From Acidobacteriota bacterium (GTDB lineage Bacteria > Acidobacteriota > Terriglobia > Bryobacterales > Bryobacteraceae): DNA of 64,000 nt. Position numbers and translations under genes: made by a program. Positions 1 through 64,000 of the stretch are shown piece after piece (the stretch's first letter is position 1; each line of letters opens with the position of its first letter). Location: positions 1 to 64,000 of the forward strand of contig JAFKEE010000061.1 of NCBI GenBank assembly GCA_017307505.1, in the 5' to 3' direction. The notes beneath the pieces were generated by a model. It saw only the letters and a list, made by a program, of their open reading frames with translations, was not told the DNA's origin and did not search any database.

Positions 1-333
1 AAGCCTCCTGCGAAGTCGGAGGCCCGCCGCAATCCCAACGCCACCTCTGCCACCGACCAAGCCCACCTGCCCTAACATCGCAAACTCCTCCCCCAGCATT
101 CCCCGCGACGAAGCCTCCGGCCAAGTCGGGGGCCCGCCCCAACTCAGCAATCGACCCCAACCCCAATCCAGAAACCCCCAGCATCCCTCCCGATCGCCGA
201 GAGACCTTCCAGCCTGAGCCCACTAACCATTGGGTACAAGCCGGAGTCGGAATCAAATCGCCGTCGCCCCCCATCCACGAAGGCACCCGAATTGTGGGGC
301 AGGATTCATCCTGCGCGGGACTTCAGTCCCGCC
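1..333. repeat. Repeat block A, upstream flank of the arsenic operon
   Basis: There is no gene here. The stretch holds a truncated unit at 1-30 and a fuller unit at 82-152 (ACTCCTCCCCCAGCATT, then GACGAAGCC, AAGTCGGGGG and GCCCGCCCCAACTCAGCAATC in order). A conserved tail at 197-250 (CCAGCCTGAGCCCAC, then TACAAGCCGGA) and a double palindrome at 293-333 complete it. The same elements recur in the same order at 2893-3279, so the two blocks are direct repeats on either side of the ars genes. The block may extend beyond the left edge of the window. Confidence 0.75.
293..333. repeat. REP-like double palindrome, copy A
   Basis: Two hairpins lie back to back. GCAGGAT (299-305) pairs with ATCCTGC (308-314) across a TC loop. 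GCGGGACT (315-322) pairs with AGTCCCGC (325-332), again across TC. All 41 bases recur identically at 3239-3279. The architecture resembles repetitive extragenic palindromes. No associated transposase is visible in the window. Confidence 0.8.
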
Positions 334-380
334 GCCGCCCAAACCCGCCATTGATCCTGCACCCAACCAGTGCTATCGTT

Positions 381-391
381 AATCGACGAAT
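381..391. promoter_or_regulatory. Candidate ArsR operator upstream of the DUF2180-arsR genes
   Basis: AATCGACGAAT lies 34 bp upstream of the first gene of the arsenic cluster. It differs by one base from the perfect palindrome ATTCGACGAAT at 1131-1141, upstream of acr3. A shared near-palindrome at both promoter regions of an arsR cluster suggests an ArsR operator. This is inference; no footprint is known to me. Confidence 0.45.
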
Positions 392-425
392 GACTATCTA
401 ATCCCCAATCAGGGAAAGGCACGCC

Positions 426-710
426 ATGATCTGCTACGAATGCCAGCAATCCAGCAATCGCCGCGACGCCGTGGCTCTCTGTCATCACTGCTACGCCGGA
501 CTCTGCCAGCAGCACGCATTCGTTCTCGAGGACCCGGTGACAGCCCAATATCCCGTCTGCCAAACCGTGGTCCTTCCTCTGCGAGCCCGGCTCTTCCTCT
601 GCTCCACCTGCCGAACGGCACTCCAGCAGACCTCGGACGGCGTCCGGACAACCCCCTGGGAACTACCAGAACCCGAGCCCTCCGGACACAAGCAGGCCCC
701 CCCCCGCTAA
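426..710 (+). CDS. DUF2180-like small zinc-finger protein
   Basis: A 94-residue protein with a B-box-like set of metal ligands: Cys3, Cys6, Cys19, Cys22, Cys27 and His30, with Cys45 and a Cys59-x2-Cys62 pair further on. This matches the general pattern of the DUF2180 family, short cytoplasmic proteins of unknown function. AGGGAAAGG a few bases before the ATG is a good ribosome site. It leads the arsR-acr3-arsC cluster, 38 bp before arsR, so a role in metalloid response is plausible but unproven. The family call is moderate; that it is a real gene is well supported. Confidence 0.7.
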   Translation: MICYECQQSSNRRDAVALCHHCYAGLCQQHAFVLEDPVTAQYPVCQTVVLPLRARLFLCSTCRTALQQTSDGVRTTPWELPEPEPSGHKQAPPR

Positions 711-748
711 CCGGCCTCAGTCCACCATGCGCCGCAATCTATAAAAAA

Positions 749-1102
749 ATGAGCGAATTCCAGGATCAAGACCTCCTCTGCTGCCCGCCCTCCGACCCCC
801 AGCCCCAGGCCCTGCTCCAAGGCCTGGAGGGCCCCGAAGCCGACGACGAACTCGCCAAACTCGCCAAGGCCATAGGCCACCCGGCCCGCGTCCGCATCCT
901 CCGCATGCTCTCCCTCAAGGAAGCCCGCGTCTGCAGCCAGATCGTCGGCGAACTCCCCCTGGCGCAATCCACGGTCTCCGAACACCTCCGCATCCTGAAG
1001 GACTCCGGCCTCATCCGCAGCAGCCAGGACGGACCCCGGATCGGCTACTGCATCAACTACGCCATGCTGCGCAAACTGAAGGCCCTCGTCGCCATCATCT
1101 GA
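749..1102 (+). CDS. arsR: ArsR-family transcriptional repressor
   Basis: A 117-residue winged-helix protein. The ArsR core runs from about residue 28 (DELAKLAKAIGHPARVRIL) through the recognition helix (QSTVSEHLRILKDSGLI) to a short wing. The open frame extends upstream to 440, but that part overlaps the DUF2180 gene. The ATG at 749 gives the normal family length, although no clear Shine-Dalgarno precedes it. Cysteines at 11-12 and in VCSQIV could bind As(III); the classical ELCVCDL site is not present as such. It probably represses this operon and acr3-arsC. Confidence 0.88.
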   Translation: MSEFQDQDLLCCPPSDPQPQALLQGLEGPEADDELAKLAKAIGHPARVRILRMLSLKEARVCSQIVGELPLAQSTVSEHLRILKDSGLIRSSQDGPRIGYCINYAMLRKLKALVAII

Positions 1103-1130
1103 CCGTCATGCTGCCGCCCAATCCATCGTC

Positions 1131-1141
1131 ATTCGACGAAT
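1131..1141. promoter_or_regulatory. Candidate ArsR operator upstream of acr3
   Basis: ATTCGACGAAT is a perfect palindrome (ATTCG-A-CGAAT) in the 147-bp gap between arsR and acr3. Its flanks (CGTC before, TCC after) also resemble those of the 381-391 copy. A separate ArsR-controlled promoter for acr3-arsC would explain the gap. Confidence 0.45.
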
Positions 1142-1249
1142 TCCGAACCGGCACCCGTCAACCAGGAGGGCTCTCGCCGAACCACGGCGCAGCCCACCCT
1201 CCGGCCCAACCCTACCCCCCGTCCGGACCCTCGAAAGGTTGAAACCGCA

Positions 1250-2335
1250 ATGGAATCCTCCACCAGCGCCCGCCTCTCTTTCCTCGACCGCTATCTCACC
1301 CTCTGGATCTTCGCAGCCATGGCCGCGGGCGTGGCTCTCGGCTACCTCGTCCCCGGCGTCGTGCCCTTCCTCGACCGCTTCAGCGTAGGCACCACCTCCA
1401 TCCCCATCGCCGTCGGCCTGATCCTCATGATGTATCCGCCCCTGGCCAAGGTGAAGTACGAGGAGCTCGGCCGCGTCTTCCAGCACCGTCGCATCCTCGC
1501 CCTCTCCCTCGTGCAGAACTGGCTCGTCGGCCCCGTCCTCATGTTCGTCCTCGCGGTCCTGCTTCTCCGCGACAAACCCGAATACATGACCGGCCTCATC
1601 CTCATCGGGCTCGCCCGCTGCATCGCCATGGTCATCGTCTGGAACGATCTCGCGCGCGGCGACCGCGAGTACGCCGCCGGTCTCGTCGCCCTGAACTCCC
1701 TGTTTCAGGTCTTCTTCTTCTCCGTGTACTCTTACTTCTTCCTGGCCACCGTACCCCGCTGGCTGGGCCTCCGGGCGGTTGAGGTCGACATCTCCATGGC
1801 CGCCATCGCCAACAGTGTCTTCATCTACCTCGGCATCCCGTTCCTGGCCGGCATGTTCACCCGCTTCGCGCTGCAGAGGGTGCGCGGCCGCGAGTGGTAC
1901 GAGAAGAAGTTCATCCCCCGCATTAGCCCCATGACCTTAATCGCCCTGCTGTTCACCATCGTCGTCATGTTCTCCCTGAAGGGCGAGATGATCGTGCAGC
2001 TCCCCTTCGACGTCATCCGGGTCGCCATCCCGCTCACCCTCTACTTTGTTGTGATGTTCTTCGCCTCGTTCTGGATGAGCAAGCGCGTCGGAGCCAACTA
2101 CGCCGAGGCCACAACGCTCTCCTTCACGGCCTCCTCCAACAATTTCGAACTTGCCATCGCCGTAGCCATCGCCACCTTCGGCATCCACCACGGAGCCGCC
2201 TTCGCCGCCGTCATCGGGCCGCTCGTCGAAGTCCCGGTCCTCATCGCCCTGGTCAACGTCGCGCTGTGGATCAATCGGAAATGGTTCGGCGGCGTCTTTG
2301 AGACGATCGACGCGTGCCGGACGGCGCGCGTTTGA
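1250..2335 (+). CDS. acr3: Arsenite efflux transporter, ACR3 family
   Basis: A 361-residue integral membrane protein with about ten hydrophobic segments; it exports As(III) using the membrane potential. Family signatures include [17 protein letters not shown] (about residues 57-73) and [16 protein letters not shown], which carries the conserved thiolate Cys124. [28 protein letters not shown] near the C terminus is also typical. AAAGG lies 11 bp before the ATG. The arsC gene starts 32 bp downstream, so the two are probably co-transcribed: ArsC makes arsenite and this pump removes it. Confidence 0.97.
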
Positions 2336-2367
2336 CCCTGCCCGGCAACACCACAGGAGCCAATCCA

Positions 2368-2793
2368 GTGAAGCAGAGAATCCTGGTCTTATGCACCGGC
2401 AACTCCGCCCGCAGCCAGATGGGCGAAGGCCTATTCCGCGCCGAAGGCGGCCCGGGGGTCGAAGTCTTCAGCGCCGGAACCAGGCCCAGCCTGGTGCGGC
2501 CCGAAGCCATCGCGGTGATGAAGGAGCTGGGCATCGACCTCTCCGGCCATCGTTCCAAATCAGTAGACGAGTTCATCGGCCAGCCCTTCGACCTGGTAGT
2601 GACGGTCTGTGACAACGCCCGCGACACCTGCCCGATCTTCCCGGCCGAAGAACGTCTCCATTGGAGCTTCGAAGACCCGGCCGCCCGAGAGGGCACGGAA
2701 GCGGAACGCCTAGCCGAATTCCGCCGCATCCGCGACCAGATCCACCAGCGTGTCAAGGCCTTCTTCGAGCAATCCCCCAGCCCTGCGGCCTAG
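2368..2793 (+). CDS. arsC: Arsenate reductase, low-molecular-weight phosphatase fold, thioredoxin type
   Basis: A 141-residue protein that reduces arsenate to arsenite. The P-loop CTGNSARSQ carries the nucleophile Cys9, and the redox pair is Cys81 and Cys88 (VCDNARDTCPIFP), as in thioredoxin-coupled ArsC. The frame extends to 2314, inside acr3. The GTG at 2368 is preferred because AGGAG (2355-2359) sits 8 bp upstream and the protein then starts right before the first beta strand. The C terminus is a short helix ending in SPSPAA. Confidence 0.93.
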   Translation: MKQRILVLCTGNSARSQMGEGLFRAEGGPGVEVFSAGTRPSLVRPEAIAVMKELGIDLSGHRSKSVDEFIGQPFDLVVTVCDNARDTCPIFPAEERLHWSFEDPAAREGTEAERLAEFRRIRDQIHQRVKAFFEQSPSPAA

Positions 2794-2822
2794 GCGCTCG
2801 CATCGAGGCGGCAACGCGTGCA

Positions 2823-2880
2823 AGGAAGCGGGTGCTCATTGTCTGTAAGGGGAAACCCCGCCCGCAGCCAGATCGCGGCG
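2823..2880 (+). pseudogene. Frameshifted remnant of a second arsC-type gene (N-terminal fragment)
   Basis: One frame reads RKRVLIVCKG (from 2823), matching the first strand and catalytic Cys of an ArsC/LMW phosphatase. The +1 frame then continues GNPARSQIAA, which is the rest of the P-loop. The intact gene has KQRILVLCTGNSARSQM in one frame. A single-base shift and the loss of everything downstream leave a relic that runs into repeat block B. Confidence 0.6.
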
Positions 2881-2892
2881 CCGCAACAACTC

Positions 2893-3279
2893 AAACTCCT
2901 CCCCCAGCATTCCCCCCTCCGGACGAAGCCGCAGGCGAAGTCGGGGGGGGGCCCGCCCCAACTCAGCAATCGACCCCGACCCAAACCCGCGCAGCCCCAA
3001 CAACACTCACCCCCAACACCGCATACTCCTCCCCCAGCATTCCCCCTCGACGAAGCCTCAGGCGAAGTCGGGGGGGCCCGCCCCAACTCAGCAATCACCT
3101 CCAACTCAAACCCAGAAAGCCCCAGCAACTCTCCCAAACCCCGAGAGATCCTCCAGCCTGAGCCCACCCACGATTGGATACAAGCCGGATTCGGGAGCGA
3201 ATCGAAGTCGCAGGGCCACCTTCGAAAGCAGCCATAAATGTGGGGCAGGATTCATCCTGCGCGGGACTTCAGTCCCGCC
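2893..3279. repeat. Repeat block B, downstream flank of the arsenic operon
   Basis: Two units resembling that at 82-152 lie at 2893-2971 and 3023-3096, about 130 bp apart. The conserved tail follows at 3138-3195 (CCAGCCTGAGCCCAC, GATTGGATACAAGCCGGA) and then the 41-bp double palindrome at 3239-3279. Order and orientation match block A. Open frames through this stretch are proline/serine-rich and look non-coding. Confidence 0.75.
3239..3279. repeat. REP-like double palindrome, copy B
   Basis: Identical over 41 bases to 293-333: hairpin GCAGGAT/ATCCTGC followed directly by hairpin GCGGGACT/AGTCCCGC, both with TC loops. Confidence 0.8.
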
Positions 3280-4017
3280 AGGAAACTACGCCATCAGACG
3301 GCGCAATCCTGGAGCTCGGCCAGCACGCCTTCGCCTATGACCTCAAACGGGAGCGCCTCACCATCCGCCACTGCGGCGAACGCACCAAGCACGGCGACGG
3401 CCTGCGCACGCGCAATAGAGAGACCCTCACGATCCAGGACAGAGGGAACCCCGGTTTGGATCTCATCCGCTTCATCGCGCCAGAGGGCTTCGCCTACTGG
3501 AGTTTCTTCCTAGGCCACCCCAGCCTCATGGGTGCCTTCCCTTGCGTGTTCGCGGGATCACGGCCTCACCGAACCCCATCCGTCCTTTGGCCATCCTGAC
3601 GATATTCGTCCTGGCCAGCGGGAATCCACGAGCCCCGTCCCATGCGCAAGCTGGGGATCGCGGCCTCAAGCAACCAGAAGGAAAGTCCTCTCAAAACCCT
3701 CTAATTCCGCCGAGGGTGATCTCCTTGATCACAGCCCGAAAAAATAAATCGCACACGCCGTTTCAACCACTTACCGCCGTTTTCTTCAAAACCCCATTGA
3801 CCCGTCTGCCAAACTCTCTCCCGAACGCGGAGCGCTTTGCCCCGCCCAGGCACCCGTTGGCCAGAACCAACAGGTTCCTTTTGTTCTTTGAAAACCGCAC
3901 CGCCCCTTGTTTCCACTAGGACACCCGGAGTCCCACCTCGGGCCTCCGGGCGCCGGCCCATCCACTCGCCGTTTCAGCCGCACGCACCCACCCGGACCCT
4001 TACATGCCCGCCCCGGC
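3280..4017. other. Gene-free stretch; possible decayed coding fragment at about 3297-3535
   Basis: The frame around 3297-3535 reads like ordinary protein (DGAILELGQHAFAYDLKRER, then LTIQDRGNPGLDLIRFIAPEG and FAYWSFFLGHPSLMGAFP), with no convincing start or family. It may be a relic of an inserted or deleted gene. From 3600 to 4017 I see no coding signal. The sequence becomes C-rich and AT pockets appear (3735-3800). Confidence 0.3.
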
Positions 4018-4513
4018 GACGAAACGAACCCATTCCGCAGTTTCGGGCCGCCACCACCACCGTGCCGCGGGCCAACCCGGAAACCCCAATCCACTCTCCC
4101 GGAGGCAACAAACCCATTCCCGGCGCCGACCCGTACACCCGGCCCACAATCCCGCATCAGCAGGTTTTGGCGAAACAAACCCACTGCCCGAGCCACCCAA
4201 TCCGGAAAGAGCCCCCGCTGCCTCAGGGCCAATCCGCCCCACCGGAACCGCCAATCCACCCGCAATGAGCGAACAAACCCACTGCCCGTCCGGTCACCCC
4301 AAGCCGGACCAACCGCCAATCCCGCAAATTGGAGGGAACAAACCCATCGCGGACGCCGCGCCGCTCACCGGCCTCAAAAACTTTGGCCGAACAAACCCAC
4401 TACCAAGGCTGCCAATCCGAACACCCCGCCCCGCCAATCCCCTCGCACCGAGCGAACAAACCCAACGCCCGTCCGGCCGCCGATTCCTCAGATTTGAGCG
4501 AACAAACCCATTC
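4018..4513 (-). repeat. Degenerate repeat array, eight copies of TGGGTTTGTTCG
   Basis: On the minus strand the core TGGGTT lies at 4505-4510, 4459-4464, 4394-4399, 4341-4346, 4276-4281, 4178-4183, 4111-4116 and 4027-4032. Most copies read GAGCGAACAAACCCA on the plus strand. Spacing is irregular (46-98 bp), and a companion GCCAATCC recurs between most copies. Two copies also share CCCGTCCGG after the core. The last copy begins within four bases of the stop codon of the radical SAM gene. Function unknown. Confidence 0.75.
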
Positions 4514-4514
4514 T

Positions 4515-5582
4515 TCAAGCCGCGCTCGCCGGCACATACGAACACCGCGGATCCGACTCCAGGTAATCCCCCGTCAACGCAAACGCCCGGCTCCTCGACC
4601 CGCCGCACAGATTCCGGTACTCGCACCCGCCGCACTTGCCCACCAGCGCATCCGAGTCCCGCAGCACCTTGAATAAGCCCGAATCGCAGTACGCCTGCTG
4701 CAGCGGAGTCCGCCGCACATTCCCCGCCGACACCTCCAGGAACCCCGACGGAAAGATCTCGCCCGTGTGCGAAATGAACAGGAACCCCTTCCCGTCATTG
4801 ATCCCGGCCTGCCGCTGGATGATGCCCGCCGGAGCGCCCGCCATCCGTCCGCCGGCCGCTCCGCCCTGCGCCTTCCGCCTCTGCGCCACATACCGCCGGT
4901 AGTGCTGCGCTTCCGTCGTCTTGATGTCAAACGGAGCCGTCAGCGACGTCTGGTATAGGTACTCGAACACCTGCTCGTACTCTTCCGCCGTCAGGTCGTC
5001 CGCCAGCGACGCCCGTCCGGTCACCACCAGGAAGAACACGCTCCACAGCCGCGCCTTCTCCGCGCCCACCACCTGAGCGATCCGGTCCAGCGACTCCACG
5101 TTATGCCGGGTCACCGTCGTATTGATCTGCGTCTCCAGTCCGATCCGCGCCGCATGCCGCAGCGCCGCCATCGTCCGGTCATACGACCCCGACACCTGCC
5201 GGAAATTGTCATGCGCCGCCGCATCCGCCCCATCCAGGCTCACCGCCATCCGTGACACGCCGCAATCCTGAATCCGCGAAACCGCGTCTTCCGTCAGCAG
5301 CGGAGTCGCGCTCGGCGTCACCGTCGTCCGCAACCCCAGCGCCACACTCTCCTTCAGCAGCTCAAACAGGTCCGGCCGCTTCAGCGGATCCCCGCCCGTA
5401 AACACCAGCAGAGGATCGCCAAAATCCTTGATCTGCCGCAGCGTCGCCCGCGCTTCTTCTAAGGACAGTTCGCCCGGATCCCGGTCCGGCCGCGCCGACG
5501 CCCGGCAATGCTTGCAGGCCAGGTCGCAGGCCTGGGTCACTTCCCAAATCACGAGAAAAGGAGCTTGTGAAAAGTCGCGCAT
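4515..5582 (-). CDS. Radical SAM/SPASM protein, TIGR04053-like
   Basis: A 355-residue radical SAM enzyme. The SAM cluster motif CDLACKHC gives Cys19, Cys23 and Cys26, followed by GGDPLKRPDL (the GGE-type SAM contact) and SLDGADAAAHDNFR. The C-terminal SPASM region carries CGGCEYRNLCGGSR and a last Cys in DPRC, likely for auxiliary Fe-S clusters. It resembles the TIGR04053 group, related to the heme-pathway enzymes AhbC/AhbD and NirJ; the substrate is unknown. A TTG at 5606 would add eight residues; the ATG at 5582 fits the family start (MRDFSQAPFLVIWEV). A Crp-type palindrome lies about 57 bp upstream. Confidence 0.85.
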   Translation of the reverse strand: MRDFSQAPFLVIWEVTQACDLACKHCRASARPDRDPGELSLEEARATLRQIKDFGDPLLVFTGGDPLKRPDLFELLKESVALGLRTTVTPSATPLLTEDAVSRIQDCGVSRMAVSLDGADAAAHDNFRQVSGSYDRTMAALRHAARIGLETQINTTVTRHNVESLDRIAQVVGAEKARLWSVFFLVVTGRASLADDLTAEEYEQVFEYLYQTSLTAPFDIKTTEAQHYRRYVAQRRKAQGGAAGGRMAGAPAGIIQRQAGINDGKGFLFISHTGEIFPSGFLEVSAGNVRRTPLQQAYCDSGLFKVLRDSDALVGKCGGCEYRNLCGGSRSRAFALTGDYLESDPRCSYVPASAA

Positions 5583-5632
5583 AAGGTTGTCCGCCAACAA
5601 CCTCAATTTATCTGGACTTTTTTGTTTCGTCG

Positions 5633-5646
5633 GTGACGAAAGTCAC
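5633..5646. promoter_or_regulatory. Crp/Fnr-type operator upstream of the radical SAM gene
   Basis: GTGACGAAAGTCAC is a perfect inverted repeat with the Crp core GTGA-N6-TCAC. The longer string CGTCGGTGAC-N4-GTCACGG is shared with the hemerythrin promoter at 63071-63091. On the minus strand an AT-rich -10 candidate (GATAAA, 5607-5612) lies about 30 bp from its centre. That fits activation from a site near -41. The likely binder is the Crp/Fnr protein encoded next door. Confidence 0.7.
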
Positions 5647-5778
5647 GGTCCGCCAGCCGTTTCAGCCGCATCCTGGTATCGTGAACAGCGGAAATTCAAT
5701 CCGAAAGGCAACCGCCGTCGAGCATCCATCGATCCGGCCGGTCACCCCGTCGAATCCCTCCGCCACCCCATTTGGACG

Positions 5779-5816
5779 GCGGACCCCAAGGTCCGCGCAG
5801 GATCCCCTGATCCTGC
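5779..5816. repeat. Double hairpin related to the REP-like element
   Basis: GCGGACC (5779-5785) pairs with GGTCCGC (5790-5796). Directly adjacent, GCAGGAT (5797-5803) pairs with ATCCTGC (5810-5816). Read on the minus strand, the order is GCAGGAT hairpin then GCGG-type hairpin, as at 293-333 and 3239-3279, with different loops. It lies in the 266-bp gap between the Crp/Fnr gene and the radical SAM gene. Confidence 0.65.
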
Positions 5817-5848
5817 CCAAGTCACCTCAGGGAGCCCATTCGCGGAAG

Positions 5849-6571
5849 TCAGTACTCCGTATCCGCCTCGCCCTGCAAAGCCCCGCGGTCGGCAATCTCG
5901 ATCTGGCGCTTCACAATCCGCACCATCCCCTCGGCCTGAAACCGGGCCAGATTTCGCGACACCACCTCGCGCACCGTCCCCAGGCGCAGGGCCAGTTCTT
6001 CATGCGTCAGTGGGATTTGGACACTCCCATCGGACTCCCGTTCCGCCTGCAGCAGCGCCTGCGCCAGTCTCTGCCGCACGCTTCCGAACGTCACCGCTTC
6101 AATCACGCCCACAAGCTGGCGCAACCGCCGGCCCACCAGGGCCAGAACCTTGATCGGCACCTCCGGATGCTGCCGGCAGAAACGCCGGAAATCTTCCTTT
6201 CTGACCAGGAAGATCACACAGTCCTTCAGGGCCGTCACCGTAGCCGGATAGTCGCCGTTGTCGAACAGCGGCACCTCCGCCACGCTCGACGGAGCCGACT
6301 CCACCCCCAACATAATCTCCCGGCCCGACGGGCTGGTCTTCAAAATCTTCACGCTGCCCGACCCGATCACATGCAGCCCCTCGCAGGGCGTGCCTTCGAA
6401 AAACAGGGTCTCCCCGGCCGCGTACGTCTTTTCCACCGCGAGCGCCGCAATCTGCTGGCGTTCCTCGGGTGTCAGCGTCGTGAACAACGACGTCTTGTCG
6501 AATGTCTCCCGCCGCAGGGGAGATAACGGAGATTCAGATGGCTTTTGCAATCGGGTTTCAATGTATCGCAT
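5849..6571 (-). CDS. Crp/Fnr-family transcriptional regulator
   Basis: About 240 residues. The N-terminal cyclic-nucleotide-binding-type barrel (about 25-115) includes YAAGETLFFEGTPCEGLHVIGSG and SVAEVPLFDNGDYPATVTAL. A long dimer helix and a winged HTH follow (LTHEELALRLGTVREVVSRN). The recognition helix has R-E-x-x-S-R, like the Crp R180/E181/R185 set, which fits the GTGA half-sites nearby. There is no N-terminal Cys cluster, so it is not an oxygen-sensing FNR; a Dnr/HcpR-like NO or heme sensor is possible. The ATG at 6571 is chosen (6589 also possible). Either start overlaps the divergent ferredoxin gene. Confidence 0.88.
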   Translation of the reverse strand: MRYIETRLQKPSESPLSPLRRETFDKTSLFTTLTPEERQQIAALAVEKTYAAGETLFFEGTPCEGLHVIGSGSVKILKTSPSGREIMLGVESAPSSVAEVPLFDNGDYPATVTALKDCVIFLVRKEDFRRFCRQHPEVPIKVLALVGRRLRQLVGVIEAVTFGSVRQRLAQALLQAERESDGSVQIPLTHEELALRLGTVREVVSRNLARFQAEGMVRIVKRQIEIADRGALQGEADTEY

Positions 6572-6777
6572 GTGGAGCATGCCGCTCAACGTGCCCGAAC
6601 GGCGCGATCCAGGGAGCCAAGCCCCGCTTCCGCATCGAACCGCTCCTCTGCACCGAATGCGTCCTCTTCGCAGACGAACCGCTCTGCGTAGCCGAATGCC
6701 CGGTCCGGGCCATCGTCGAACTCATCCCGACCCCAACCGCGATTCACAACAGCACCAAAAACGGAGTAACCAAATGA
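6538..6777 (+). CDS. Small two-cluster 4Fe-4S ferredoxin-like protein
   Basis: A 79-residue protein with CIACGACRSTCP and, after a CTEC pair, CVAECPVRAI: two ligand sets of the bacterial 2[4Fe-4S] type, the second with a longer loop between CTEC and CVAEC. It probably carries electrons in the cytoplasm. GGAG lies 6-7 bp before the ATG. Its stop overlaps the cupin start (ATGA, 6774-6777), so the two are translationally coupled. Its first 34 bp are antisense to the start of the Crp/Fnr gene. It could supply electrons to the nearby radical SAM enzyme (inference from proximity). Confidence 0.85.
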   Translation: MAFAIGFQCIACGACRSTCPNGAIQGAKPRFRIEPLLCTECVLFADEPLCVAECPVRAIVELIPTPTAIHNSTKNGVTK

Positions 6778-7115
6778 GTGAAAAATATATATTTGTCAAT
6801 AACTTAAAAGACCATTCCCCTCTGCCAGAGAACGGCATTCTCAGCCGCACCCTGCAGAACGACGCCCGCACCAAGGTGATCCAGTTCACCTTCTCGCCCG
6901 GCCAGGAACTCTCGGCCCACACGGCCCCCATGCCGGCCACAATTTACATCGTCAGCGGCCAGGCCACCCTCCGCCTCGGCGACGACACCATGGAAGCGGC
7001 CGAAGGCGCCTTTGCCTACATGACGCCGCTCCTCGAGCACGGCATCCAGGCCAAAACCGAAGTCGTCATGCTCCTGACCATGATCAAAAACCCGCCCGCC
7101 GAGCCCAAATCCTAA
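6774..7115 (+). CDS. Cupin-domain protein
   Basis: A 113-residue single-domain cupin. The first motif is weak (GQELSAHTAPMPATIYIVSGQ) and the second includes MTPLLEHGIQA, leaving His residues that could bind a metal. The ATG overlaps the ferredoxin stop by four bases. Small cupins of this type are often found beside Crp/Fnr-regulated redox genes. No substrate can be assigned. Confidence 0.8.
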   Translation: MSEKYIFVNNLKDHSPLPENGILSRTLQNDARTKVIQFTFSPGQELSAHTAPMPATIYIVSGQATLRLGDDTMEAAEGAFAYMTPLLEHGIQAKTEVVMLLTMIKNPPAEPKS

Positions 7116-7131
7116 CTGCCCCCCCAAGGAC

Positions 7132-7169
7132 GTCCGCCCTCCCCCAGTAGGGCGGACGCCCTCGTCCGC
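7132..7169. terminator. Overlapping hairpins after the cupin gene
   Basis: GTCCGCCCT (7132-7140) can pair with AGGGCGGAC (7149-7157). Alternatively GCGGACG (7152-7158) can pair with CGTCCGC (7163-7169). The two structures exclude each other. No T run follows, so this is either a Rho-dependent end or another REP-like sequence. The remaining sequence to 7329 shows no gene. Confidence 0.45.
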
Positions 7170-7329
7170 AGCCGCCCCCCCGGTCGGCTCTCCTAGCCAA
7201 CCCAAAACCAATTACGAACCGCGCACGTAAGTAAGCGGGCACAAGTCCGACCGCGCACCTCCGTAAGCGCCCACCCCGCCCGCAACCCCGTCCCCAAAGA
7301 TTCCCGCCCGTCCCGCCGATACAACGCTT

Positions 7330-7926
7330 ATGACCTCCGCCTCGGTGAACTACTACGACCTGCTTCAGATCCACCCCAAGGCCGAGCCGGAGACCATCCA
7401 GCGCGTCTACAAGATCTTCGCCGCCCGCTACCACCCGGACAACCTGGACACCGGAGATGCCGAACGCTTCCGCCTCTACCGCGAAGCCTACGAGGTCCTC
7501 AGCGATCCCGCCGCCCGCGAACAGTACGACCTCAAACTGGAACTCACCCAACCCGACGCCCTCCCCGTCTTCCAGTCCAAGGAATTCACCGATGGAATCG
7601 ATGCAGAGGCGAAGATCCGCATCGGCGTCCTCTGTCTGCTCTACGCCAAGCGCCGCGCCAACCCGGACTACTCCGCCCTCTCCATGCTCGACCTGGAACA
7701 CGTGATGGCCTTCCCGCGCGAACATCTCCAGTTCGCCATCTGGTACCTGAAGGCCAAGAAATTCATCACCCAGGACGACCGCAGCAGCTTCATCGTCACC
7801 GCCGAGGGTGTCGACTACCTGGAGACGCAGCTCCCCGGCAACGAGTTGTTGTACAAAATCTTCCGCGCGTCTGAATCCGGCGTGATGGTCTATCCCAAGG
7901 CGCTGCTCAACACAAAAAATCGCTGA
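7330..7926 (+). CDS. J-domain (DnaJ-like) protein
   Basis: A 198-residue protein. The J domain is at about residues 7-68 (NYYDLLQIHPKAEPETIQRVYKIFAARYHPD) with the HPD tripeptide at 35-37 and the usual LSDPAAREQYD ending. It lacks the Gly/Phe and zinc-finger regions of DnaJ. The C-terminal 110 residues (AKIRIGVLCLLYAKRRANPD onward, with FIVTAEGVDYLE) look like a winged-helix fold and may bind a client. It is probably a specialised Hsp70 co-chaperone. It stands alone on the plus strand. Confidence 0.85.
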   Translation: MTSASVNYYDLLQIHPKAEPETIQRVYKIFAARYHPDNLDTGDAERFRLYREAYEVLSDPAAREQYDLKLELTQPDALPVFQSKEFTDGIDAEAKIRIGVLCLLYAKRRANPDYSALSMLDLEHVMAFPREHLQFAIWYLKAKKFITQDDRSSFIVTAEGVDYLETQLPGNELLYKIFRASESGVMVYPKALLNTKNR

Positions 7927-7980
7927 GCCTGGCTGGGGTAGAAGGAGGTAGGAGGAACGATCGGGAGGGGAGAGAGGACC

Positions 7981-8003
7981 CGGGGGAGCGTCCTGCTCCC
8001 CCG
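7981..8003 (-). terminator. Hairpin downstream of clpP
   Basis: CGGGGGAGC (7981-7989) pairs perfectly with GCTCCCCCG (7995-8003) across a 5-base loop, 10 bp beyond the clpP stop. There is no clear T run on the minus strand, so termination efficiency is uncertain. Confidence 0.55.
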
Positions 8004-8013
8004 GCCATCGAAC

Positions 8014-8640
8014 TTACTTCGCGCGCTTGGAGATGATCTTGTCAACAATGCCGTACTCGACGGCCTGCTCGGCTTCCATGATGTAGTCGCGATCGACGTC
8101 GCGGGCAATCTTCTCCACCGTCTGGCCCGTGGCATCGGCCAGCACACCGTTCAGGATCTCGCGCATGCGCAGGATCTCCCGGGCATAGATATCGATGTCC
8201 GCCGCCTGCCCGCCCAGACCGCTCATCGAGGGCTGGTGGATCAGGATCCGCGAGTGCGGCAGCGAGTAACGCTTGCCCTTCGCGCCGCAGGCGAGCAGAA
8301 CAGCGCCCATGGAGGCAGCCTGCCCGACACAGTACGTCACAATGTCCGGCTCAATCAGATTCATCGTGTCGAGAATCGCCAGGCCAGCCGTGATCGAACC
8401 ACCGGGGGAGTTGATGTACAGGGAGATGTCCTTCTCCGGATCTTCCGACGCCAGAAACAACATCTGGGCAATGATCAGGTTGGCCACCTGATCGTCGATC
8501 GGCGTGCCGAGGAAGATGATGTTCTCCTTCAACAGCCGCGAATAGATGTCAAAGGCGCGCTCCCCTCGGGAGGTCTGCTCGACCACCATCGGGACCAACA
8601 TATCGTGCGGGGTCGGAATCTCCCCATTGCGAATCGGCAT
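8014..8640 (-). CDS. clpP: ATP-dependent Clp protease proteolytic subunit
   Basis: A 208-residue serine protease subunit. The nucleophile is Ser110 in [11 protein letters not shown], the histidine is His135 in SRILIHQP, and the Asp lies in the DVDRD segment (181-184). [14 protein letters not shown] forms the oxyanion region. AAGGAGG precedes the ATG at ideal spacing. It would assemble as a double heptamer with ClpX or ClpA/C, neither of which is in this window. The Rrf2 regulator gene lies 62 bp upstream on the same strand. Confidence 0.97.
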
Positions 8641-8702
8641 TATGCCTCCTTGCAGCGGCTCCAGAGACCTCCGGATACGGTCTCGAAGCCGTCCGGAGGC
8701 CG

Positions 8703-9173
8703 CTAGGCCTTCTTCGTCGTGGAGCGTTTCGCTTTCTTCGTGATCTTCTCCAGGTTCTTCCGCTTCTGCTCGAAGCCCTTGGCCAGATCAAGGATCGTAG
8801 TCCGCTCCAGATACTCCATGATACGATTCCGCAGGGCCTTCCAGCTATCGTGCATTCCGCACGGCGCCTGATCGTTGCATTCGGCCATGCCGGCCGGGCA
8901 GCGTTCGAAATCGGCCAGGCCGTCAACCGCGTCGACAATATTCAGGATGGAAAGCTCGGCGGCTGGCAGCCGAAGGCAGAATCCGCCCGTGGGTCCTTTG
9001 CTGGAGCGCAGGAATCCTTTGCGCGCAAGTTGCTGCAGAATCTTGGCCAGGAAGTGGGACGGAATGTCCGCTTCCTCGGCAATCTGCTTCACCATGGCGT
9101 ACTTGCCCTCCGGGACAGCAGCCAAGTGGACAAAAGCGCGGATCGCGTACTCAGCCGAACGGGAATAGATCAT
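8703..9173 (-). CDS. Rrf2-family transcriptional regulator with three-Cys cluster site
   Basis: A 156-residue winged-helix protein ([18 protein letters not shown] at the start; recognition region [16 protein letters not shown]). Cys92, Cys99 and Cys105 ([17 protein letters not shown]) match the Fe-S ligand spacing of IscR/NsrR, so it probably senses Fe-S status, NO or redox stress. The C-terminal tail ([11 protein letters not shown]) is strongly basic. GAGG precedes the ATG. It lies upstream of clpP in the same direction; neither isc/suf nor NO-detoxification genes are adjacent. Confidence 0.88.
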
Positions 9174-9464
9174 GAGCTACCTCTAGAGAGCTAGATGAAA
9201 ATACACGTTTATCTTATTTCTACTAGAAAGTGGATGCAAGAGGTACGTTTACGGTTTCAGGTATTTCGGATCCTGAAAAGCTTCCTGCTTCGCAAACCCG
9301 TCCTGGTCCGTCACCCGCCGCCCACCCAGCTTTCCACAGCAAAGATCAGTAATATCAGCTACTTATGACCAGCAGTGGCAAATCGCACCCAAGGCGACAC
9401 AGAGCCACCTTTCTGTTTATAACAATTTCGGAGCTTCTTGTGGGGAAGCTCTTCCCTGCCCGCT
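9174..9464. promoter_or_regulatory. Intergenic region upstream of the Rrf2 gene
   Basis: It is AT-rich near 9190-9235. The 8-bp palindrome CTCTAGAG (9181-9188) overlaps the Rrf2 ribosome site. ACACGTTTAT (9202 region) and GTACGTTTAC (9243 region) look like a degenerate direct repeat and could be autoregulatory sites. No gene is supported. Confidence 0.3.
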
Positions 9465-11132
9465 TTACTTCTTGTTGGCCTTGTTGGTCAGCAACTTGTC
9501 GAGAAATCCACCGACATAGTTCTTCGTGGCCTCGGCGGCCAGACCCTTCATGCTCGGCGTCACCCTCGGATTCGCCGTCGTCCCCGCCACATCCACCGGG
9601 ATGATCGACTGCGCCGGTTGGTCGCCGCGCGGCCGCGCCCCCAACAGTTCGGCAATCCGGCCGCTGACCTGCGCCTGGAGCTTCAGATTCAGCGAGGTAT
9701 CGAAACCAACACGGCCCGCACCGGTCGTCCGCAGGCCGCCGCCGTCCATCACCGCGTCTGACAGCGTCAGCGTCTGATCCTGGATGGCAAAGTTGCTCTT
9801 CAGCGTGGCAAATTCGGTCGATCCAGTGGCCTGCATCAATCCTGCCTTGCCCATCGCGCCCGTAATCGAGCCCAACAGATCCATCTGTTTGAGTTTACCG
9901 TTGGCCACTTCAATCGACCCGGAGCCCGACAGCGCGTTGCGCATCTGCGGCGCGTCGGGGCCCGCCGTGCGCAACTCAAACCGGGGAATATGCAGCGCGC
10001 CTTGGATCCCCGGATCGTTTTCCAGGAAGGCGCCCAGCAACTGCTGGATGTCCAGGCCCTTCAGCGAACCCGCCAGCGACGCGCGCTCCTGCCCGCCGTC
10101 GGACGCAAACGCCATGCTCGCCGCCAGTTGCCCGGCCGCCAGGCCGAAGGTCGACTTGGGGATATCCAGCTGAATCGCAGGCCCCGACAAGGCATGCTTC
10201 AGCGTCAGTTGCCCCGCGACATTGCCGGTCAAAGGCAACCGGTGCTGTTCATCGCGGCCAATCAGAAAGTCAGCCAGGGAAAGTTGCGTGGCGCCTGACG
10301 CGGTCCGGGCAAGATCGCCCTTCAGTGCGACCGCCGCCTTCAACATCGCCTTGTCTCCGGGCGCCGCCAGGAACGCTCCGAATTCCTTCAACAGGAAGGC
10401 CTTTGGCAGTTCGCCCGGTGCGAACGTGACATCCAGCTTGCCGTCAATCGGCGTTGAGCCCTCAGCAAACGGCCCCAGCGTTCCCTGGAACTCCAGCATC
10501 GACTTCGCGGTCTCCATCAGATGCGCTGAAGCCTTGGCCGTCAACGGACGGCCGGAGCCAAAGCCGCCCAGCCGCAGGTCGATGCGCCGCCAGGAGCCCA
10601 GCACCTCGCCCGCCAGCTTCACCGCGCCGCCTTCGATCCTCAGATCTTCGATGGAAAGCGACGAACTCTCCGCCGGCGCGCCGCCTGGCTGCGGGGCCGC
10701 CTGGGCCGGTTTGGCCTGCAACCGGTCCACGAACACTTCCAGATTGGTCTTGCCGGCGCCGTTCTTCTCCACCAGCAGCACCGGTTTCGTGATGGCCAGC
10801 GCAATGATGCGCGGCGAGTTGGAGAACAGCGAAGAGACGGAAACGATTGCGTCGATCGATTCGGCCTCCACCATCGGCTTGCTGCTGAAGCCCGGAGGGT
10901 TGGCCAATCGGATCTGGTCCAGTTGCAGCGATGGTTCCAGTTTGAGAATGCTGCCGATCCGGACGTCGACGTTGCCCACGGTCACGGCCACACCCAACGA
11001 ATTGCTAAGCATCGCCAGTACTTTCTGCTTGCCCGAGCCGGAGATCATCGACTTCGCGAAGATGGCGCATGCCCCAACAGCCACGGCCAGGAGAATCACA
11101 AGTCCCAGCAGAATCTTCCAGAGTTTCGACAT
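9465..11132 (-). CDS. AsmA-family inner-membrane-anchored protein
   Basis: A 555-residue protein with one N-terminal membrane anchor (LWKILLGLVILLAVAVGACA, about 4-23) and a large periplasmic part. AsmA features include SLGVAVTVGNVDVRIGSILKLEPSL and PGFSSKPMVEAESIDAIVSVSSLF at the start. The C-terminal half shows the repeating pattern LSGSGSIEVANGKLKQMDLLG and TLSDAVMDGGGLRTTGAGRVGFD. The family is linked to lipid transport and outer-membrane assembly. It is transcribed alone, divergent from the GH32 gene 42 bp away. Confidence 0.85.
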   Translation of the reverse strand: MSKLWKILLGLVILLAVAVGACAIFAKSMISGSGKQKVLAMLSNSLGVAVTVGNVDVRIGSILKLEPSLQLDQIRLANPPGFSSKPMVEAESIDAIVSVSSLFSNSPRIIALAITKPVLLVEKNGAGKTNLEVFVDRLQAKPAQAAPQPGGAPAESSSLSIEDLRIEGGAVKLAGEVLGSWRRIDLRLGGFGSGRPLTAKASAHLMETAKSMLEFQGTLGPFAEGSTPIDGKLDVTFAPGELPKAFLLKEFGAFLAAPGDKAMLKAAVALKGDLARTASGATQLSLADFLIGRDEQHRLPLTGNVAGQLTLKHALSGPAIQLDIPKSTFGLAAGQLAASMAFASDGGQERASLAGSLKGLDIQQLLGAFLENDPGIQGALHIPRFELRTAGPDAPQMRNALSGSGSIEVANGKLKQMDLLGSITGAMGKAGLMQATGSTEFATLKSNFAIQDQTLTLSDAVMDGGGLRTTGAGRVGFDTSLNLKLQAQVSGRIAELLGARPRGDQPAQSIIPVDVAGTTANPRVTPSMKGLAAEATKNYVGGFLDKLLTNKANKK

Positions 11133-11174
11133 GGGCTCATGATACGCCGGATGCCCGTGCGATAGAATCCGTGC

Positions 11175-12515
11175 ATGTCGCAGGGCTGGACTCGCCGCAC
11201 CTTTCTAGGCACGCTTTCTACTTCTCTTTTTGCGGCCCCCGATCTTGCCAACGATCCGGACCGCCCCCAGTTCCACTTTCTTCCCCCCTCCAACTGGATG
11301 AACGACCCGAATGCCCCGGTGTGGTTCCAGGGTCAATACCACATGTTCTACCAGTACAACCCCAAGGCCGCACAGTGGGACACCATGCACTGGGGCCACG
11401 CCACCAGCCCCGACATGCTGCACTGGAAGCACCTGCCCATCGCCCTCGCGCCGACGCCCGGCGGCCCGGACAAGGACGGCTGCTTCACCGGCTGCATGGT
11501 CATCGAAAACGGCAAACCGGTGATCGTCTACACCGGAGTGAATCCGGAGGTCCAGTGCCTGGCCCGGTCAGAGGACCTGCAGACCTGGACCAAGCATCCC
11601 GGCAACCCCATCATTGCCGGTCCTCCGCCGGGCATCGATACCCCCGGCTTCCGCGACCCGCACGTCTGGCGCGATGGCGACGAGTGGCTCCTCCTCATCG
11701 GAGCCGGCTTCCGCGGCAAAGGCGGCGCCGTGCTGCTCTACCGGTCGCCGGATCTCATCCACTGGACCTACGAGAAGCCCCTGCTCACCGGGCAGAAACT
11801 CCCCACCGGCACGGACCCGGTCGCCAGCGGCGAGATGTGGGAGTGCCCCGATTTCTTCCCCGTCGGCAACAAGTGGCTGCTCTACGTCTCCACGCAGGGC
11901 AAGGTCCTCTACTGGCTGGGCACCTGGAAAGACCGCACCTTCACGCCGGAATCAAATGGCGTTCTCGTCCATGGCGCCGGCTATGCCCCCAAGAGTTGCG
12001 ATGCCTCGGGTAAGCGGCGCATCATCTGGGCCTGGCTGCGGGAACAGCGCAGCAAGGCAGACCAGCTCAAGGCAGGCTGGTCGGGCTCGATGTCGCTGGC
12101 CGTGGTGCCCTCGCTCGACAGGCAGGGCGGACTGCTGCTGAAGCCGGCCGTGGAGTATGAGAAGCTGCGCGGCAAACGCCTGCGCGAAGCCGCCCACGAC
12201 GACTGCTGCGAGATCCACGTCAAGCTGAGCGGCCTGAAACCCTTCGGCCTGCTGCGAGGCAGCCATGAAGTGCTCGGCTTCGATCCCGAGGGCCACACTC
12301 TCGGCGTCGGCCGCACGGAAGCGCCTGTGCCGGCGGGCCCCGTGGATCTGCGGATCTTCCTCGACGGCTCCGTCGTGGAGGTCTTCGTCAACAGCAGAAT
12401 CTGGGTCACCGGCCGTGTCTACGGCGGGAATCAGGGTCTCAGCATGCGCGGCAACCCCGAGAACATCGAATCCTGGACCTTGAAACCTGTCTCAGGCGAC
12501 CGGTTGACCACTTAG
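11175..12515 (+). CDS. Glycoside hydrolase family 32 (levanase/invertase-like)
   Basis: A 446-residue beta-fructosidase. The three family motifs are present: NWMNDPN with nucleophile Asp44, FRDP with transition-state stabiliser Asp161, and WECPDFF with acid/base Glu223. A short C-terminal beta sandwich follows (VDLRIFLDGSVVEVFVNSR). The N terminus (WTRRTFLGTLSTSLFAAP) looks like a Tat signal, so it acts in the periplasm or outside the cell on fructans or sucrose. No sugar transporter or fructokinase is adjacent. The last 24 bp overlap the convergent phosphatase gene. Confidence 0.93.
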   Translation: MSQGWTRRTFLGTLSTSLFAAPDLANDPDRPQFHFLPPSNWMNDPNAPVWFQGQYHMFYQYNPKAAQWDTMHWGHATSPDMLHWKHLPIALAPTPGGPDKDGCFTGCMVIENGKPVIVYTGVNPEVQCLARSEDLQTWTKHPGNPIIAGPPPGIDTPGFRDPHVWRDGDEWLLLIGAGFRGKGGAVLLYRSPDLIHWTYEKPLLTGQKLPTGTDPVASGEMWECPDFFPVGNKWLLYVSTQGKVLYWLGTWKDRTFTPESNGVLVHGAGYAPKSCDASGKRRIIWAWLREQRSKADQLKAGWSGSMSLAVVPSLDRQGGLLLKPAVEYEKLRGKRLREAAHDDCCEIHVKLSGLKPFGLLRGSHEVLGFDPEGHTLGVGRTEAPVPAGPVDLRIFLDGSVVEVFVNSRIWVTGRVYGGNQGLSMRGNPENIESWTLKPVSGDRLTT

Positions 12516-13286
12516 ACCGAGAAACGTTCGGACCTCGGCTTCGAGCGCAGGCGTCACCACCACGGCGTTGCCGCCGTAGATGGTGTCGTTCCCGGCGTAG
12601 TCGAAATAACGGCAGCCGGCTTCCTTGCAGATCACCGAGATCGCCGCCAGGTCCCACGGCCGGGCGCTGGGTTCGAGCCAGAATTCCGCCTGGCCGGCGG
12701 CGACAAACATCGAGTCCCAGGCGCCGCCCAGGCTGCGGACGGCCCAGAACCGGGAGAGGAACGGAAGCAGCTTGTCGGAGTGCGGCCGGATGGCCACGTT
12801 GTTGAACTGGAGAACGCAGGCCACCGCCCGTTCGACACTGTCGATGGCCGAGGCCTTCAACCGGCTCACTTCGCCATTCCTGGCCCGGTAGGCGCCGCCG
12901 CCGCGGACCGCATAGTACTGCTCATCCAGAGCCGGAAAGGTCGCTACCCCCACCTCGACGACGCCGTCGACCTCCAGGCCCAGCAGGTTGGACCAGAGCC
13001 GGTTGCCCCGCACAAAGTCGCGCGTGCCGTCAATGGGATCGATGATCCAGCGCCGTCCGCTCGTGCCCGTTTTGCTGGCCCCTTCCTCGCCCAACAGGCC
13101 ATCGCCCGGGAATTCCTTCTCCAATGTCGAAGCAAAGAGCTTTTCGCAGGCCTTATCCGCCGCCGTCACGGGCGAATCGTCCGGCTTGTCTTCCACCTCG
13201 AACCCGTCCCGCTGGTACTGCAGGGCGAGGTTTCCGGCGGCGGCCGCCAATTCACGCGCCACGGCCAGTTCTCTTTCAAAGCTCAT
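12492..13286 (-). CDS. Inositol monophosphatase-family phosphatase, possibly histidinol-phosphatase
   Basis: A 264-residue Mg-dependent phosphatase. Motifs are LGEEGA (Glu67-Glu68), DPIDGTRDF (Asp83, Asp86) and PWDLAA near 215. The frame continues upstream to 13433, but the ATG at 13286 (MSFERELAVA) is the normal family start. Sequence style is closest to the HisN-type histidinol-phosphatases, but inositol-1-phosphatase cannot be excluded because no his genes are adjacent. It converges on the GH32 gene with a 24-bp overlap. Confidence 0.85.
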   Translation of the reverse strand: MSFERELAVARELAAAAGNLALQYQRDGFEVEDKPDDSPVTAADKACEKLFASTLEKEFPGDGLLGEEGASKTGTSGRRWIIDPIDGTRDFVRGNRLWSNLLGLEVDGVVEVGVATFPALDEQYYAVRGGGAYRARNGEVSRLKASAIDSVERAVACVLQFNNVAIRPHSDKLLPFLSRFWAVRSLGGAWDSMFVAAGQAEFWLEPSARPWDLAAISVICKEAGCRYFDYAGNDTIYGGNAVVVTPALEAEVRTFLGLSGQPVA

Positions 13287-13392
13287 GGACAATATTTTAA
13301 GCTGTAGGTCTGGAGATCCCGCCGCCGTCGTGAATATAGTAGTGTGTCCGGTGGACCAGGCGTTTTGGTAAGGAAGGAAGGAAGCGCGTCGA

Positions 13393-15207
<1,815 letters not shown>

Positions 15208-15318
15208 CCCTCCCGCAGGAAGTTCTCGCCAAACCAGGAGGACTGCGATACTCTTGCGGCGGAGCCGGTCTGCGCGCACACAGGTGGGAAGCAAGTCTCG
15301 GGTATTGGGAAGTCTGCG

Positions 15319-16770
15319 ATGTCTGCAAACACACCAATCACGGTCGCTAAAGGCGATGGCATCGGACCGGAGATCATGGAGGCGACGCTCCATATCCTGA
15401 GGGAGGCCGGCGCCCTTCTGGATACCGAAGAGATCGAGATTGGGGAAAGGGTCTACCGGCGCGGCAACTCTGCCGGGATGGAGAAGAGCTCGCTCGACAC
15501 ACTGATCCGGAACCGTGTATTCCTGAAGGCGCCCATCACCACTCCGCAGGGCGGCGGATTCAGGAGCCTGAACGTCACCACGCGAAAGCTGCTGGGACTG
15601 TATGCCAACGTTCGGCCGTGCGTCGCCTACGATCCCTACGTGCGCACCAAACATCCGGGCATGGATGTAGTAATCGTCCGCGAGAACGAAGAAGACCTTT
15701 ACGCAGGCATCGAATACCAGCACACGCCCGATCAGGCGCAGTGCCTGAAGATCATCACCCGCGGCGGCTGCCAGCGCATTGTCCGCTACGCGTTCGAGTA
15801 CGCGCGCCGCAACGGCAGGCGGAAGGTGTCGTGCTTCACGAAAGACAACATCATGAAGCTGACCGACGGCCTGTTCCGCCGGGTCTTCGAGGAGATCGGG
15901 CCGGAGTATCCCGATCTCGAGCGGGAGCATCTGATCGTCGACATCGGGGCGGCGAAGCTGGCGGACACTCCGGAAGTCTTCGACGTGATTGTGATGCCGA
16001 ATCTCTACGGGGACATTCTCTCGGATGTGGCGGCGCAGCTCGCGGGCTCGGTTGGACTGGCCGGCTCGGCGAACATCGGCACGGAGTACGCGATGTTTGA
16101 GGCGATCCACGGTTCGGCTCCGCGGCGGGCGGGCCAGAACCTGGCGAACCCTTCGGGCCTGTTATTGGGATCGGTGATGATGCTGGTGCACATCGGACAG
16201 AGCGAGGTGGCCGAGCGCGTCCACAATGCCTGGCTGCGCACGATGGAAGACGGCATCCACACCTACGACATCTTCAAGGAAGGCATCAGCCAGGAAAAGG
16301 CCGGGACGAGAGAGTTCACCCAGGCCATTGCCGCGCGGCTCGGGCTGCTGCCCCAACGGCTGAAGCCGGTTCACTACTACGCCGCGCCCACCCGGACGGT
16401 GCCGCCCCATGCGGAAACCGCCTCGTCCGGGCGCAGGGAACTGGTGGGCGTGGATATCTTCGTCCACCACGCCCCGGCGGACCCAAACATCGTCGGGAGG
16501 CTGATGGAGCCGGTCTCCTCGGACGGGCTGAAGCTGGTGATGATCTCCAGCCGCGGCACAAAGGTCTACCCGGATCCGCTGCCTCACACGATTGTGTGCG
16601 ACAGCTGGCGCTGCCGCTTCCAGAGTTCGACGGACAATCCGGTCATCACACTGAAGCAAGTCGTGGCCGCATTGGGCCGGGCCGTGGAGGCCGGGGCGGA
16701 GATTCACAAGACCGAGTTCCTCTACAACTACGACGGCAGAGCCGGATACTCGCTCGGTCAGGGCCAATAG
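15319..16770 (+). CDS. icd: NADP-dependent isocitrate dehydrogenase, Thermus type
   Basis: A 483-residue TCA-cycle enzyme. GDGIGPEIM starts the fold; NVTTRKLLGLYANVRP binds isocitrate; VVIVRENEEDLYAGIEYQ and PNLYGDILSDVAAQLAGSVGLAGSANIG hold the metal and substrate ligands; FEAIHGSAPRRAGQN is the cofactor loop. A C-terminal extension of about 130 residues (VGVDIFVHHAPADPN, LKLVMISSRGTKVYPDP) is a hallmark of the Thermus thermophilus enzyme and is absent from the E. coli type. It lies 111 bp after the acyl-CoA synthetase gene. Confidence 0.95.
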   Translation: MSANTPITVAKGDGIGPEIMEATLHILREAGALLDTEEIEIGERVYRRGNSAGMEKSSLDTLIRNRVFLKAPITTPQGGGFRSLNVTTRKLLGLYANVRPCVAYDPYVRTKHPGMDVVIVRENEEDLYAGIEYQHTPDQAQCLKIITRGGCQRIVRYAFEYARRNGRRKVSCFTKDNIMKLTDGLFRRVFEEIGPEYPDLEREHLIVDIGAAKLADTPEVFDVIVMPNLYGDILSDVAAQLAGSVGLAGSANIGTEYAMFEAIHGSAPRRAGQNLANPSGLLLGSVMMLVHIGQSEVAERVHNAWLRTMEDGIHTYDIFKEGISQEKAGTREFTQAIAARLGLLPQRLKPVHYYAAPTRTVPPHAETASSGRRELVGVDIFVHHAPADPNIVGRLMEPVSSDGLKLVMISSRGTKVYPDPLPHTIVCDSWRCRFQSSTDNPVITLKQVVAALGRAVEAGAEIHKTEFLYNYDGRAGYSLGQGQ

Positions 16771-16785
16771 CTGGTTCGTTGCAGG

Positions 16786-16807
16786 GAAGGCGCGAGGCGT
16801 TGCCTTC
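16786..16807. terminator. Weak hairpin between convergent icd and lnt-like genes
   Basis: GAAGGC (16786-16791) pairs with GCCTTC (16802-16807) across a 10-base loop in the 47-bp gap between two convergent genes. The stem is only 6 bp and no T run is present, so this is tentative. Confidence 0.3.
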
Positions 16808-16817
16808 GGCCTGGAGG

Positions 16818-18230
16818 TTAGGATGCAGTGCGCCGGCGCAGGCCATACGCGACGCTGGCAAGCAGGATCACGGCAAGCACCCCGATGAACCAGTCGCCCC
16901 AGCGGGTGTAGAGCGTGGGCTGGGCCCGTAGTCCAACGGGCGCCAGCAGCGTGGAGAACGGAGCCGCGTTACTGCTGCGTTCCGTGCGCACCCGCCCGCG
17001 GGTGTCGAGCAGCGTCATGCGGCCCTGCTTCGCCAGGCGCGCGAGGTGGAAACCGTTCTCGACGCCGCGCATGAAGGCCATGCGGCTGTGGAGCCAGTCG
17101 TCGACGACGAAGTCCCAGGCAGGCACCAGGAGCAGCCCAGTGCCTTCGCGGCCATAGCGCCGGGCCAGCGGAACAAAGTCCATGTCGCGGCAGATCTCGA
17201 TCCCGATGGTGGAGCGCGGGTCGCGCAGCAGAGCGATCTCAGTGCCGGGGCGGGTTCGATCCTCCAGGACCGGCACGAGGTGATGCTTCCAGTAAGTAGT
17301 CTCCAGGCGGCCCGCGGCGTCATAGAGCCGGGCCTCGTTGCGGCGGCCTTCGGGCAGAGGGTGAATGATGGGCACAAGGATGCGCGCATTCGCGGCGCGC
17401 GCCGTCTGGCCGAAGAGCTCGTCCAGTTGGGGGATGTGATCGTCCGTGACGACAGCGACCATCTCAGGCAGCAGGATGATGCGGGCGCCGCGGCGGCCAA
17501 GCCGGACAGCCTCTTCGGCATACTGATGCAACAGGCGCAGGGCATCGTCCGGCTTCTCCGGCAGCATGTTCTGCTTGAGGTCCGAGACGACCATGCCAAC
17601 AACGACGGTGGGGTCGTCGTCGCCGTCCCCCGCCAGGCGGGAAAAACCGAAACCGAAGACCGCCAGCAACACCACGGCGGAAACGCCCAGGACCATGCGA
17701 TTGTCGCGAGTGGTGACTGCCGCCGAGACGGAGGCCGGAAGGAACAGGACCACAAACGTGATGCCGGCCATGCCGGCGAAGGATGCCAACTGCAGCACGG
17801 GCAGGCAGTCCATCTGGGTGTAAGCCAGGTTGCCGTAGCTTCCACCCGAGTACTCGGCCAGATACTGGAGGATGGTCCACAGGCTGGCGAATCCGGCGGC
17901 GGCCGCCAGTGCGTGGCCGCGAAGAAGCAGGAAGCGGTAGAGCAGCGCCGCGAGGGCAAAGAAAACAGCCGGCACCGTGATGGCGAGAGTGATGATTGAA
18001 TACGGGATCTGCACGATGCGGTAATAGCTCACCGCGTTGAGGTGCCCGATGGCCCACGCCAGAAATGCCACGCCGAAGAGCGGCAGCGCCTTCAGCCGCG
18101 AGGCCAGCAGCAGAACAGGCAGAGGCGCCAGCCACATCAGCCACCAGACGGGGTGCAGGGAGTCACCGAAGAAGACGGCTGTGGCCGAGAGAAACACGGC
18201 GGAGAGAGCGGCAACGGCGGTTTTCAACAT
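16818..18230 (-). CDS. lnt: Apolipoprotein N-acyltransferase-like membrane carbon-nitrogen hydrolase
   Basis: A 470-residue protein. About six membrane segments fill residues 1-200, a nitrilase-fold domain spans about 210-445, and a last membrane segment ends it (WFIGVLAVILLASVAYGL). The catalytic triad is visible: Glu in LLPEMVAV, Lys in YWKHHLVP and Cys in IGIEICRDMDF. The layout is that of Lnt, which adds the third acyl chain to lipoproteins. The CYE motif of E. coli Lnt is CRD here, so a divergent Lnt or related acyltransferase is possible. It overlaps the TetR gene by 7 bp and probably depends on its promoter. Confidence 0.78.
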   Translation of the reverse strand: MLKTAVAALSAVFLSATAVFFGDSLHPVWWLMWLAPLPVLLLASRLKALPLFGVAFLAWAIGHLNAVSYYRIVQIPYSIITLAITVPAVFFALAALLYRFLLLRGHALAAAAGFASLWTILQYLAEYSGGSYGNLAYTQMDCLPVLQLASFAGMAGITFVVLFLPASVSAAVTTRDNRMVLGVSAVVLLAVFGFGFSRLAGDGDDDPTVVVGMVVSDLKQNMLPEKPDDALRLLHQYAEEAVRLGRRGARIILLPEMVAVVTDDHIPQLDELFGQTARAANARILVPIIHPLPEGRRNEARLYDAAGRLETTYWKHHLVPVLEDRTRPGTEIALLRDPRSTIGIEICRDMDFVPLARRYGREGTGLLLVPAWDFVVDDWLHSRMAFMRGVENGFHLARLAKQGRMTLLDTRGRVRTERSSNAAPFSTLLAPVGLRAQPTLYTRWGDWFIGVLAVILLASVAYGLRRRTAS

Positions 18231-18826
18231 GCTGCCTCTTCCCGGGCGCGAAGCCCGTCAAGGAGTCGTTTCATGGCGCGATGAACCAGCTCGCGAAACT
18301 GTTTTTCGTCCAGGTGGAAGCGGCCGGCCCGGTAGAGCGTGACGTAGCCGTGGGCGAGCGACCAGAGCTGAAGCGCGACCTCCCATGGATCGTCCTGCTG
18401 GAGCTGCCCCTCGGCCATGGCCCTGGCGACGAGGTCGGCAATCGGCGTCAGAGTGGGAGACTGGCGGGCGCGGAAATCGTCTGGAAAGCGGCGCGCGCCT
18501 TCGCGGGGTTTGCAGAAGACGTGATCGAAGACGCGAGCGCGGGCGAAGGCATAGTCGAGGTAGCCGTCCATGCAGTGCAGGATCTGCGTGCGAAGCGGGC
18601 CCCGGTGGCCGCGCGCGTTGATGAATTCGAGGAGTTTGTCGAACTCCGCATCGGTGATCTGGCGCAGCAGCGTCTCGCGGGAGTCGAAGTGGTGATAGAT
18701 CGCCATGGGCGTGATGCCCACGGCAGAGGCCACTTTACGCATGGTGACGGCATCGGGCCCGTCCTGCTCGAGGAGGTCCAGCGCCACGGAAGAGATCCGG
18801 GCCTTCAGATCAGACGGTACAGCCAC
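18224..18826 (-). CDS. TetR-family transcriptional regulator
   Basis: A 200-residue repressor. The N-terminal HTH covers about 8-55 (DAVTMRKVASAVGITPMAIYHHFDSRETLL) and is followed by an all-helical ligand domain. The start is GTG at 18826 with no Shine-Dalgarno. The bases right before it are a palindromic operator, so the message may be leaderless. It overlaps the lnt-like gene by 7 bp, making a two-gene unit. The ligand is unknown; the pairing with a membrane acyltransferase suggests an envelope or lipid signal. Confidence 0.9.
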   Translation of the reverse strand: MAVPSDLKARISSVALDLLEQDGPDAVTMRKVASAVGITPMAIYHHFDSRETLLRQITDAEFDKLLEFINARGHRGPLRTQILHCMDGYLDYAFARARVFDHVFCKPREGARRFPDDFRARQSPTLTPIADLVARAMAEGQLQQDDPWEVALQLWSLAHGYVTLYRAGRFHLDEKQFRELVHRAMKRLLDGLRAREEAAC

Positions 18827-18862
18827 CTATACAGCGTATAGCAGTTTCTATACACTGTATAG
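18827..18862. promoter_or_regulatory. Tandem palindromic TetR operators
   Basis: CTATACAGCGTATAG (18827-18841; arms CTATAC/GTATAG) and CTATACACTGTATAG (18848-18862; arms CTATACA/TGTATAG) share 12 of 15 bases. Their centres are 21 bp apart, two helical turns, so both lie on the same face. The first abuts the GTG start of the TetR gene. Strong candidates for autorepression of the TetR-lnt unit. Confidence 0.82.
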
Positions 18863-18888
18863 TAAATTCTGCGACTGCGTGGGAAAGA

Positions 18889-19971
18889 TCAGAGCGGGTC
18901 GACCACGGCCTCGATGATCCGCAGGCTGCGCTTCGGAGTTTCTCCCTCCAGCTCTTCCTTCTCGAAGGCGTCGAGAACCTCCAGCCCTTCTACGACACGT
19001 CCGAAGATCGTGTACTTTCCATCGAGATGGGGCGCCGGGGCGAGCATCAGGAAGAACGAGGTACTGGCGGAGTCGGGGTCGTCGGAGCGGGCCATGGAGA
19101 GGATGCCGCGCTCGTGTTTGAGGTCCGGGCGGAATTCGCCTTTCACGGTCCGGACCCAGCGGTCAGCGGGATGGGTGGGACTGGGCTCGCGTTTGTCGCC
19201 CATACCGCCCTGAGCGACGAAGCCCTTGATTACGCGATGGAAGGCGGTGCCGTTGTACCAGCCGGTGTCGACGAGCTTGAGGAAGTTCCGCACATGGTTG
19301 GGCGCCCAGTCTGGCTCCAGCTTGAGCTTCATCGTACCGAGAGTAGTCTTCATGGTCACGGTGCGGCGAAGCTGATCGACCGTGGCATCCACGAACGGCT
19401 CAACCTTCTTCATCTCGATGGTGACCTTCAGGATGCGGACCGGCTCGAGGGCGATACCGCTGCCGTCGACCTTTGACTGCGAGATCTTCTCGACGACGTC
19501 CATACCTTCCGTGACACGGCCGAACGTGGAGTACTGTCCATCAAGCGGCGGCTGAGCCTGAACGCAGATGAAGAACTGGCTGCCGTCGCTATTCTTCTGA
19601 TTCGGAATGCGAACCGTGGAGACGGTACCGCGTTCGTGCTTCATATCGCTGAACTCGTCGGCCTGCAGCTTGAGGCCACCGGTACCCCACAAGGTCCGGG
19701 CGCTTTTCGGGTCTTTGAGCAGAGGATCGCCGCCCTGAATGATGCCGTAGGAGATGGTGCGATGGAAGGCGCCGCCATCGTAGTAGCCCTGGCGGGCCCA
19801 CTTCAGGAAGTTTTCGACGTGTTTGGGGGCCTTGTCGGGCGCGAACTCAAACCGGATGGTTCCGGCGCTGGTCGTGATGACCGCTTCCAGGTCGGCCGCA
19901 TTGGATTGGGCGGCGGCCCCAAGCGGGACGAGGACGAGAAGGGGGAGAAGAGCAAGGCGGCTGGAACACAT
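18889..19971 (-). CDS. Secreted double-domain cyclophilin-type peptidyl-prolyl isomerase
   Basis: A 360-residue protein with a signal peptide (MCSSRLALLPLLVLVPLGAAAQ) and two tandem cyclophilin domains, about 27-190 and 200-360. Domain 1 shows GGAFHRTISYGIIQGGDP and GSQFFICVQAQPPLDGQYSTFG. Domain 2 shows GTAFHRVIKGFVAQGG and STSFFLMLAPAPHLDGKYTIFG. The catalytic Arg is present in both FHR motifs. The frame continues to 20070, but the ATG at 19971 directly precedes the signal sequence. Probably a periplasmic folding helper. Confidence 0.9.
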   Translation of the reverse strand: MCSSRLALLPLLVLVPLGAAAQSNAADLEAVITTSAGTIRFEFAPDKAPKHVENFLKWARQGYYDGGAFHRTISYGIIQGGDPLLKDPKSARTLWGTGGLKLQADEFSDMKHERGTVSTVRIPNQKNSDGSQFFICVQAQPPLDGQYSTFGRVTEGMDVVEKISQSKVDGSGIALEPVRILKVTIEMKKVEPFVDATVDQLRRTVTMKTTLGTMKLKLEPDWAPNHVRNFLKLVDTGWYNGTAFHRVIKGFVAQGGMGDKREPSPTHPADRWVRTVKGEFRPDLKHERGILSMARSDDPDSASTSFFLMLAPAPHLDGKYTIFGRVVEGLEVLDAFEKEELEGETPKRSLRIIEAVVDPL

Positions 19972-20061
19972 CTCAAGATCATCGTAGCCCCAGAGCGGGC
20001 GTCCGGTCATCCGGGCATGCCCCACGAGTCTCTCGCGCTGCAATATCGTAGAGGGAAGCCG

Positions 20062-23000
20062 ATGACGCACAAATTCTGGGAACGCCTGCTATTCGCCTGC
20101 CTGGCCGCGGGACTGATTCTGCAAGGACAGCCCGCCTCTCTGCCGGTGGTGCAGAGCCGAACGGGTCCGATCCGGACGGAAACGGTGGCGCTGCCGGAAC
20201 TGAGTCCGGCGAGCCAGTACAGCCTGCTTTACTCGGTGGCACCGCTGAGCGGATTGGGTCCGGACGCGCGGCTCACGGTGCAGGTAGCCCAGGGCACGGC
20301 AGTGCTGGCGGAGAAGGTGCTGCATGCGGGCGACGCCGATTTCTATACGCAGTTCCGGGTGGCGAAGGCGGGCAAGGTGGAGGTGCGGGTCTCGAACTCT
20401 GGCGCCTCGGGCCAGTTCCGGCTGACCGTGAACCGCTGGCCGCTGACCGATGCGGTGCGCCGCGGCCCCAGCCACCGCTGGCAGGACGCGATGGAGATCA
20501 CGCTGGGCAAGACCGTGTTCGCCTCGGGCGACGATGCCCCGTACATCCCACTGCCGGGCACTCTGCGTGCGGCGATTGTCGAGGATCCGTCGCGCACAGA
20601 CTGGTACAAGTTCCACTTCGCGGGCGCGGCTCCGAAGCTGGTGTTCTTCCAGATCGAACTGATGGAGCGCGACCAGGTGCCGGTGAACGTGGCGGTATAC
20701 CGCCTGGCCGCCGGCAAATTGGAAGAGCATTTCCAGGGGGAGGATCCGGTGTCCCTGCCGCACGAAGTGCAGGCGCTGCCGGGCAATAAGTTCATCCCGC
20801 GCATTCTGAGCGAGGCCGGTGATTACTATGTGGCCGTGCGGGCCGCGCATCCGGAGTACAAGCTGAGGACACGGCTGTACGATCCGGCGCCGTACAAGGA
20901 TCCGCAGGTTGCTGTGCGAACGGGTGTCGATTACATCCTGGCGGCCGGCGATTCGTGGCATGCGAACACGCCGAGGCGCGGCGGAACGCTCGATCGCGTG
21001 AACGCCGTGCACCAGGAGACTTCGCTGTGCGTGGCGTGCCACGCGACACACTTCTCGCAGCGAGCCCAGCTCTATGCGACGCGGAACGGGTATCCCGTGG
21101 TGCAGCGGCAGCAGTTGCAGTTTCTCTCGGAGCGGTTCTACAACAACCCGCGACCCTTCTACGGCTTCGAGCAGGAGGGTGCTGTGTGGGCGCGGATGAT
21201 TTCGGCGCCGGCCAATGTTCTCGGCCGCATGGGGCATCTGATGGACCTCTTTGAGAATCAGATCACCGGCGAGCGGCGGGAGAAGTTTCATCAGAGCATC
21301 GCGAAGTATCTGAACCTGTACTACGCCGGGCGCGACAAACTGCCGGGCGACGAGACCAACGGCAATACTCCGCTGGTGAGCGCGCACGAGGTGGCGTGGT
21401 ACGCGTGGACGGAGACTCACGATGCCCGACTGCCGGAGATGGTGGCTCGCGGCGAGGTCAAGAACATGGTGGACCTCTGCTACCAGACGCTGGCGCTGGC
21501 GGAGATGGACAAGGTGCGCTATGAGCAGCAGATCACCAGTAACGCCAGGCGCATCCTGTCTCTGCAGCGTCCGGACGGGCAGTGGGCGATGAATTTCCCT
21601 GCCGGGCAACCGGAAGTGGAGTTTCAAACCGGGCACGCCCTGTGGGCGCTGCACGCGGCGGGCATCCCAGCGGACCATCCGCAGGTGGCCAAGGCCATCA
21701 GTTATCTGTTAGGACGGCAACAGCCGTGGGGCGGCTGGCTGGATCCGCTGCAGTCGTACGAAAACTTCCGCACGCCGTTCCGGGAATCGCAGATGGCGAT
21801 CCTGGCGCTGAGCGCATACTTCCCCAAAGCCAACCGGCCCAAGGGCTGGAATTCTCCGGCAATCAGCGCCCTGTCCAGTGATCCCGTGCAACTGCTGGCG
21901 CAGTTGGATGAGGTGTGGGATCAACCGTCCGCGGCGGTGCTGGCAGGTATTCAGTCGGCCGCGAAGTCGAACGATGCGCTGATCCGGCAGGCGGCGGTGG
22001 AGGCATTGGGACGGCTGGGGCAAGCCGTGGATCCGGCGCTGCTGGGGGATCCGAGCAAGATGGTGCAGCGGACGGCGGCCTGGGCGATCCGGCAATCGTA
22101 CCGGTCGAAGCCGGAGGTTGCGGAGACTCCGGTGCTGACCGCGCTGGCCAGCAAGGATGACCGGGTGCGTTGGGGCGGGGTACGCATCTTCGCCTCTCAC
22201 TTTTCCACGCTGGCGACGCGGGCTCCGTTGGCGGCCGCGCTGGAGAAGCTGATGAATGATCCGGTGCCGGTCATCCGCATGGATGCGGTGAAAGGACTGT
22301 GGCAGTTCTGGTTCTGGAATGCGGATCCGGCTGTGCGGTCGGGGATCGAGGACGCCACGCTGCAGGCGCTGGGGCAGCCGCAACATGCATGGGTCGCACA
22401 GAATCTGCGGCATGCTGTGTACAACCTGGCGGACGAGAACATTCGCTATCTGTACAACAACTGGGTGCCGCTGTTGGGACGGCCCGAGGATCGCGACAGG
22501 GCCATTCGCGGGCGACTGACGGTGGAGTCGCAACTGGCTGCAAAGTTCGCCGCGCTGTTGGAGAAAGGGCCGGAACCCGCGAAGAAAGAACTGCTGCGGG
22601 CCTTGACGGAGCAGCCGCTGCGGCGGGCAGACATCTACGATCTGAAGGCGGACCTGAGCATGCAGGCCCCGCTGGTATATAACCGCATCGGCAATGACAT
22701 CGAGCAAATCACGTTTTTCGGTGAGAGCGCGGAGCGGTTCGCGGCCGCCCTGAGGCCACTGCTCTCGTCGCAGGACGCGGAGATGCGGGCGATGGCGTCG
22801 CGCGCCGTGTACCTGGTGCGATCCACCAGGTTTGGCGACGTGAACCGGCTGGCCGGTGCGACGGGCGAACAGGTGAAGTTCGTCACTGCCAAGATGGAGC
22901 AGATGCCGGAAGGAGCCGAGGTGGCGCGGGCGTTGAAGCCGCCGCCTGTGACGGTGGCGGCCAAAAGCACGGGCACGAAAGCACCGGTGAAGGTCAAACT

Positions 23001-23304
23001 GGACGAGGCGTATTTCCGCGGCTATGTTCAACCCATTCTGGAAAAGCGGGGCAAGGACGGTTACGCCTGTGTCCATTGCCACGCGTCGCATGCCATCTTC
23101 GACGGCACCTACGGCACGGCGATGAAGGTGGTGGATCCCAGCCAGCCGGAGGCGAGTCTGATTCTGATGAAGCCGACGTCGACCTCGGAGTCGGAGGGTG
23201 TGGCGGGGGGCACTACGGTGGCGCACGGCGGCGGCATCCGCTGGGCGAAGGACTCGCCGGAGTATGTGACGATCCTGGAGTGGATCAAGGGCGCCAAGGA
23301 GTAG
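20062..23304 (+). CDS. Large secreted fusion: c-type heme sites, alpha-toroid and HEAT repeats
   Basis: A 1080-residue protein with a signal peptide (LLFACLAAGLILQGQPA). Beta-rich segments at about 30-290 resemble pre-peptidase C-terminal folds (ADFYTQFRVAKAGKVEVRVS). A CVACH heme motif is at Cys323-His327. Residues about 480-590 look like the squalene-cyclase/prenyltransferase toroid (RPDGQWAMNFPAGQPEVEF, QQPWGGWLDPLQSYENF). HEAT-like repeats fill about 610-950. A second heme motif CVHCH is at Cys1003-His1007, with a cytochrome c-like tail. The ATG has GAGGG upstream; the longer frame to 19636 is antisense to the cyclophilin gene. Probably periplasmic; function unknown. Confidence 0.82.
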   Translation: MTHKFWERLLFACLAAGLILQGQPASLPVVQSRTGPIRTETVALPELSPASQYSLLYSVAPLSGLGPDARLTVQVAQGTAVLAEKVLHAGDADFYTQFRVAKAGKVEVRVSNSGASGQFRLTVNRWPLTDAVRRGPSHRWQDAMEITLGKTVFASGDDAPYIPLPGTLRAAIVEDPSRTDWYKFHFAGAAPKLVFFQIELMERDQVPVNVAVYRLAAGKLEEHFQGEDPVSLPHEVQALPGNKFIPRILSEAGDYYVAVRAAHPEYKLRTRLYDPAPYKDPQVAVRTGVDYILAAGDSWHANTPRRGGTLDRVNAVHQETSLCVACHATHFSQRAQLYATRNGYPVVQRQQLQFLSERFYNNPRPFYGFEQEGAVWARMISAPANVLGRMGHLMDLFENQITGERREKFHQSIAKYLNLYYAGRDKLPGDETNGNTPLVSAHEVAWYAWTETHDARLPEMVARGEVKNMVDLCYQTLALAEMDKVRYEQQITSNARRILSLQRPDGQWAMNFPAGQPEVEFQTGHALWALHAAGIPADHPQVAKAISYLLGRQQPWGGWLDPLQSYENFRTPFRESQMAILALSAYFPKANRPKGWNSPAISALSSDPVQLLAQLDEVWDQPSAAVLAGIQSAAKSNDALIRQAAVEALGRLGQAVDPALLGDPSKMVQRTAAWAIRQSYRSKPEVAETPVLTALASKDDRVRWGGVRIFASHFSTLATRAPLAAALEKLMNDPVPVIRMDAVKGLWQFWFWNADPAVRSGIEDATLQALGQPQHAWVAQNLRHAVYNLADENIRYLYNNWVPLLGRPEDRDRAIRGRLTVESQLAAKFAALLEKGPEPAKKELLRALTEQPLRRADIYDLKADLSMQAPLVYNRIGNDIEQITFFGESAERFAAALRPLLSSQDAEMRAMASRAVYLVRSTRFGDVNRLAGATGEQVKFVTAKMEQMPEGAEVARALKPPPVTVAAKSTGTKAPVKVKLDEAYFRGYVQPILEKRGKDGYACVHCHASHAIFDGTYGTAMKVVDPSQPEASLILMKPTSTSESEGVAGGTTVAHGGGIRWAKDSPEYVTILEWIKGAKE

Positions 23305-23305
23305 G

Positions 23306-23341
23306 CGAGAGCCCGGGTGCCGTTGGGCCGCCGGGCTCTCG
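23306..23341. terminator. Bidirectional hairpin between convergent genes
   Basis: CGAGAGCCCGG (23306-23316) pairs perfectly with CCGGGCTCTCG (23331-23341) across a 14-base loop, two bases after one stop codon and 9 bp before the other. It probably ends both transcripts. Confidence 0.7.
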
Positions 23342-23349
23342 AATTGCCG

Positions 23350-26300
23350 TCAGAACGTGAATCGCGCCACCAGTTGCAGGTAACGCGGGGTGCGGCCGGT
23401 CTGGGTGATGTCGATGGTCCCGAAGGTCGCGCTGGTCGATTGTCCCAACAAGCCATTGGCTGGCAGCAGGTTCGCGGAGCCGAAGCCCTTGTCGATGCCC
23501 GAGTCAGCGAATTCCTTGCGGTTGAAGACATTCACAGCCTGCGCCGAGAAGGCCACGGCCATCTTTTCCCCGATCGCGAATCTGCGGTCGAGGGACATGT
23601 TCCAGTTGTTGGTGCCCCAGCCGCGCAGGTTCGAGAAGAAGCGCGGAGCCGTGCCGTACCAGTAGAGGTCGTTCACGATCTGCGTATTGCTGGTGCCGGG
23701 CACTGGCACGGTGAGGGTGCGGCCCGAAAACGCGTGCGGATTGAAGTAAAGGTAGCGGTTCTTCGGCACGACGATGGTGGTGCCGTCGGGCAGAGGGTAG
23801 GCGGTTTTGCCGTCCCCGTAGACGCGATACTTTTCCGGGAGGATGGGATCGCTCAGCAGATCGGGCCGGCCAAAGCCGCTGCCGCCGGTGATGGCGAGAG
23901 GCAGGCCGGCGGAGAAGGTCGTGAGGCCTGACACCTTCCAACCGCCGAGTACCTGTGAGGCAACCGGGGTGTTGGTGAGGAAGCGTTTGCCCTTGCCGAA
24001 GGGCAGGTCGTAGACGTAGTAAATGACCGCGCGGTGCGGGATGTCGCTGTTCGAAACGGAGCGCTCGATCCCGAAGTTATTTACGGTGAAGCCGCTGGCT
24101 CCGCCGCCATTGCCGGTGTTGCCGGAGTTGACGGAAATCGAGTTCCCGAAGTCGATGCTCTTCGACCAGACGTAATTGCCACCGATCTCGAGCCCGTTGG
24201 AGAAACTGCGGCGCAGCGACACCTGGAAGGCGTGATAAGTGGAACTACCGAAACGCTGCTGGAACTTGGTAACCGTGTTGTAGGCGGGGAAAGGCTTGGC
24301 CAGATTCAGCCGCGTGATGGTGTGTCCACCGATGGTGGCGTTGCTGGCCGGGGCGATGCCGTAGAACGGATTGGCGACGAGAGCATTGAGGGGATTCACG
24401 CCGGTGGCGATGTACTCGGCTCGGGCCGAGTTCAAGATCACCTCGGGGATCGCGTTGATACCGTTCACGGGGAACTGCTGGACGATCATGCGTGTGCCTT
24501 TGGTCCCGACATAGGAGACCTGGAGGCTGGTGCCTTTGCCCAGATCGCGCTCGATGGTGAAGTTCCATTGCTGGATGTAGGGCGTGCGCTGATGGCGGTC
24601 GAGGGCAGTGACGCTGTAGCCGAGGTAGCCGGGATTGCTGGGATCCGCGCCAAGAATGGTGCCACCGCCGCTAAACGAGTCGTTGAAGGGCCGGGCCAGG
24701 ATGTCGTAGCCGCTGGCCGGCCGGATGTTTTGAAAGGCGGGATTGCCGAAGCCATCGGTGCCAAAGCCCTGGGCTCCGCTGCCGACGCCGGTGATCTGGT
24801 CGTAGCTGATGCCGTAAGCGGAGCGGATGACGCTCTTGTCGTTGAGGCGCCAGGCGAAGCCGACGCGGGGCGCCCAGTTGCGGTAATCGGGATCGGTCTG
24901 GCCCCGGCCGTTGCCGTTCACGCCGGAGAATTCGTAAAGGCCCGGGGTGCCGGTCGCATTGAGAGCCTGCGTATTGAACTGCGAGAGGCGGTTGTAGCGT
25001 TCGCTGAGAGGGCCCTGGAATTCCCACCGCAGCCCGAGGTTGACGGTAAGCCGGCGCGAGACCTTCCAGTCGTTCTGGGTGTAGCCGCCCAGGTAGACGT
25101 TCCGCAGAGCGAGACGCGGATCGCCGGTGGTGAACTGTCCTCCGCCCACCTGGCCGTTCAGGTTACCTAGGAGGAAATCGGCGAGGACGAAGCCCTGGGA
25201 CTGGTTGTAGGCGAGAGTTGGACAGCCCGGTCCACTGCAGGCGGTGGTGAAGTTGTTCGGGGTGAAGGCGAACGACGGGACGAAGGCCTGGTAGAAGTTG
25301 GTGTAGAGAGGACGGTACTCGCCACCGAATTTGAGGGTCCAGTTGCCGGCGATCTTCGTGTAGCTGCCGGTGAAGGCGTAGTTGCTGGAGTGGTTGTCCC
25401 GCAGTACGAAGTTGCCGATGCCGATCTGCTGATAGGCGCCGCCCACGGCGATGCGCGGGAACGCTCCGCTGGGAGCGACGCTGATCATCTGCTGGGAGAA
25501 GCCGAGGCCGGCGAGGTCAGCATTCAAACCGGAAGACGGCTGCAGCACCAGGTTGATGCGTGTGAGGTTGGCGCGCAGTTCCACGATGCTGGTGGGAGAG
25601 ACGGTCCAGGTGTGGCCCAGCGTGGCGGACCAGTTGTACTGGCTGCCTGGAGCCTGGTCTGTGGCCTGTGGGTCCGTAGTGCGGAACCGGTTGCGCGGCG
25701 TGTTCAGCGTCCAATCGCTGGTATAGCGGAAGAAGGCGTGGTGCTGCGGCGTGAAGTAGTGGTCGAGCTTCACGATGATCTGGTCCAGCCGGTTGTAGGT
25801 CGAGTTGGAGTCGTAGTAGTTCAGCGTCCCGTCGGGGTTCAGGGGCGTAATGTTGGGCAGCGGGTAAAGGTTGATCAGTTTCAGGGCTGTCGGATTGAGC
25901 TGGCTGCTGGGGATCCTGTTCAGCACGCCGCCACTCTGGAACTGCTGCCGCTCCAGGCGGACATTGCTGCCCACGGGGACCACGTTTGTTGTCGACGCGA
26001 AGGGCGCGTAGACATTCCGGTTGACCACCTCCAGCAGGCCGGTGGAGGGGTTCCGCACCTGCACCAGGCTCTGGCTGAAGTCGCCCTGTCGCTCCAGCGC
26101 GGTCGGCATCGTGAGAAAGGCGCTGGCATCCTCCGCCTCGCGCACCCCTTCATACGAGTAAAAGAAGAAGGTTTTGTTGCGGCCGTCGTACAACTTCGGG
26201 ATGATGAGCGGTCCGGAGAAGGTGCCGCCGAAGTCGTTCACATTGAACTTGCCCTTCTTGGCGCCCGTTGCGTTGTTGCCGAAGCTGTTGGCGTTCAGCA

Positions 26301-27129
26301 CGGGATTGCGGAAGTTCTCGTAGACCGAGCCGTGGTACTGGTTCGTGCCCGACTTCGTACCGAAGCTGACCACGCCGCCGCCGGCGCGCCCGAATTCGGC
26401 GGAGTAGGCATTGGTGATGACCTTGTAGTCGCCGATGGCGTCGATGCTGGGTAGCACTGATGCTTCGTTGAAAGCGGGATTCGTGTTCGGGGCGCCGTCC
26501 AGCAGGATTTCGCTGGAGATGGGCCGGCTGCCGTTCACGGTGAAGTTGGAGAACTGCTTGCGCGAGTCGTCACCGACCGCGAAATTCGTCACCGACTCGA
26601 AGCCTTGGCGCGGGACGACGCCCGGCGTTGTGACGACATAGTAGAGTGGGTTTCGCCCGATATTCGGCAGGCTCTCGATGGCCTGCGTGCTGACCGTGGC
26701 GTTGAGATCGGAGGCGTCAGTCTGCAGGCGTTGAGCGCTGGCGACGACTTTCACCGACTCTGTCACCTCGCCCACAGTGAGCGTTACATCAATGCGAGCC
26801 TTGGAGTCGAGGGAGAGAGCGACTCCCGTCTCCTGGTAAGTCTTGAATCCTTTGGCGGAGACCTCGACGTCGTAGGAGCCCGTCGGAAGATTGGGAGCCG
26901 AATAGTCGCCGTTCGTATTCGTACTCGTGGATGTTTCCACGTTGGTCCCCTTGTTTCGAATGCGGACGTTGGCTCCAGGGATGGCGGACCCGCTGGGGTC
27001 GCGGACGTTGCCAAGAATCGTGCCGGTAATTACCTGGGCGGTAGCAGGAAACACCAGACACAATCCCAGCAGGATCAGGAGTATGCAGGGGCGGCACAAG
27101 CGGAAAGGAAAAGTATCGACAGAGATCAT
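23350..27129 (-). CDS. Oar-like TonB-dependent receptor with carboxypeptidase-regulatory domain
   Basis: A 1259-residue outer-membrane protein. The signal peptide (CILLILLGLCLVFPATAQ) is followed by a carboxypeptidase-regulatory-like beta sandwich (about 33-115: GTILGNVRDPSGSAIPGANV, LPTGSYDVEVSAKGFKTY). A plug domain comes next (LPNIGRNPLYYVVTTPGVV, FGRAGGGVVSFGTKSGTNQYHG). A long barrel ends in a terminal Phe (QLVARFTF). AAAGGAGGT lies 9-10 bp before the ATG. Expansion of these receptors is typical of Solibacter-type genomes; substrates are usually oligosaccharides or peptides. It is divergent from a membrane-bound regulator 165 bp away. Confidence 0.93.
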   Translation of the reverse strand: MISVDTFPFRLCRPCILLILLGLCLVFPATAQVITGTILGNVRDPSGSAIPGANVRIRNKGTNVETSTSTNTNGDYSAPNLPTGSYDVEVSAKGFKTYQETGVALSLDSKARIDVTLTVGEVTESVKVVASAQRLQTDASDLNATVSTQAIESLPNIGRNPLYYVVTTPGVVPRQGFESVTNFAVGDDSRKQFSNFTVNGSRPISSEILLDGAPNTNPAFNEASVLPSIDAIGDYKVITNAYSAEFGRAGGGVVSFGTKSGTNQYHGSVYENFRNPVLNANSFGNNATGAKKGKFNVNDFGGTFSGPLIIPKLYDGRNKTFFFYSYEGVREAEDASAFLTMPTALERQGDFSQSLVQVRNPSTGLLEVVNRNVYAPFASTTNVVPVGSNVRLERQQFQSGGVLNRIPSSQLNPTALKLINLYPLPNITPLNPDGTLNYYDSNSTYNRLDQIIVKLDHYFTPQHHAFFRYTSDWTLNTPRNRFRTTDPQATDQAPGSQYNWSATLGHTWTVSPTSIVELRANLTRINLVLQPSSGLNADLAGLGFSQQMISVAPSGAFPRIAVGGAYQQIGIGNFVLRDNHSSNYAFTGSYTKIAGNWTLKFGGEYRPLYTNFYQAFVPSFAFTPNNFTTACSGPGCPTLAYNQSQGFVLADFLLGNLNGQVGGGQFTTGDPRLALRNVYLGGYTQNDWKVSRRLTVNLGLRWEFQGPLSERYNRLSQFNTQALNATGTPGLYEFSGVNGNGRGQTDPDYRNWAPRVGFAWRLNDKSVIRSAYGISYDQITGVGSGAQGFGTDGFGNPAFQNIRPASGYDILARPFNDSFSGGGTILGADPSNPGYLGYSVTALDRHQRTPYIQQWNFTIERDLGKGTSLQVSYVGTKGTRMIVQQFPVNGINAIPEVILNSARAEYIATGVNPLNALVANPFYGIAPASNATIGGHTITRLNLAKPFPAYNTVTKFQQRFGSSTYHAFQVSLRRSFSNGLEIGGNYVWSKSIDFGNSISVNSGNTGNGGGASGFTVNNFGIERSVSNSDIPHRAVIYYVYDLPFGKGKRFLTNTPVASQVLGGWKVSGLTTFSAGLPLAITGGSGFGRPDLLSDPILPEKYRVYGDGKTAYPLPDGTTIVVPKNRYLYFNPHAFSGRTLTVPVPGTSNTQIVNDLYWYGTAPRFFSNLRGWGTNNWNMSLDRRFAIGEKMAVAFSAQAVNVFNRKEFADSGIDKGFGSANLLPANGLLGQSTSATFGTIDITQTGRTPRYLQLVARFTF

Positions 27130-27294
27130 GGGGGACTAACCTCCTTTGTCAGTCTGGGGCGATTGTAGGAGGGGTCCGCGAGGTCAACCAGTGGTTGGAC
27201 GGTACGAGCGGACGGTTTGCTGAAGGTCCGTTAACGTTACCAGCTGCAGTGTTATCATAACCGCGGGCACATATTGGCTTTCAGGGATCCGGGT

Positions 27295-28626
27295 ATGAAC
27301 GTCAATCCAGCTCTCATCACGGCTGAGGCGAAGCGGCTTGCGTTGTCGCGGGTATTGCAAAGCGATACGTTCGCCCGGGCGGATCAGCTCAAAAGATTCC
27401 TATCGTATGTCTGCGAGATGGAAATCAACGGGCATGCAGGGGAAATCACGGAGTATCGGATTGGCCTCGAGGCGCTGGGAAAGTCAGAGGATTATTCGAC
27501 AACTGACGACACCTCGGTCCGTAACCGTGCCTACACGCTGAGGAAGAAGCTGGAGAAGTTCTACGAGGAGGAAGACCCCGACGCGCCGCTACGGATCGAG
27601 TTCGTCAAGGGGACTTACGTCCCGCGGTTTGTGGAACCCGGCAGCGCGTTACACGATCACGGCGATCACGTGCCCGTGGCAAGCGACAGCCACACGCCTC
27701 GGGTAACGCGGCCTTGGTATCGCCGGTTCGGCGTGCCCGCGCTGCTGCTCGCCGCCGGTATCGTAGTGGGCGCGATCGGAGCCGAGTGGAAGGAGCGTCC
27801 CGCGTCCGCCACGACCGGCAAAGTCGACCCCATCGTGAGAGAGGCCTGGGGCTCCTTCCTTGAGAATCGCGAGCCGGTGATCATCTCGTTGGGTACACCC
27901 GCGCAATTGACGCTGCTACCCTTCAACATCAAGATGGAGTGGCAACCGGAGCTCCCGGAATTCGAGGCCCCGCCGCAACTCTTCCCCTGGTATGTCCGGC
28001 ATCACCGGCTCTTCTCGGGCAAGAAGCTCTACATGACGCCAGACGTGAACTCGCCCCACTTCGGCGACGTGCTCGGCGCGACAACTGTCATCCGAACCCT
28101 GACCGCCGCCGGGACTCCGTACAAGCTGCTACCGGAGCGGGTGATTTCGACGGCCCTGCTGAATTCCAGGGACTCCATCCTCTTCGGCGTCCCGTACAAG
28201 AGCGAGGCAGTGCTGAAGCTGTTCGAGAAGACGCCCTTCCAGTTCACTTATCAACCGGAGATGCGGGATGTGGAGATCACGTACCAAGCCACTCCGGGCG
28301 CCGCGTTGAAGATCTATTCGCCAAAGCGGGACGAACGTAACGACCGGGTGGAGAGCTACAGCCTGATCACAGTCATGCCGCGCGATCCCTCGGATGAAAA
28401 GGCCGGACGGGTCATAGCCTTTTCGGGGGATCCCAGTGCCGGCGCGGCCGCCGCCGCCGAGTTCTTCTCCTCGCCGCAGTACTTGTCTGAGCTCAAACAG
28501 CGCTTCGCCGCCGCCGGCCACCCGGCCTGGCCTGCCGCCTACCAGGTGCTGGTGCGGTGCAAGCTCGACGCCAACCTGCCCGCCTCAATGGCCTACGAGG
28601 CCCACGCCATCCTCAACGTCAGGTGA
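27295..28626 (+). CDS. Membrane-anchored protein with acidobacterial N-terminal regulator-like domain
   Basis: A 443-residue protein. Residues about 1-105 (LSRVLQSDTFARADQLKRFLSYVCEMEINGHAGEITEYRIGLEALGK, then DTSVRNRAYTLRKKLEKFYEE) match a domain I know from acidobacterial adenylate-cyclase/TolB-like regulators, thought to bind DNA. One membrane segment follows at about 142-160 (FGVPALLLAAGIVVGAIGA). The remaining 280 residues are an unrecognised extracytoplasmic domain. The ATG at 27295 has AGGGA 7 bp upstream; a TTG at 27274 is the alternative. Divergence from the TonB receptor suggests it may control it. Confidence 0.72.
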   Translation: MNVNPALITAEAKRLALSRVLQSDTFARADQLKRFLSYVCEMEINGHAGEITEYRIGLEALGKSEDYSTTDDTSVRNRAYTLRKKLEKFYEEEDPDAPLRIEFVKGTYVPRFVEPGSALHDHGDHVPVASDSHTPRVTRPWYRRFGVPALLLAAGIVVGAIGAEWKERPASATTGKVDPIVREAWGSFLENREPVIISLGTPAQLTLLPFNIKMEWQPELPEFEAPPQLFPWYVRHHRLFSGKKLYMTPDVNSPHFGDVLGATTVIRTLTAAGTPYKLLPERVISTALLNSRDSILFGVPYKSEAVLKLFEKTPFQFTYQPEMRDVEITYQATPGAALKIYSPKRDERNDRVESYSLITVMPRDPSDEKAGRVIAFSGDPSAGAAAAAEFFSSPQYLSELKQRFAAAGHPAWPAAYQVLVRCKLDANLPASMAYEAHAILNVR

Positions 28627-28666
28627 GCCCGGGTCGAGCGTTTACAACGTCTGCATGAGCAGATTC

Positions 28667-28708
28667 TTGACTTCTACTCAGACATCTATATACTAAGCTT
28701 ACTGAGTA
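28667..28708 (+). promoter_or_regulatory. Promoter and inverted repeat of the PadR gene
   Basis: TTGACT (28667-28672) and TATACT (28689-28694) are 16 bp apart, a good sigma-70-type promoter. TACTCAG (28675-28681) and CTGAGTA (28702-28708) form a 7-bp inverted repeat spanning the -10 box and ending at the start codon. It is a plausible autoregulatory site for PadR. Confidence 0.6.
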
Positions 28709-29037
28709 TGGCAAAAACTGATTCTCTCCAGGGGTCGCTGGACCTCATGGTTCTGAAAATCCTCTCCCGCCGGCCGAACCTGCATGGCTACGCGATTATG
28801 ACCGCGATCAAAGAGATGTCCGACGACATTCTGCGTGTGGAGGAAGGCTCGCTGTATCCGGCACTGCATCGCATGGAGGAAGCGGGTTGGATCAAGGCCG
28901 CCTGGATCACCAAGGACACCGGCCGGCGTGCCCGCATCTATGAACTAACGACCACCGGAAAGAACCAGTTGTCGTCGGAAGAGGCTCGCTGGCAGGCCGT
29001 GACGGCCGCCGTCAATCAAGTATTAAGGATGGCCTGA
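28708..29037 (+). CDS. PadR-family transcriptional regulator
   Basis: A 109-residue winged-helix protein: LQGSLDLMVLKILSRRPNLHGYAIM begins the HTH, EEGSLYPALHRMEEAGWI is the recognition region, and RARIYELTTTGKNQLSSE is the wing. It is followed after two bases by the ABC permease gene. This PadR-permease pairing is a standard acidobacterial arrangement, so it probably controls that gene. Confidence 0.93.
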   Translation: MAKTDSLQGSLDLMVLKILSRRPNLHGYAIMTAIKEMSDDILRVEEGSLYPALHRMEEAGWIKAAWITKDTGRRARIYELTTTGKNQLSSEEARWQAVTAAVNQVLRMA

Positions 29038-29039
29038 CA

Positions 29040-31703
29040 ATGTCGCTCTGGTCGCGCATCGCCCATGCGTTTCGCCCTGGTTCGCTGGACCGGGAACTCG
29101 AGGAAGAACTGCAGTCGCACATCGACGAGGCGGTGGAGAGCGGCCGAGATCCGGAAGAGGCGCGCCGCGCATTCGGGCGCATGCTCCAGACCCGGGAGCA
29201 AAGCCGCGACATCCGCATTGCGTCCTGGCTCGATTCACTGCGCGCCGACGCGATCTTCGGCTGGCGGCAGATCCTGAAGCGCAAGGTGACGTCAGGTGCG
29301 GCTATCCTGTCGCTCGCGTTGGCCATTGGCGCCTGCACATCGGCGTTCCGGTTGGTCGATGCCATGCTGCTGCGGCCGCTGCCGGTGGCCGATCCGGGCA
29401 GCCTCTTCGTCCTCAGATACGAAGTTCTGGACAACGATGACAAGAAGGACATGGCGGATTCCTTCGAGTACCCGCTGTTCCGGCAGCTGCGCACCGCTGT
29501 GCGCGGCCAGGCCGAAGTGATGGCGATATCGTATGCCAGCCAGGTGGATCTGACCTTCGGCACCGATCAGGAGATGGAGAAGGCGTATCGCCAGTATGTT
29601 TCAGGTTGGACCTTTGAGACGCTCGGCCTGCGGCCGGAGTTGGGGCGACTGCTGACGGCCAATGACGACGTGAAGCCGGGCGGCCATCCTTATGCGGTTC
29701 TCTCGCACGACTTCTTGCAGCGCCGCTTCGGAGGCGACCGCAATGTCGTCGGGCGTACCTTCCGCCAGGGCACCAGCACTTACGAAATTGTCGGGGTGCT
29801 GGCCGCGGGCTTCACAGGCACAGAGACCGGAACAATGACTGACGTGTTCGTCCCTACGATGATGAACGCTAGGGCCGTCGACGATCCCAACTGGGGCTGG
29901 TTCCGGACCTGGGTGCGGCTGAAACCGGGCATCGAGGGCGAGCAGGTAAGACAGAAACTGCGAGCCACCATGCTGGCGGCGCGCCAGGAGAAAGCCAAGG
30001 GTTGGAAGACACCCGGCGCGAAGCACCGTACCGAGCAGTACCTCAACGCAGAGGTCTCGCTGGAATCCGCGGCAGCGGGCGTATCCGGCATGCAGCACAC
30101 TTACCGGCGATCGATGATCATCCTCGGCGTACTGGTTGGCCTGGTGCTGTTGATCGCCTGCGCGAACGTGGCGAATCTCCTCACTGCCCAGGCCACGGCC
30201 CGAGCTCGAGAGATGGCGTTGCGCGTATCTATCGGCGCGGGGCGCGCCCGGTTGCTGCAACTGGTCCTGATGGAGAGCGCGCTACTAGCGATCTTTGCGT
30301 CGGCGATCGGCGGGCTCTTTGCCGCATGGTCAGCACCTTTCGTCGTTAGCATGATCAATCCGCCGGACAACCCGGCTCGACTGGTACTTCCGGCCGACTG
30401 GCGGGTGCTCGGATTTGGGGTGGCGCTCGCGCTGGCAGTGACCGTTCTGTTCGGCCTGGCTCCGGCGCTACGGGCCTCCTCCGTGAAACCGGCCAGCGCA
30501 TTGAAGGGCGGTGAGGATCCACATTCCAAGCGCAGGCTGATGCATGCACTGGTCGCGGCCCAGGTGGCGTTCTGCTTCCTGGTTCATTTTGTGGCTGGTA
30601 TGTTTGTATCGTCCTTTGACCGGCTCACCAACCAACCCGTCGGATTCTCCCCGGAACGCATCGTTCTGCTGGACACGCAGGCCAAGAAGGAACAGCCCCA
30701 GGGGACCTGGGATCAGGCTCTGGAGAAGCTGCGCTCCGTGGCGGGCGTGGAGTCCGCCGCGCTGGCCGGTTGGCCTTTGATGAGCGGCAACGCCTGGACC
30801 TCACCCGTCTGGGCGAACGGCCATACGCCCGACCGCGAACAACCCGTCTATTTCCTCGGCGTCTCGCCAGGCTGGGTGGCCGCCATGAAGATCCCACTGC
30901 TGAGCGGCCGCGAGTTCCGGCTGAATGAGTCGAACCCGGATTTCGCGATCGTCAATGAAGCGTTTGCGCGCCGCTACTTCAACGGCCAGGACCCCGTCGG
31001 CCGGACGCTGGAAACATCCGGAGCCAAGGACAAACACTCCATCGCCCAGATCGTCGGATTGGTGCGGGACGCGCGCTATGGCGAACTGCGGGAGGCGGTC
31101 CGGCCTACCGTCTACGTCCCATTCAGTTCGAAGGATGACAAAGGCGCTACGAAGGGCACCGACTGGGGTGTCTTCATCGTGCGCACAACTTCGAAGGACC
31201 CGCTGCAACTCGCCAGCCTACTACGCCGTGAGGTCAGCAACGGACGACCCGAACTGCGCGTCAGCGATATCTCCACGCAGGAGGCGCTGATCCGCTCAAA
31301 GACCCTGCGGGAACGGATGCTTGCGACACTCTCAATGTTCTTCGCCGCCGTTGCCCTGTTGCTCGCTTGCGTGGGCCTGTATGGGGTGCTCGACTACTCC
31401 GTCATTCAGAGGCAGCGCGAAATCGGCATCCGGCTCGCACTGGGCGCCCGGTCCAACGACATCATGCGCCGCGTCACCACCGAGGTGTTTTCCATGCTGA
31501 TCTTCGGCGCGTTCATCGGGCTGGCCTTGGGCATCGCCTCGGAACGCTATGTGGAGACGCTGCTGTTCCAGGTCAAGGCTCTGCAGTTTTCGGTGTTGCT
31601 GTGGCCGCTGGTCACTATCCTGGGTGCTTCCGCGCTGGCCGCTCTGCCGCCGGTACTGCGTGCGCTGCACATCGACCCTGCGTCGATGCTGCGATCCGAG
31701 TAG
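29040..31703 (+). CDS. FtsX/MacB-type ABC permease of the acidobacterial ADOP class
   Basis: An 887-residue membrane protein. A cytoplasmic N-terminal segment (SLDRELEEELQSHIDEAVESGRDPEEARRAF) is typical of the 'acidobacterial duplicated orphan permease' group. Then come a first membrane helix (AAILSLALAIGACTSAFRLVDAMLLRPLPV), a MacB-like periplasmic domain and an FtsX core of three helices near 360-480. A second periplasmic domain and FtsX core (MLATLSMFFAAVALLLACVG) follow. No ATPase gene is adjacent. AAGGA precedes the ATG. Substrate unknown. Confidence 0.92.
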   Translation: MSLWSRIAHAFRPGSLDRELEEELQSHIDEAVESGRDPEEARRAFGRMLQTREQSRDIRIASWLDSLRADAIFGWRQILKRKVTSGAAILSLALAIGACTSAFRLVDAMLLRPLPVADPGSLFVLRYEVLDNDDKKDMADSFEYPLFRQLRTAVRGQAEVMAISYASQVDLTFGTDQEMEKAYRQYVSGWTFETLGLRPELGRLLTANDDVKPGGHPYAVLSHDFLQRRFGGDRNVVGRTFRQGTSTYEIVGVLAAGFTGTETGTMTDVFVPTMMNARAVDDPNWGWFRTWVRLKPGIEGEQVRQKLRATMLAARQEKAKGWKTPGAKHRTEQYLNAEVSLESAAAGVSGMQHTYRRSMIILGVLVGLVLLIACANVANLLTAQATARAREMALRVSIGAGRARLLQLVLMESALLAIFASAIGGLFAAWSAPFVVSMINPPDNPARLVLPADWRVLGFGVALALAVTVLFGLAPALRASSVKPASALKGGEDPHSKRRLMHALVAAQVAFCFLVHFVAGMFVSSFDRLTNQPVGFSPERIVLLDTQAKKEQPQGTWDQALEKLRSVAGVESAALAGWPLMSGNAWTSPVWANGHTPDREQPVYFLGVSPGWVAAMKIPLLSGREFRLNESNPDFAIVNEAFARRYFNGQDPVGRTLETSGAKDKHSIAQIVGLVRDARYGELREAVRPTVYVPFSSKDDKGATKGTDWGVFIVRTTSKDPLQLASLLRREVSNGRPELRVSDISTQEALIRSKTLRERMLATLSMFFAAVALLLACVGLYGVLDYSVIQRQREIGIRLALGARSNDIMRRVTTEVFSMLIFGAFIGLALGIASERYVETLLFQVKALQFSVLLWPLVTILGASALAALPPVLRALHIDPASMLRSE

Positions 31704-31748
31704 CCGGGGCGATTGACGAATCCTGGCGGGCGTTCCTATCCTCTAGGG

Positions 31749-32219
31749 ATGCCCGCGCAAGAGTCCTCTCAACTGGTAGAGACCTGGAACATTCACAACC
31801 GGATTCATGCGTTCGTGCTGGACGCGCTGGATGCAGAATCCCTGGCGGCCGTTCCGCAGCCCAAGGGACGCAGCGTCGCAGCGCAGTTCGCGCATGTCCA
31901 CAATGTGCGGAAGATGTGGCTGGCGCAGGCGGCGCCGGAGCTCGACGCGCCACTGCAGAAGCTGGAAGGACCGGAGTGGAGTTCGGCCGACCTCAAGACC
32001 CATCTGGCCGCTTCGGGTGAAGCGATCGCTGCCCTGCTGGTCCGCGCCATGGAGCAGGGCAAGGTCAAGGGCTTCAAACCGCACCCGGCCGCCTTCCTCG
32101 GGTACCTGATCTCACACGAGAGCCATCATCGCGGCCAGATCCTCCAGACCTTGAAGCAGAACGGCAGACTGCCGCCCAAGAAGATTCTCTTCGGCCTCTG
32201 GGAGTGGGGCGTCCGCTGA
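31749..32219 (+). CDS. DinB-superfamily four-helix protein
   Basis: A 156-residue protein with the DinB/YfiT pattern. Histidines in FAHVHNVRKMWL and in the C-terminal helix (ISHESHHRGQIL) would form the metal triad. Such proteins act as thiol-dependent or metal-dependent transferases or stress proteins; the substrate is not predictable. The ATG at 31749 is chosen over an upstream alternative at 31713. It converges on the DUF1501 gene 6 bp away. Confidence 0.85.
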   Translation: MPAQESSQLVETWNIHNRIHAFVLDALDAESLAAVPQPKGRSVAAQFAHVHNVRKMWLAQAAPELDAPLQKLEGPEWSSADLKTHLAASGEAIAALLVRAMEQGKVKGFKPHPAAFLGYLISHESHHRGQILQTLKQNGRLPPKKILFGLWEWGVR

Positions 32220-32225
32220 CTCCCT

Positions 32226-33584
32226 CTACGAAATGATCGCTTTGATCAGATTCCCGTGGACATCGGTCAGGCGGAAATCGCGGCCGCTGTAGCGATAGGT
32301 CAGCCGCGTGTGGTCCAGTCCCAACTGATGCAGGATCGTCGCATGCAGGTCGTGCACATCCACCGGATTCTCCACGGCCTTGAAGCCAAACTCATCGGTG
32401 GCACCATAAACCATGCCTCCGCGGAAGCCGCCGCCGGCCACCAGCGAACTGTAGCCGTGGTTATTGTGATCCCGGCCGTTCTGCACCTTCACGAGCCCGC
32501 TCACTTCGGTGGCCGGAGTGCGACCAAACTCACCGGTTACCACCACGACGGTTTCGTTCAATAGCCCGCGTTGCTTGAGATCGCGAATCAGCGCCGCGAT
32601 GGGCTTGTCTGCCAGCCGCGCCAGACGGCGGTGGTCGAGGATGTCCTCGTGGCTGTCCCAGGGCTGGTCGTCGCCGAAGTAAACCTGCACCATACGCACA
32701 CCGCGCTCCACCAGGCGCGCCGCCATCAGGCAGCCGCGGGCAAAGTCGCCATTGCCGTACGACTCGCGCACCTTCTCAGGCTCCTTGGAGATGTCGAACG
32801 CCTCCGCCGCCTCGGTCTGCATGCGGTAGGCGATCTCCATCGACTGGATGCCGGCCTCGAGTTGCGGGTCGTCGCCCTCGCGCTTTGTCTGCAGGCGGTT
32901 CAGTTGACCCAGCAGGTCCAATTGCCGCTTCTGGTCTTCCGGCTTCCAGCGCGTGTTGTGCAGGTTGGGAACGAGCTTGTCAACTTCCTTCTCGTTGTTC
33001 GGAATGTAAGCGCCCTGATAGACGCCGGGCAGATAGGACGAAGTCCATAGGATGGGCCCCAGCACCGGCAGCCCGGGACACAATACGACGAAGCCAGGCA
33101 GATTCCGGTTCTCGGTGCCCAGTCCATAGGTCACCCACGAGCCCATGGAGGGATGGCCCGGCAGCCGCTGGCCGCAGTTCGTCAGCAGGAGCGAAGGTTC
33201 GTGATTGGGGCGCTCGGTGTGCATCGAGCGGATGACGCAGAAGTCGTCGATCACCGACCCGACTTCGGTGAAGATCTCGCTCACCTCAACCCCGCTCTGG
33301 CCGTACTTTTTGAACGTGAAGGGTGAGCCCAGCAAGTTGCCCGTCTTCCGTTCGCTCTTGAGATTCGGCGTCGGCATGGGCTTGCCGTGCATGCGCTGGA
33401 GGTCAGGCTTGGGATCGAACGTGTCCACCTGCGACGGGCCGCCGTTCAGGAACAGAAAGATGACGTGCTTCGCCTTAGCCGGAAAGTGGGTCGCCTTCGG
33501 AGCCATGGGGTCGGCGGCCACCTGGGCGAATGCGGCCATGGGGAAGCCGGCGCCCATCGTTTTGAGCAGGTCACGTCGTGTCAT
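32226..33584 (-). CDS. DUF1501 sulfatase-like protein
   Basis: A 452-residue protein of the alkaline-phosphatase/sulfatase superfamily subset DUF1501. MTRRDLLKTMGAGFPMAAFA is a Tat-type leader. HVIFLFLNGGPSQVDTFDPKPDL is the signature N-terminal motif; VVVVTGEFGRTPATEV and GRDHNNHGYSSLVAGGG are late motifs. It starts two bases after the stop of the cytochrome gene at 33587-36154, the classic pairing in planctomycetes and acidobacteria. Exported; function unproven. Confidence 0.92.
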   Translation of the reverse strand: MTRRDLLKTMGAGFPMAAFAQVAADPMAPKATHFPAKAKHVIFLFLNGGPSQVDTFDPKPDLQRMHGKPMPTPNLKSERKTGNLLGSPFTFKKYGQSGVEVSEIFTEVGSVIDDFCVIRSMHTERPNHEPSLLLTNCGQRLPGHPSMGSWVTYGLGTENRNLPGFVVLCPGLPVLGPILWTSSYLPGVYQGAYIPNNEKEVDKLVPNLHNTRWKPEDQKRQLDLLGQLNRLQTKREGDDPQLEAGIQSMEIAYRMQTEAAEAFDISKEPEKVRESYGNGDFARGCLMAARLVERGVRMVQVYFGDDQPWDSHEDILDHRRLARLADKPIAALIRDLKQRGLLNETVVVVTGEFGRTPATEVSGLVKVQNGRDHNNHGYSSLVAGGGFRGGMVYGATDEFGFKAVENPVDVHDLHATILHQLGLDHTRLTYRYSGRDFRLTDVHGNLIKAIIS

Positions 33585-33586
33585 GT

Positions 33587-36154
33587 TTACTCCACGTACA
33601 GGAACTCGTTTGCGGCCAGCAGGACCTGGGCGTACCGCGGCCAGGCTTCCTGGCCCTGCTGCAGGAACTCCAACCCAAGCTTCAGTTCATCCGCGCTGGG
33701 CGGCCGTGAGTAGATGAGATCATAGGCCGCGCGGATCTTCTCTTCGTCGGTGCCCTTCAGGCGGGCGGCGAGCGCATCCGACTCGCGCAGCACCAGCGGA
33801 TTGTTCAGGAAGAACAGGCGCTGCAGGGGCACGCTAGTCACGTTCCGCTGCTCGTTCGTGGTATTCGGATTCGGATGGTCGAACATCGCCAGCAGCTGAT
33901 CGAGCTTGCGCCGGCTGCGGAAGCCGTAGACCGTCCGGCGCAGGTTCTTCTCATCCGTCAGCCGCAGCGCCGGACCGCCGACCGTCGACGTGTCCAGGTT
34001 CCCGGCCACGGCCAGCAGCGTGTCGCGCATCGATTCCACATCCAGGCGCTGGCGGTTCGCGCGCCACAGGTAGCGATTGCCGGGATCCTTTTCCTCGTTC
34101 GAAGCCGAACGCTCCCAGGCGCCGGCGTAGGTCCTCGAAAGAACAATTTCGCGATGAATTGTTTTAACGCTCCAGCCGCTCTCCACGAAGCGGGCCGCCA
34201 GGTAGTCGAGCAGTTCCGGATGCGTCGGCCGCTCGCCCAGTTGGCCGAAGTTGCTGGGCGTGCCGACGATGCCGACGCCAAAATGGTGCTGCCAGATGCG
34301 GTTCACCATGACGCGCGGGGTGAGTGGATTGCTGGGGCTGGCGATGTCCCGGGCCAGTTCCAGACGCCCGCTGCCCTGGGAATAGGCCTTCGGTTCCCCG
34401 GCGCTGAGAATGGACAGGAAATGGCGGGATACCTCGGCGCCGGGATTGTCGCGGCTGCCGCGGATCAGGATGTGCCCGTTCTTTGGCTTTTCGACATCCT
34501 TGACGGCGTGCAGGAACGGATACTGCTCCGGGAGTGACTTCTTGATCTCCGCCACATCCGAACGCAGCTTCGTCAGATGGCTGCGGTGCAGCTCGCCCAG
34601 CCAGCGGTCCAACTTGTCTCCGCTGTAATAGAGGACACTCTTCCGCGTTCCAAAGACCTCGTTGTAGAAGCGGAACTTGGGCCGGTCCAGAGACAGCAGC
34701 TCCGTCTCGCTGAGATCATTGCGTTTCGACGACCCGCCCAGCCGGATCAGATTCTTCTGGTCGATCTCTTTCTTTTCCGCCAGCACACTCAGCACGAGTT
34801 CCTGGAACTTGTCCGCGTCCTTCCAGTTGTCAAGAAATGGATGCTCGTGCGTGCCAGGCTTCAGGTAGGTGCGCCAATGCTCCAGCGTTTCCTGATCGAG
34901 ATCCGTTGCCTCCCGCTCACCCTGCACAGCCCGGACATAATCGGCCGTGCGCGCCGCCAGCAGGGCGGCCACTGACATCGCCTGCTCTTCCTGGAAGGTC
35001 TTGAGCTCCGCCTCTTTGTCGTCGAGGCGCTTCTTGTGCGCCTTCCAGCGCTCAACTACCTCGACGGGCGCCAGCGGCACTTCGTCTGCCACTGTGTTGT
35101 TGAAGACGCCCTGCAGCGAGTAAAAGTCAGCCTGCGGAATGGGATCGAACTTGTGGTCGTGGCACTGCGCGCAGGCCACGGTCAGACCCAGGAAGCCGCG
35201 GGTCGTCGCGTCCACGCGCTCGTCCTGCTGCTCCGGACTCAACCCATAGAACGTCAGCCCAGGCAGCAGTTTCGCCCGGTCGGGCTCGGGCATCTGATCG
35301 GCCGCGATCTGCGCCATGACAAAGCGATCGAACGGCATGTCCTCGTTGAACGCCTGAATCACCCAGTCGCGGTAGCGGAACGCATTGGGGTGGACGAGTT
35401 CCTTCTGCGACTCCAGCCGGTCGTCGGAGTACCGGGCCACATCCAGCCAGTGCCGCGCCCAGCGTTCGCCGTATCGCGGTGACGCTAGCAGCCGGTCCAC
35501 CACTTTCGCCTCGGCCTTCGGCGAACGGTCGTTGAGGAACTGGTGGATCTCTTCCGGAGTGGGCGGCAGCCCCGTGAGGTCGAAGGTGACACGGCGCAGC
35601 CACACGCGCTTGTCAGCACGCGGAGCGGGCGTCAGCCCTTTCTCCTTCAGCTTGGCGTAGATGAACTGGTCCAGTGGAGAATGCGACCACTCCGCACTCT
35701 GCGCGGCCGGCGGAGCCACCTTGCGGACCGGCTGAAAACTCCAGAACGCACGCTGCTCAGGACTGATGCCCGCCGGCTGGGCCTGGGGCTTCGCGCGCTC
35801 CGGCCACACCGCGCCATCCCGGATCCACTCCGCCAGAGTCTCAATCTCTTCCGGCTTCAGCTTGCCCATCGGCGGCATGGCTTTGATGGAGTCATCCGTC
35901 TGACGCACTGCGTGGATCAGCCGGCTCTGGTCGGGCTTTCCCTCGACAAGGGCGGGACCGCCCTTCCCACCTGCCAGCAATGCTTCCCGTGAAGTCATCG
36001 CCAGCCCACCCATCCGGGACGCAGTGTGGCAGGCAAAACAGTTGCGGGCCAGGATCGGCCGGACCTTCATTTCGAAGCGCTCTTCCGGCGTGTCCGCCAG
36101 GGCGGAGACACTCATCGCAAATAGTAATCCGGCAGGGATCGCCCAGGAGGACAT
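33587..36154 (-). CDS. PSD1-type cytochrome: PSCyt1, DUF1549 and DUF1553 domains
   Basis: An 855-residue secreted protein. After a signal peptide comes a c-type heme motif CFACH (Cys39, Cys42, His43) with MPPMGKLKPEEIETLAEWIRDGAVWP as the cytochrome end. DUF1549 covers about 140-350 (FIYAKLKEKGLTPAPRADKRVW, DLTGLPPTPEEI, RWARHWLDVARYSD, CAQCHDHKFDPI). DUF1553 covers about 590-830 (LTPRVMVNRIWQHHFGVGIVGTPSNFG, RTYAGAWERSASNEEKDPGNRYLWR). The CAQCH motif could carry a second heme. It is the first gene of a two-gene unit with the DUF1501 gene. Confidence 0.93.
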   Translation of the reverse strand: MSSWAIPAGLLFAMSVSALADTPEERFEMKVRPILARNCFACHTASRMGGLAMTSREALLAGGKGGPALVEGKPDQSRLIHAVRQTDDSIKAMPPMGKLKPEEIETLAEWIRDGAVWPERAKPQAQPAGISPEQRAFWSFQPVRKVAPPAAQSAEWSHSPLDQFIYAKLKEKGLTPAPRADKRVWLRRVTFDLTGLPPTPEEIHQFLNDRSPKAEAKVVDRLLASPRYGERWARHWLDVARYSDDRLESQKELVHPNAFRYRDWVIQAFNEDMPFDRFVMAQIAADQMPEPDRAKLLPGLTFYGLSPEQQDERVDATTRGFLGLTVACAQCHDHKFDPIPQADFYSLQGVFNNTVADEVPLAPVEVVERWKAHKKRLDDKEAELKTFQEEQAMSVAALLAARTADYVRAVQGEREATDLDQETLEHWRTYLKPGTHEHPFLDNWKDADKFQELVLSVLAEKKEIDQKNLIRLGGSSKRNDLSETELLSLDRPKFRFYNEVFGTRKSVLYYSGDKLDRWLGELHRSHLTKLRSDVAEIKKSLPEQYPFLHAVKDVEKPKNGHILIRGSRDNPGAEVSRHFLSILSAGEPKAYSQGSGRLELARDIASPSNPLTPRVMVNRIWQHHFGVGIVGTPSNFGQLGERPTHPELLDYLAARFVESGWSVKTIHREIVLSRTYAGAWERSASNEEKDPGNRYLWRANRQRLDVESMRDTLLAVAGNLDTSTVGGPALRLTDEKNLRRTVYGFRSRRKLDQLLAMFDHPNPNTTNEQRNVTSVPLQRLFFLNNPLVLRESDALAARLKGTDEEKIRAAYDLIYSRPPSADELKLGLEFLQQGQEAWPRYAQVLLAANEFLYVE

Positions 36155-36197
36155 TTGACGGGATTGTATCAGAGCTATACCGCTAACTGAACCCCGG

Positions 36198-37463
36198 CTA
36201 CCAGGAGTCGCGATTTGAGATCGTCACGCGGTAGTAAGGCTTCTCTTTTTCCGCCGGATCCATGGTGAAATTCTCAGTCGATTTCGAGGAATCGTAGCCA
36301 CGCCACAACCACGTGAGCGACTCCGGCAGGTCCAGCGAAGACTGCGACGAATTGTGCGCCGCGTGGCCGAAACGGAAGTGATAGTCGTATTCCCGCATTT
36401 TCAATGAATTCGCCAGTTCAATATTCTGCAGCGGCCACGACCCGTGGTTGTTCTCGAGATCGTCCGCCCCATCGCTCATCCAGACCCGGATGTTGCGCTT
36501 CTCTTCTTTCCGAACCTTGAACGGATAGACGTTCCCGCCCTCCAGCTTCTCCTGCGGCCGCCATTGGATTGACGTATAGCTGCCGATGGTCGAATGCACA
36601 CGGGCGAACTTCCCGGGCATAAACCAAGCCACGTTGAAGGAACAGATCCCACCGGAGGACTCCCCCCCGATGCCGCGGCTGTAGCCGTCCTGACGCAACT
36701 TGTAGAGCTTCTCCACTTCCGGCAGCACCTCTTCCATCAGAAAGCGGGCGTAGAGGTCAGTCACCGTGTCGTACTCAATCGAACGCATCGCTTTCCCGTC
36801 AGGGGCAAAGCCCGGAGCGATCATCACATGCACCATCGGCGGGATCAGCTTCTGCGCCACCAGGTTCTCCGTCACCGTGAACAGCCGCATACGCGACAAA
36901 TCGCCGGCGATGAGAGTCTGCCCGTCCTGCCACACCATCATCGGGGCGGGCACGTTCGCATCGACACCCGGAGCCGCGTAGACCCACCAGTCCGCCTTCA
37001 TGCCGTTGTAGAGCTTGCTGACAATGGTGTGCTTCTCACTGAGCTTGCCCTGCGGGACGCCGCCCTTGGGATAGGAGTCCGGATTGTAGCCGGTAAGGTC
37101 AGAGCGCGCGCCCAGCGGCTTGCCGCCCGCGTAGTACTGATACGAGTGCGTGACGCCGGTCCGCATTTTCTCCAGCCGCATCCACAGATTCGAACCGCCA
37201 ATGCGCGCCATGCTGACCGCGGGCTGCCCGTCGATCGACACCGTCGCCGTGTCGTCCGATGCCGCCACGAACAGGAAATCCTGCCCCCAGACCGCCGTGC
37301 CGCCCTTGGCGGTGAGCGTCTTCGACACAAGATCCTGCAAACCAGGCGACGACGGACCCTTGCGCGCTGCTTCGATGAGCGCCTCCAACGGATGCGTCTG
37401 TGCGCTGGCGCACACCGTGAGCAGGCCGGCCACCACGAGGTGGTTCAGATTCAGGCGGATCAT
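36198..37463 (-). CDS. Secreted esterase-family alpha/beta hydrolase (enterochelin-esterase-like)
   Basis: A 421-residue exported hydrolase: signal peptide (LVVAGLLTVCASAQ), an N-terminal Ig/E-set domain at about 45-135 (FLFVAASDDTATVSIDGQPA), then the hydrolase domain. The nucleophile elbow is GIGGESSGGIC, with Ser as GxSxG, and a candidate His lies in FRFGHAAHN. The start ATG overlaps the ankyrin gene stop by three bases (ATGA), so the two are coupled. Possible substrates are feruloyl or other carbohydrate esters. Confidence 0.88.
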   Translation of the reverse strand: MIRLNLNHLVVAGLLTVCASAQTHPLEALIEAARKGPSSPGLQDLVSKTLTAKGGTAVWGQDFLFVAASDDTATVSIDGQPAVSMARIGGSNLWMRLEKMRTGVTHSYQYYAGGKPLGARSDLTGYNPDSYPKGGVPQGKLSEKHTIVSKLYNGMKADWWVYAAPGVDANVPAPMMVWQDGQTLIAGDLSRMRLFTVTENLVAQKLIPPMVHVMIAPGFAPDGKAMRSIEYDTVTDLYARFLMEEVLPEVEKLYKLRQDGYSRGIGGESSGGICSFNVAWFMPGKFARVHSTIGSYTSIQWRPQEKLEGGNVYPFKVRKEEKRNIRVWMSDGADDLENNHGSWPLQNIELANSLKMREYDYHFRFGHAAHNSSQSSLDLPESLTWLWRGYDSSKSTENFTMDPAEKEKPYYRVTISNRDSW

Positions 37464-38332
37464 TTTTCTGTCTTGGACTCCTGTTGGGAATTTGCGGACT
37501 TCTGTTGCTCGAGAAAGGCAACCATCTCTTTGGCCCGGCGGCGGCGCGCATAGTCGAGGGCGGTCTGGCCCCGGTTGTCCCTGGCCGTTAGATCGGCCCC
37601 TGCCGCAGCCAGAGCTTTCACGCCCGGCAGGCAGTTCTGGCTCGCCGCGGCCAGCAGCGGCGTCATGCCCAGTGTGCCTTTCGGATTCAGTTCGACGTGC
37701 GCCGACAGCAGCAGTTCCAGCACCGGCATCTGGCAGGATCTTGCGGCGAGATAGATGGGACGGGCATGCGCCGTGCCCTCCACCTCAGCATTCGCGCCGG
37801 CAGCCAGCAGCGCCGCGGCAGTCTCTTTGTGCGCACTCTGGACCGCCAGCCAAAACGGCGTAATACCGGCCTTCGATTTCGCATCCACTTCCGCGTGATG
37901 CTCCAACAGCAGGCGGACGATCTCCACGCGGCCGTCCGCGGCGGCATAGTGCAGGGCCGTTTGTCCGCGCCGGGTCTCGCGCTCGTCCACCGGCACCTTC
38001 TTCTCCAGCACCAGCTTCACGGCATCCAGGCGTCCTGACGCGACCGCCGCATGCAGCAGGGTCTCTCCGTTCCAGCGCCGCGCGCCCGTATTTGCGCCGG
38101 AAGAGAGCAGCAGCTTCATCAGAGGCAGGCTGCCCTTGCGGGCCGATAACAAGAGCGGAGTCTCGCCATCGTCGCCTGTCTGATTGACATCCGCGCCCGC
38201 TTTCAGCAAAGTAGCCGCCGCTTTCACATCCCCTTCGGCGCACGCCTTGATGAGTGAGTCTGCCTTTGGATCGGCCGCGAACAGCATCCCCGCGACGAGG
38301 GCGAAAAAACCTACACAAATGTGGGTTACCAA
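37460..38332 (-). CDS. Exported ankyrin-repeat protein
   Basis: A 290-residue protein with a signal peptide (ICVGFFALVAGMLFAADP) and about seven ankyrin repeats from residue 27 to 275 (AATLLKAGADVNQTGDDGETPLLL, RRGQTALHYAAADGRVEIVRLLLEHHAEVDAKS, DNRGQTALDYARRRRAKEMV). The start is TTG. It ends in the esterase gene start (ATGA overlap). A periplasmic binding or protective partner for the esterase is possible. Confidence 0.88.
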   Translation of the reverse strand: MVTHICVGFFALVAGMLFAADPKADSLIKACAEGDVKAAATLLKAGADVNQTGDDGETPLLLSARKGSLPLMKLLLSSGANTGARRWNGETLLHAAVASGRLDAVKLVLEKKVPVDERETRRGQTALHYAAADGRVEIVRLLLEHHAEVDAKSKAGITPFWLAVQSAHKETAAALLAAGANAEVEGTAHARPIYLAARSCQMPVLELLLSAHVELNPKGTLGMTPLLAAASQNCLPGVKALAAAGADLTARDNRGQTALDYARRRRAKEMVAFLEQQKSANSQQESKTEK

Positions 38333-38365
38333 GACTGGTCAATCTTATACCATACTGAAAGGGAA

Positions 38366-40771
38366 ATGAACCGAATCGCGGGAGGGGCTGCCGCCGCGTT
38401 CACCGTCCTGGCTGCCGGTGCACGTCTGGCCTGGCCGGCTGCGGAACCTCCGGAGCAGGAAAAAGCCTTTCAGGAACAGGTGCGCCCGTACCTGAAGCAG
38501 TACTGCGCCGGTTGTCACAACGGCCGGATGAAGACCGCCGGCATCTCCGTGGATGGGTTCACCGACGCCGCTTCCATCGCTGCTCACAACGGCGAGTGGG
38601 AGAAGATTCTGCGGAAGCTCCGTACCGGAGAGATGCCGCCCACCGGACTGCCGCGCGCTCCTCAGGAGCGAACAGACTCGCTGGTCACCTGGCTGGGCGC
38701 CGAACTCGACCGTGCCGCCGAGCGCAATCCCGATCCCGGCAGGGTCACCGTCCATCGCCTCAATCGCGCGGAGTATAACAACGCGATTCGTGATTTACTC
38801 GCCCTCGATTTCCGGCCAGCCGACGATTTTCCGGCAGACGATTCTGGCTATGGCTTCGACAACATTGCCGATGTTCTTTCGCTCCCGCCGGTGCTGATGG
38901 AGAAGTATCTGCGCGCCGCGGGCAAGGTGAGCCGCGAGGCCCTCGGCCGCGTCAAATACGAGCCGGTCCTGGATCGATTGAGCGCTCCACGCGACGTGCC
39001 CCAGGATGGCATCATCAGCGACGACGCGCCCGTGAGCTCCCGGGGCGGCATGGAAGTCGAACACAGATTCCCGGTCGACGCCGAGTATCTGTTCCGTCTG
39101 CGCGTGCGCGGTACGCCCGACGCCCAGGCGCCCGATTTTCTCGACATTCGCCTGGACGGCAAACTGCTGCAGCGGGTGGATATCAACTTCGCGGCCAACG
39201 ATGAAGACGAAGAACGGCGCCGCGTCGAGTTCCGTCTGCCCCTCACGGCCGGCCGCCACACTCTGCTGGCCACTTTTCTCCGCGACGATTCGAAGAACGA
39301 AACCGCTACGCTGGATTTCAATAAGAACGGCACGCCCCGCCGGAATCAGGTCGGCATCGATTGGGTGGAGATCGGCGGACCCTTCGAGGCCAGGCCCAAC
39401 CCCGATTCGCCGAGCCGGCGTGCGATCCTCACCTGCACCGCGGGGGCTGGCCGGACGGAAGACGCCTGCGCGGCCCGCATCCTGACACGGCTGGCGCGCC
39501 GTGCGTGGCGCCGCCCGGTGACTCCGGAAGAGTCAGCCAGGCTCATGAATTTCTACCGGATGGGCCGGCAGGACTCCGGCGAATACGAAGGTGGCCTGGA
39601 GTTGGGCCTGAAGGCCATCCTGGTTTCGCCCAACTTTCTTTTCCGTGTGGAACAGGATCCGGCCACGGCCAAGCCCGGATCCACGTATGCCCTCAGCAGC
39701 CTCGACCTGGCTTCGCGCCTCTCGTTCTTCCTGTGGAGCAGCATCCCCGATGAGACGCTGCTGGCCCTGGGTGAGCGCGGGGCATTGAGCAAGCCCGAGG
39801 TCTTCGAGGCCCAGGTGCGCCGCATGCTGAAAGATCCCAAGGCGCACGCCCTCACGGAGAACTTCGCCGGCCAGTGGCTGCACCTGCGGAACCTCGCCGC
39901 CATGAAACCCGACCCCGAGAAGTTCCCGGGCTTCAACCAGGGCCTGCGCGCGGACATGGCCCGGGAGACTGAACTGTTCTTCGAGGCGCTGTTCCAGTCG
40001 GACGCAAGCGTGGTCGATTTTCTCGACGCCCCCTTCACCTTCCTCAACGAACGTCTGGCGAAATTCTATGGAATCCCGAACGTCGAAGGCCGCAAGTTTC
40101 GCCGGGTGGAGTTGACCGACGGCAGCCGCGGCGGGGTTTTGACCATGGCCAGCGTGCTCACCGTCACTTCCTACCCCACCCGCACTTCGCCGGTGATCCG
40201 CGGCAAATGGGTGCTGGAGAATCTGCTGGGGGCTCCGCCGCCTCCGCCGCCGCCCGATGTGCCGCCCCTGCAGGAGGCCGGCCTGGGCAAGACCGTCTCC
40301 ATGCGTCAGCAACTCGAACAGCACCGCGCGAATCCTTCGTGCGCCGCCTGCCACGCGAAGATGGACCCCATCGGCTTCGCCCTGGAAAACTACGACGCCA
40401 TTGGCCACTACCGCACCAAGGACGGTGGTTTCGCCATCGACTCCAGCGGCCGGCTTCCTTCCGGTTCGTCTTTCAACAACGCCGCGGAGTTGAAGAAGAT
40501 CCTCCGCGACAACCCGCAGGAGTTCGTGCTTTGTTTCACCGAGAAACTCCTGACTTATGCCCTCGGCCGCGGCGTGGAACGAACCGACAAGCCGCTCATC
40601 CGCGCCATCGCGCGAGATGCGGCCAAGAGCAACTACCAGATCTCCTCCATAGTGCTCGGCATTACCAACAGCGCGCCATTCCGGATGAGGCGCGCGGCGC
40701 AGATTACGAGCCAGAGCCCGCAACGTCCGGTGAAACCGGTTTCCAAGGAAAAATCCAATGCTGCTGAGTAA
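38366..40771 (+). CDS. DUF1592-type cytochrome protein (DUF1587/1592/1588/1585 domains)
   Basis: An 801-residue secreted protein. A heme motif CAGCH (Cys47, Cys50, His51) is followed by RTGEMPPTGLPRAPQERTDSLVTWL, typical of cytochrome modules of this family. Then come DUF1587 (VTVHRLNRAEYNNAIRDLLALD), a carbohydrate-binding-like beta domain (about 225-340), DUF1595/1592 (YALSSLDLASRLSFFLWSSIPDETLL), DUF1588 (SVLTVTSYPTRTSPVIRGKWVLENLL) and DUF1585 near the end. SCAACHAKMDPIGFALENYD carries a second CxxCH. A GGG-containing site precedes the ATG. It overlaps the DUF1552 gene by 14 bp. Confidence 0.93.
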   Translation: MNRIAGGAAAAFTVLAAGARLAWPAAEPPEQEKAFQEQVRPYLKQYCAGCHNGRMKTAGISVDGFTDAASIAAHNGEWEKILRKLRTGEMPPTGLPRAPQERTDSLVTWLGAELDRAAERNPDPGRVTVHRLNRAEYNNAIRDLLALDFRPADDFPADDSGYGFDNIADVLSLPPVLMEKYLRAAGKVSREALGRVKYEPVLDRLSAPRDVPQDGIISDDAPVSSRGGMEVEHRFPVDAEYLFRLRVRGTPDAQAPDFLDIRLDGKLLQRVDINFAANDEDEERRRVEFRLPLTAGRHTLLATFLRDDSKNETATLDFNKNGTPRRNQVGIDWVEIGGPFEARPNPDSPSRRAILTCTAGAGRTEDACAARILTRLARRAWRRPVTPEESARLMNFYRMGRQDSGEYEGGLELGLKAILVSPNFLFRVEQDPATAKPGSTYALSSLDLASRLSFFLWSSIPDETLLALGERGALSKPEVFEAQVRRMLKDPKAHALTENFAGQWLHLRNLAAMKPDPEKFPGFNQGLRADMARETELFFEALFQSDASVVDFLDAPFTFLNERLAKFYGIPNVEGRKFRRVELTDGSRGGVLTMASVLTVTSYPTRTSPVIRGKWVLENLLGAPPPPPPPDVPPLQEAGLGKTVSMRQQLEQHRANPSCAACHAKMDPIGFALENYDAIGHYRTKDGGFAIDSSGRLPSGSSFNNAAELKKILRDNPQEFVLCFTEKLLTYALGRGVERTDKPLIRAIARDAAKSNYQISSIVLGITNSAPFRMRRAAQITSQSPQRPVKPVSKEKSNAAE

Positions 40772-42128
40772 GAAGGCTCTTTCCCGCCGTACCCTGTTGC
40801 GCGGATTCGGATCCGCCCTGGCCCTGCCGGCCCTGGATGCCATGGTGCCGGCCCTGGCCCGCGGTGCGGCCAAAGCGTCGCCGCTGCGCATGGCGTTTGT
40901 CTATGTGCCCAACGGCATTGTCATGAAGCATTGGACCCCGGAGGCGGAAGGGCGCGACTTCGCCCTCACGGGTGCGTTGGAACCCTTCGCCGCGGTCCGC
41001 GAGCAGATCATGGTGCTCAGCGGCCTCACCCAGAACAACGGGCGGGCCCTGGGCGACGGTCCGGGCGATCATGCCCGCGCCGCCGCATCCTATCTCACCG
41101 GATTCCACCCTCGCAAAACGGAAGGCGCCGACATTCACAACGGCGTCTCAGTCGACCAGGTGGCGGCCCAGGCCATCGGCCAGGCCACCCGCTTCCCTTC
41201 CCTCGAACTGGGCCTGGAAGGCGGCGGCCTGGTAGGCAACTGCGACAGCGGTTACAGCTGCGCGTATACGAATTCCATCTCCTGGCGCTCGGAACAAACG
41301 CCGCTGCCGCCCGAGTTGAACCCGCGCGCGGTCTTTGAACGCCTGTTCGGCGACGGCGAACTGCACGACCGCGCCACCCGCCTCAAACTGGCGAAACAGG
41401 ATCGCAGCCTGCTCGACTTCGTCCTGGAAGACGCATCCAAGCTCCGGCGCTCCCTCGGCGCCACCGATCAGCTCAAGCTCGACGAGTACCTGGGTTCAGT
41501 CCGCGAAATCGAACACCGCATCCAGATCGCGGAGAAGCAGGACTCCGAGAACCGCGACGAAAAGTCGAACGACCCCACCATGCCGAAGCCGGCGGGGGTC
41601 CCGGTGACCTTCGAGGAATACGCCCGCCTCATGTTCGATCTGATGACGGTGGCGTTCCAGACCGACAGCACCCGCATCGCCACCTATCTGGTCGCTCGCG
41701 AGGGCAGCAACCGCACCTACCGCTCCATCGGAGTTCCGGATGCCCACCACGGCATCTCGCACCACATGGGCAACCAGGAAAAGATCGACAAGCTCGCAAA
41801 GATCAACCGGCTGCACACGGAGCTCTTCGCCGGGTTCCTCAAGAAGCTGCAATCGCTGCCCGACGGCGACGGCACCATGCTTGACCACACCATGATCGTC
41901 TACGGCAGCGGGTTGAGCGATGGCAATGCCCATGCGCATGATGACCTGCCCCTGCTGCTGGCCGGCGGCGCGAACGGAGCGTTCAAGATGGGCCGCCACG
42001 TGAAATATCCCCAGGAGACGCCGCTGAATAATCTGTTCCTGTCGATGCTCGACACCGTGGGCGTCAAATCGGAATCGCTCGGAGACAGCACCGGCCGCCT
42101 GCCGCGGCTTACAGACCTCACTGCATAG
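40758..42128 (+). CDS. DUF1552 protein, Tat-exported
   Basis: A 456-residue protein with a twin-arginine leader (LSRRTLLRGFGSALALPALDAM). Family motifs are RMAFVYVPNGIVMKHWTP, DGPGDHARAAASYLTG and NSISWRSEQTPLPPELNPRAVFERLFG. It is always found with the DUF1592 cytochrome, as here, where the genes overlap by 14 bp. The two probably work together outside the cytoplasmic membrane; the reaction is not known. Confidence 0.93.
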   Translation: MLLSKKALSRRTLLRGFGSALALPALDAMVPALARGAAKASPLRMAFVYVPNGIVMKHWTPEAEGRDFALTGALEPFAAVREQIMVLSGLTQNNGRALGDGPGDHARAAASYLTGFHPRKTEGADIHNGVSVDQVAAQAIGQATRFPSLELGLEGGGLVGNCDSGYSCAYTNSISWRSEQTPLPPELNPRAVFERLFGDGELHDRATRLKLAKQDRSLLDFVLEDASKLRRSLGATDQLKLDEYLGSVREIEHRIQIAEKQDSENRDEKSNDPTMPKPAGVPVTFEEYARLMFDLMTVAFQTDSTRIATYLVAREGSNRTYRSIGVPDAHHGISHHMGNQEKIDKLAKINRLHTELFAGFLKKLQSLPDGDGTMLDHTMIVYGSGLSDGNAHAHDDLPLLLAGGANGAFKMGRHVKYPQETPLNNLFLSMLDTVGVKSESLGDSTGRLPRLTDLTA

Positions 42129-42161
42129 CAGGCCCGGCGCTCGCTACACTCAAAGGTCGTG

Positions 42162-43037
42162 ATGGACCGCCGTACGTTTCTTGGGACGGCTGCCGCGCTG
42201 CCCGCCTTCGCGGGCGGGGTGAGGATCCTCGACACCCACACGCACTTCTACGATCCCTCGCGCCCTCACGGCGTCCCCTGGCCCTCGACGGACAACCAGA
42301 CGCTCTACCGTCCGGTGCTGCCGCCCGAGTTTGAAAAGCTCACCGCTCCGCTCGGCGTAGCGGGGACCATCGTCGTCGAGGCCAGCCCCTGGCTGGAGGA
42401 CAATCAGTGGGTCTTCGACCTGGCCGCGCGCCACCCGGTCATCCGGGGCTTCGTCGGACACCTGGATCCGGGCCAACCCTCATTTGCAGCCAACCTCGAG
42501 CGCTTCCGCCGGAATAGCCTGTTCCTTGGCATCCGCCTCGGCGGGGCGGCTCTGGCCAAGGAGTCGAACAATCCGGCCTTCCTGCGGGACATGCAACGGC
42601 TGGCCGATGCCGGCCTCGAACTCGATGTCCTGGGCGGACCATCACCCTTTGCGGACACGGCCCGGCTCTCTGACCGCGTCCCCGGGCTACGCATCGTTCT
42701 CAACCATCTGCCCAACGATGCTCCGAAAGACTCCGCCGCCCTCTCCGCCCTCAGGGGCCGCCCGAACATCTACGGCAAGGTTTCCGGTGTGCTGCGAAGG
42801 GTGGATGGCCGCGTTCCGCTCGAGGCGGATTTCTACAGGGAATCCCTGGAAGAGCTCTGGGCGGCCTTCGGCGAGGATCGCCTTGTGTATGCCAGCAACT
42901 GGCCGGTAAGCAATCTGACCGCGCCTTATCCGCAGGTCCTCGGCATCGTGCAATCGTACTTCGCAGCCAAGGGCGCAGCGGCCAGCGCGAAGTTCTTCTG
43001 GAAGAACGCAGTCACCGCTTACCGCTGCCGGCCCTAG
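42162..43037 (+). CDS. Amidohydrolase-2 family metal-dependent hydrolase
   Basis: A 291-residue TIM-barrel hydrolase. DTHTHFYD gives the metal ligands His26 and His28; VASPWLEDN-like and NHLPNDAP segments and VYASNWPVSNL (late Asn/Asp region) fit the lactonase/decarboxylase branch. In VYASNWP the usual SDWP Asp is Asn, which may alter catalysis. The N terminus DRRTFLGTAAALPAFAGG resembles a Tat leader. A GTG three bases upstream is an alternative start. It follows the DUF1552 gene by 33 bp and may belong to that unit. Confidence 0.82.
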   Translation: MDRRTFLGTAAALPAFAGGVRILDTHTHFYDPSRPHGVPWPSTDNQTLYRPVLPPEFEKLTAPLGVAGTIVVEASPWLEDNQWVFDLAARHPVIRGFVGHLDPGQPSFAANLERFRRNSLFLGIRLGGAALAKESNNPAFLRDMQRLADAGLELDVLGGPSPFADTARLSDRVPGLRIVLNHLPNDAPKDSAALSALRGRPNIYGKVSGVLRRVDGRVPLEADFYRESLEELWAAFGEDRLVYASNWPVSNLTAPYPQVLGIVQSYFAAKGAAASAKFFWKNAVTAYRCRP

Positions 43038-43294
43038 TCCGGGAGAAGAACAGGAGAATCATAGACCCCCGGCTATGACGTGCAAATTGGGAGAACAAGT
43101 AAGATTGACCGGGCGGATTGCCCGATCCCGCAGCGGCCCGGTGGCCGATCCCAACCTCACTGGTGGTTTTCAGCCGGGGCGGCCGGCGGTTCGCATATCG
43201 AAAGTCGCACTGATTTCAACACTTAGAGAATGGCACCCGGCTTGCTCATAAAAAGGACGAAGCCTTCGAAGAGGCAATGGAAAGGTGGAAGAAA

Positions 43295-45085
43295 ATGAGT
43301 TCACTGTGGAGTCGGACAGCAACCCAGCGCAAAGGAGCAATTCTCTTCGCGCTGCTGGTCGCTCTGCCCGTGAGCTACGCCCAGGAACCGGCGGACACCG
43401 TCTCGGCGCCTCCCCCGGATGCACAGGATGCCGCCGCGCAGGCCGCTCCGCAGCTGTCCCGGCAGCAGCTGAGCAACCTCGTTGCGCCGGTCGCGCTTTA
43501 TCCCGACCCGCTGCTCAGCCAGGTGCTGGCGGCCAGCACCTACCCTCTCGAAATCGTCGAAGCGCATCAGTGGCTGGCGGACAACAAGAACCTGTCGGGT
43601 TCGCAGTTGATGGATGCGGCCAAGCAGCAGAACTGGGACCCCAGCGTCCAGGCGCTGGTCGCGTTCCCGGATGCGCTGGGCCTGCTGGCCAACGACATCC
43701 GCTGGACCACGGACCTCGGCAACGCGTTCCTTGCCCAGCAAGCCGATGTGATGAGCGCCGTTCAGGACCTGCGAGCCCGTGCCCGCGCGAACGGTAAGCT
43801 CACCAACACGCAGCAGCAGGTGGTGACCACCGAGACCCAGGATGGCCAGAGCGCCATCCAGATCATGCCGGCCGATCCCCAGGTCATCTACGTTCCTGTC
43901 TATCAACCCACCTACATCTGGGGACCGCCTGCGTACGGCTACTACCCCGACCTGTGGTACCCCAGCTGGTTCTCGTTCGGCTTCGGATGGGGCCCGGGCC
44001 TCTACATGAGCAGCTACTATCCGGCGTGGGGCGGCTGGGGCGGCTGGGGCTGGAACTGCGGCTGGTTTGGCCGCGGGCTCTACCTCAACTTCAGCTTCTT
44101 CAACCATTACGGCTACCGGGGCTATGACTACGGCCGCTACCGCGGCTTCTACGGCAGGGGCTATGCGGGCCGCGCCATGTGGGACCACAATCCCGGCCAC
44201 CGCTGGGGCGTCGCCTATCCGAACCGCTACGTAGCCAACCGCTTTAATGGCGGCGGCTACTCGGGCGGCAGATCGTTCAGCCGCGGACCCTCCAGCGGCT
44301 ACCGCTACGACTCACCGCGCAACATGGGCGGTTCGCAGTTCAACCGCAATGGCAGCAGCGGCGGCTGGAGATCGTCCGGCGACGGCTATCGCGGAACCGG
44401 TGGACGCGAGAACGCCACGGCCCGGGGTTCTGCGGGCAACGGCGGCTGGCGCAGCTTCGGCGACAGCAATCGTTCGCAGCAGGGTGGACGTTCCAACTTC
44501 GGCGCGAACAGCCGCGGGTACACGGGTTCTCCGCGCACGTCATCGCCCAACACCTCCAACTTCGCCGGTCGCGGCGGCGCCGAAATGCAGAGCGGCCGCG
44601 GCTTCAGCTCTTCTCAGGGTTCCTGGAGCACGCGGTCCAATGAACGCTCGGGCGGCTCCAGCTACTCGGCCCCGCGCAGCGGAGGCAACGCCGGCGGCGG
44701 TTTCTCGTCGCCCAGGTCTTACTCTTCGCCCAGATCGGGCTTCTCCTCCGGATCCTCTTCCGGTTCGTTTGCCAGCCCGCGCGGCAGCTTCGGCAACGGC
44801 GGCGGCGGCTTCTCCGCTCCGAGGTCTTACTCGGCGCCCAGCCGCGGCTTCTCATCGCCTTCTCCGTCTGGCAGCTCCCGCGGCTTCGGCGGCGGTGGTG
44901 GCTTCTCAGCCCCCAGCCGCGGCTTCGGCGGTGGCGGCGGCTTCTCCGGCGGCGGCCGCTCTTCGGGCGGCTTCTCCGGTGGTGGACGCTCGGGCGGGTT
45001 CTCCGGAGGCGGAGGCCGTTCGGGCGGATTCTCCGGCGGCGGCCGTTCCGGTGGCGGTGGTGGTGGCGGCCATCGCGGACGGTAG
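43295..45085 (+). CDS. DUF3300 protein with long Gly/Ser-rich tail
   Basis: A 596-residue exported protein. After the signal peptide (ILFALLVALPVSYAQ), residues about 55-225 are DUF3300 (LVAPVALYPDPLLSQVLAAS, WDPSVQALVAFPDALGLL, IQIMPADPQVIYVPVYQPTYI). A Tyr/Trp/Gly-rich stretch follows, then about 290 residues of low-complexity repeats (SSPRSYS, GGGGFSAPSRGF, SGGGRSGGFS). The ATG at 43295 has GGTGG six bases upstream; 43277 is the alternative. Probably a surface or envelope protein, possibly structural. Confidence 0.85.
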   Translation: MSSLWSRTATQRKGAILFALLVALPVSYAQEPADTVSAPPPDAQDAAAQAAPQLSRQQLSNLVAPVALYPDPLLSQVLAASTYPLEIVEAHQWLADNKNLSGSQLMDAAKQQNWDPSVQALVAFPDALGLLANDIRWTTDLGNAFLAQQADVMSAVQDLRARARANGKLTNTQQQVVTTETQDGQSAIQIMPADPQVIYVPVYQPTYIWGPPAYGYYPDLWYPSWFSFGFGWGPGLYMSSYYPAWGGWGGWGWNCGWFGRGLYLNFSFFNHYGYRGYDYGRYRGFYGRGYAGRAMWDHNPGHRWGVAYPNRYVANRFNGGGYSGGRSFSRGPSSGYRYDSPRNMGGSQFNRNGSSGGWRSSGDGYRGTGGRENATARGSAGNGGWRSFGDSNRSQQGGRSNFGANSRGYTGSPRTSSPNTSNFAGRGGAEMQSGRGFSSSQGSWSTRSNERSGGSSYSAPRSGGNAGGGFSSPRSYSSPRSGFSSGSSSGSFASPRGSFGNGGGGFSAPRSYSAPSRGFSSPSPSGSSRGFGGGGGFSAPSRGFGGGGGFSGGGRSSGGFSGGGRSGGFSGGGGRSGGFSGGGRSGGGGGGGHRGR

Positions 45086-45131
45086 ACTCACCCGCTCAGC
45101 CAGCGGCAAAAAACGACAGATCAAACACGAG

Positions 45132-45155
45132 TCCCGCCGGAGTGATCCGGCGGGA
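45132..45155. terminator. Terminator hairpin between the DUF3300 gene and pheT
   Basis: TCCCGCCGGA (45132-45141) pairs perfectly with TCCGGCGGGA (45146-45155) across a GTGA tetraloop, in the gap between convergent genes. The following bases (TTCGCATTTCC) are only moderately T-rich. Confidence 0.7.
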
Positions 45156-45193
45156 TTCGCATTTCCAGCTCTGTTTCGAAGGACTGCCCCGCC

Positions 45194-47536
45194 CTACCTC
45201 AGCTCATACCCCGCCGAGGCCAGCTCCGCAATAATCGCATTGCGGATGCCGGTCACTTCTTCGTTGGACAGCGTATGGTCCGCCGCACCGGCCGTCACGC
45301 GAAAACTCAGGCTCTGCTGGTCGTCCGCCAGCGGCTTGCCCTGGTAGGCATACAGAAACCGTACCTTTTCGCACAGCGGCCCGGCCGCATTCCGGATCTT
45401 CGTTTCCAGCGTCCCGCACAGGTCCCGCAGCCCAGCCACCACGGAAAGATCGAACTCGCTGGTCGGATAGCGCCGCAACGGCTTGTAGCGCCGCGGCGCC
45501 GGACCCAGCTTGAACAGCACCGACAGATCCACGTCCAGGATCGCCGCCCGGCCCGTATCCAGGAGGGACGGGTGCAGCTCGTACAGCGTGCCCACAGCCT
45601 CGCCTCGCCACTCGATCGAAGAACACCGCGCCGGATGCTGGTTCGGCCCGGCCGCCGACGGAGTCACCGTGCAGCCCGGCATAACGCACTCTGCCAGCCG
45701 CTTCAGTTCGAACAACCCGGCCTTCCCGTCGCCCTTGCTGTACAGAGCCGCCATCAGGTGGGGCACTTCGTTCGGCAGTTCGCCGCGGCCCCGCTTGTGG
45801 ATCTCATTCCCGATCTCGAACAGCCGGAACTCCTCGAATCTCTTCGCGTTCTCCACAATGTTCCGGTGGATGCCCGGCAGCAGGCTCAACCGCATCAGGC
45901 TCTGCTCGCTGCTGATCGGGTTGATCACCCGCAGATGGCCGCCCGGCTCGAAGTGGAACTGCCGCGCCGCATCCTCGCTCAGAAACGAGTAGTTGTACGA
46001 CTCTGTGAAGCCCTGCGCCGCCACCAGTGCCCGCACCGAGTGGTGGAACAGGCGCTCCTCGTTCACCCAGGGCTGCTTCACCGGCTGCAGCGGAGCCACC
46101 GGCGGCACCGTCGCATAGCCGATCATCCGGCCCACCTCTTCCAGCAGGTCGTCCTTGATCGTGATGTCCTTCGTCGCGCGCCAGGTCGGCACGGTCACGG
46201 AGAACACGCCCGGAGCCTTCTCGTCCACCAGGAACTCGAGCGACTCCAAAATCCCGCGCACTTCGTCGGCGCCAATCGGCCGGCCCAGCTTCCGCACCAG
46301 CCACGTCATCGGCAATTCGATGGGCGCTGTCGCCGGAGCCGCCTGCCAGCTATCCACCAGGCCGCCCACCAGCCGGATACCCGGAGCCACTTCCTGCAAC
46401 AGCGCAACGGCCCGCGCCAGCGCCCGCACGGTGTTCAGCGGATCCTGCGCCTTCTCAAACCGCATCGACGCATCCGTCCGGATCTTCACCGCCGACGACG
46501 TCATGCGAATGTTGGCCGCCTGGAAATTCGCGCTCTCCAGCACGATGCGCGTCGTGTTGTCGTTGATGGCCGATCCGGCACCGCCGATCACGCCCGCCAG
46601 CGCCACGGCGCCGTTGGCATCCGCGATCACCAGGTTCGACGGATTCAGCGTGTACGCCTCATCGTTGAGCGCTTTGAAGACTTCTCCCTCGGCCGCGCGC
46701 CGCACGATGATCGTATTACCATGCAGCCAGTCTGCGTCGAACGCATGCATCGGCTGCGCCAGTTCGGCCATGATGAAGTTCGTCACGTCGACAACATTGG
46801 AGATGGGATTCAAGCCCACCGCCTCCAGCCGCTGCTGCAGCCAGAGCGGCGACGGCCCCACCTTCACGTTCTCGAACACCAGCGCCGAGTACCGCGGGCA
46901 CAGCTCAAAGTCGCGGATATCGACATGCCAGGCCGGTTCGCCCTGCGGGATCAGCGTCAGGTCCACCGGGTCCTTCAGCTTCACACCCGAGATGGCCGCC
47001 ACCTCGCGCGCCATCCCGTGATGGCCCCACAGGTCCGGACGGTGCGTCAGGCTCTTGTTGTCGACCTCGATCACAGCGTCGGGCGCGCAGCCCGGAATCG
47101 GCTGCCCCGGCTCCACGCCGGACAGTTCGAGAATGCCCGCATGGTCGCGATTGATGTCCAGCTCATCGCCGGACGCCAGCATGCCGTCGCTCTCCACGCC
47201 GCCGATGGTGGCCTTGCGGATCTCTTTCCCGCCCGCCACCGTCACGCCCGACGGCACGTACGCCGTCAGCACGCCCGGCCGGCAATTCGGGGCGCCGCAC
47301 ACCACCTGCTTCCGGCCGTGCACGGGGCCGGCATCCACCAGCGCCTTCACGTTGTGGCTGCCCTCGATCGGCTCGACAGAGGTCACTCGCGCCACGCACA
47401 CCTGCGCCAGCCAAGGCGCGTGCGTTTCCACGCCTTCGCACTCCGCGGTCTTCATCGTGATGAGCTTCATCAACTCCGGCGGGTCGATCCCCAGGCCGTC
47501 AGTCAGCTCATGAATCCAGTTATAGGAGAACTTCAC
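45194..47536 (-). CDS. pheT: Phenylalanine-tRNA ligase beta subunit
   Basis: A 780-residue subunit. The EMAP-type tRNA-binding domain is at about 39-150 (VCVARVTSVEPIEGSHNVKALVDAG, KQVVCGAPNCRPG). The B3/B4 editing region includes TNFIMAELAQPMHAFDAD, the catalytic-like core includes SEQSLMRLSLLPGIHRNI, and the anticodon-binding FDX-ACB domain ends the protein (RRYPTSEFDLSVV to AIIAELASAGYELR). The start is GTG. It follows pheS by 18 bp. Confidence 0.97.
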   Translation of the reverse strand: MKFSYNWIHELTDGLGIDPPELMKLITMKTAECEGVETHAPWLAQVCVARVTSVEPIEGSHNVKALVDAGPVHGRKQVVCGAPNCRPGVLTAYVPSGVTVAGGKEIRKATIGGVESDGMLASGDELDINRDHAGILELSGVEPGQPIPGCAPDAVIEVDNKSLTHRPDLWGHHGMAREVAAISGVKLKDPVDLTLIPQGEPAWHVDIRDFELCPRYSALVFENVKVGPSPLWLQQRLEAVGLNPISNVVDVTNFIMAELAQPMHAFDADWLHGNTIIVRRAAEGEVFKALNDEAYTLNPSNLVIADANGAVALAGVIGGAGSAINDNTTRIVLESANFQAANIRMTSSAVKIRTDASMRFEKAQDPLNTVRALARAVALLQEVAPGIRLVGGLVDSWQAAPATAPIELPMTWLVRKLGRPIGADEVRGILESLEFLVDEKAPGVFSVTVPTWRATKDITIKDDLLEEVGRMIGYATVPPVAPLQPVKQPWVNEERLFHHSVRALVAAQGFTESYNYSFLSEDAARQFHFEPGGHLRVINPISSEQSLMRLSLLPGIHRNIVENAKRFEEFRLFEIGNEIHKRGRGELPNEVPHLMAALYSKGDGKAGLFELKRLAECVMPGCTVTPSAAGPNQHPARCSSIEWRGEAVGTLYELHPSLLDTGRAAILDVDLSVLFKLGPAPRRYKPLRRYPTSEFDLSVVAGLRDLCGTLETKIRNAAGPLCEKVRFLYAYQGKPLADDQQSLSFRVTAGAADHTLSNEEVTGIRNAIIAELASAGYELR

Positions 47537-47554
47537 GTCGACGTTCCTCGCTGA

Positions 47555-48577
47555 CTAAAACTGCTGCAGAAAGCGGAGATCTCCGCTGGCCAGATGACGG
47601 ATGTCGTCGATGCCGTAGCGCATCATCACGAGCCTCGTCAGGCCCAGTCCGAAGGCGAACCCGCTCCACTCGTCCGGATCGATGCCGCCCGCCCGCAGCA
47701 CGTTCGGATGCACCAGGCCGCACGGCAGCAGTTCCACCCAGCCGCTCTGCTTGCACACCGGACAGCCCGGACCGCCGCAGATCAGGCACTGGATGTCCAG
47801 CTCAAAGCCCGGCTCGACGAACGGGAAGAAACCCGGCCGCAGCCGCACTTCCACGTCCTTCTTGAAGATCGCCGTCAGTAGCGACTTCATGAAATACAGC
47901 ATGTGCGCCACGCTCACGTCACGGTCGATCATCATGCCTTCCAACTGGTAGAAGGTGTGCTCGTGGCTCGCATCCACCTCTTCGTTGCGGAACACCCGCC
48001 CCGGAGCGATGATCCTCAGCGGCGCACCGAACTTCTCCATCGCCCTCACCTGGACCGGCGAGGTGTGCGTGCGCAGCAGCAGCGTGTCCTCCAGCCAGAA
48101 CGTATCCTGCGCGTCGCGCGCCGGATGCGAAGGAGGGATATTCAGCGCATCGAAGTTGTGCCAGGGCGTCTCGACTTCCGGCCCATCCACCACCGCGAAG
48201 CCGAGCGAGGTAAACAGCTCTTCCAACTCGCGTTGAATCAGGGTGAGCGGGTGTAACGAGCCCGGCCGCGTGCCCGGCGACGGCATGGTCAGGTCGAGCC
48301 ACTCGCCGGCCAGACGCGCATCCAGCGCCGCGCGTTCAAAGGCCGCTTTGCGCGACTCATAGCGCGACTCCAGGTTCTGCTTGACCGCATTCAGCAGCTT
48401 GCCGACACGGGCCCGGTCCTCAGGGGCCATCTTGCCCATGTCTTTGCCGATATTAGCCAGCGAGCCTTTACGGCCCAGAAACTCGACGCGAGCGGTCTCC
48501 AGGGCTTCGGCATCGGCGGCCGCTTCAATCAGCGACACCGCCCGCGTTTCCAGTTCAGACAGCGTGGAATCCAGCAT
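47555..48577 (-). CDS. pheS: Phenylalanine-tRNA ligase alpha subunit
   Basis: A 340-residue class II synthetase subunit. The N-terminal coiled coil (about 1-85) is followed by motif 1/2 sequences (HPLTLIQRELEELFTSLGFAVVDGPEVET, RIIAPGRVFRNEEVDASHEHTFYQLEG) and motif 3 (GFAFGLGLTRLVMMRYGIDDIR). A Cys-rich insertion (CLICGGPGCPVC) could bind zinc. The longer frame to 48895 is rejected in favour of the ATG at 48577, the usual family start. Confidence 0.97.
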   Translation of the reverse strand: MLDSTLSELETRAVSLIEAAADAEALETARVEFLGRKGSLANIGKDMGKMAPEDRARVGKLLNAVKQNLESRYESRKAAFERAALDARLAGEWLDLTMPSPGTRPGSLHPLTLIQRELEELFTSLGFAVVDGPEVETPWHNFDALNIPPSHPARDAQDTFWLEDTLLLRTHTSPVQVRAMEKFGAPLRIIAPGRVFRNEEVDASHEHTFYQLEGMMIDRDVSVAHMLYFMKSLLTAIFKKDVEVRLRPGFFPFVEPGFELDIQCLICGGPGCPVCKQSGWVELLPCGLVHPNVLRAGGIDPDEWSGFAFGLGLTRLVMMRYGIDDIRHLASGDLRFLQQF

Positions 48578-48591
48578 TTGGGGTGAAACAA

Positions 48592-48945
48592 CTATTGTAA
48601 CGCGCGCATGAGATAGCGCTGTAAGGCGCGAGCCGTGTCCGCCGATTCGCCCAACAGCGGAGCCGAATCCGCCGGACGCACCTCGACACGCAGCTTGGTT
48701 TCGCCGTTCTTTCCCTCGGCCATCCAGACCGCCACCGTCTCGGCTTTGTTGTGCGCCACCACGCGGCGCTTCTCTGTCTCGATCTCGCCCCCCGGCACGC
48801 GTTCGGCGAGGTAGGCCTTGACGGGCGCGAGCAGACGGTCGGCCTTGACCGTGCACGTCACCACGGTGCCCAGGCGGTTGGCCGGCGCCGCACACTGCGC
48901 CAGAAGGCTAAACGGCAGGCAGAAGCTGAGCAGGAGTCTTACCAT
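48592..48945 (-). CDS. Small exported hypothetical protein
   Basis: A 117-residue protein with a signal peptide (MVRLLLSFCLPFSLLAQCA) and no domain I recognise. It contains VVAHNKAETVAVWMAEGKNGETKLRVEVRP, suggesting a small beta-rich fold. Its start lies 38 bp inside the ankyrin gene and no ribosome site is evident, so translation may be coupled. It sits 14 bp before pheS in the same direction. Confidence 0.65.
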   Translation of the reverse strand: MVRLLLSFCLPFSLLAQCAAPANRLGTVVTCTVKADRLLAPVKAYLAERVPGGEIETEKRRVVAHNKAETVAVWMAEGKNGETKLRVEVRPADSAPLLGESADTARALQRYLMRALQ

Positions 48946-49516
48946 CGTCGGAAGCCAGATTCATGTCCCCGCCACGCAGCAGCAAAATGTTCATCGTGGC
49001 CTGGTCGCCATTCTGGGCCGCGCTGTGGAGCGCGGAATAGCCGCCATGCTGCGTGGCGTTCACCGGCGTACCCGCGTCCAGCAACATCTCCACGATGGCC
49101 GCCTGCCGGGCCGCGGCGGCTGCGTGGATGGGCAGGTTTTCCATTTTGTTCGTAGAGCGCGCCAGCGGGTCGGCGCCGCGGGAAAGCAGGAAACCCGCCA
49201 CAGCCGGCTGTCCGAAGAAAGCCGCCAGGTGCAGCGGGGTCCAGCCGTCCGCCGTGCGCTCCGCCAGCAGTTCGGGCCCTGCGTCCAGCAGCCGCACAAC
49301 TTCTTCCGTCATGCCCAGGGCACAGGCCAGGGGAAGGTCTATTTCAGCACCGGCTTCAATCAGGGCGTCGGCACAGGCTCGCTGGCGAAAATACAACGCC
49401 AGCATCGCGGCAGGAACACCACTCTCGTCGCGCTCGTCCACAGCTGCCGCATCCGAGGCCAGCACGGCTTTCAAAGCGTCCAGATCTCCGCTGCGAATTG
49501 CTTCGATGGCGGTCAT
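48908..49516 (-). CDS. Cytoplasmic ankyrin-repeat protein
   Basis: A 202-residue protein without a signal peptide, composed of about five or six ankyrin repeats (DGWTPLHLAAFFGQPAVAGFLLSRGADPLARS, ENLPIHAAAAARQAAIVEMLLDAGTPVNATQ, GGYSALHSAAQNGDQATMNILLLRGGD). GGAGG precedes the ATG by about 7 bp. It is part of the minus-strand unit leading to pheS-pheT. Probably a binding scaffold; partner unknown. Confidence 0.88.
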   Translation of the reverse strand: MTAIEAIRSGDLDALKAVLASDAAAVDERDESGVPAAMLALYFRQRACADALIEAGAEIDLPLACALGMTEEVVRLLDAGPELLAERTADGWTPLHLAAFFGQPAVAGFLLSRGADPLARSTNKMENLPIHAAAAARQAAIVEMLLDAGTPVNATQHGGYSALHSAAQNGDQATMNILLLRGGDMNLASDDGKTPAQLLPAV

Positions 49517-49548
49517 GGAGGATCCCTCCCATCCGGAACCTGAGATTC

Positions 49549-50013
49549 CTACTGCTTGGGTTCAAAAACGACGTCGGAGTGCCCGGTTTCCACTGCCAGG
49601 TGGTTCAGGTAAAACTTCAGCACGGCCGCCGGATATTTGTCCTTCAACCCGTCGAAGGCGCGCTGCTGCCAGCCCTCTGTGAGATGGGCGCTGACATCCG
49701 CGTCCTTGGCGAAAAATCCGTCCTGGTGGGGCACGCCCAGCAGGTCCAGCGCGGCGATGATCATATCCAGGTGCGACACCAGGATCGCCTGCGACAGGTC
49801 CGCCGCAAGATCTTCATCCTGCTCCGACAACCGGGCCCAAAGCCGCGGAGCCGCCTTGCGCAGGTTCTCACTATTCAGCTTCACTAGCCGCGTCCGCACC
49901 TTAATGTGCTCATAGATTTGGAAGGTGCGCAGACGGCTCATCGACACGCTGCGCAGCACGTCGGCAAAGCCGTTCTCACCCTGCGAGAGGAACACATCAC
50001 ACAACTTCGTCAC
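49549..50013 (-). CDS. Conserved-looking hypothetical protein
   Basis: A 154-residue, mostly helical protein (RLVKLNSENLRKAAPRLWARLSEQDEDLAADLSQAILVSHLDMIIAALDLLGVPHQDGFF). No family is recognised. The start is GTG at 50013 without a good ribosome site; an ATG at 49941 (MSRLRTFQIYEHI) is an alternative. It is the first gene of the unit ankyrin-hypothetical-pheS-pheT and is divergent from purA. Confidence 0.72.
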   Translation of the reverse strand: MTKLCDVFLSQGENGFADVLRSVSMSRLRTFQIYEHIKVRTRLVKLNSENLRKAAPRLWARLSEQDEDLAADLSQAILVSHLDMIIAALDLLGVPHQDGFFAKDADVSAHLTEGWQQRAFDGLKDKYPAAVLKFYLNHLAVETGHSDVVFEPKQ

Positions 50014-50103
50014 AAAGAGAGATTACCATGAGGCCCCCCGGCCGCTTCAATTCGAGGCCCTGGGGCCGCCCTGCGATACAATAATAAGTTTGGTCCTGGA
50101 ACA

Positions 50104-51408
50104 ATGAGCAATCTGATTGTATTGGGTGCGCAGTGGGGCGACGAGGGCAAGGGTAAGATCGTCGACCTCTTTTCCGAGAACTTCGATGTCGTGGCTCGCT
50201 ATCAAGGCGGTCATAACGCCGGCCACACCGTACAGGTGGGCGACAAAAAGTTCGTCCTGAAACTCATCCCCAGTGGTGTTCTTCACCCCGGAGTACAGGT
50301 TGTCATCGGCAACGGTGTTGTCGTCGACCCCCAGGCTCTGCTGGATGAGATGGAAATGCTGGAAAAGGCGGGCGTCGACGTCCGCGGCCAGATCCACATC
50401 TCCAATCGTGCCCACGTCATCTTCCCCTTCCACCGCATGGTCGAGAAGGTGAGCGAAGGACGCGAGGACCGCACTGCCATCGGCACCACCTCCCGCGGCA
50501 TCGGGCCCTGCTATGAAGACAAGATCGGCCGCCGCGGCATCCGCATGGCCGACCTGCTCAATCCCACTGTCTTTGACAGGCTTTACGACTTCCTCGGCGA
50601 GGACAAAGCCACTACGGCCAAGGCCTTCGGCATCGCCAACGATTTGAAAATCGAGGAAATCCGCGAGAGCTACAAGCAGATGGCGGAGCGCATCCGGCCC
50701 GTCGTCTGCGATACCGCCAAACTGCTCAACGATGCCATCGCCGCCGGCAAGCGGGTCCTGTTCGAGGGCGCCCAGGGCACGATGCTCGACATCGACTTCG
50801 GCACCTACCCCTTCGTCACCAGTTCCAGCGCGGCCGCCGGTGGCGCCTGCACCGGCACCGGGGTTCCGCCGACGAAGATCGACGGCATCCTCGGCGTTTC
50901 CAAGGCCTACATCACCCGCGTCGGCGCCGGTCCGTTCCCCTCCGAGGACTTCGGTCCGGAAGGCGAGCGCATCCGCCAGGCCGGCCGAGAGTTCGGCTCG
51001 GTCACCGGACGCCCGCGCCGCTGTGGCTGGTTCGACGCACCCCTGCTGCGCTATACCGCCATGGTGAACGGTTTCGATTCGCTCATCGTCACCAAACTGG
51101 ACGTGCTCGACGGCGTGCCCTCCATCAAGGTCTGTACCGCCTACAAAGTAAACGGCGAACTGATGGACACCATGCCGCCCGAGAACGCCCTGATGGAGAA
51201 GATCGAGCCCGTCTACGAGGAACTGCCCGGCTGGTCCCAACCCACCGCCAACATCACCTCTTACGACGAATTGCCTAAGCAAGCCAAGGACTACATCTCC
51301 TTCCTCGAAGAGAAGAGCGGTGTCGAAGTCGGCTGCGTCTCCACGGGTCCTGAGCGGAACCAGACCATCGTCCGGTCCGGCTCCAGGATGGAGAAACTGC
51401 TGGGCTAA
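50104..51408 (+). CDS. purA: Adenylosuccinate synthase
   Basis: A 434-residue enzyme of AMP synthesis that joins IMP and aspartate using GTP. WGDEGKGKIVDLF holds the catalytic Asp13, and NAGHTV holds His41. GTTSRGIGPCYEDKIGRRGIRMADL is the IMP loop, and GAQGTMLDIDFGTYPFVTSS is the second signature. The C-terminal part is somewhat altered near VGCVSTGPERNQTIV but keeps the guanine-binding STGPER. It is monocistronic and divergent from the hypothetical gene at 50013. Confidence 0.98.
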   Translation: MSNLIVLGAQWGDEGKGKIVDLFSENFDVVARYQGGHNAGHTVQVGDKKFVLKLIPSGVLHPGVQVVIGNGVVVDPQALLDEMEMLEKAGVDVRGQIHISNRAHVIFPFHRMVEKVSEGREDRTAIGTTSRGIGPCYEDKIGRRGIRMADLLNPTVFDRLYDFLGEDKATTAKAFGIANDLKIEEIRESYKQMAERIRPVVCDTAKLLNDAIAAGKRVLFEGAQGTMLDIDFGTYPFVTSSSAAAGGACTGTGVPPTKIDGILGVSKAYITRVGAGPFPSEDFGPEGERIRQAGREFGSVTGRPRRCGWFDAPLLRYTAMVNGFDSLIVTKLDVLDGVPSIKVCTAYKVNGELMDTMPPENALMEKIEPVYEELPGWSQPTANITSYDELPKQAKDYISFLEEKSGVEVGCVSTGPERNQTIVRSGSRMEKLLG

Positions 51409-51503
51409 CGGCCTGCCTGCCGTCGCCCGTTCCTGGTTTCGTCGGATGGCCGGGTGCCCTCGTCAGAGGACTGCACCCTGTTTGCCGGCCGGTGTGCGCC
51501 TGT

Positions 51504-51950
51504 CTACCTGATTTTCAGCAACAGCATCGGCACGATCAGCAGGGCAGAAAACAGGATCATCAGCAGGACGTTCGCCTTCTCGGCCTGGGCCCGCGCCACG
51601 CGGATCATCGTCCAGATCAGATAAAGAAACAGTCCTTCGATGACCAGCTTGGTCCAAAGCAGCAGGAAGGCGGCTGCACTGAACGGCAGTTCCGAACCCG
51701 CAAGATAGTCCAGCGTGTGTCCCTGCACGGTGAACATCCCGTATAGGAACATCTGCAGGCACGCGAACCCAAGGAACACCCACCGCCCACCCCATCGGTC
51801 GGGACGGCCCAGGATGTTGAAATGACATGGGATTCGCGCCGGCAGCGAGTTCCACTGGACGAGGGGCAACATCAATCCAGCGAGCAGAAAAAGCAGGGCA
51901 AGCACTTCAAGAGGCCACTGTAAACCGCTTAGCGGCACCGGGTCGAACAT
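51504..51950 (-). CDS. DUF1648-like four-helix membrane protein
   Basis: A 148-residue membrane protein with four hydrophobic segments. SLPARIPCHFNILGRPDRWG is the DUF1648 signature in the first loop. Family members are often SdpI-like; this short form lacks the SdpI repeat. It lies 12 bp after the matrixin gene stop on the same strand and may be co-transcribed with it. Confidence 0.8.
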   Translation of the reverse strand: MFDPVPLSGLQWPLEVLALLFLLAGLMLPLVQWNSLPARIPCHFNILGRPDRWGGRWVFLGFACLQMFLYGMFTVQGHTLDYLAGSELPFSAAAFLLLWTKLVIEGLFLYLIWTMIRVARAQAEKANVLLMILFSALLIVPMLLLKIR

Positions 51951-51962
51951 GACAACATCTTA

Positions 51963-53513
51963 TTACTTGCGAGTCACCGTCAAACTACGCCAGCCCTGAT
52001 TGCCGGCCGCATCCCAAACCCGCACCGTAATCGTATTGATGCCCCGATAGAGCGCGATCGGCCCCGCTGTGAATGACGTGAGGCCCACCGCCTCCCCGCC
52101 ACTGCCCGCGCTGCTGCTCCATCTGATCCTGACGACCCCGACGTTGTCCGATGCGACGCCGCGCACCGAGATGCTACTCGCGCTGGTCACGCTGACCGGC
52201 GACGACGGCGACGTAATCGTCACTGACGGCGCCGTCCTGTCCCCCTGGGGCGTCACCGGAGGCGGTTTGGGCGCGGGGGCCGGCGCCACAGGCGGCACGG
52301 GCACAGGAGGAGTCACCGGCATGGGGGGCACCGCCGGAGAGACCGGCGGCACCGCCGGGGATTCTGTGGCAGCGTAAAGTTTCCGGATCTCCACGACATC
52401 CGCCGGACGGAGCCCGTTCATCCGCCGGTAGTAGGGATACATCACCGAGTTCGGATCATCGTTGTGGCCTAGACCCAGCACATGTCCCAACTCGTGCAGC
52501 GCAATCGAGTAGATATCCACATCCGCGCCAATCTTCCAGGGCTCCGCCGAATCGAAATGCAGGTCTCCCGCCGCGGGCTCCATGTTTGGAGGCGGATAGA
52601 AGCTATGCGCCAGGATCCCTCCCTGCCCGTCGAAGCCGTACCCGTCGCCATGATTGCCTGCCAGCCATTCGAAGGCGACCTGCCTGCGCAGACCGGCCGT
52701 GGACGACTGCGCAAAATGCAGTTGCACCACACTGGACCACTGAGCCACCGCGGCCAGCAGCTCGCGCTGGACGTCCGCCGCCGGCAAGCCCACCGGCATC
52801 CCCCCGAAGTAGTAGTACAACGACGCCGCTCCGAGCCCCGGACCATCCCACCCGTCCCCATACGCCGTTACCAGGTTTGCCGCGATTCGCAACCCCTCAG
52901 GACCAGCACCGCCGTGTTCGCAAGGAACGACACGTTCGCCTCGCAGCAGTTCCCCGGAAGCCGGAAACACCCGAGCGACTTCATCCCACTCCGCCAGCCG
53001 GCGCAATTCGGCCACCGGACCTCGCACCATCAACTGGTGCTCGGCAAGATCCGGGTTCTCGACCATCGCCAAACCCGCCCCCATGAGAATCGTCCGAGCC
53101 ATCGCAGGGTCGACATCCGCGTGAAACTCCACGAGCACCGTCTGGACCCCTTCTGCGCGAATCAGTTCGCTCAATTTTCCGGCTCGTGCCGGCTCACCAG
53201 CCTGTCTCACCGGCCAGGCCCGAAAATCGAAGTCCGCGGGTCCGCTCACTACCACGGCATTGTCGGGGACATAGCTCAGCACCCGAAACCCGTGGGTCCG
53301 CAAGCCATCCAGCATCTCTCTGGATAGAGGCTGAGGGAACTGCAGAATCTGATGCCGCCGGCCAGGCTCCATCCGGCGCTCGGCCGCCGGCCTCTGCCCG
53401 GCAGGCTCCTGGAGGCCTGCCTTCAACCGGAGCACCGCTTCCGCATCGTTGGCGGCGAGCGGCCAACCACAGGAAAGGAGGAGGATTGCCAGGATTGTCC
53501 GCTCGCGTCGCAT
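51963..53513 (-). CDS. Secreted matrixin-type zinc metalloprotease
   Basis: A 516-residue exported protease. A signal peptide (AILLLSCGWPLAANDA) is followed by a prodomain-like region to about 205 and the M10 catalytic domain at about 210-385. HELGHVLGLGH (about 340-350) binds zinc and NSVMYPYY supplies the Met-turn. Then come a Pro-rich linker (PAVPPVSPAVPPMPVTPPVP) and a C-terminal Ig-like domain (VTITSPSSPV to WDAAGNQGWRSLTV) resembling glucodextranase-type modules. The ATG at 53513 has GAGG seven bases upstream and is preferred over TTG at 53519. Confidence 0.9.
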   Translation of the reverse strand: MRRERTILAILLLSCGWPLAANDAEAVLRLKAGLQEPAGQRPAAERRMEPGRRHQILQFPQPLSREMLDGLRTHGFRVLSYVPDNAVVVSGPADFDFRAWPVRQAGEPARAGKLSELIRAEGVQTVLVEFHADVDPAMARTILMGAGLAMVENPDLAEHQLMVRGPVAELRRLAEWDEVARVFPASGELLRGERVVPCEHGGAGPEGLRIAANLVTAYGDGWDGPGLGAASLYYYFGGMPVGLPAADVQRELLAAVAQWSSVVQLHFAQSSTAGLRRQVAFEWLAGNHGDGYGFDGQGGILAHSFYPPPNMEPAAGDLHFDSAEPWKIGADVDIYSIALHELGHVLGLGHNDDPNSVMYPYYRRMNGLRPADVVEIRKLYAATESPAVPPVSPAVPPMPVTPPVPVPPVAPAPAPKPPPVTPQGDRTAPSVTITSPSSPVSVTSASSISVRGVASDNVGVVRIRWSSSAGSGGEAVGLTSFTAGPIALYRGINTITVRVWDAAGNQGWRSLTVTRK

Positions 53514-53876
53514 CTGCAAACCTCATCGGGACGGTCAGGCCAGGCATGAGAGTTTGCATGGAGTTTTTTTTGGCTGAGCCCCAAAGCGGGAATCATCGTT
53601 CCCATACAGAACAGAAGACCCGAAAATCCGAGATCACATCCCGGCTAAACTCTTCGCCTATCCAGAGGAGAGATCCGCTGATAGTGGATCTCATCGTCCG
53701 GTATTCCCCGTGAGACCAGATTCCGAAAAATCTTCGACTGCTCGCTCATCTTTCGAAACGGCATTTCACTACCTTTGTATCCTGTTCATTTCCGACGTTC
53801 AAAGTGTGATAGTCTCGTCCCAGAACAAAAGTTGGGGCCACGTACGTAGTCCAGCTTTCTTCCGTGCAGAGGAACA
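53514..53876. other. Intergenic region between the divergent protease and TonB-receptor genes
   Basis: No gene is supported. A hairpin (GAGATCCGC at 53670-53678 with GTGGATCTC at 53684-53692, one G-T pair) sits about 185 bp before the receptor start. AT-rich stretches at 53720-53830 (for example TTGTATCC near 53775) could hold the receptor promoter. AGAGGAACA before 53877 is the ribosome site. Confidence 0.4.
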
Positions 53877-56800
53877 ATGCAAAAGAAATTTCGAATGCTT
53901 CTAGCTGCCGCTGTCTTCGCGGCCATCCCCATGTTTGCTCAGGAAGTGCGCGCCAGTCTGTCTGGCGTCGTGAGTGATCCGGTGGGGGCTGCGGTCCCCG
54001 GTGTCACCGTCATCCTCACCAGTGTGGAGCGCAACGTCTCCACCACAACAGAAACCAATGAACAGGGCAACTATCTCTTCCCCTTCGTCGTGTCCGGCAA
54101 GTACACCCTCACCATCGAGCGCGCTGGCTTCAAGAAGTACGTTCGCCAGAACATCATCCTGGAGGCCCAGGACAAAGCGCGCGCCGACGTCGCCCTTGAA
54201 GTAGGCGACATGACGCAGAGCGTCAGCGTACAGGCGGACGTCTCGCAACTGCAGACCGAGACCGCCTCCCGCAGCCAGATCGTTTCCAATCAGCTCATCG
54301 CCAACCTGCCGACGCAGGGCCGCAACCCCTTCCAGATCGCCTGGGCCATGCCCGGCGTTGTGAAGACCGGCGACTGGCGCTATCTGCGCGCCTTCGATAC
54401 CGGCGGCATGTCCGGCTTCTCCATCAATGGCGGCAAAAAGGGCGATAACGAAGTCCTCATCGACGGCATCAGCAACGTGCGCGGCAACCGCAACGTCATC
54501 GGCGTGCCCTCCATGGAAGCCGTCCAGGAATTCAAGGTTCTCACCAATACCTACGACTCGCAGTATGGCCGCACCGGCGGCGGCATCGTCACCATCGTCT
54601 CGAAGTCCGGCGGCAACTCCTTCCACGGCACCGCCTATGAGTACTTCCAGGCGGAAGAGCTCAACGCCAACCAGTCGGAACTGAACTCAGCCGGCCAGAA
54701 GAAGCCCCCGATGAATATCAATACCTTCGGCTTCCAGGCCAGCGGACCCATCTTCATCCCCAAGGTCTTCGACGGCCGCAACAAGCTCTTCTTCCTGCTC
54801 TCCTACGAGGGGCTGCGGCAGCGCTCGGCTGACCCGGGCGCCGTTACGTTCCCGCTCGATCCCTGGCGCACCGGCAACTTCTCGGGCCTCCTGAATGCCC
54901 AGAACAACGCCGTCACCATTTACGATCCGCTGACCACCGATGCCTCCGGCAACCGCACCCCCTTCGCCGGCAACATCATCCCCTCCAACCGCATCAACCC
55001 GGTCGCGGCCAACGTACTGAAGGACTATCCTTCTCCCAACGCGCCCGGCACCGGCCCGGCGCGCATCAACAACTACATCTATCCGTCGCGCTGGGTCGCC
55101 GACATGAACGCCTGGAACGGCCGGCTGGACTATCGCCTGAACGATCGCAACACGATCTACTTCCGCTATGGCCAGGCGCCCTTCTCCGAGTACCGCGCCC
55201 TGGTCTGGAACGGTTCCAACGCCGCCGAACCCACCGGCAACGCGCCGCTCATCCGCAACGGCCGCAACTGGGTGGCCGACTGGACCACCATCCTCTCGCC
55301 CACGATGACCTTCAACCTGCGCGGCGGCCTCGCCCGCTGGGAAACCTCCAGCGGCAACAGCTTCGGCGCCAACTACAATCCCGCCCAGCTTGGCTTCGCC
55401 CAGAGCCTGGTCTCGCAGTTGACCCGCTTCCAGTACCCGCGGTTCGATTTCAGCGACACCTACCAGTCGATCGGTTCCGGCAACAGCGTGTTCAACGCTT
55501 CGCCGTCCGACACCTACACCCTGCAGCCGAACCTGAACATTGTCCATGGCAACCACACCCTGAAGTTCGGGGGCGAGTTCCGCCGCTACAACGACAACTC
55601 GAACAACCCCGGCGCCTCCAGCGGCGTGTACGGCTTCAGCCGCGCCTGGACCCAGGCCAAGGCCCTCCAGTCGGACGCCGTCAGCGGCAATGAGATCGCC
55701 AGCTTCCTGCTGGGCGCCCCGAACACCGCCTACGTCGAACGCAACATCGACCCGGCGTACAGGAACTACTACTTCGCGAGCTTCATTCAGGACGACTGGC
55801 GCGTGAACAACCGCCTCACCCTGAACTTCGGGCTGCGTTGGGACTACGAGCAGCCCCTCGTCGAACGCTACAACCGCATGCTGGGCGCCTTCAACTTCGC
55901 CACCCCCAGCCCCATCGCCGCTCAGGTCTCCGGCCTCTCGCTTGTCGGTGTGCCCACCTTCGCGGGTGTCGCGGGCCAGCCTCGCGGCGCCTTCGGCACG
56001 GACAAGAACAACTGGCAGCCGCGCGTCGGCGCCGCTTACCGCATCGCCCCCACGTGGGTCATCCGCGGCGGCTACGGCATCTACTACCTCGGCCAGAACG
56101 AACGCGGCGAAGCCCAGGGCTTCAGCCAGCGCACCAACGCCATCACGACAACGGACGGCGGCTTCAAACCCGCGGTGGATCTCACCAATGCCTTCACCAA
56201 CCAGGCCGGCGGCCTGCTGCTGAGCCCGGTCGGCGCCAGCCAGGGCGCTTCCAGCTTCCTGGGCCAGTCGATGACGGTGAACTACTTCAACCGTCCCCTG
56301 CCCTACACCCACCAGTTCTCCTTCGACATCCAGCACGAACTGCCGGGCAACATGCTGGCTGAGATCGGCTATGCCGGCAATGTCAGCCGGAAACTGCCGA
56401 TCAACGTGAGCAACTACAATGCGGTGCCGGCCACCTATCTGGGCCGCCGCACCTCCACCGGCGCCATCGACACCGCCTGGTACAACGCCCCGGTCGCGAA
56501 TCCGATGGCCGGTCTGATCCCGAACAACGCGGGCCTGAACGGCGCCACCACCCCCCGCCAGAACCTGCTGTTCCCCTTCCCGCAGTTCTCGGGCATCAAC
56601 ATCAACAACCTGCCTATCGGCGGCCAGAACTACAATGGCCTGCAGACGCGCCTCACCAAGCGCTTCTCGCGCGGCCTCACCTTTGTCGCCAGCTACTCCT
56701 GGAGCAAGACCCTCGAACAGCTCACCCTGCTCAATGCTCAGGACCTGAACCTCGGCAACGTCTATGCGACCCCGGTTGAGAACCGGTCGGCCCAGGAAAC

Positions 56801-57362
56801 CGACATTCCGCACAAGTTCTCGTTCGCGGGTGTCTATGAACTGCCCTTCGGCCGCGGCCGGTCGTTCGGCAACAACATGAACAAGGTCGCCGATGCCGTC
56901 CTGGGCGGCTGGCAGGTGAACTGGAACCTCACCCTGCAGAGCGGCTGGGCCCTCGATTACCCCAACGCCAAACAGGCCATCGCAGGCGACGGTAAGCCTA
57001 CCGACGCCCAGAAGGCACAGGGCTATCTGTTCAACGTCGACCTGTGGGCCGATCCGGCCAACCCGGGGAAACGCGTCGCCCAGCAGGAACCCTTCACGCT
57101 GCGCGACTTCCCCACCCGCTTCGGTGGCGCGCGCGTGCCCGGCTACAAGAACATCGACGCCTCCGTGGCCAAGAACTTCCGCATCACGGAATCCATCAAG
57201 CTGCAGTTCCGCGGCGAAATGGTTAACGCCACCAACACGCCCTGGTTCTCGCGCCTCGCCAACAACGGCACCAACGTGACCAACGCCAACTTCGGCAAGC
57301 TCGACATCACGCAGCGCAATCTCCCGCGCTTCGTGAAGCTCGTCCTCAACCTGAGCTGGTAG
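53877..57362 (+). CDS. Second Oar-like TonB-dependent receptor
   Basis: A 1161-residue outer-membrane protein. The signal peptide (LLAAAVFAAIPMFAQ) precedes a carboxypeptidase-regulatory-like domain (about 22-105: ASLSGVVSDPVGAAVPGVTV, VSGKYTLTIERAGFKKYV). A plug follows (NLPTQGRNPFQIAWAMPGVV, DSQYGRTGGGIVTIVSKSGGNSFHG), then a long barrel ending FVKLVLNLSW. Domain order is the same as in the receptor at 23350-27129, but the sequences are clearly diverged. It is monocistronic with its own terminator. Confidence 0.93.
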   Translation: MQKKFRMLLAAAVFAAIPMFAQEVRASLSGVVSDPVGAAVPGVTVILTSVERNVSTTTETNEQGNYLFPFVVSGKYTLTIERAGFKKYVRQNIILEAQDKARADVALEVGDMTQSVSVQADVSQLQTETASRSQIVSNQLIANLPTQGRNPFQIAWAMPGVVKTGDWRYLRAFDTGGMSGFSINGGKKGDNEVLIDGISNVRGNRNVIGVPSMEAVQEFKVLTNTYDSQYGRTGGGIVTIVSKSGGNSFHGTAYEYFQAEELNANQSELNSAGQKKPPMNINTFGFQASGPIFIPKVFDGRNKLFFLLSYEGLRQRSADPGAVTFPLDPWRTGNFSGLLNAQNNAVTIYDPLTTDASGNRTPFAGNIIPSNRINPVAANVLKDYPSPNAPGTGPARINNYIYPSRWVADMNAWNGRLDYRLNDRNTIYFRYGQAPFSEYRALVWNGSNAAEPTGNAPLIRNGRNWVADWTTILSPTMTFNLRGGLARWETSSGNSFGANYNPAQLGFAQSLVSQLTRFQYPRFDFSDTYQSIGSGNSVFNASPSDTYTLQPNLNIVHGNHTLKFGGEFRRYNDNSNNPGASSGVYGFSRAWTQAKALQSDAVSGNEIASFLLGAPNTAYVERNIDPAYRNYYFASFIQDDWRVNNRLTLNFGLRWDYEQPLVERYNRMLGAFNFATPSPIAAQVSGLSLVGVPTFAGVAGQPRGAFGTDKNNWQPRVGAAYRIAPTWVIRGGYGIYYLGQNERGEAQGFSQRTNAITTTDGGFKPAVDLTNAFTNQAGGLLLSPVGASQGASSFLGQSMTVNYFNRPLPYTHQFSFDIQHELPGNMLAEIGYAGNVSRKLPINVSNYNAVPATYLGRRTSTGAIDTAWYNAPVANPMAGLIPNNAGLNGATTPRQNLLFPFPQFSGININNLPIGGQNYNGLQTRLTKRFSRGLTFVASYSWSKTLEQLTLLNAQDLNLGNVYATPVENRSAQETDIPHKFSFAGVYELPFGRGRSFGNNMNKVADAVLGGWQVNWNLTLQSGWALDYPNAKQAIAGDGKPTDAQKAQGYLFNVDLWADPANPGKRVAQQEPFTLRDFPTRFGGARVPGYKNIDASVAKNFRITESIKLQFRGEMVNATNTPWFSRLANNGTNVTNANFGKLDITQRNLPRFVKLVLNLSW

Positions 57363-57383
57363 TTCATCTCAGCAGCAACGCAG

Positions 57384-57418
57384 AAAGGGCGGGACCTCCA
57401 TCGAGGTCCCGCCCTTTT
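57384..57418 (+). terminator. Rho-independent terminator of the TonB-receptor gene
   Basis: GGGCGGGACCTC (57387-57398) pairs perfectly with GAGGTCCCGCCC (57403-57414) across a CATC loop and is followed by TTTTGTTTTT. The preceding AAA extends the stem. It lies 22 bp past the stop. Because the pyrC gene ends at 57438 on the other strand, it may also serve that operon. Confidence 0.93.
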
Positions 57419-57437
57419 GTTTTTCCTTCCGCCTTAA

Positions 57438-58733
57438 TTAGAAGCCGGGTGCCCGCCACACCACATCGCCATTGACGATGGTCAGGATGGGTCCACCGCG
57501 GAAAGTACGGCCGCTAAAGGGTGTGTTGCTCGACTTCGACAGGCTGTTTTTCACGTCATAGACCCACGGATACTCCGGATGGAACACCGTGACGTCACCG
57601 ACATAACCAGGCTTCAGCGCGCCGCGCGCCAGTTCGTTCTTCCAGCCGATTACCCGCGCCGGCTGCGACGTGTACAGCGCAATCAGCCTGGGTAGACTGA
57701 TCAGGCCTGAGTGGACCAGCACTTCCAGGGAGACGCCCAGCGCGGTTTCCAGCCCGATGATGCCGAACGGGCACCGCTCGAACTCCTGCATTTTGTCGTC
57801 ACCCGCGTGCGGAGCGTGGTCCGTCGCCAGGCAGTCGATCGCTCCGTTTACAACGCCGTCCACCACCGCCATGACATCGTGTTCGCAGCGCAGCGGAGGC
57901 TTCATCTTGTACGCGGAATCGTACGGTTTCATCTGTCCCGTATCGAGGGCGATGTGGTGCTGAGTGGCTTCCGCCGTCACCCGCAAACCACGCTGCTTGG
58001 CATAGGCAACCATCGCCACGGCGTTCTTCGTCGAGATGTGAGCGACGTGGTAGCGCACACCCGTCAGCTCCGCGAGAATGATGTCCCGCGCCACCATCAC
58101 ATCCTCTGAGGCGGATGGGATTCCGCGCAGGCCAAGGCGCACGCTGTCGTCGCACTCGTGCATGTCGCCGCCGGCGCTGAGGTTGAGATCCTCGCAGTGC
58201 TCAATCACCGGAATGTCCAGCGCCCGCGCCGTCTCCATCGCACGCCGGATCACCCGCGCATTCATCACCGGCTTGCCGTCGTCGCTGATCGCCACCGCGC
58301 CCGCCGCAATCATCGACCCGATGGAAGCCAACTCCTCGCCGTTGCTGCCCTTCGTGATTGCACCAATCGGGAAGACGTTGATCGCCGCCTTGCGCCGGGC
58401 GGTCTCGACGATGTACTTCGTCACCGTGACCGAGTCGTTCACCGGGTTCGTATTCGGCATGCAGCATACGGTGGTGAAGCCGCCTGCCGCCGCCGCCTGC
58501 GTACCCGTCTCGATGGTCTCGGCGTGTTCAAACCCGGGCTCGCGCAGATGCACATGGATGTCGATGAAGCCCGGAGCCACCACCAGGCCCGCCGCGTCAA
58601 TCACCTCCGCTCCGGAAGTGCTGAGCCCCGGACCTACGCCGGCAATGCGGCCGTCCTCTATGAGCACATCGGCCACTGCGTCGTGGCCGGTTTCGGGGCA
58701 GATCACCCGCCCGTTTTGGATCAGCAGTTTCAC
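57438..58733 (-). CDS. pyrC: Dihydroorotase
   Basis: A 431-residue class I dihydroorotase. The zinc ligands begin with DIHVHLREPG (His60, His62); IEHCED and HVAHISTKNAV supply further histidines and CLATDHAPH the catalytic Asp. PVNDSVTVTKYIVE and GLETALGVSLEVL are typical of the PyrC partner of aspartate carbamoyltransferase. The GTG start overlaps the pyrB stop (GTGA). Third enzyme of UMP synthesis. Confidence 0.97.
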   Translation of the reverse strand: MKLLIQNGRVICPETGHDAVADVLIEDGRIAGVGPGLSTSGAEVIDAAGLVVAPGFIDIHVHLREPGFEHAETIETGTQAAAAGGFTTVCCMPNTNPVNDSVTVTKYIVETARRKAAINVFPIGAITKGSNGEELASIGSMIAAGAVAISDDGKPVMNARVIRRAMETARALDIPVIEHCEDLNLSAGGDMHECDDSVRLGLRGIPSASEDVMVARDIILAELTGVRYHVAHISTKNAVAMVAYAKQRGLRVTAEATQHHIALDTGQMKPYDSAYKMKPPLRCEHDVMAVVDGVVNGAIDCLATDHAPHAGDDKMQEFERCPFGIIGLETALGVSLEVLVHSGLISLPRLIALYTSQPARVIGWKNELARGALKPGYVGDVTVFHPEYPWVYDVKNSLSKSSNTPFSGRTFRGGPILTIVNGDVVWRAPGF

Positions 58734-59641
58734 TGCAGCAGCACCCTTTCCAGAACTGCCATGCGGACGGAAACCCCGTTCTCCACCTGGCTGAGAATCA
58801 TCGATTGTTGGGAGTCGGCGACCTCCGAAGAGATCTCCCGGCCCCGGTTCATCGGCCCCGGGTGCATGACAATCGCGTCGGGCCGGGCCAGCGCCAGATT
58901 CTCCTGCCGCAATCCGTAGAAGCGGAAGTACTCGCCCGCGGGCATGGCGGGCTCGTGGATCCGTTCCAATTGCACGCGCAGCATCATGATGACGTCGGCG
59001 TCCTTCACCGCCCGCCGCAGATCATACTCCAGCGTGACCCCGCTGGCCACCCGGGCCATTTCGCGGGGCAGCAGCATGGGCGGCCCGCAGAGCACCAGGT
59101 CCACGCCGAACTTGGCCAGCAGATGGATGTTCGATCGCGCCACGCGGCTATGTGCAATGTCGCCGATGATCGCCACGCGCAGCCCTTCCAGGCGGCCGCA
59201 GCGGTCCAGGATCGTCCTGGCGTCCAGCAGCGCCTGCGTGGGATGCTCGTGCGTCCCGTCACCGGCATTCACGATCGGCGTCGTCAGGTGGCGCGACAGA
59301 AAGTGCGGCGCGCCCGACGCGGCATGCCGCATCACAATCGCCGACGGCCTCATCGCCACCAGAGTGTTGATCGTGTCGACGAGGCTTTCGCCTTTGGAGA
59401 CACTGGACCCCGAGGCGGTGATACTCAACGTGTCGGCCCCCAGTCGTTTGGCGGCGATCTCGAAACTCGAGCGTGTGCGCGTGGAGTTTTCGAAGAACAT
59501 GTTCACCACCAGACGGCCGGTGCAGGTGTTCACTTTGGCGAACGTCTGTCCGCCATGAGGCTGGAAGGCGCGGGCGCGCTCGAGGATCTGCTCGATCTCG
59601 CCGCGCTCGATTCCTTCAATTCCGAGCAGGCCCTTCGGCAT
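58730..59641 (-). CDS. pyrB: Aspartate carbamoyltransferase catalytic subunit
   Basis: A 303-residue enzyme. FFENSTRTRSSFEIAAKRLGAD is the carbamoyl-phosphate site; NAGDGTHEHPTQALLDARTI holds the HPTQ motif. RVQLERIHEPAMPAG and AIVMHPGPMNRGREI are C-terminal active-site loops. No pyrI regulatory gene is present, and the enzyme probably forms a complex with the adjacent dihydroorotase. It lies 12 bp after pyrR. Confidence 0.97.
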   Translation of the reverse strand: MPKGLLGIEGIERGEIEQILERARAFQPHGGQTFAKVNTCTGRLVVNMFFENSTRTRSSFEIAAKRLGADTLSITASGSSVSKGESLVDTINTLVAMRPSAIVMRHAASGAPHFLSRHLTTPIVNAGDGTHEHPTQALLDARTILDRCGRLEGLRVAIIGDIAHSRVARSNIHLLAKFGVDLVLCGPPMLLPREMARVASGVTLEYDLRRAVKDADVIMMLRVQLERIHEPAMPAGEYFRFYGLRQENLALARPDAIVMHPGPMNRGREISSEVADSQQSMILSQVENGVSVRMAVLERVLLQ

Positions 59642-59653
59642 CGCCGTGCCTCC

Positions 59654-60205
59654 TCAATCGACCTTTTCCACCAGCAGCACTTTTTCGAGCTGATCGATCT
59701 CCTGGAATTTCACCTCGATGATTTCACGCGACGAGGTGGGCACCTTGCGGCCGACATACTGCGCTTCGATCGGCAGTTCGCGGTGGCCGCGGTCGATCAG
59801 GACCAGCAATTGAACCCGTGCCGGGCGGCCCAGTTCAAACAGTGCATCCAGGGCGGCGCGGATCGTGCGGCCCGTGTAGAGCACGTCATCCATCAGCACC
59901 ACGTCTTTGCCAAGCACGGAGAAGTCGATCTTGGTGTCGCTGACAACAGGCTTCGGACCCACGGTCGACAGGTCGTCCCTGTAGAGCTTGATGTCCAGCA
60001 CGCCCACCGGAACAGTTACCTTTTCGAGCTCCTCGATCTTCTTGGCCAGGCGCTGCGCCATCGGGATCCCACGCCGCCGGATGCCGATAAACGCCAGTTT
60101 TTCAAGGTCAATGGTTTTTTCCAGCACCTCGTGAGCGAGCCGCACCAGGGTACGGTCGATCTCGGAGGCACTCATCAGTTGGGCTTTTTCTCGCGTTGCG
60201 CTCAT
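59654..60205 (-). CDS. pyrR: PyrR bifunctional regulator/uracil phosphoribosyltransferase
   Basis: A 183-residue phosphoribosyltransferase-fold protein. VVLMDDVLYTGRTIRAALDAL is the PRPP-binding motif and GIRRRGIPMAQRLAKKI is the N-terminal phosphate loop. In many bacteria PyrR binds the leader or intergenic RNA of the pyr operon. Here only 19 bp lie upstream to the next gene and 12 bp downstream to pyrB, so no room for a classical attenuator is visible nearby. Confidence 0.95.
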   Translation of the reverse strand: MSATREKAQLMSASEIDRTLVRLAHEVLEKTIDLEKLAFIGIRRRGIPMAQRLAKKIEELEKVTVPVGVLDIKLYRDDLSTVGPKPVVSDTKIDFSVLGKDVVLMDDVLYTGRTIRAALDALFELGRPARVQLLVLIDRGHRELPIEAQYVGRKVPTSSREIIEVKFQEIDQLEKVLLVEKVD

Positions 60206-60224
60206 CGCAGATCAGTTTACTACT

Positions 60225-60536
60225 TCAGTACCTCTTCATCCTCCTCCGCATGCGCTTGACAATCTTCTCAATCTCATCCAGATCCTTGAGCGACTTGAGC
60301 GCCAGCACGTGCCCCTGGTTCTTCTTCGTCTCTTCCTCGATGGAGTCTGTGAGCTTCCGCAGCTCTTCCAGGTCCTTGAGGTTTGCTTTGTAGTCGGCCT
60401 TCAGAATCTCTTCCGATTGCAGCTTTCCGTTTGGCAGGCGCTTGGCCTCCGGATCTTCGCCGGGCGGCTGCGGGAACTGAGCCGGCAGCGAAAACGCAAA
60501 CGCAAAGCCCGCTACAGGCAGCAGGCAAAGGGTCAA
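60225..60536 (-). CDS. Small exported protein with charged helical C terminus
   Basis: About 103 residues. A signal-like segment (TLCLLPVAGFAFAFSLPAQ) leads into a charged helix (LQSEEILKADYKANLKDLEELRKLTDSIEEETKKNQGHV) and a very basic end (VKRMRRRMKRY). The start is uncertain: TTG at 60536 places the signal peptide at the N terminus, while an ATG at 60587 would overlap the divergent homoserine dehydrogenase gene. It lies 19 bp before pyrR on the same strand. Function unknown. Confidence 0.55.
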   Translation of the reverse strand: MTLCLLPVAGFAFAFSLPAQFPQPPGEDPEAKRLPNGKLQSEEILKADYKANLKDLEELRKLTDSIEEETKKNQGHVLALKSLKDLDEIEKIVKRMRRRMKRY

Positions 60537-60564
60537 GCCTCGCCAATTGCTAAACTTGCTACTA

Positions 60565-61869
60565 ATGAAGGACGTTAATCTAGGCATCGTCGGCCTCGGC
60601 AATGTCGGCAGTGGCACTCTAACCATTCTGGCTGAAAACGGGGATGAGATCGCCCGCAAGCTGGGCTTTCGTTTGAATGTGGCCGCGGTCTGTTCGCGCA
60701 ACGTGAAGTCCAAGACGCTGCCCGCCGGCCTTGCACCGAAACTGGTCACTACGGACTGGCGCGAGGTCGTCTCGCATCCGGATGTCGACATCGTGGCCGA
60801 GCTGATCGGCGGCACCGGCACCGCGCGCGAAGTGGTCGAAGGCGCCATCGCCGCCGGCAAATCCGTCGTGACCGCCAACAAGGAACTGGTGGCGCTGGAA
60901 GGCGTCTCCATCTGGAGGAAGGCCGAAGCGCAGGGCGTCACGCTCGCCATGGAAGCTTCCGTCTGCGGCGGCATCCCGATCCACGCCGTGTTGCGGGAAG
61001 GCATCGCCGGCGACCACATCGAGACCTTGTTCGGCATCCTGAACGGCACCAGCAACTACATCCTTACCGAGATTGAGGAGAACGGTTCGGCCTTCAATGA
61101 CGTATTGGCCGAAGCGCAGCGGCTCGGCTATGCCGAAGCGGACCCGACCGCCGACGTCGACGGCTTTGACGCGCGCTCCAAACTGGCGCTTCTGGCATCG
61201 CTCGCTTTCGGTGTCCAGCTCGCTCCGGGTGACATCCCCACCGAGGGTATCCGGCGCATCAGCCCCATTGATTTCCACTACGCCAAGCAGCTGGATTGCA
61301 CGATTAAGCTGCTGTGCTCCGCGCGCCGCGTCAAAGAGGGCCTGTTCGTCTCCGTGCGTCCCGCTTTGCTTTCGAAGCGGACCATCATGGCCGGCGTGAA
61401 GGGCGCTTACAATGCGGTTTGGTCGCGGGGCAAGTTTGGCGCCGACACGTTCTACTACGGCCGCGGCGCGGGCCCGAACCCCACGGGCGTGGCCGTCGTC
61501 AGTGACTTGATGCGCGTCGCGCGCTCTCTGCGTCCTGAACCTGCCCATCGCGTGCCGCCGTTTGCCTTTACGGATCTGGCCGCAGCGAAGCCGCTTGAGA
61601 TCGGACTGCAGCACCGTCACTGGTACCTGCGCTTCCGCATCACCGACCAGCCGGGCATCATTCGCGACCTGTCCTCGATCCTGGCCGAGCACTCCATCTC
61701 GATCGACGCGGTGCTCCAGTTGCCGGATCTCGATAAGCACAACCTGCCGTTCGTCATCACGCTGGAGAACTCGCCCGAGTCCGCCGTCCGCGCGGCGGTC
61801 GAGAAGATGAGCAAGCTGCCGTTCATGGTGGAACCGCCTTTGGCCTTACCGATCGAGAGGGGTGTTTAG
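60565..61869 (+). CDS. hom: Homoserine dehydrogenase with C-terminal ACT domain
   Basis: A 434-residue enzyme that reduces aspartate semialdehyde to homoserine. GIVGLGNVGSGTL is the nucleotide-binding loop, TANKELVAL and GILNGTSNYILTEI are family signatures, and DGFDARSKLALLASLAFG follows. An ACT domain at about 350-425 (FRITDQPGIIRDLSSILAEHSISIDAVLQ) suggests feedback by threonine. The ATG at 60565 is preferred over an upstream alternative at 60547. The stop overlaps the methyltransferase start by one base. Confidence 0.96.
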   Translation: MKDVNLGIVGLGNVGSGTLTILAENGDEIARKLGFRLNVAAVCSRNVKSKTLPAGLAPKLVTTDWREVVSHPDVDIVAELIGGTGTAREVVEGAIAAGKSVVTANKELVALEGVSIWRKAEAQGVTLAMEASVCGGIPIHAVLREGIAGDHIETLFGILNGTSNYILTEIEENGSAFNDVLAEAQRLGYAEADPTADVDGFDARSKLALLASLAFGVQLAPGDIPTEGIRRISPIDFHYAKQLDCTIKLLCSARRVKEGLFVSVRPALLSKRTIMAGVKGAYNAVWSRGKFGADTFYYGRGAGPNPTGVAVVSDLMRVARSLRPEPAHRVPPFAFTDLAAAKPLEIGLQHRHWYLRFRITDQPGIIRDLSSILAEHSISIDAVLQLPDLDKHNLPFVITLENSPESAVRAAVEKMSKLPFMVEPPLALPIERGV

Positions 61870-62525
61870 TGAGATTTCTTCTACTCGGCTTGCTGGCGGT
61901 GGCCGCCTACGGGCAGGTCGCCGATAAAGCCAACGCGCGCTACCGCACAGCGGAAGGACGCGAAGGCATGCTCCTGACGCTGGGTGCGCCGGATCGTCCG
62001 GATCGCATCCACGCCGAGACCATCGTCAAGGTTCTCAAGGTCAAACCGGGCCAGACCGTGGCGGACATCGGGACCGGAGCCGGTGCGCTGCTCAGCGTAC
62101 TGGCGCCCGCTGTCGGCGAACAGGGGAAGGTCTATGCGGAGGACATCTTCGACGACTTCCTCAGCGCCGCGAAGAAGCGCCATGCCGGCTCGAAAAACAT
62201 CACGTTTGTGCTGGGCAACGAGAAGGACGTCAAGCTGCCGCAAGGGTGCTGCGACGTGGCTGTGACCGTCGACGCATACCATCATTACGACTATCCGGGG
62301 GAAATGCTCGCCTCGATTCACAAAGCGCTGAAGCCCGGCGGCCGCTTCGCGGTGGTCGACTACTACCGCCGGCCCAACGCGATGGGACCGGGCGGCAATG
62401 CCATGGAACACATCCGCATTGACAAGGATGCCGTCATCGCCGAAGTGCAGGCGAACGGATTCAAGCTGGTGGAGACCACCGACACGGTGAAGGACTCGCA
62501 GTACATCGCCGTGTTCTCGCGCTAG
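61869..62525 (+). CDS. Class I SAM-dependent methyltransferase, possibly exported
   Basis: A 218-residue protein. VADIGTGAGALLSVLAP is the SAM-binding glycine loop and HHYDYPGEMLASIHKALKPGGRFAVVDYYR the post-II segment. The first 16 residues (RFLLLGLLAVAAYGQ) look like a signal peptide, so it may act outside the cytoplasm, as in several acidobacterial and planctomycete relatives. The GTG start overlaps the hom stop (TAGTG), suggesting translational coupling. The end overlaps the hemerythrin gene by 4 bp. Confidence 0.85.
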   Translation: MRFLLLGLLAVAAYGQVADKANARYRTAEGREGMLLTLGAPDRPDRIHAETIVKVLKVKPGQTVADIGTGAGALLSVLAPAVGEQGKVYAEDIFDDFLSAAKKRHAGSKNITFVLGNEKDVKLPQGCCDVAVTVDAYHHYDYPGEMLASIHKALKPGGRFAVVDYYRRPNAMGPGGNAMEHIRIDKDAVIAEVQANGFKLVETTDTVKDSQYIAVFSR

Positions 62526-63040
62526 CGATTGCGCCGGGCTTTCATTTCGCCGGCGATCGTCTGGAGCACATCCTGGGGCAGGTGCTGGGCCGCATAGCTC
62601 TGCAGTGCGTCGTCTTCCGAGGCGATGTGCGCGCGATAGAGCGCGGTGAGACGGGAGACCAGATCTTTCACCTGCACAGTCTGATCCGGCTGGGCATAGA
62701 CCTGCTTCAACCTCGTGTAGAGCTGGTGCGCCTCGGCGTGGTCGTGCTCGAGACCCGCCAGATACGTGCGTTCGCCGGCCTCCAGCAGAGGCTTCAGACG
62801 CGGGAAGATGCTGAGTTCCTCGTCCTCGGTGTGCAGTTCGCCGCTTGTGTCCATGAAGCGGAAGGCGCTCTCGAACGCCTCCAGCGCCTGTTCCCGATGA
62901 GTCTCCAGGAACTCGGCGGCGCGCTCCATGGTGTCGAGACGCTCTTCGATGCGGCGATGACAGGCCTTGAGGTGTTCCAGCGGCGCATCCAGGGAGGAGC
63001 GCTCGGATTTCTTGGCAAAGAGGGCTTCCGCTCGAATCAT
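62522..63040 (-). CDS. Hemerythrin HHE-domain protein
   Basis: A 172-residue four-helix protein. The likely diiron ligands are His28, His70 with Glu74, His99 or His101, His138 and Glu142 (HLKACHRR, HTEDEELSIFP, HDHAEAHQLY, AHIASEDDAL). Such cytoplasmic proteins bind O2 or NO, or store and repair iron centres. A Crp-type operator lies 36-49 bp upstream. That operator matches the one before the radical SAM gene at 5582, so the two genes may respond to the same signal. Confidence 0.9.
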   Translation of the reverse strand: MIRAEALFAKKSERSSLDAPLEHLKACHRRIEERLDTMERAAEFLETHREQALEAFESAFRFMDTSGELHTEDEELSIFPRLKPLLEAGERTYLAGLEHDHAEAHQLYTRLKQVYAQPDQTVQVKDLVSRLTALYRAHIASEDDALQSYAAQHLPQDVLQTIAGEMKARRNR

Positions 63041-63075
63041 ACCTTTATTGTCATGGATTCGAGGCTCAAGCGTCG

Positions 63076-63089
63076 GTGACCGGAGTCAC
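63076..63089. promoter_or_regulatory. Crp/Fnr-type operator upstream of the hemerythrin gene
   Basis: GTGACCGGAGTCAC is a perfect inverted repeat with core GTGA-N6-TCAC. CGTCGGTGAC before the spacer and GTCACGG after it are identical to the site at 5628-5648. An AT-rich -10 candidate (GACAAT, 63047-63052) lies about 33 bp from its centre on the minus strand. It overlaps the stop codon of the upstream ASKHA-domain gene. Confidence 0.7.
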
Positions 63090-64000
63090 GGAAGCGTGAA
63101 CGGCGCCAGAAGCATTGATTCGGCGAACAAATCCTGAAAGGCCGGATCGGCCGCAAGTTCGACATGTGCCGTCCGTTCGAGCAGGCGATTGAGCCTTTGC
63201 AATCTTGCAGTTGGCGACAGCAGCAGCATTCGGGCGCCGCGCAGGGCGGAATTGCCCACCGGTTCGACCGGGCAATTGCCGGGCAATAACCCGATCGAGG
63301 TGGCGCTCGCCTGGCGCACATAGTTGCCGAAGGCGCCCGCGAGATAGAGCCGCTCGGGCTTTGGATGAGCCAGCATCTTCAGTCCGGCCGCCATCGCCCC
63401 TTTCGCCAGTTGCAGCTCCCGCAGGTCGCCCTGGGAAAGCGCCACTCCGGGGGCCAGCAGGACTTCCCTGCCCGGCGTGGTGACACGCCCGTTCGGCTGC
63501 ACGATGTCCAGTTCCCTGGCTGCGGCGGCTGCGTCGACCAGGCCGCTGCCGCAGATGCCGCGCGGATCGACGCCCCCAATCACCCGGCACTCGAAGGCGC
63601 CGTTGACGGGATGCACGCTGTCGATGGCACCGCTGCCGGCACGCATGCCTTTCGAGATACGTCCACCTTCAAACGCGGGTCCGGCGGCTGTACTGGCGCA
63701 GACGATGCCGGCGCGGCTGCCCATTACGATTTCGCCGTTGGTTCCGATGTCGAAGAGGGCCACCGGAGCAGGAGACTCATCCAGCCCCGTGGCGACGATG
63801 CCAGCGAGCAGGTCGCTGCCGACGAAGCCGCCCAGATTCGGGAGGAAGGTCGCCGGGCCAGGCCAGTCCAGGTCCGCCGCTTTGAACGAGACCGCGCCGA
63901 GGGTGGGCGACTCGAAGGGCACGCTGGCGAGCGGCTCGACGCTGAGTCCGCAGAACAGGTGGTGCATGGCCGTGTTGCCCACCAGGAGAATCTCCTCCAG
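63086..64000 (-). CDS. ASKHA-domain (DUF4445, RACE-like) corrinoid-protein activator, partial
   Basis: The 3' part of a larger gene, open through the window end (the frame reads LEEILLVGNTAMHHL at the edge). The ASKHA ATPase motifs are VGNTAMHHLFCGL, LFDIGTNGEIVMG (phosphate 1), TAAGPAFEGGRI and GICGSGLVDAAA (phosphate 2), ending with LYLAGAFGNYVR. Complete RACE/RamA-type proteins have an N-terminal 2Fe-2S or linker region and reactivate cobalamin-dependent methyltransferases by ATP-driven reduction. The N-terminal half and any corrinoid partner lie outside the window. Confidence 0.85.
   Translation of the reverse strand: MEEILLVGNTAMHHLFCGLSVEPLASVPFESPTLGAVSFKAADLDWPGPATFLPNLGGFVGSDLLAGIVATGLDESPAPVALFDIGTNGEIVMGSRAGIVCASTAAGPAFEGGRISKGMRAGSGAIDSVHPVNGAFECRVIGGVDPRGICGSGLVDAAAAARELDIVQPNGRVTTPGREVLLAPGVALSQGDLRELQLAKGAMAAGLKMLAHPKPERLYLAGAFGNYVRQASATSIGLLPGNCPVEPVGNSALRGARMLLLSPTARLQRLNRLLERTAHVELAADPAFQDLFAESMLLAPFTLP

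Follow-up and report, generated by a model that had tools for sequence, protein, structure and literature searches.

DNR and NnrR, the denitrification activators of Proteobacteria, are Crp/Fnr proteins with nir- and nor-type targets, and their operators have a 4-bp spacer between two 5-bp half-sites. FNR requires a conserved set of cysteines for its oxygen-sensing [4Fe-4S] cluster, and an operator at −41.5 is the geometry of a class II activator, as in CRP and FNR promoters. In the parts of the comparative study of Rodionov et al. (2005; PMC1274295) used here, the DNR and NnrR operators are given as TTGATnnnnATCAA and TTGcgnnnncgCAA, HcpR is identified as the regulator of hcp (nitrosative stress), the HcpR operators include wTGTGAnnnnnnTCACAw in Desulfovibrio as well as TTGACnnnnGTCAA and GTAACnnnnGTTAC, and a correlation is described between two bases of the half-site, G and A, and the family residues R180 and E181. 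Met68 is a heme ligand of HcpR, according to a part of PMC12750200.

Here we describe a predicted regulon that would work like those of DNR, NnrR and HcpR but with an operator of its own, GTGACnnnnGTCAC. Two such operators lie in the window (the whole 64-kb stretch of DNA analysed), and it is very likely, from sequence comparison, that they serve as operators for a class II activator in a nitrogen-oxide regulon of the Bryobacterales, an order of the Acidobacteriota. Across the order, the operator keeps a fixed distance to a −10 box, stands mostly before genes of nitrate, nitrite and NO metabolism or repair, and co-occurs with the Crp/Fnr protein whose gene lies beside site 1. Our model suggests that this one regulator is probably the activator of genes by which the bacteria use nitrate and nitrite and withstand nitric oxide. 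The relevant features of the window are the following, where the composite is the pattern GTGAC-N4-GTCAC-N-G-N20-TAnnnT.

4515–5582, minus strand: radical SAM/SPASM protein, NCBIfam TIGR04053 (458.3 bits, cut-off 395).
5605–5610, minus strand: −10 element TAAATT of promoter 1, 22 nt past the operator, in an exact composite match (C52:5605-5646:-).
5628–5633, minus strand: −35-like element CCGACG of promoter 1, from the logo of 47 sites.
5633–5646, no strand assigned: operator 1, the palindrome GTGACGAAAGTCAC, facing a minus-strand promoter and conserved before radical SAM orthologs.
5849–6571, minus strand: Crp/Fnr-family regulator with the helix T-V-R-E-V-V-S-R, over the PF00027 and PF13545 cut-offs, ATG at 6571.
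6538–6777, plus strand: 2x[4Fe-4S]-type ferredoxin (Fer4 families), divergent from the regulator gene and overlapping its 5' end.
6774–7115, plus strand: small cupin protein (PF07883).
62522–63040, minus strand: hemerythrin HHE protein (PF01814), ATG 42.5 bp from the operator centre.
63047–63052, minus strand: −10-like element GACAAT of promoter 2, one base further than in promoter 1.
63071–63076, minus strand: −35-like element CCGACG of promoter 2, from the logo of 47 sites.
63076–63089, no strand assigned: operator 2, GTGACCGGAGTCAC, from the palindrome count in the window.

The initial annotation had drawn attention to CGTCGGTGAC-N4-GTCACGG at 5628-5648 and 63071-63091. Both 21-mers are present there, each before a minus-strand start: the centre of site 1 lies 57.5 bp upstream of the radical SAM ATG at 5582, and that of site 2 lies 42.5 bp upstream of the hemerythrin ATG at 63040. 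In the window, the exact palindrome GTGAC-N4-GTCAC occurs twice, against an average of 0.09 and a maximum of 1 over 100 shuffles, and the 17-base extended form also occurs twice (shuffled mean 0.00). With up to two mismatches allowed, the palindrome was counted 45 times against 29.9 expected (sd 5.5), a modest excess.

Next to the palindrome, a promoter could be recognized. We built a logo from 47 sites that precede genes for the radical SAM protein, for hemerythrin or for Ric (iron-sulfur repair) in the source genome and its relatives. Since a site had to have at most one core mismatch (L089 was left out, its site being at a distance of 243 bp), conservation is independent of the selection in the flanks and the −10 alone, and the related genomes are not independent of each other. 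In this logo a TAnnnT box starts 22 nt past the palindrome (T36 in 28/47, A37 in 33/47 and T41 in 34/47), and a G is found at operator+15 in 39 of the 47 sites, in the context C-[TAC]-G-[AC]-C. It had been claimed that the identity outside the palindrome, in CGTCG and GG, exceeded chance. For CGTCG this was correct, as it is the −35-like CCGACG read from the other strand; the GG is barely informative, its two positions carrying 0.23 and 0.09 bits in the 47-site logo. Given the −10 box 22 nt past the palindrome, the operator centre falls at −41.5, counted from the −10, if transcription starts 6–7 nt after that box. A predicted −41.5 centre, a −10 box and a weak −35 are found together, as in class II activator promoters. 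Promoter 2 has two mismatches to the composite pattern. The operator overlaps the −35-like element by one base, and a repressor, relieved by NO, could bind there instead; we regard this as quite unlikely, since the fixed 22-nt spacing to the −10 and the poor −35 are needed for activation and not for repression.

A scan of the genome for further copies had been put forward as a check on the motif. In the 9.39-Mb source genome, the exact palindrome is found at 16 places, against 6 for the reversed pattern, and mechanical ORF reading with family scans placed seven of the 16 before nitrogen-oxide, hemerythrin, Ric or radical SAM genes, while six lie within apparent ORFs (C3, C17, C23, C33, C47 and C66). 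The seven comprise two sites on C15, one before a Ric gene at 216165 and the other before a major-facilitator gene (narK-like by our reading) followed by a molybdopterin oxidoreductase gene; one on C32, between nrfHA (a cytochrome c552 by Pfam, with a gene ahead of it that we read as NrfH-like) and a divergent Alginate_exp porin gene; two on C49, before a hemerythrin gene and a Ric gene; and the two in the window. A further site, C49:44128, precedes a gene read as dehydrogenase E1-like, and the remaining two (C49:23345 and C70:198474) were assigned no gene context. Composite matches with up to two mismatches numbered 36, against 27 control places, so these looser matches are uninformative in this genome.

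Two regions of the source genome deserve separate mention. The operator on C32 (G000:C32:462858-462927; L006 1440-1620) apparently serves two divergent promoters, with nrfHA leftward (exact composite match) and the porin rightward (one mismatch), the porin ATG being close to the predicted +1. At C49:40000-56000 (G000; L019 2000-18000), a cluster combines Ric and an NnrS-like gene (our reading) with several genes of hemerythrin type and one for a cytochrome-b-like membrane protein. The latter has no Pfam match, and relatives of it are found repeatedly under composite promoters.

We then consider conservation across the order. The palindrome count alone is too weak as proof, as it exceeds the control even in genomes without a regulator ortholog (184 versus 117; 256 versus 105 in genomes with one). 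For this reason, we used the composite with its −10 box and tests of upstream regions. Of 257 genomes from the order, 111 carry the composite, at 182 places in all, against 2 places for the reversed control, and predicted targets linked to the composite occur in 50 of the 84 sampled genera; in family f3, none of 18 genomes has a composite and none has a regulator ortholog at E<=1e-30. In the upstream tests, which were confined to matches given with loci (all 30 radical SAM, 29 of 30 Ric, with L123 dropped at a contig edge, and all 22 hemerythrin loci), the 300 bp upstream were searched for the operator, with one mismatch allowed; it was found for 17/30 radical SAM loci (12 exact), 21/29 Ric loci (14 exact) and 10/22 hemerythrin loci (8 exact). 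The corresponding Markov-shuffled means were 0.18, 0.28 and 0.13, and the reversed pattern gave 1, 0 and 1 loci. Weak homologs mostly have no operator: it precedes 16 of the 23 radical SAM loci above 400 bits, most hemerythrin homologs under about 150 bits are without it, and the five closest orthologs of the window hemerythrin all keep it (three exact, two with one mismatch). In one relative (G035:C62:48253-48459; L073/L108), Ric and radical SAM genes point away from each other with three exact operators and one near-exact operator in between, and the regulator and a hemerythrin gene are on the same contig, about 5 kb from them. Palindromes of this kind do turn up in coding sequence too, as would suit two sites alike by chance, but this order-wide conservation refutes such an explanation, together with the shuffles, the upstream tests, the composite counts and the co-occurrence with the regulator described below; we hold it to be next to impossible.

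The regulator gene sits upstream of the radical SAM gene, and its product belongs to the Crp/Fnr superfamily (PF00027, 80.2 bits, cut-off 27.5; PF13545, 65.7 bits, cut-off 27). Orthologs at E<=1e-30 were detected in 132 of the 257 genomes. Ortholog and composite occur together in 96 genomes, the regulator only in 36, the composite only in 15, and neither in 110 (Fisher p=2.7e-24). When labels were shuffled within the 84 genera, 38 of which contain more than one genome, the mean was 82.7 and the largest value 92, and none of 5000 shuffles reached the 96 observed; the permutation was run first over 20 genera and then over all 84, with presence/absence lists transcribed by hand. Composite and regulator gene are neighbours in at least 23 genomes, with gaps of 3-606 bp (the pairs were picked by hand and the gaps computed). 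This strong co-occurrence, even within genera, and this adjacency argue against another regulator of the same specificity reading the sites in place of the protein beside site 1. Such a regulator would account for the 15 of 125 genomes that carry composites, some before the same genes, and have no ortholog at that threshold; there, 7 of the 13 ORFs read under composites fall in the same gene clusters, and either incomplete assemblies or a further regulator explain these cases. The other full Crp/Fnr protein of the source genome, encoded on C6, also has R-E-x-x-S, but it is present in just 5 of 61 genomes (the source genome included) and was rejected as too rare for an order-wide promoter. We judge the involvement of another regulator to be very unlikely.

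The recognition helix R-E-x-x-S-R ascribed to the protein beside site 1 was confirmed. With numbering on the translated segment 5849-6562, all 33 distinct orthologs that cover the helix have V197, R198, E199, S202 and R203, and V201 is I in one of them. This set was gathered without a motif filter (39 loci, 34 distinct, 33 covering the helix), because in a filtered set of 48 orthologs the selecting pattern itself fixes most of the helix and the helix counts are circular. The correlation of R180 and E181 with the G and A of the half-site, described in part of Rodionov et al. 2005 (PMC1274295), fits the GTGA operator found here. The nine closest relatives in named genomes (63-77% identity) all come from metagenome assemblies; eight are labelled Bryobacterales, Bryobacteraceae or Paludibaculum, and one Arcobacter, which we read as a mislabelled bin.

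How does this system compare with those already described? It shares with DNR/NnrR a Crp/Fnr protein and the spacer and half-site lengths; NorB, a NirK-like protein (168 bits, cut-off 296), an NnrS-like protein (our reading) and Ric are encoded under composites, as predicted targets that would resemble the nir- and nor-type ones. However, the operator GTGACnnnnGTCAC is neither the FNR box TTGATnnnnATCAA nor TTGcgnnnncgCAA, and assignment to DNR/NnrR was rejected on this ground; the predicted regulon also adds the TIGR04053 radical SAM, the NapH-like protein and the porin. HcpR operators are the closest. Within the sites quoted from PMC1274295, that of Desulfovibrio holds the same GTGA-n6-TCAC core, and TTGACnnnnGTCAA and GTAACnnnnGTTAC differ from ours by one base per half-site, so that the operator here can be read as the CRP-like GTGA of Desulfovibrio HcpR combined with the inner C-N4-G of other HcpR sites. 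We rejected HcpR membership, as the source genome (99.9% complete) has no hybrid cluster protein gene (PF03063), a gene found in 5 of 14 control genomes. With CRP, the system has in common the GTGA-n6-TCAC core and the R180/E181-type helix, and the best PDB sequence match of the regulator is a Crp-family chain, 4ev0 (91.6 bits); in contrast to CRP, the predicted regulon concerns nitrogen-oxide rather than carbon metabolism. A structure model of the regulator (pLDDT 78.8, pTM 0.53) matches folds of the whole superfamily, with cAMP-binding CRPs first by E-value and DNR (0.59) and HcpR (0.57) highest by query TM-score among the 50 PDB matches listed, and was set aside as a guide to the ligand because it does not decide between ligands.

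Regarding FNR, the only conserved cysteines are C60 (31/34 unfiltered orthologs; 43/47 in the filtered set) and C129 (33/34; 47/48). With two conserved cysteines an FNR-type cluster is unlikely, and FNR membership was rejected.

To describe the regulon, we read 134 distinct sites of the 182 composites; 129 gave an ORF of at least 70 aa, mechanically chosen. The largest clusters are a NapH-like polyferredoxin (29), Ric (23 plus one truncated), an Alginate_exp porin (11), the TIGR04053 radical SAM (10) and NorB (9), followed by a cytochrome-b-like membrane protein with no Pfam match (4), a DUF438-hemerythrin-PAS protein (3), two hemerythrin clusters (3 and 2; the second is 60% identical to the C49 hemerythrin) and an NnrS-like protein (3; our reading, no family match). 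Clusters of two comprise DUF3079, dehydrogenase E1-like and NirK-like proteins and, by our reading, a multihaem cytochrome and a TonB-type protein; at least one such small cluster is antisense to a regulator gene. NrfH and a cupin are among the single genes. For most clusters, one member was compared with family models: Ric (238 bits, TIGR03652, cut-off 204.7), NrfH (152; 134.2), radical SAM (463, TIGR04053; 395) and the cytochrome-c-like domain of NorB (211; 29) exceed their cut-offs, and the NapH-like (84; 213), NirK-like (168; 296) and E1-like (259; 411) proteins fall below them. We judged 99 of the 129 ORFs, in 11 clusters (NapH-like, Ric, porin, radical SAM, NorB, cytochrome-b-like, DUF438, NnrS-like, two hemerythrin and NirK-like), to be on a nitrogen-oxide theme, these clusters being chosen after they had been seen.

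These targets also bear on a broader role, that of a general anaerobic or redox regulator similar in function to FNR, with the nitrogen-oxide genes as part of a low-oxygen programme. The 29 NapH-like ORFs and the E1 dehydrogenase-like targets speak for it, the major-facilitator and molybdopterin oxidoreductase genes of the source genome would suit anaerobic respiration, and C60 and C129 could be redox-active. However, two conserved cysteines do not make an FNR-type cluster of four, and genes typical of an NO response, namely Ric (23), NorB (9), NnrS-like (3) and hemerythrin-domain genes (8), make up 43 of the 129 ORFs. We consider the broader role possible but doubtful. A Crp/Fnr regulon for nitrogen-oxide handling that includes both window genes, as proposed from the window itself, is a prediction well supported by comparison.

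Three points of the earlier proposal need revision. The regulon is not small: the source genome has at least seven sites, and order-wide its members also include Ric, NapH-like, NorB, NrfH, NirK-like and NnrS-like proteins and the porin besides hemerythrin and radical SAM. Nor is the radical SAM enzyme its heart, with an operator (at most one mismatch) before 17/30 loci against 21/29 for Ric; by these comparisons, the gene is a conserved member of the predicted regulon. Its product scores 341.2 bits as an AhbD heme b synthase and passes the TIGR04053 cut-off, yet this is under the curated AhbD cut-off of 500, and by that cut-off it is not AhbD. As for the ferredoxin and cupin genes, they were suggested to be regulon genes and have no operator of their own, the best match in 6301-6800 having three mismatches; in favour of the suggestion, a composite promoter in another genome (L195) stands immediately before a gene whose product is 67% identical to the window cupin.

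Start-codon spacing was scored for 99 ORFs of the eleven largest clusters, with 30 others set aside. The first in-frame ATG lies exactly 48 nt from the first base of the operator, which is the predicted +1, in 20 of them, and at 59-62 nt in 30; among the radical SAM genes under composites, it is at the predicted +1 in 8 of 10. As start codons cluster at the predicted +1, we hypothesize that several mRNAs of the regulon may be leaderless in the Bryobacterales. That of the window hemerythrin may be leaderless too, from the distance between its ATG and the operator.

Our model suggests that a regulator dimer would bind the palindrome with three residues of its recognition helix (R198, E199 and R203) and would touch RNA polymerase from −41.5. 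The trigger of activation, which we infer from the target genes alone, would be NO or a related signal (nitrogen oxide or redox) reaching the sensor domain. In the window, activation would drive the TIGR04053 radical SAM gene and the hemerythrin gene. Of the 132 genomes that carry the regulator, 36 have no exact composite. A more specific joint reading would make the regulator a separate Acidobacteriota clade of NO sensors using C60 and C129, through thiol chemistry or a thiolate heme ligand and not by the DNR/HcpR arrangement, with the AhbD-like radical SAM enzyme making or repairing a tetrapyrrole cofactor that enzymes acting on NO and nitrite would need when oxygen is absent, and with much of the regulon leaderless. 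Taken as a whole, this reading is speculative and in our view improbable.

In the open-licence literature searched, we found neither the operator GTGACnnnnGTCAC in print in any of four spellings, nor a paper on such a regulon in these bacteria, nor the string TIGR04053. The nearest study concerns a meta-regulon of an anammox reactor (PMC8510549), where a table contains a single Bryobacteraceae bin; neither GTGA nor acidobacter occurs as a string in the portion covered. The covered portion of the Solibacter genome paper (PMC3174227) makes no mention of Crp, Fnr, nitrate or nitric oxide. Order-wide, the predicted regulon is well supported by our comparisons. As a part of the same genome paper notes, Acidobacteriota are abundant in many soils (PMC3174227). 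The way in which they regulate their use of nitrate, nitrite and NO matters for N2O and for the loss of nitrogen from soil. The motif offers a handle that can be searched in genomes and that names a regulator, a promoter geometry and targets, and placing the TIGR04053 radical SAM family beside nitrogen-oxide metabolism makes a role for the enzyme testable.

Finally, we made some minor observations in and near the window. The ferredoxin and regulator genes overlap head to head by 34 bp (window 6538-6571), with the ferredoxin start within the first regulator codons, and one of the two starts may have been set too early. Just upstream of site 2 ends a gene for a RACo-type corrinoid activation protein (PF14574, 194 bits; ASKHA), which runs from window 63086-64000 into L017 and is followed there by genes that we read as methyltransferase-related. 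The intergenic region at 3960-4515, adjoining the radical SAM gene, contains imperfect repeats with AACAAACCCA at irregular spacing, and more repeat copies of this type are hinted at by 'QTHSS'-like peptide strings close to where the same contig ends.
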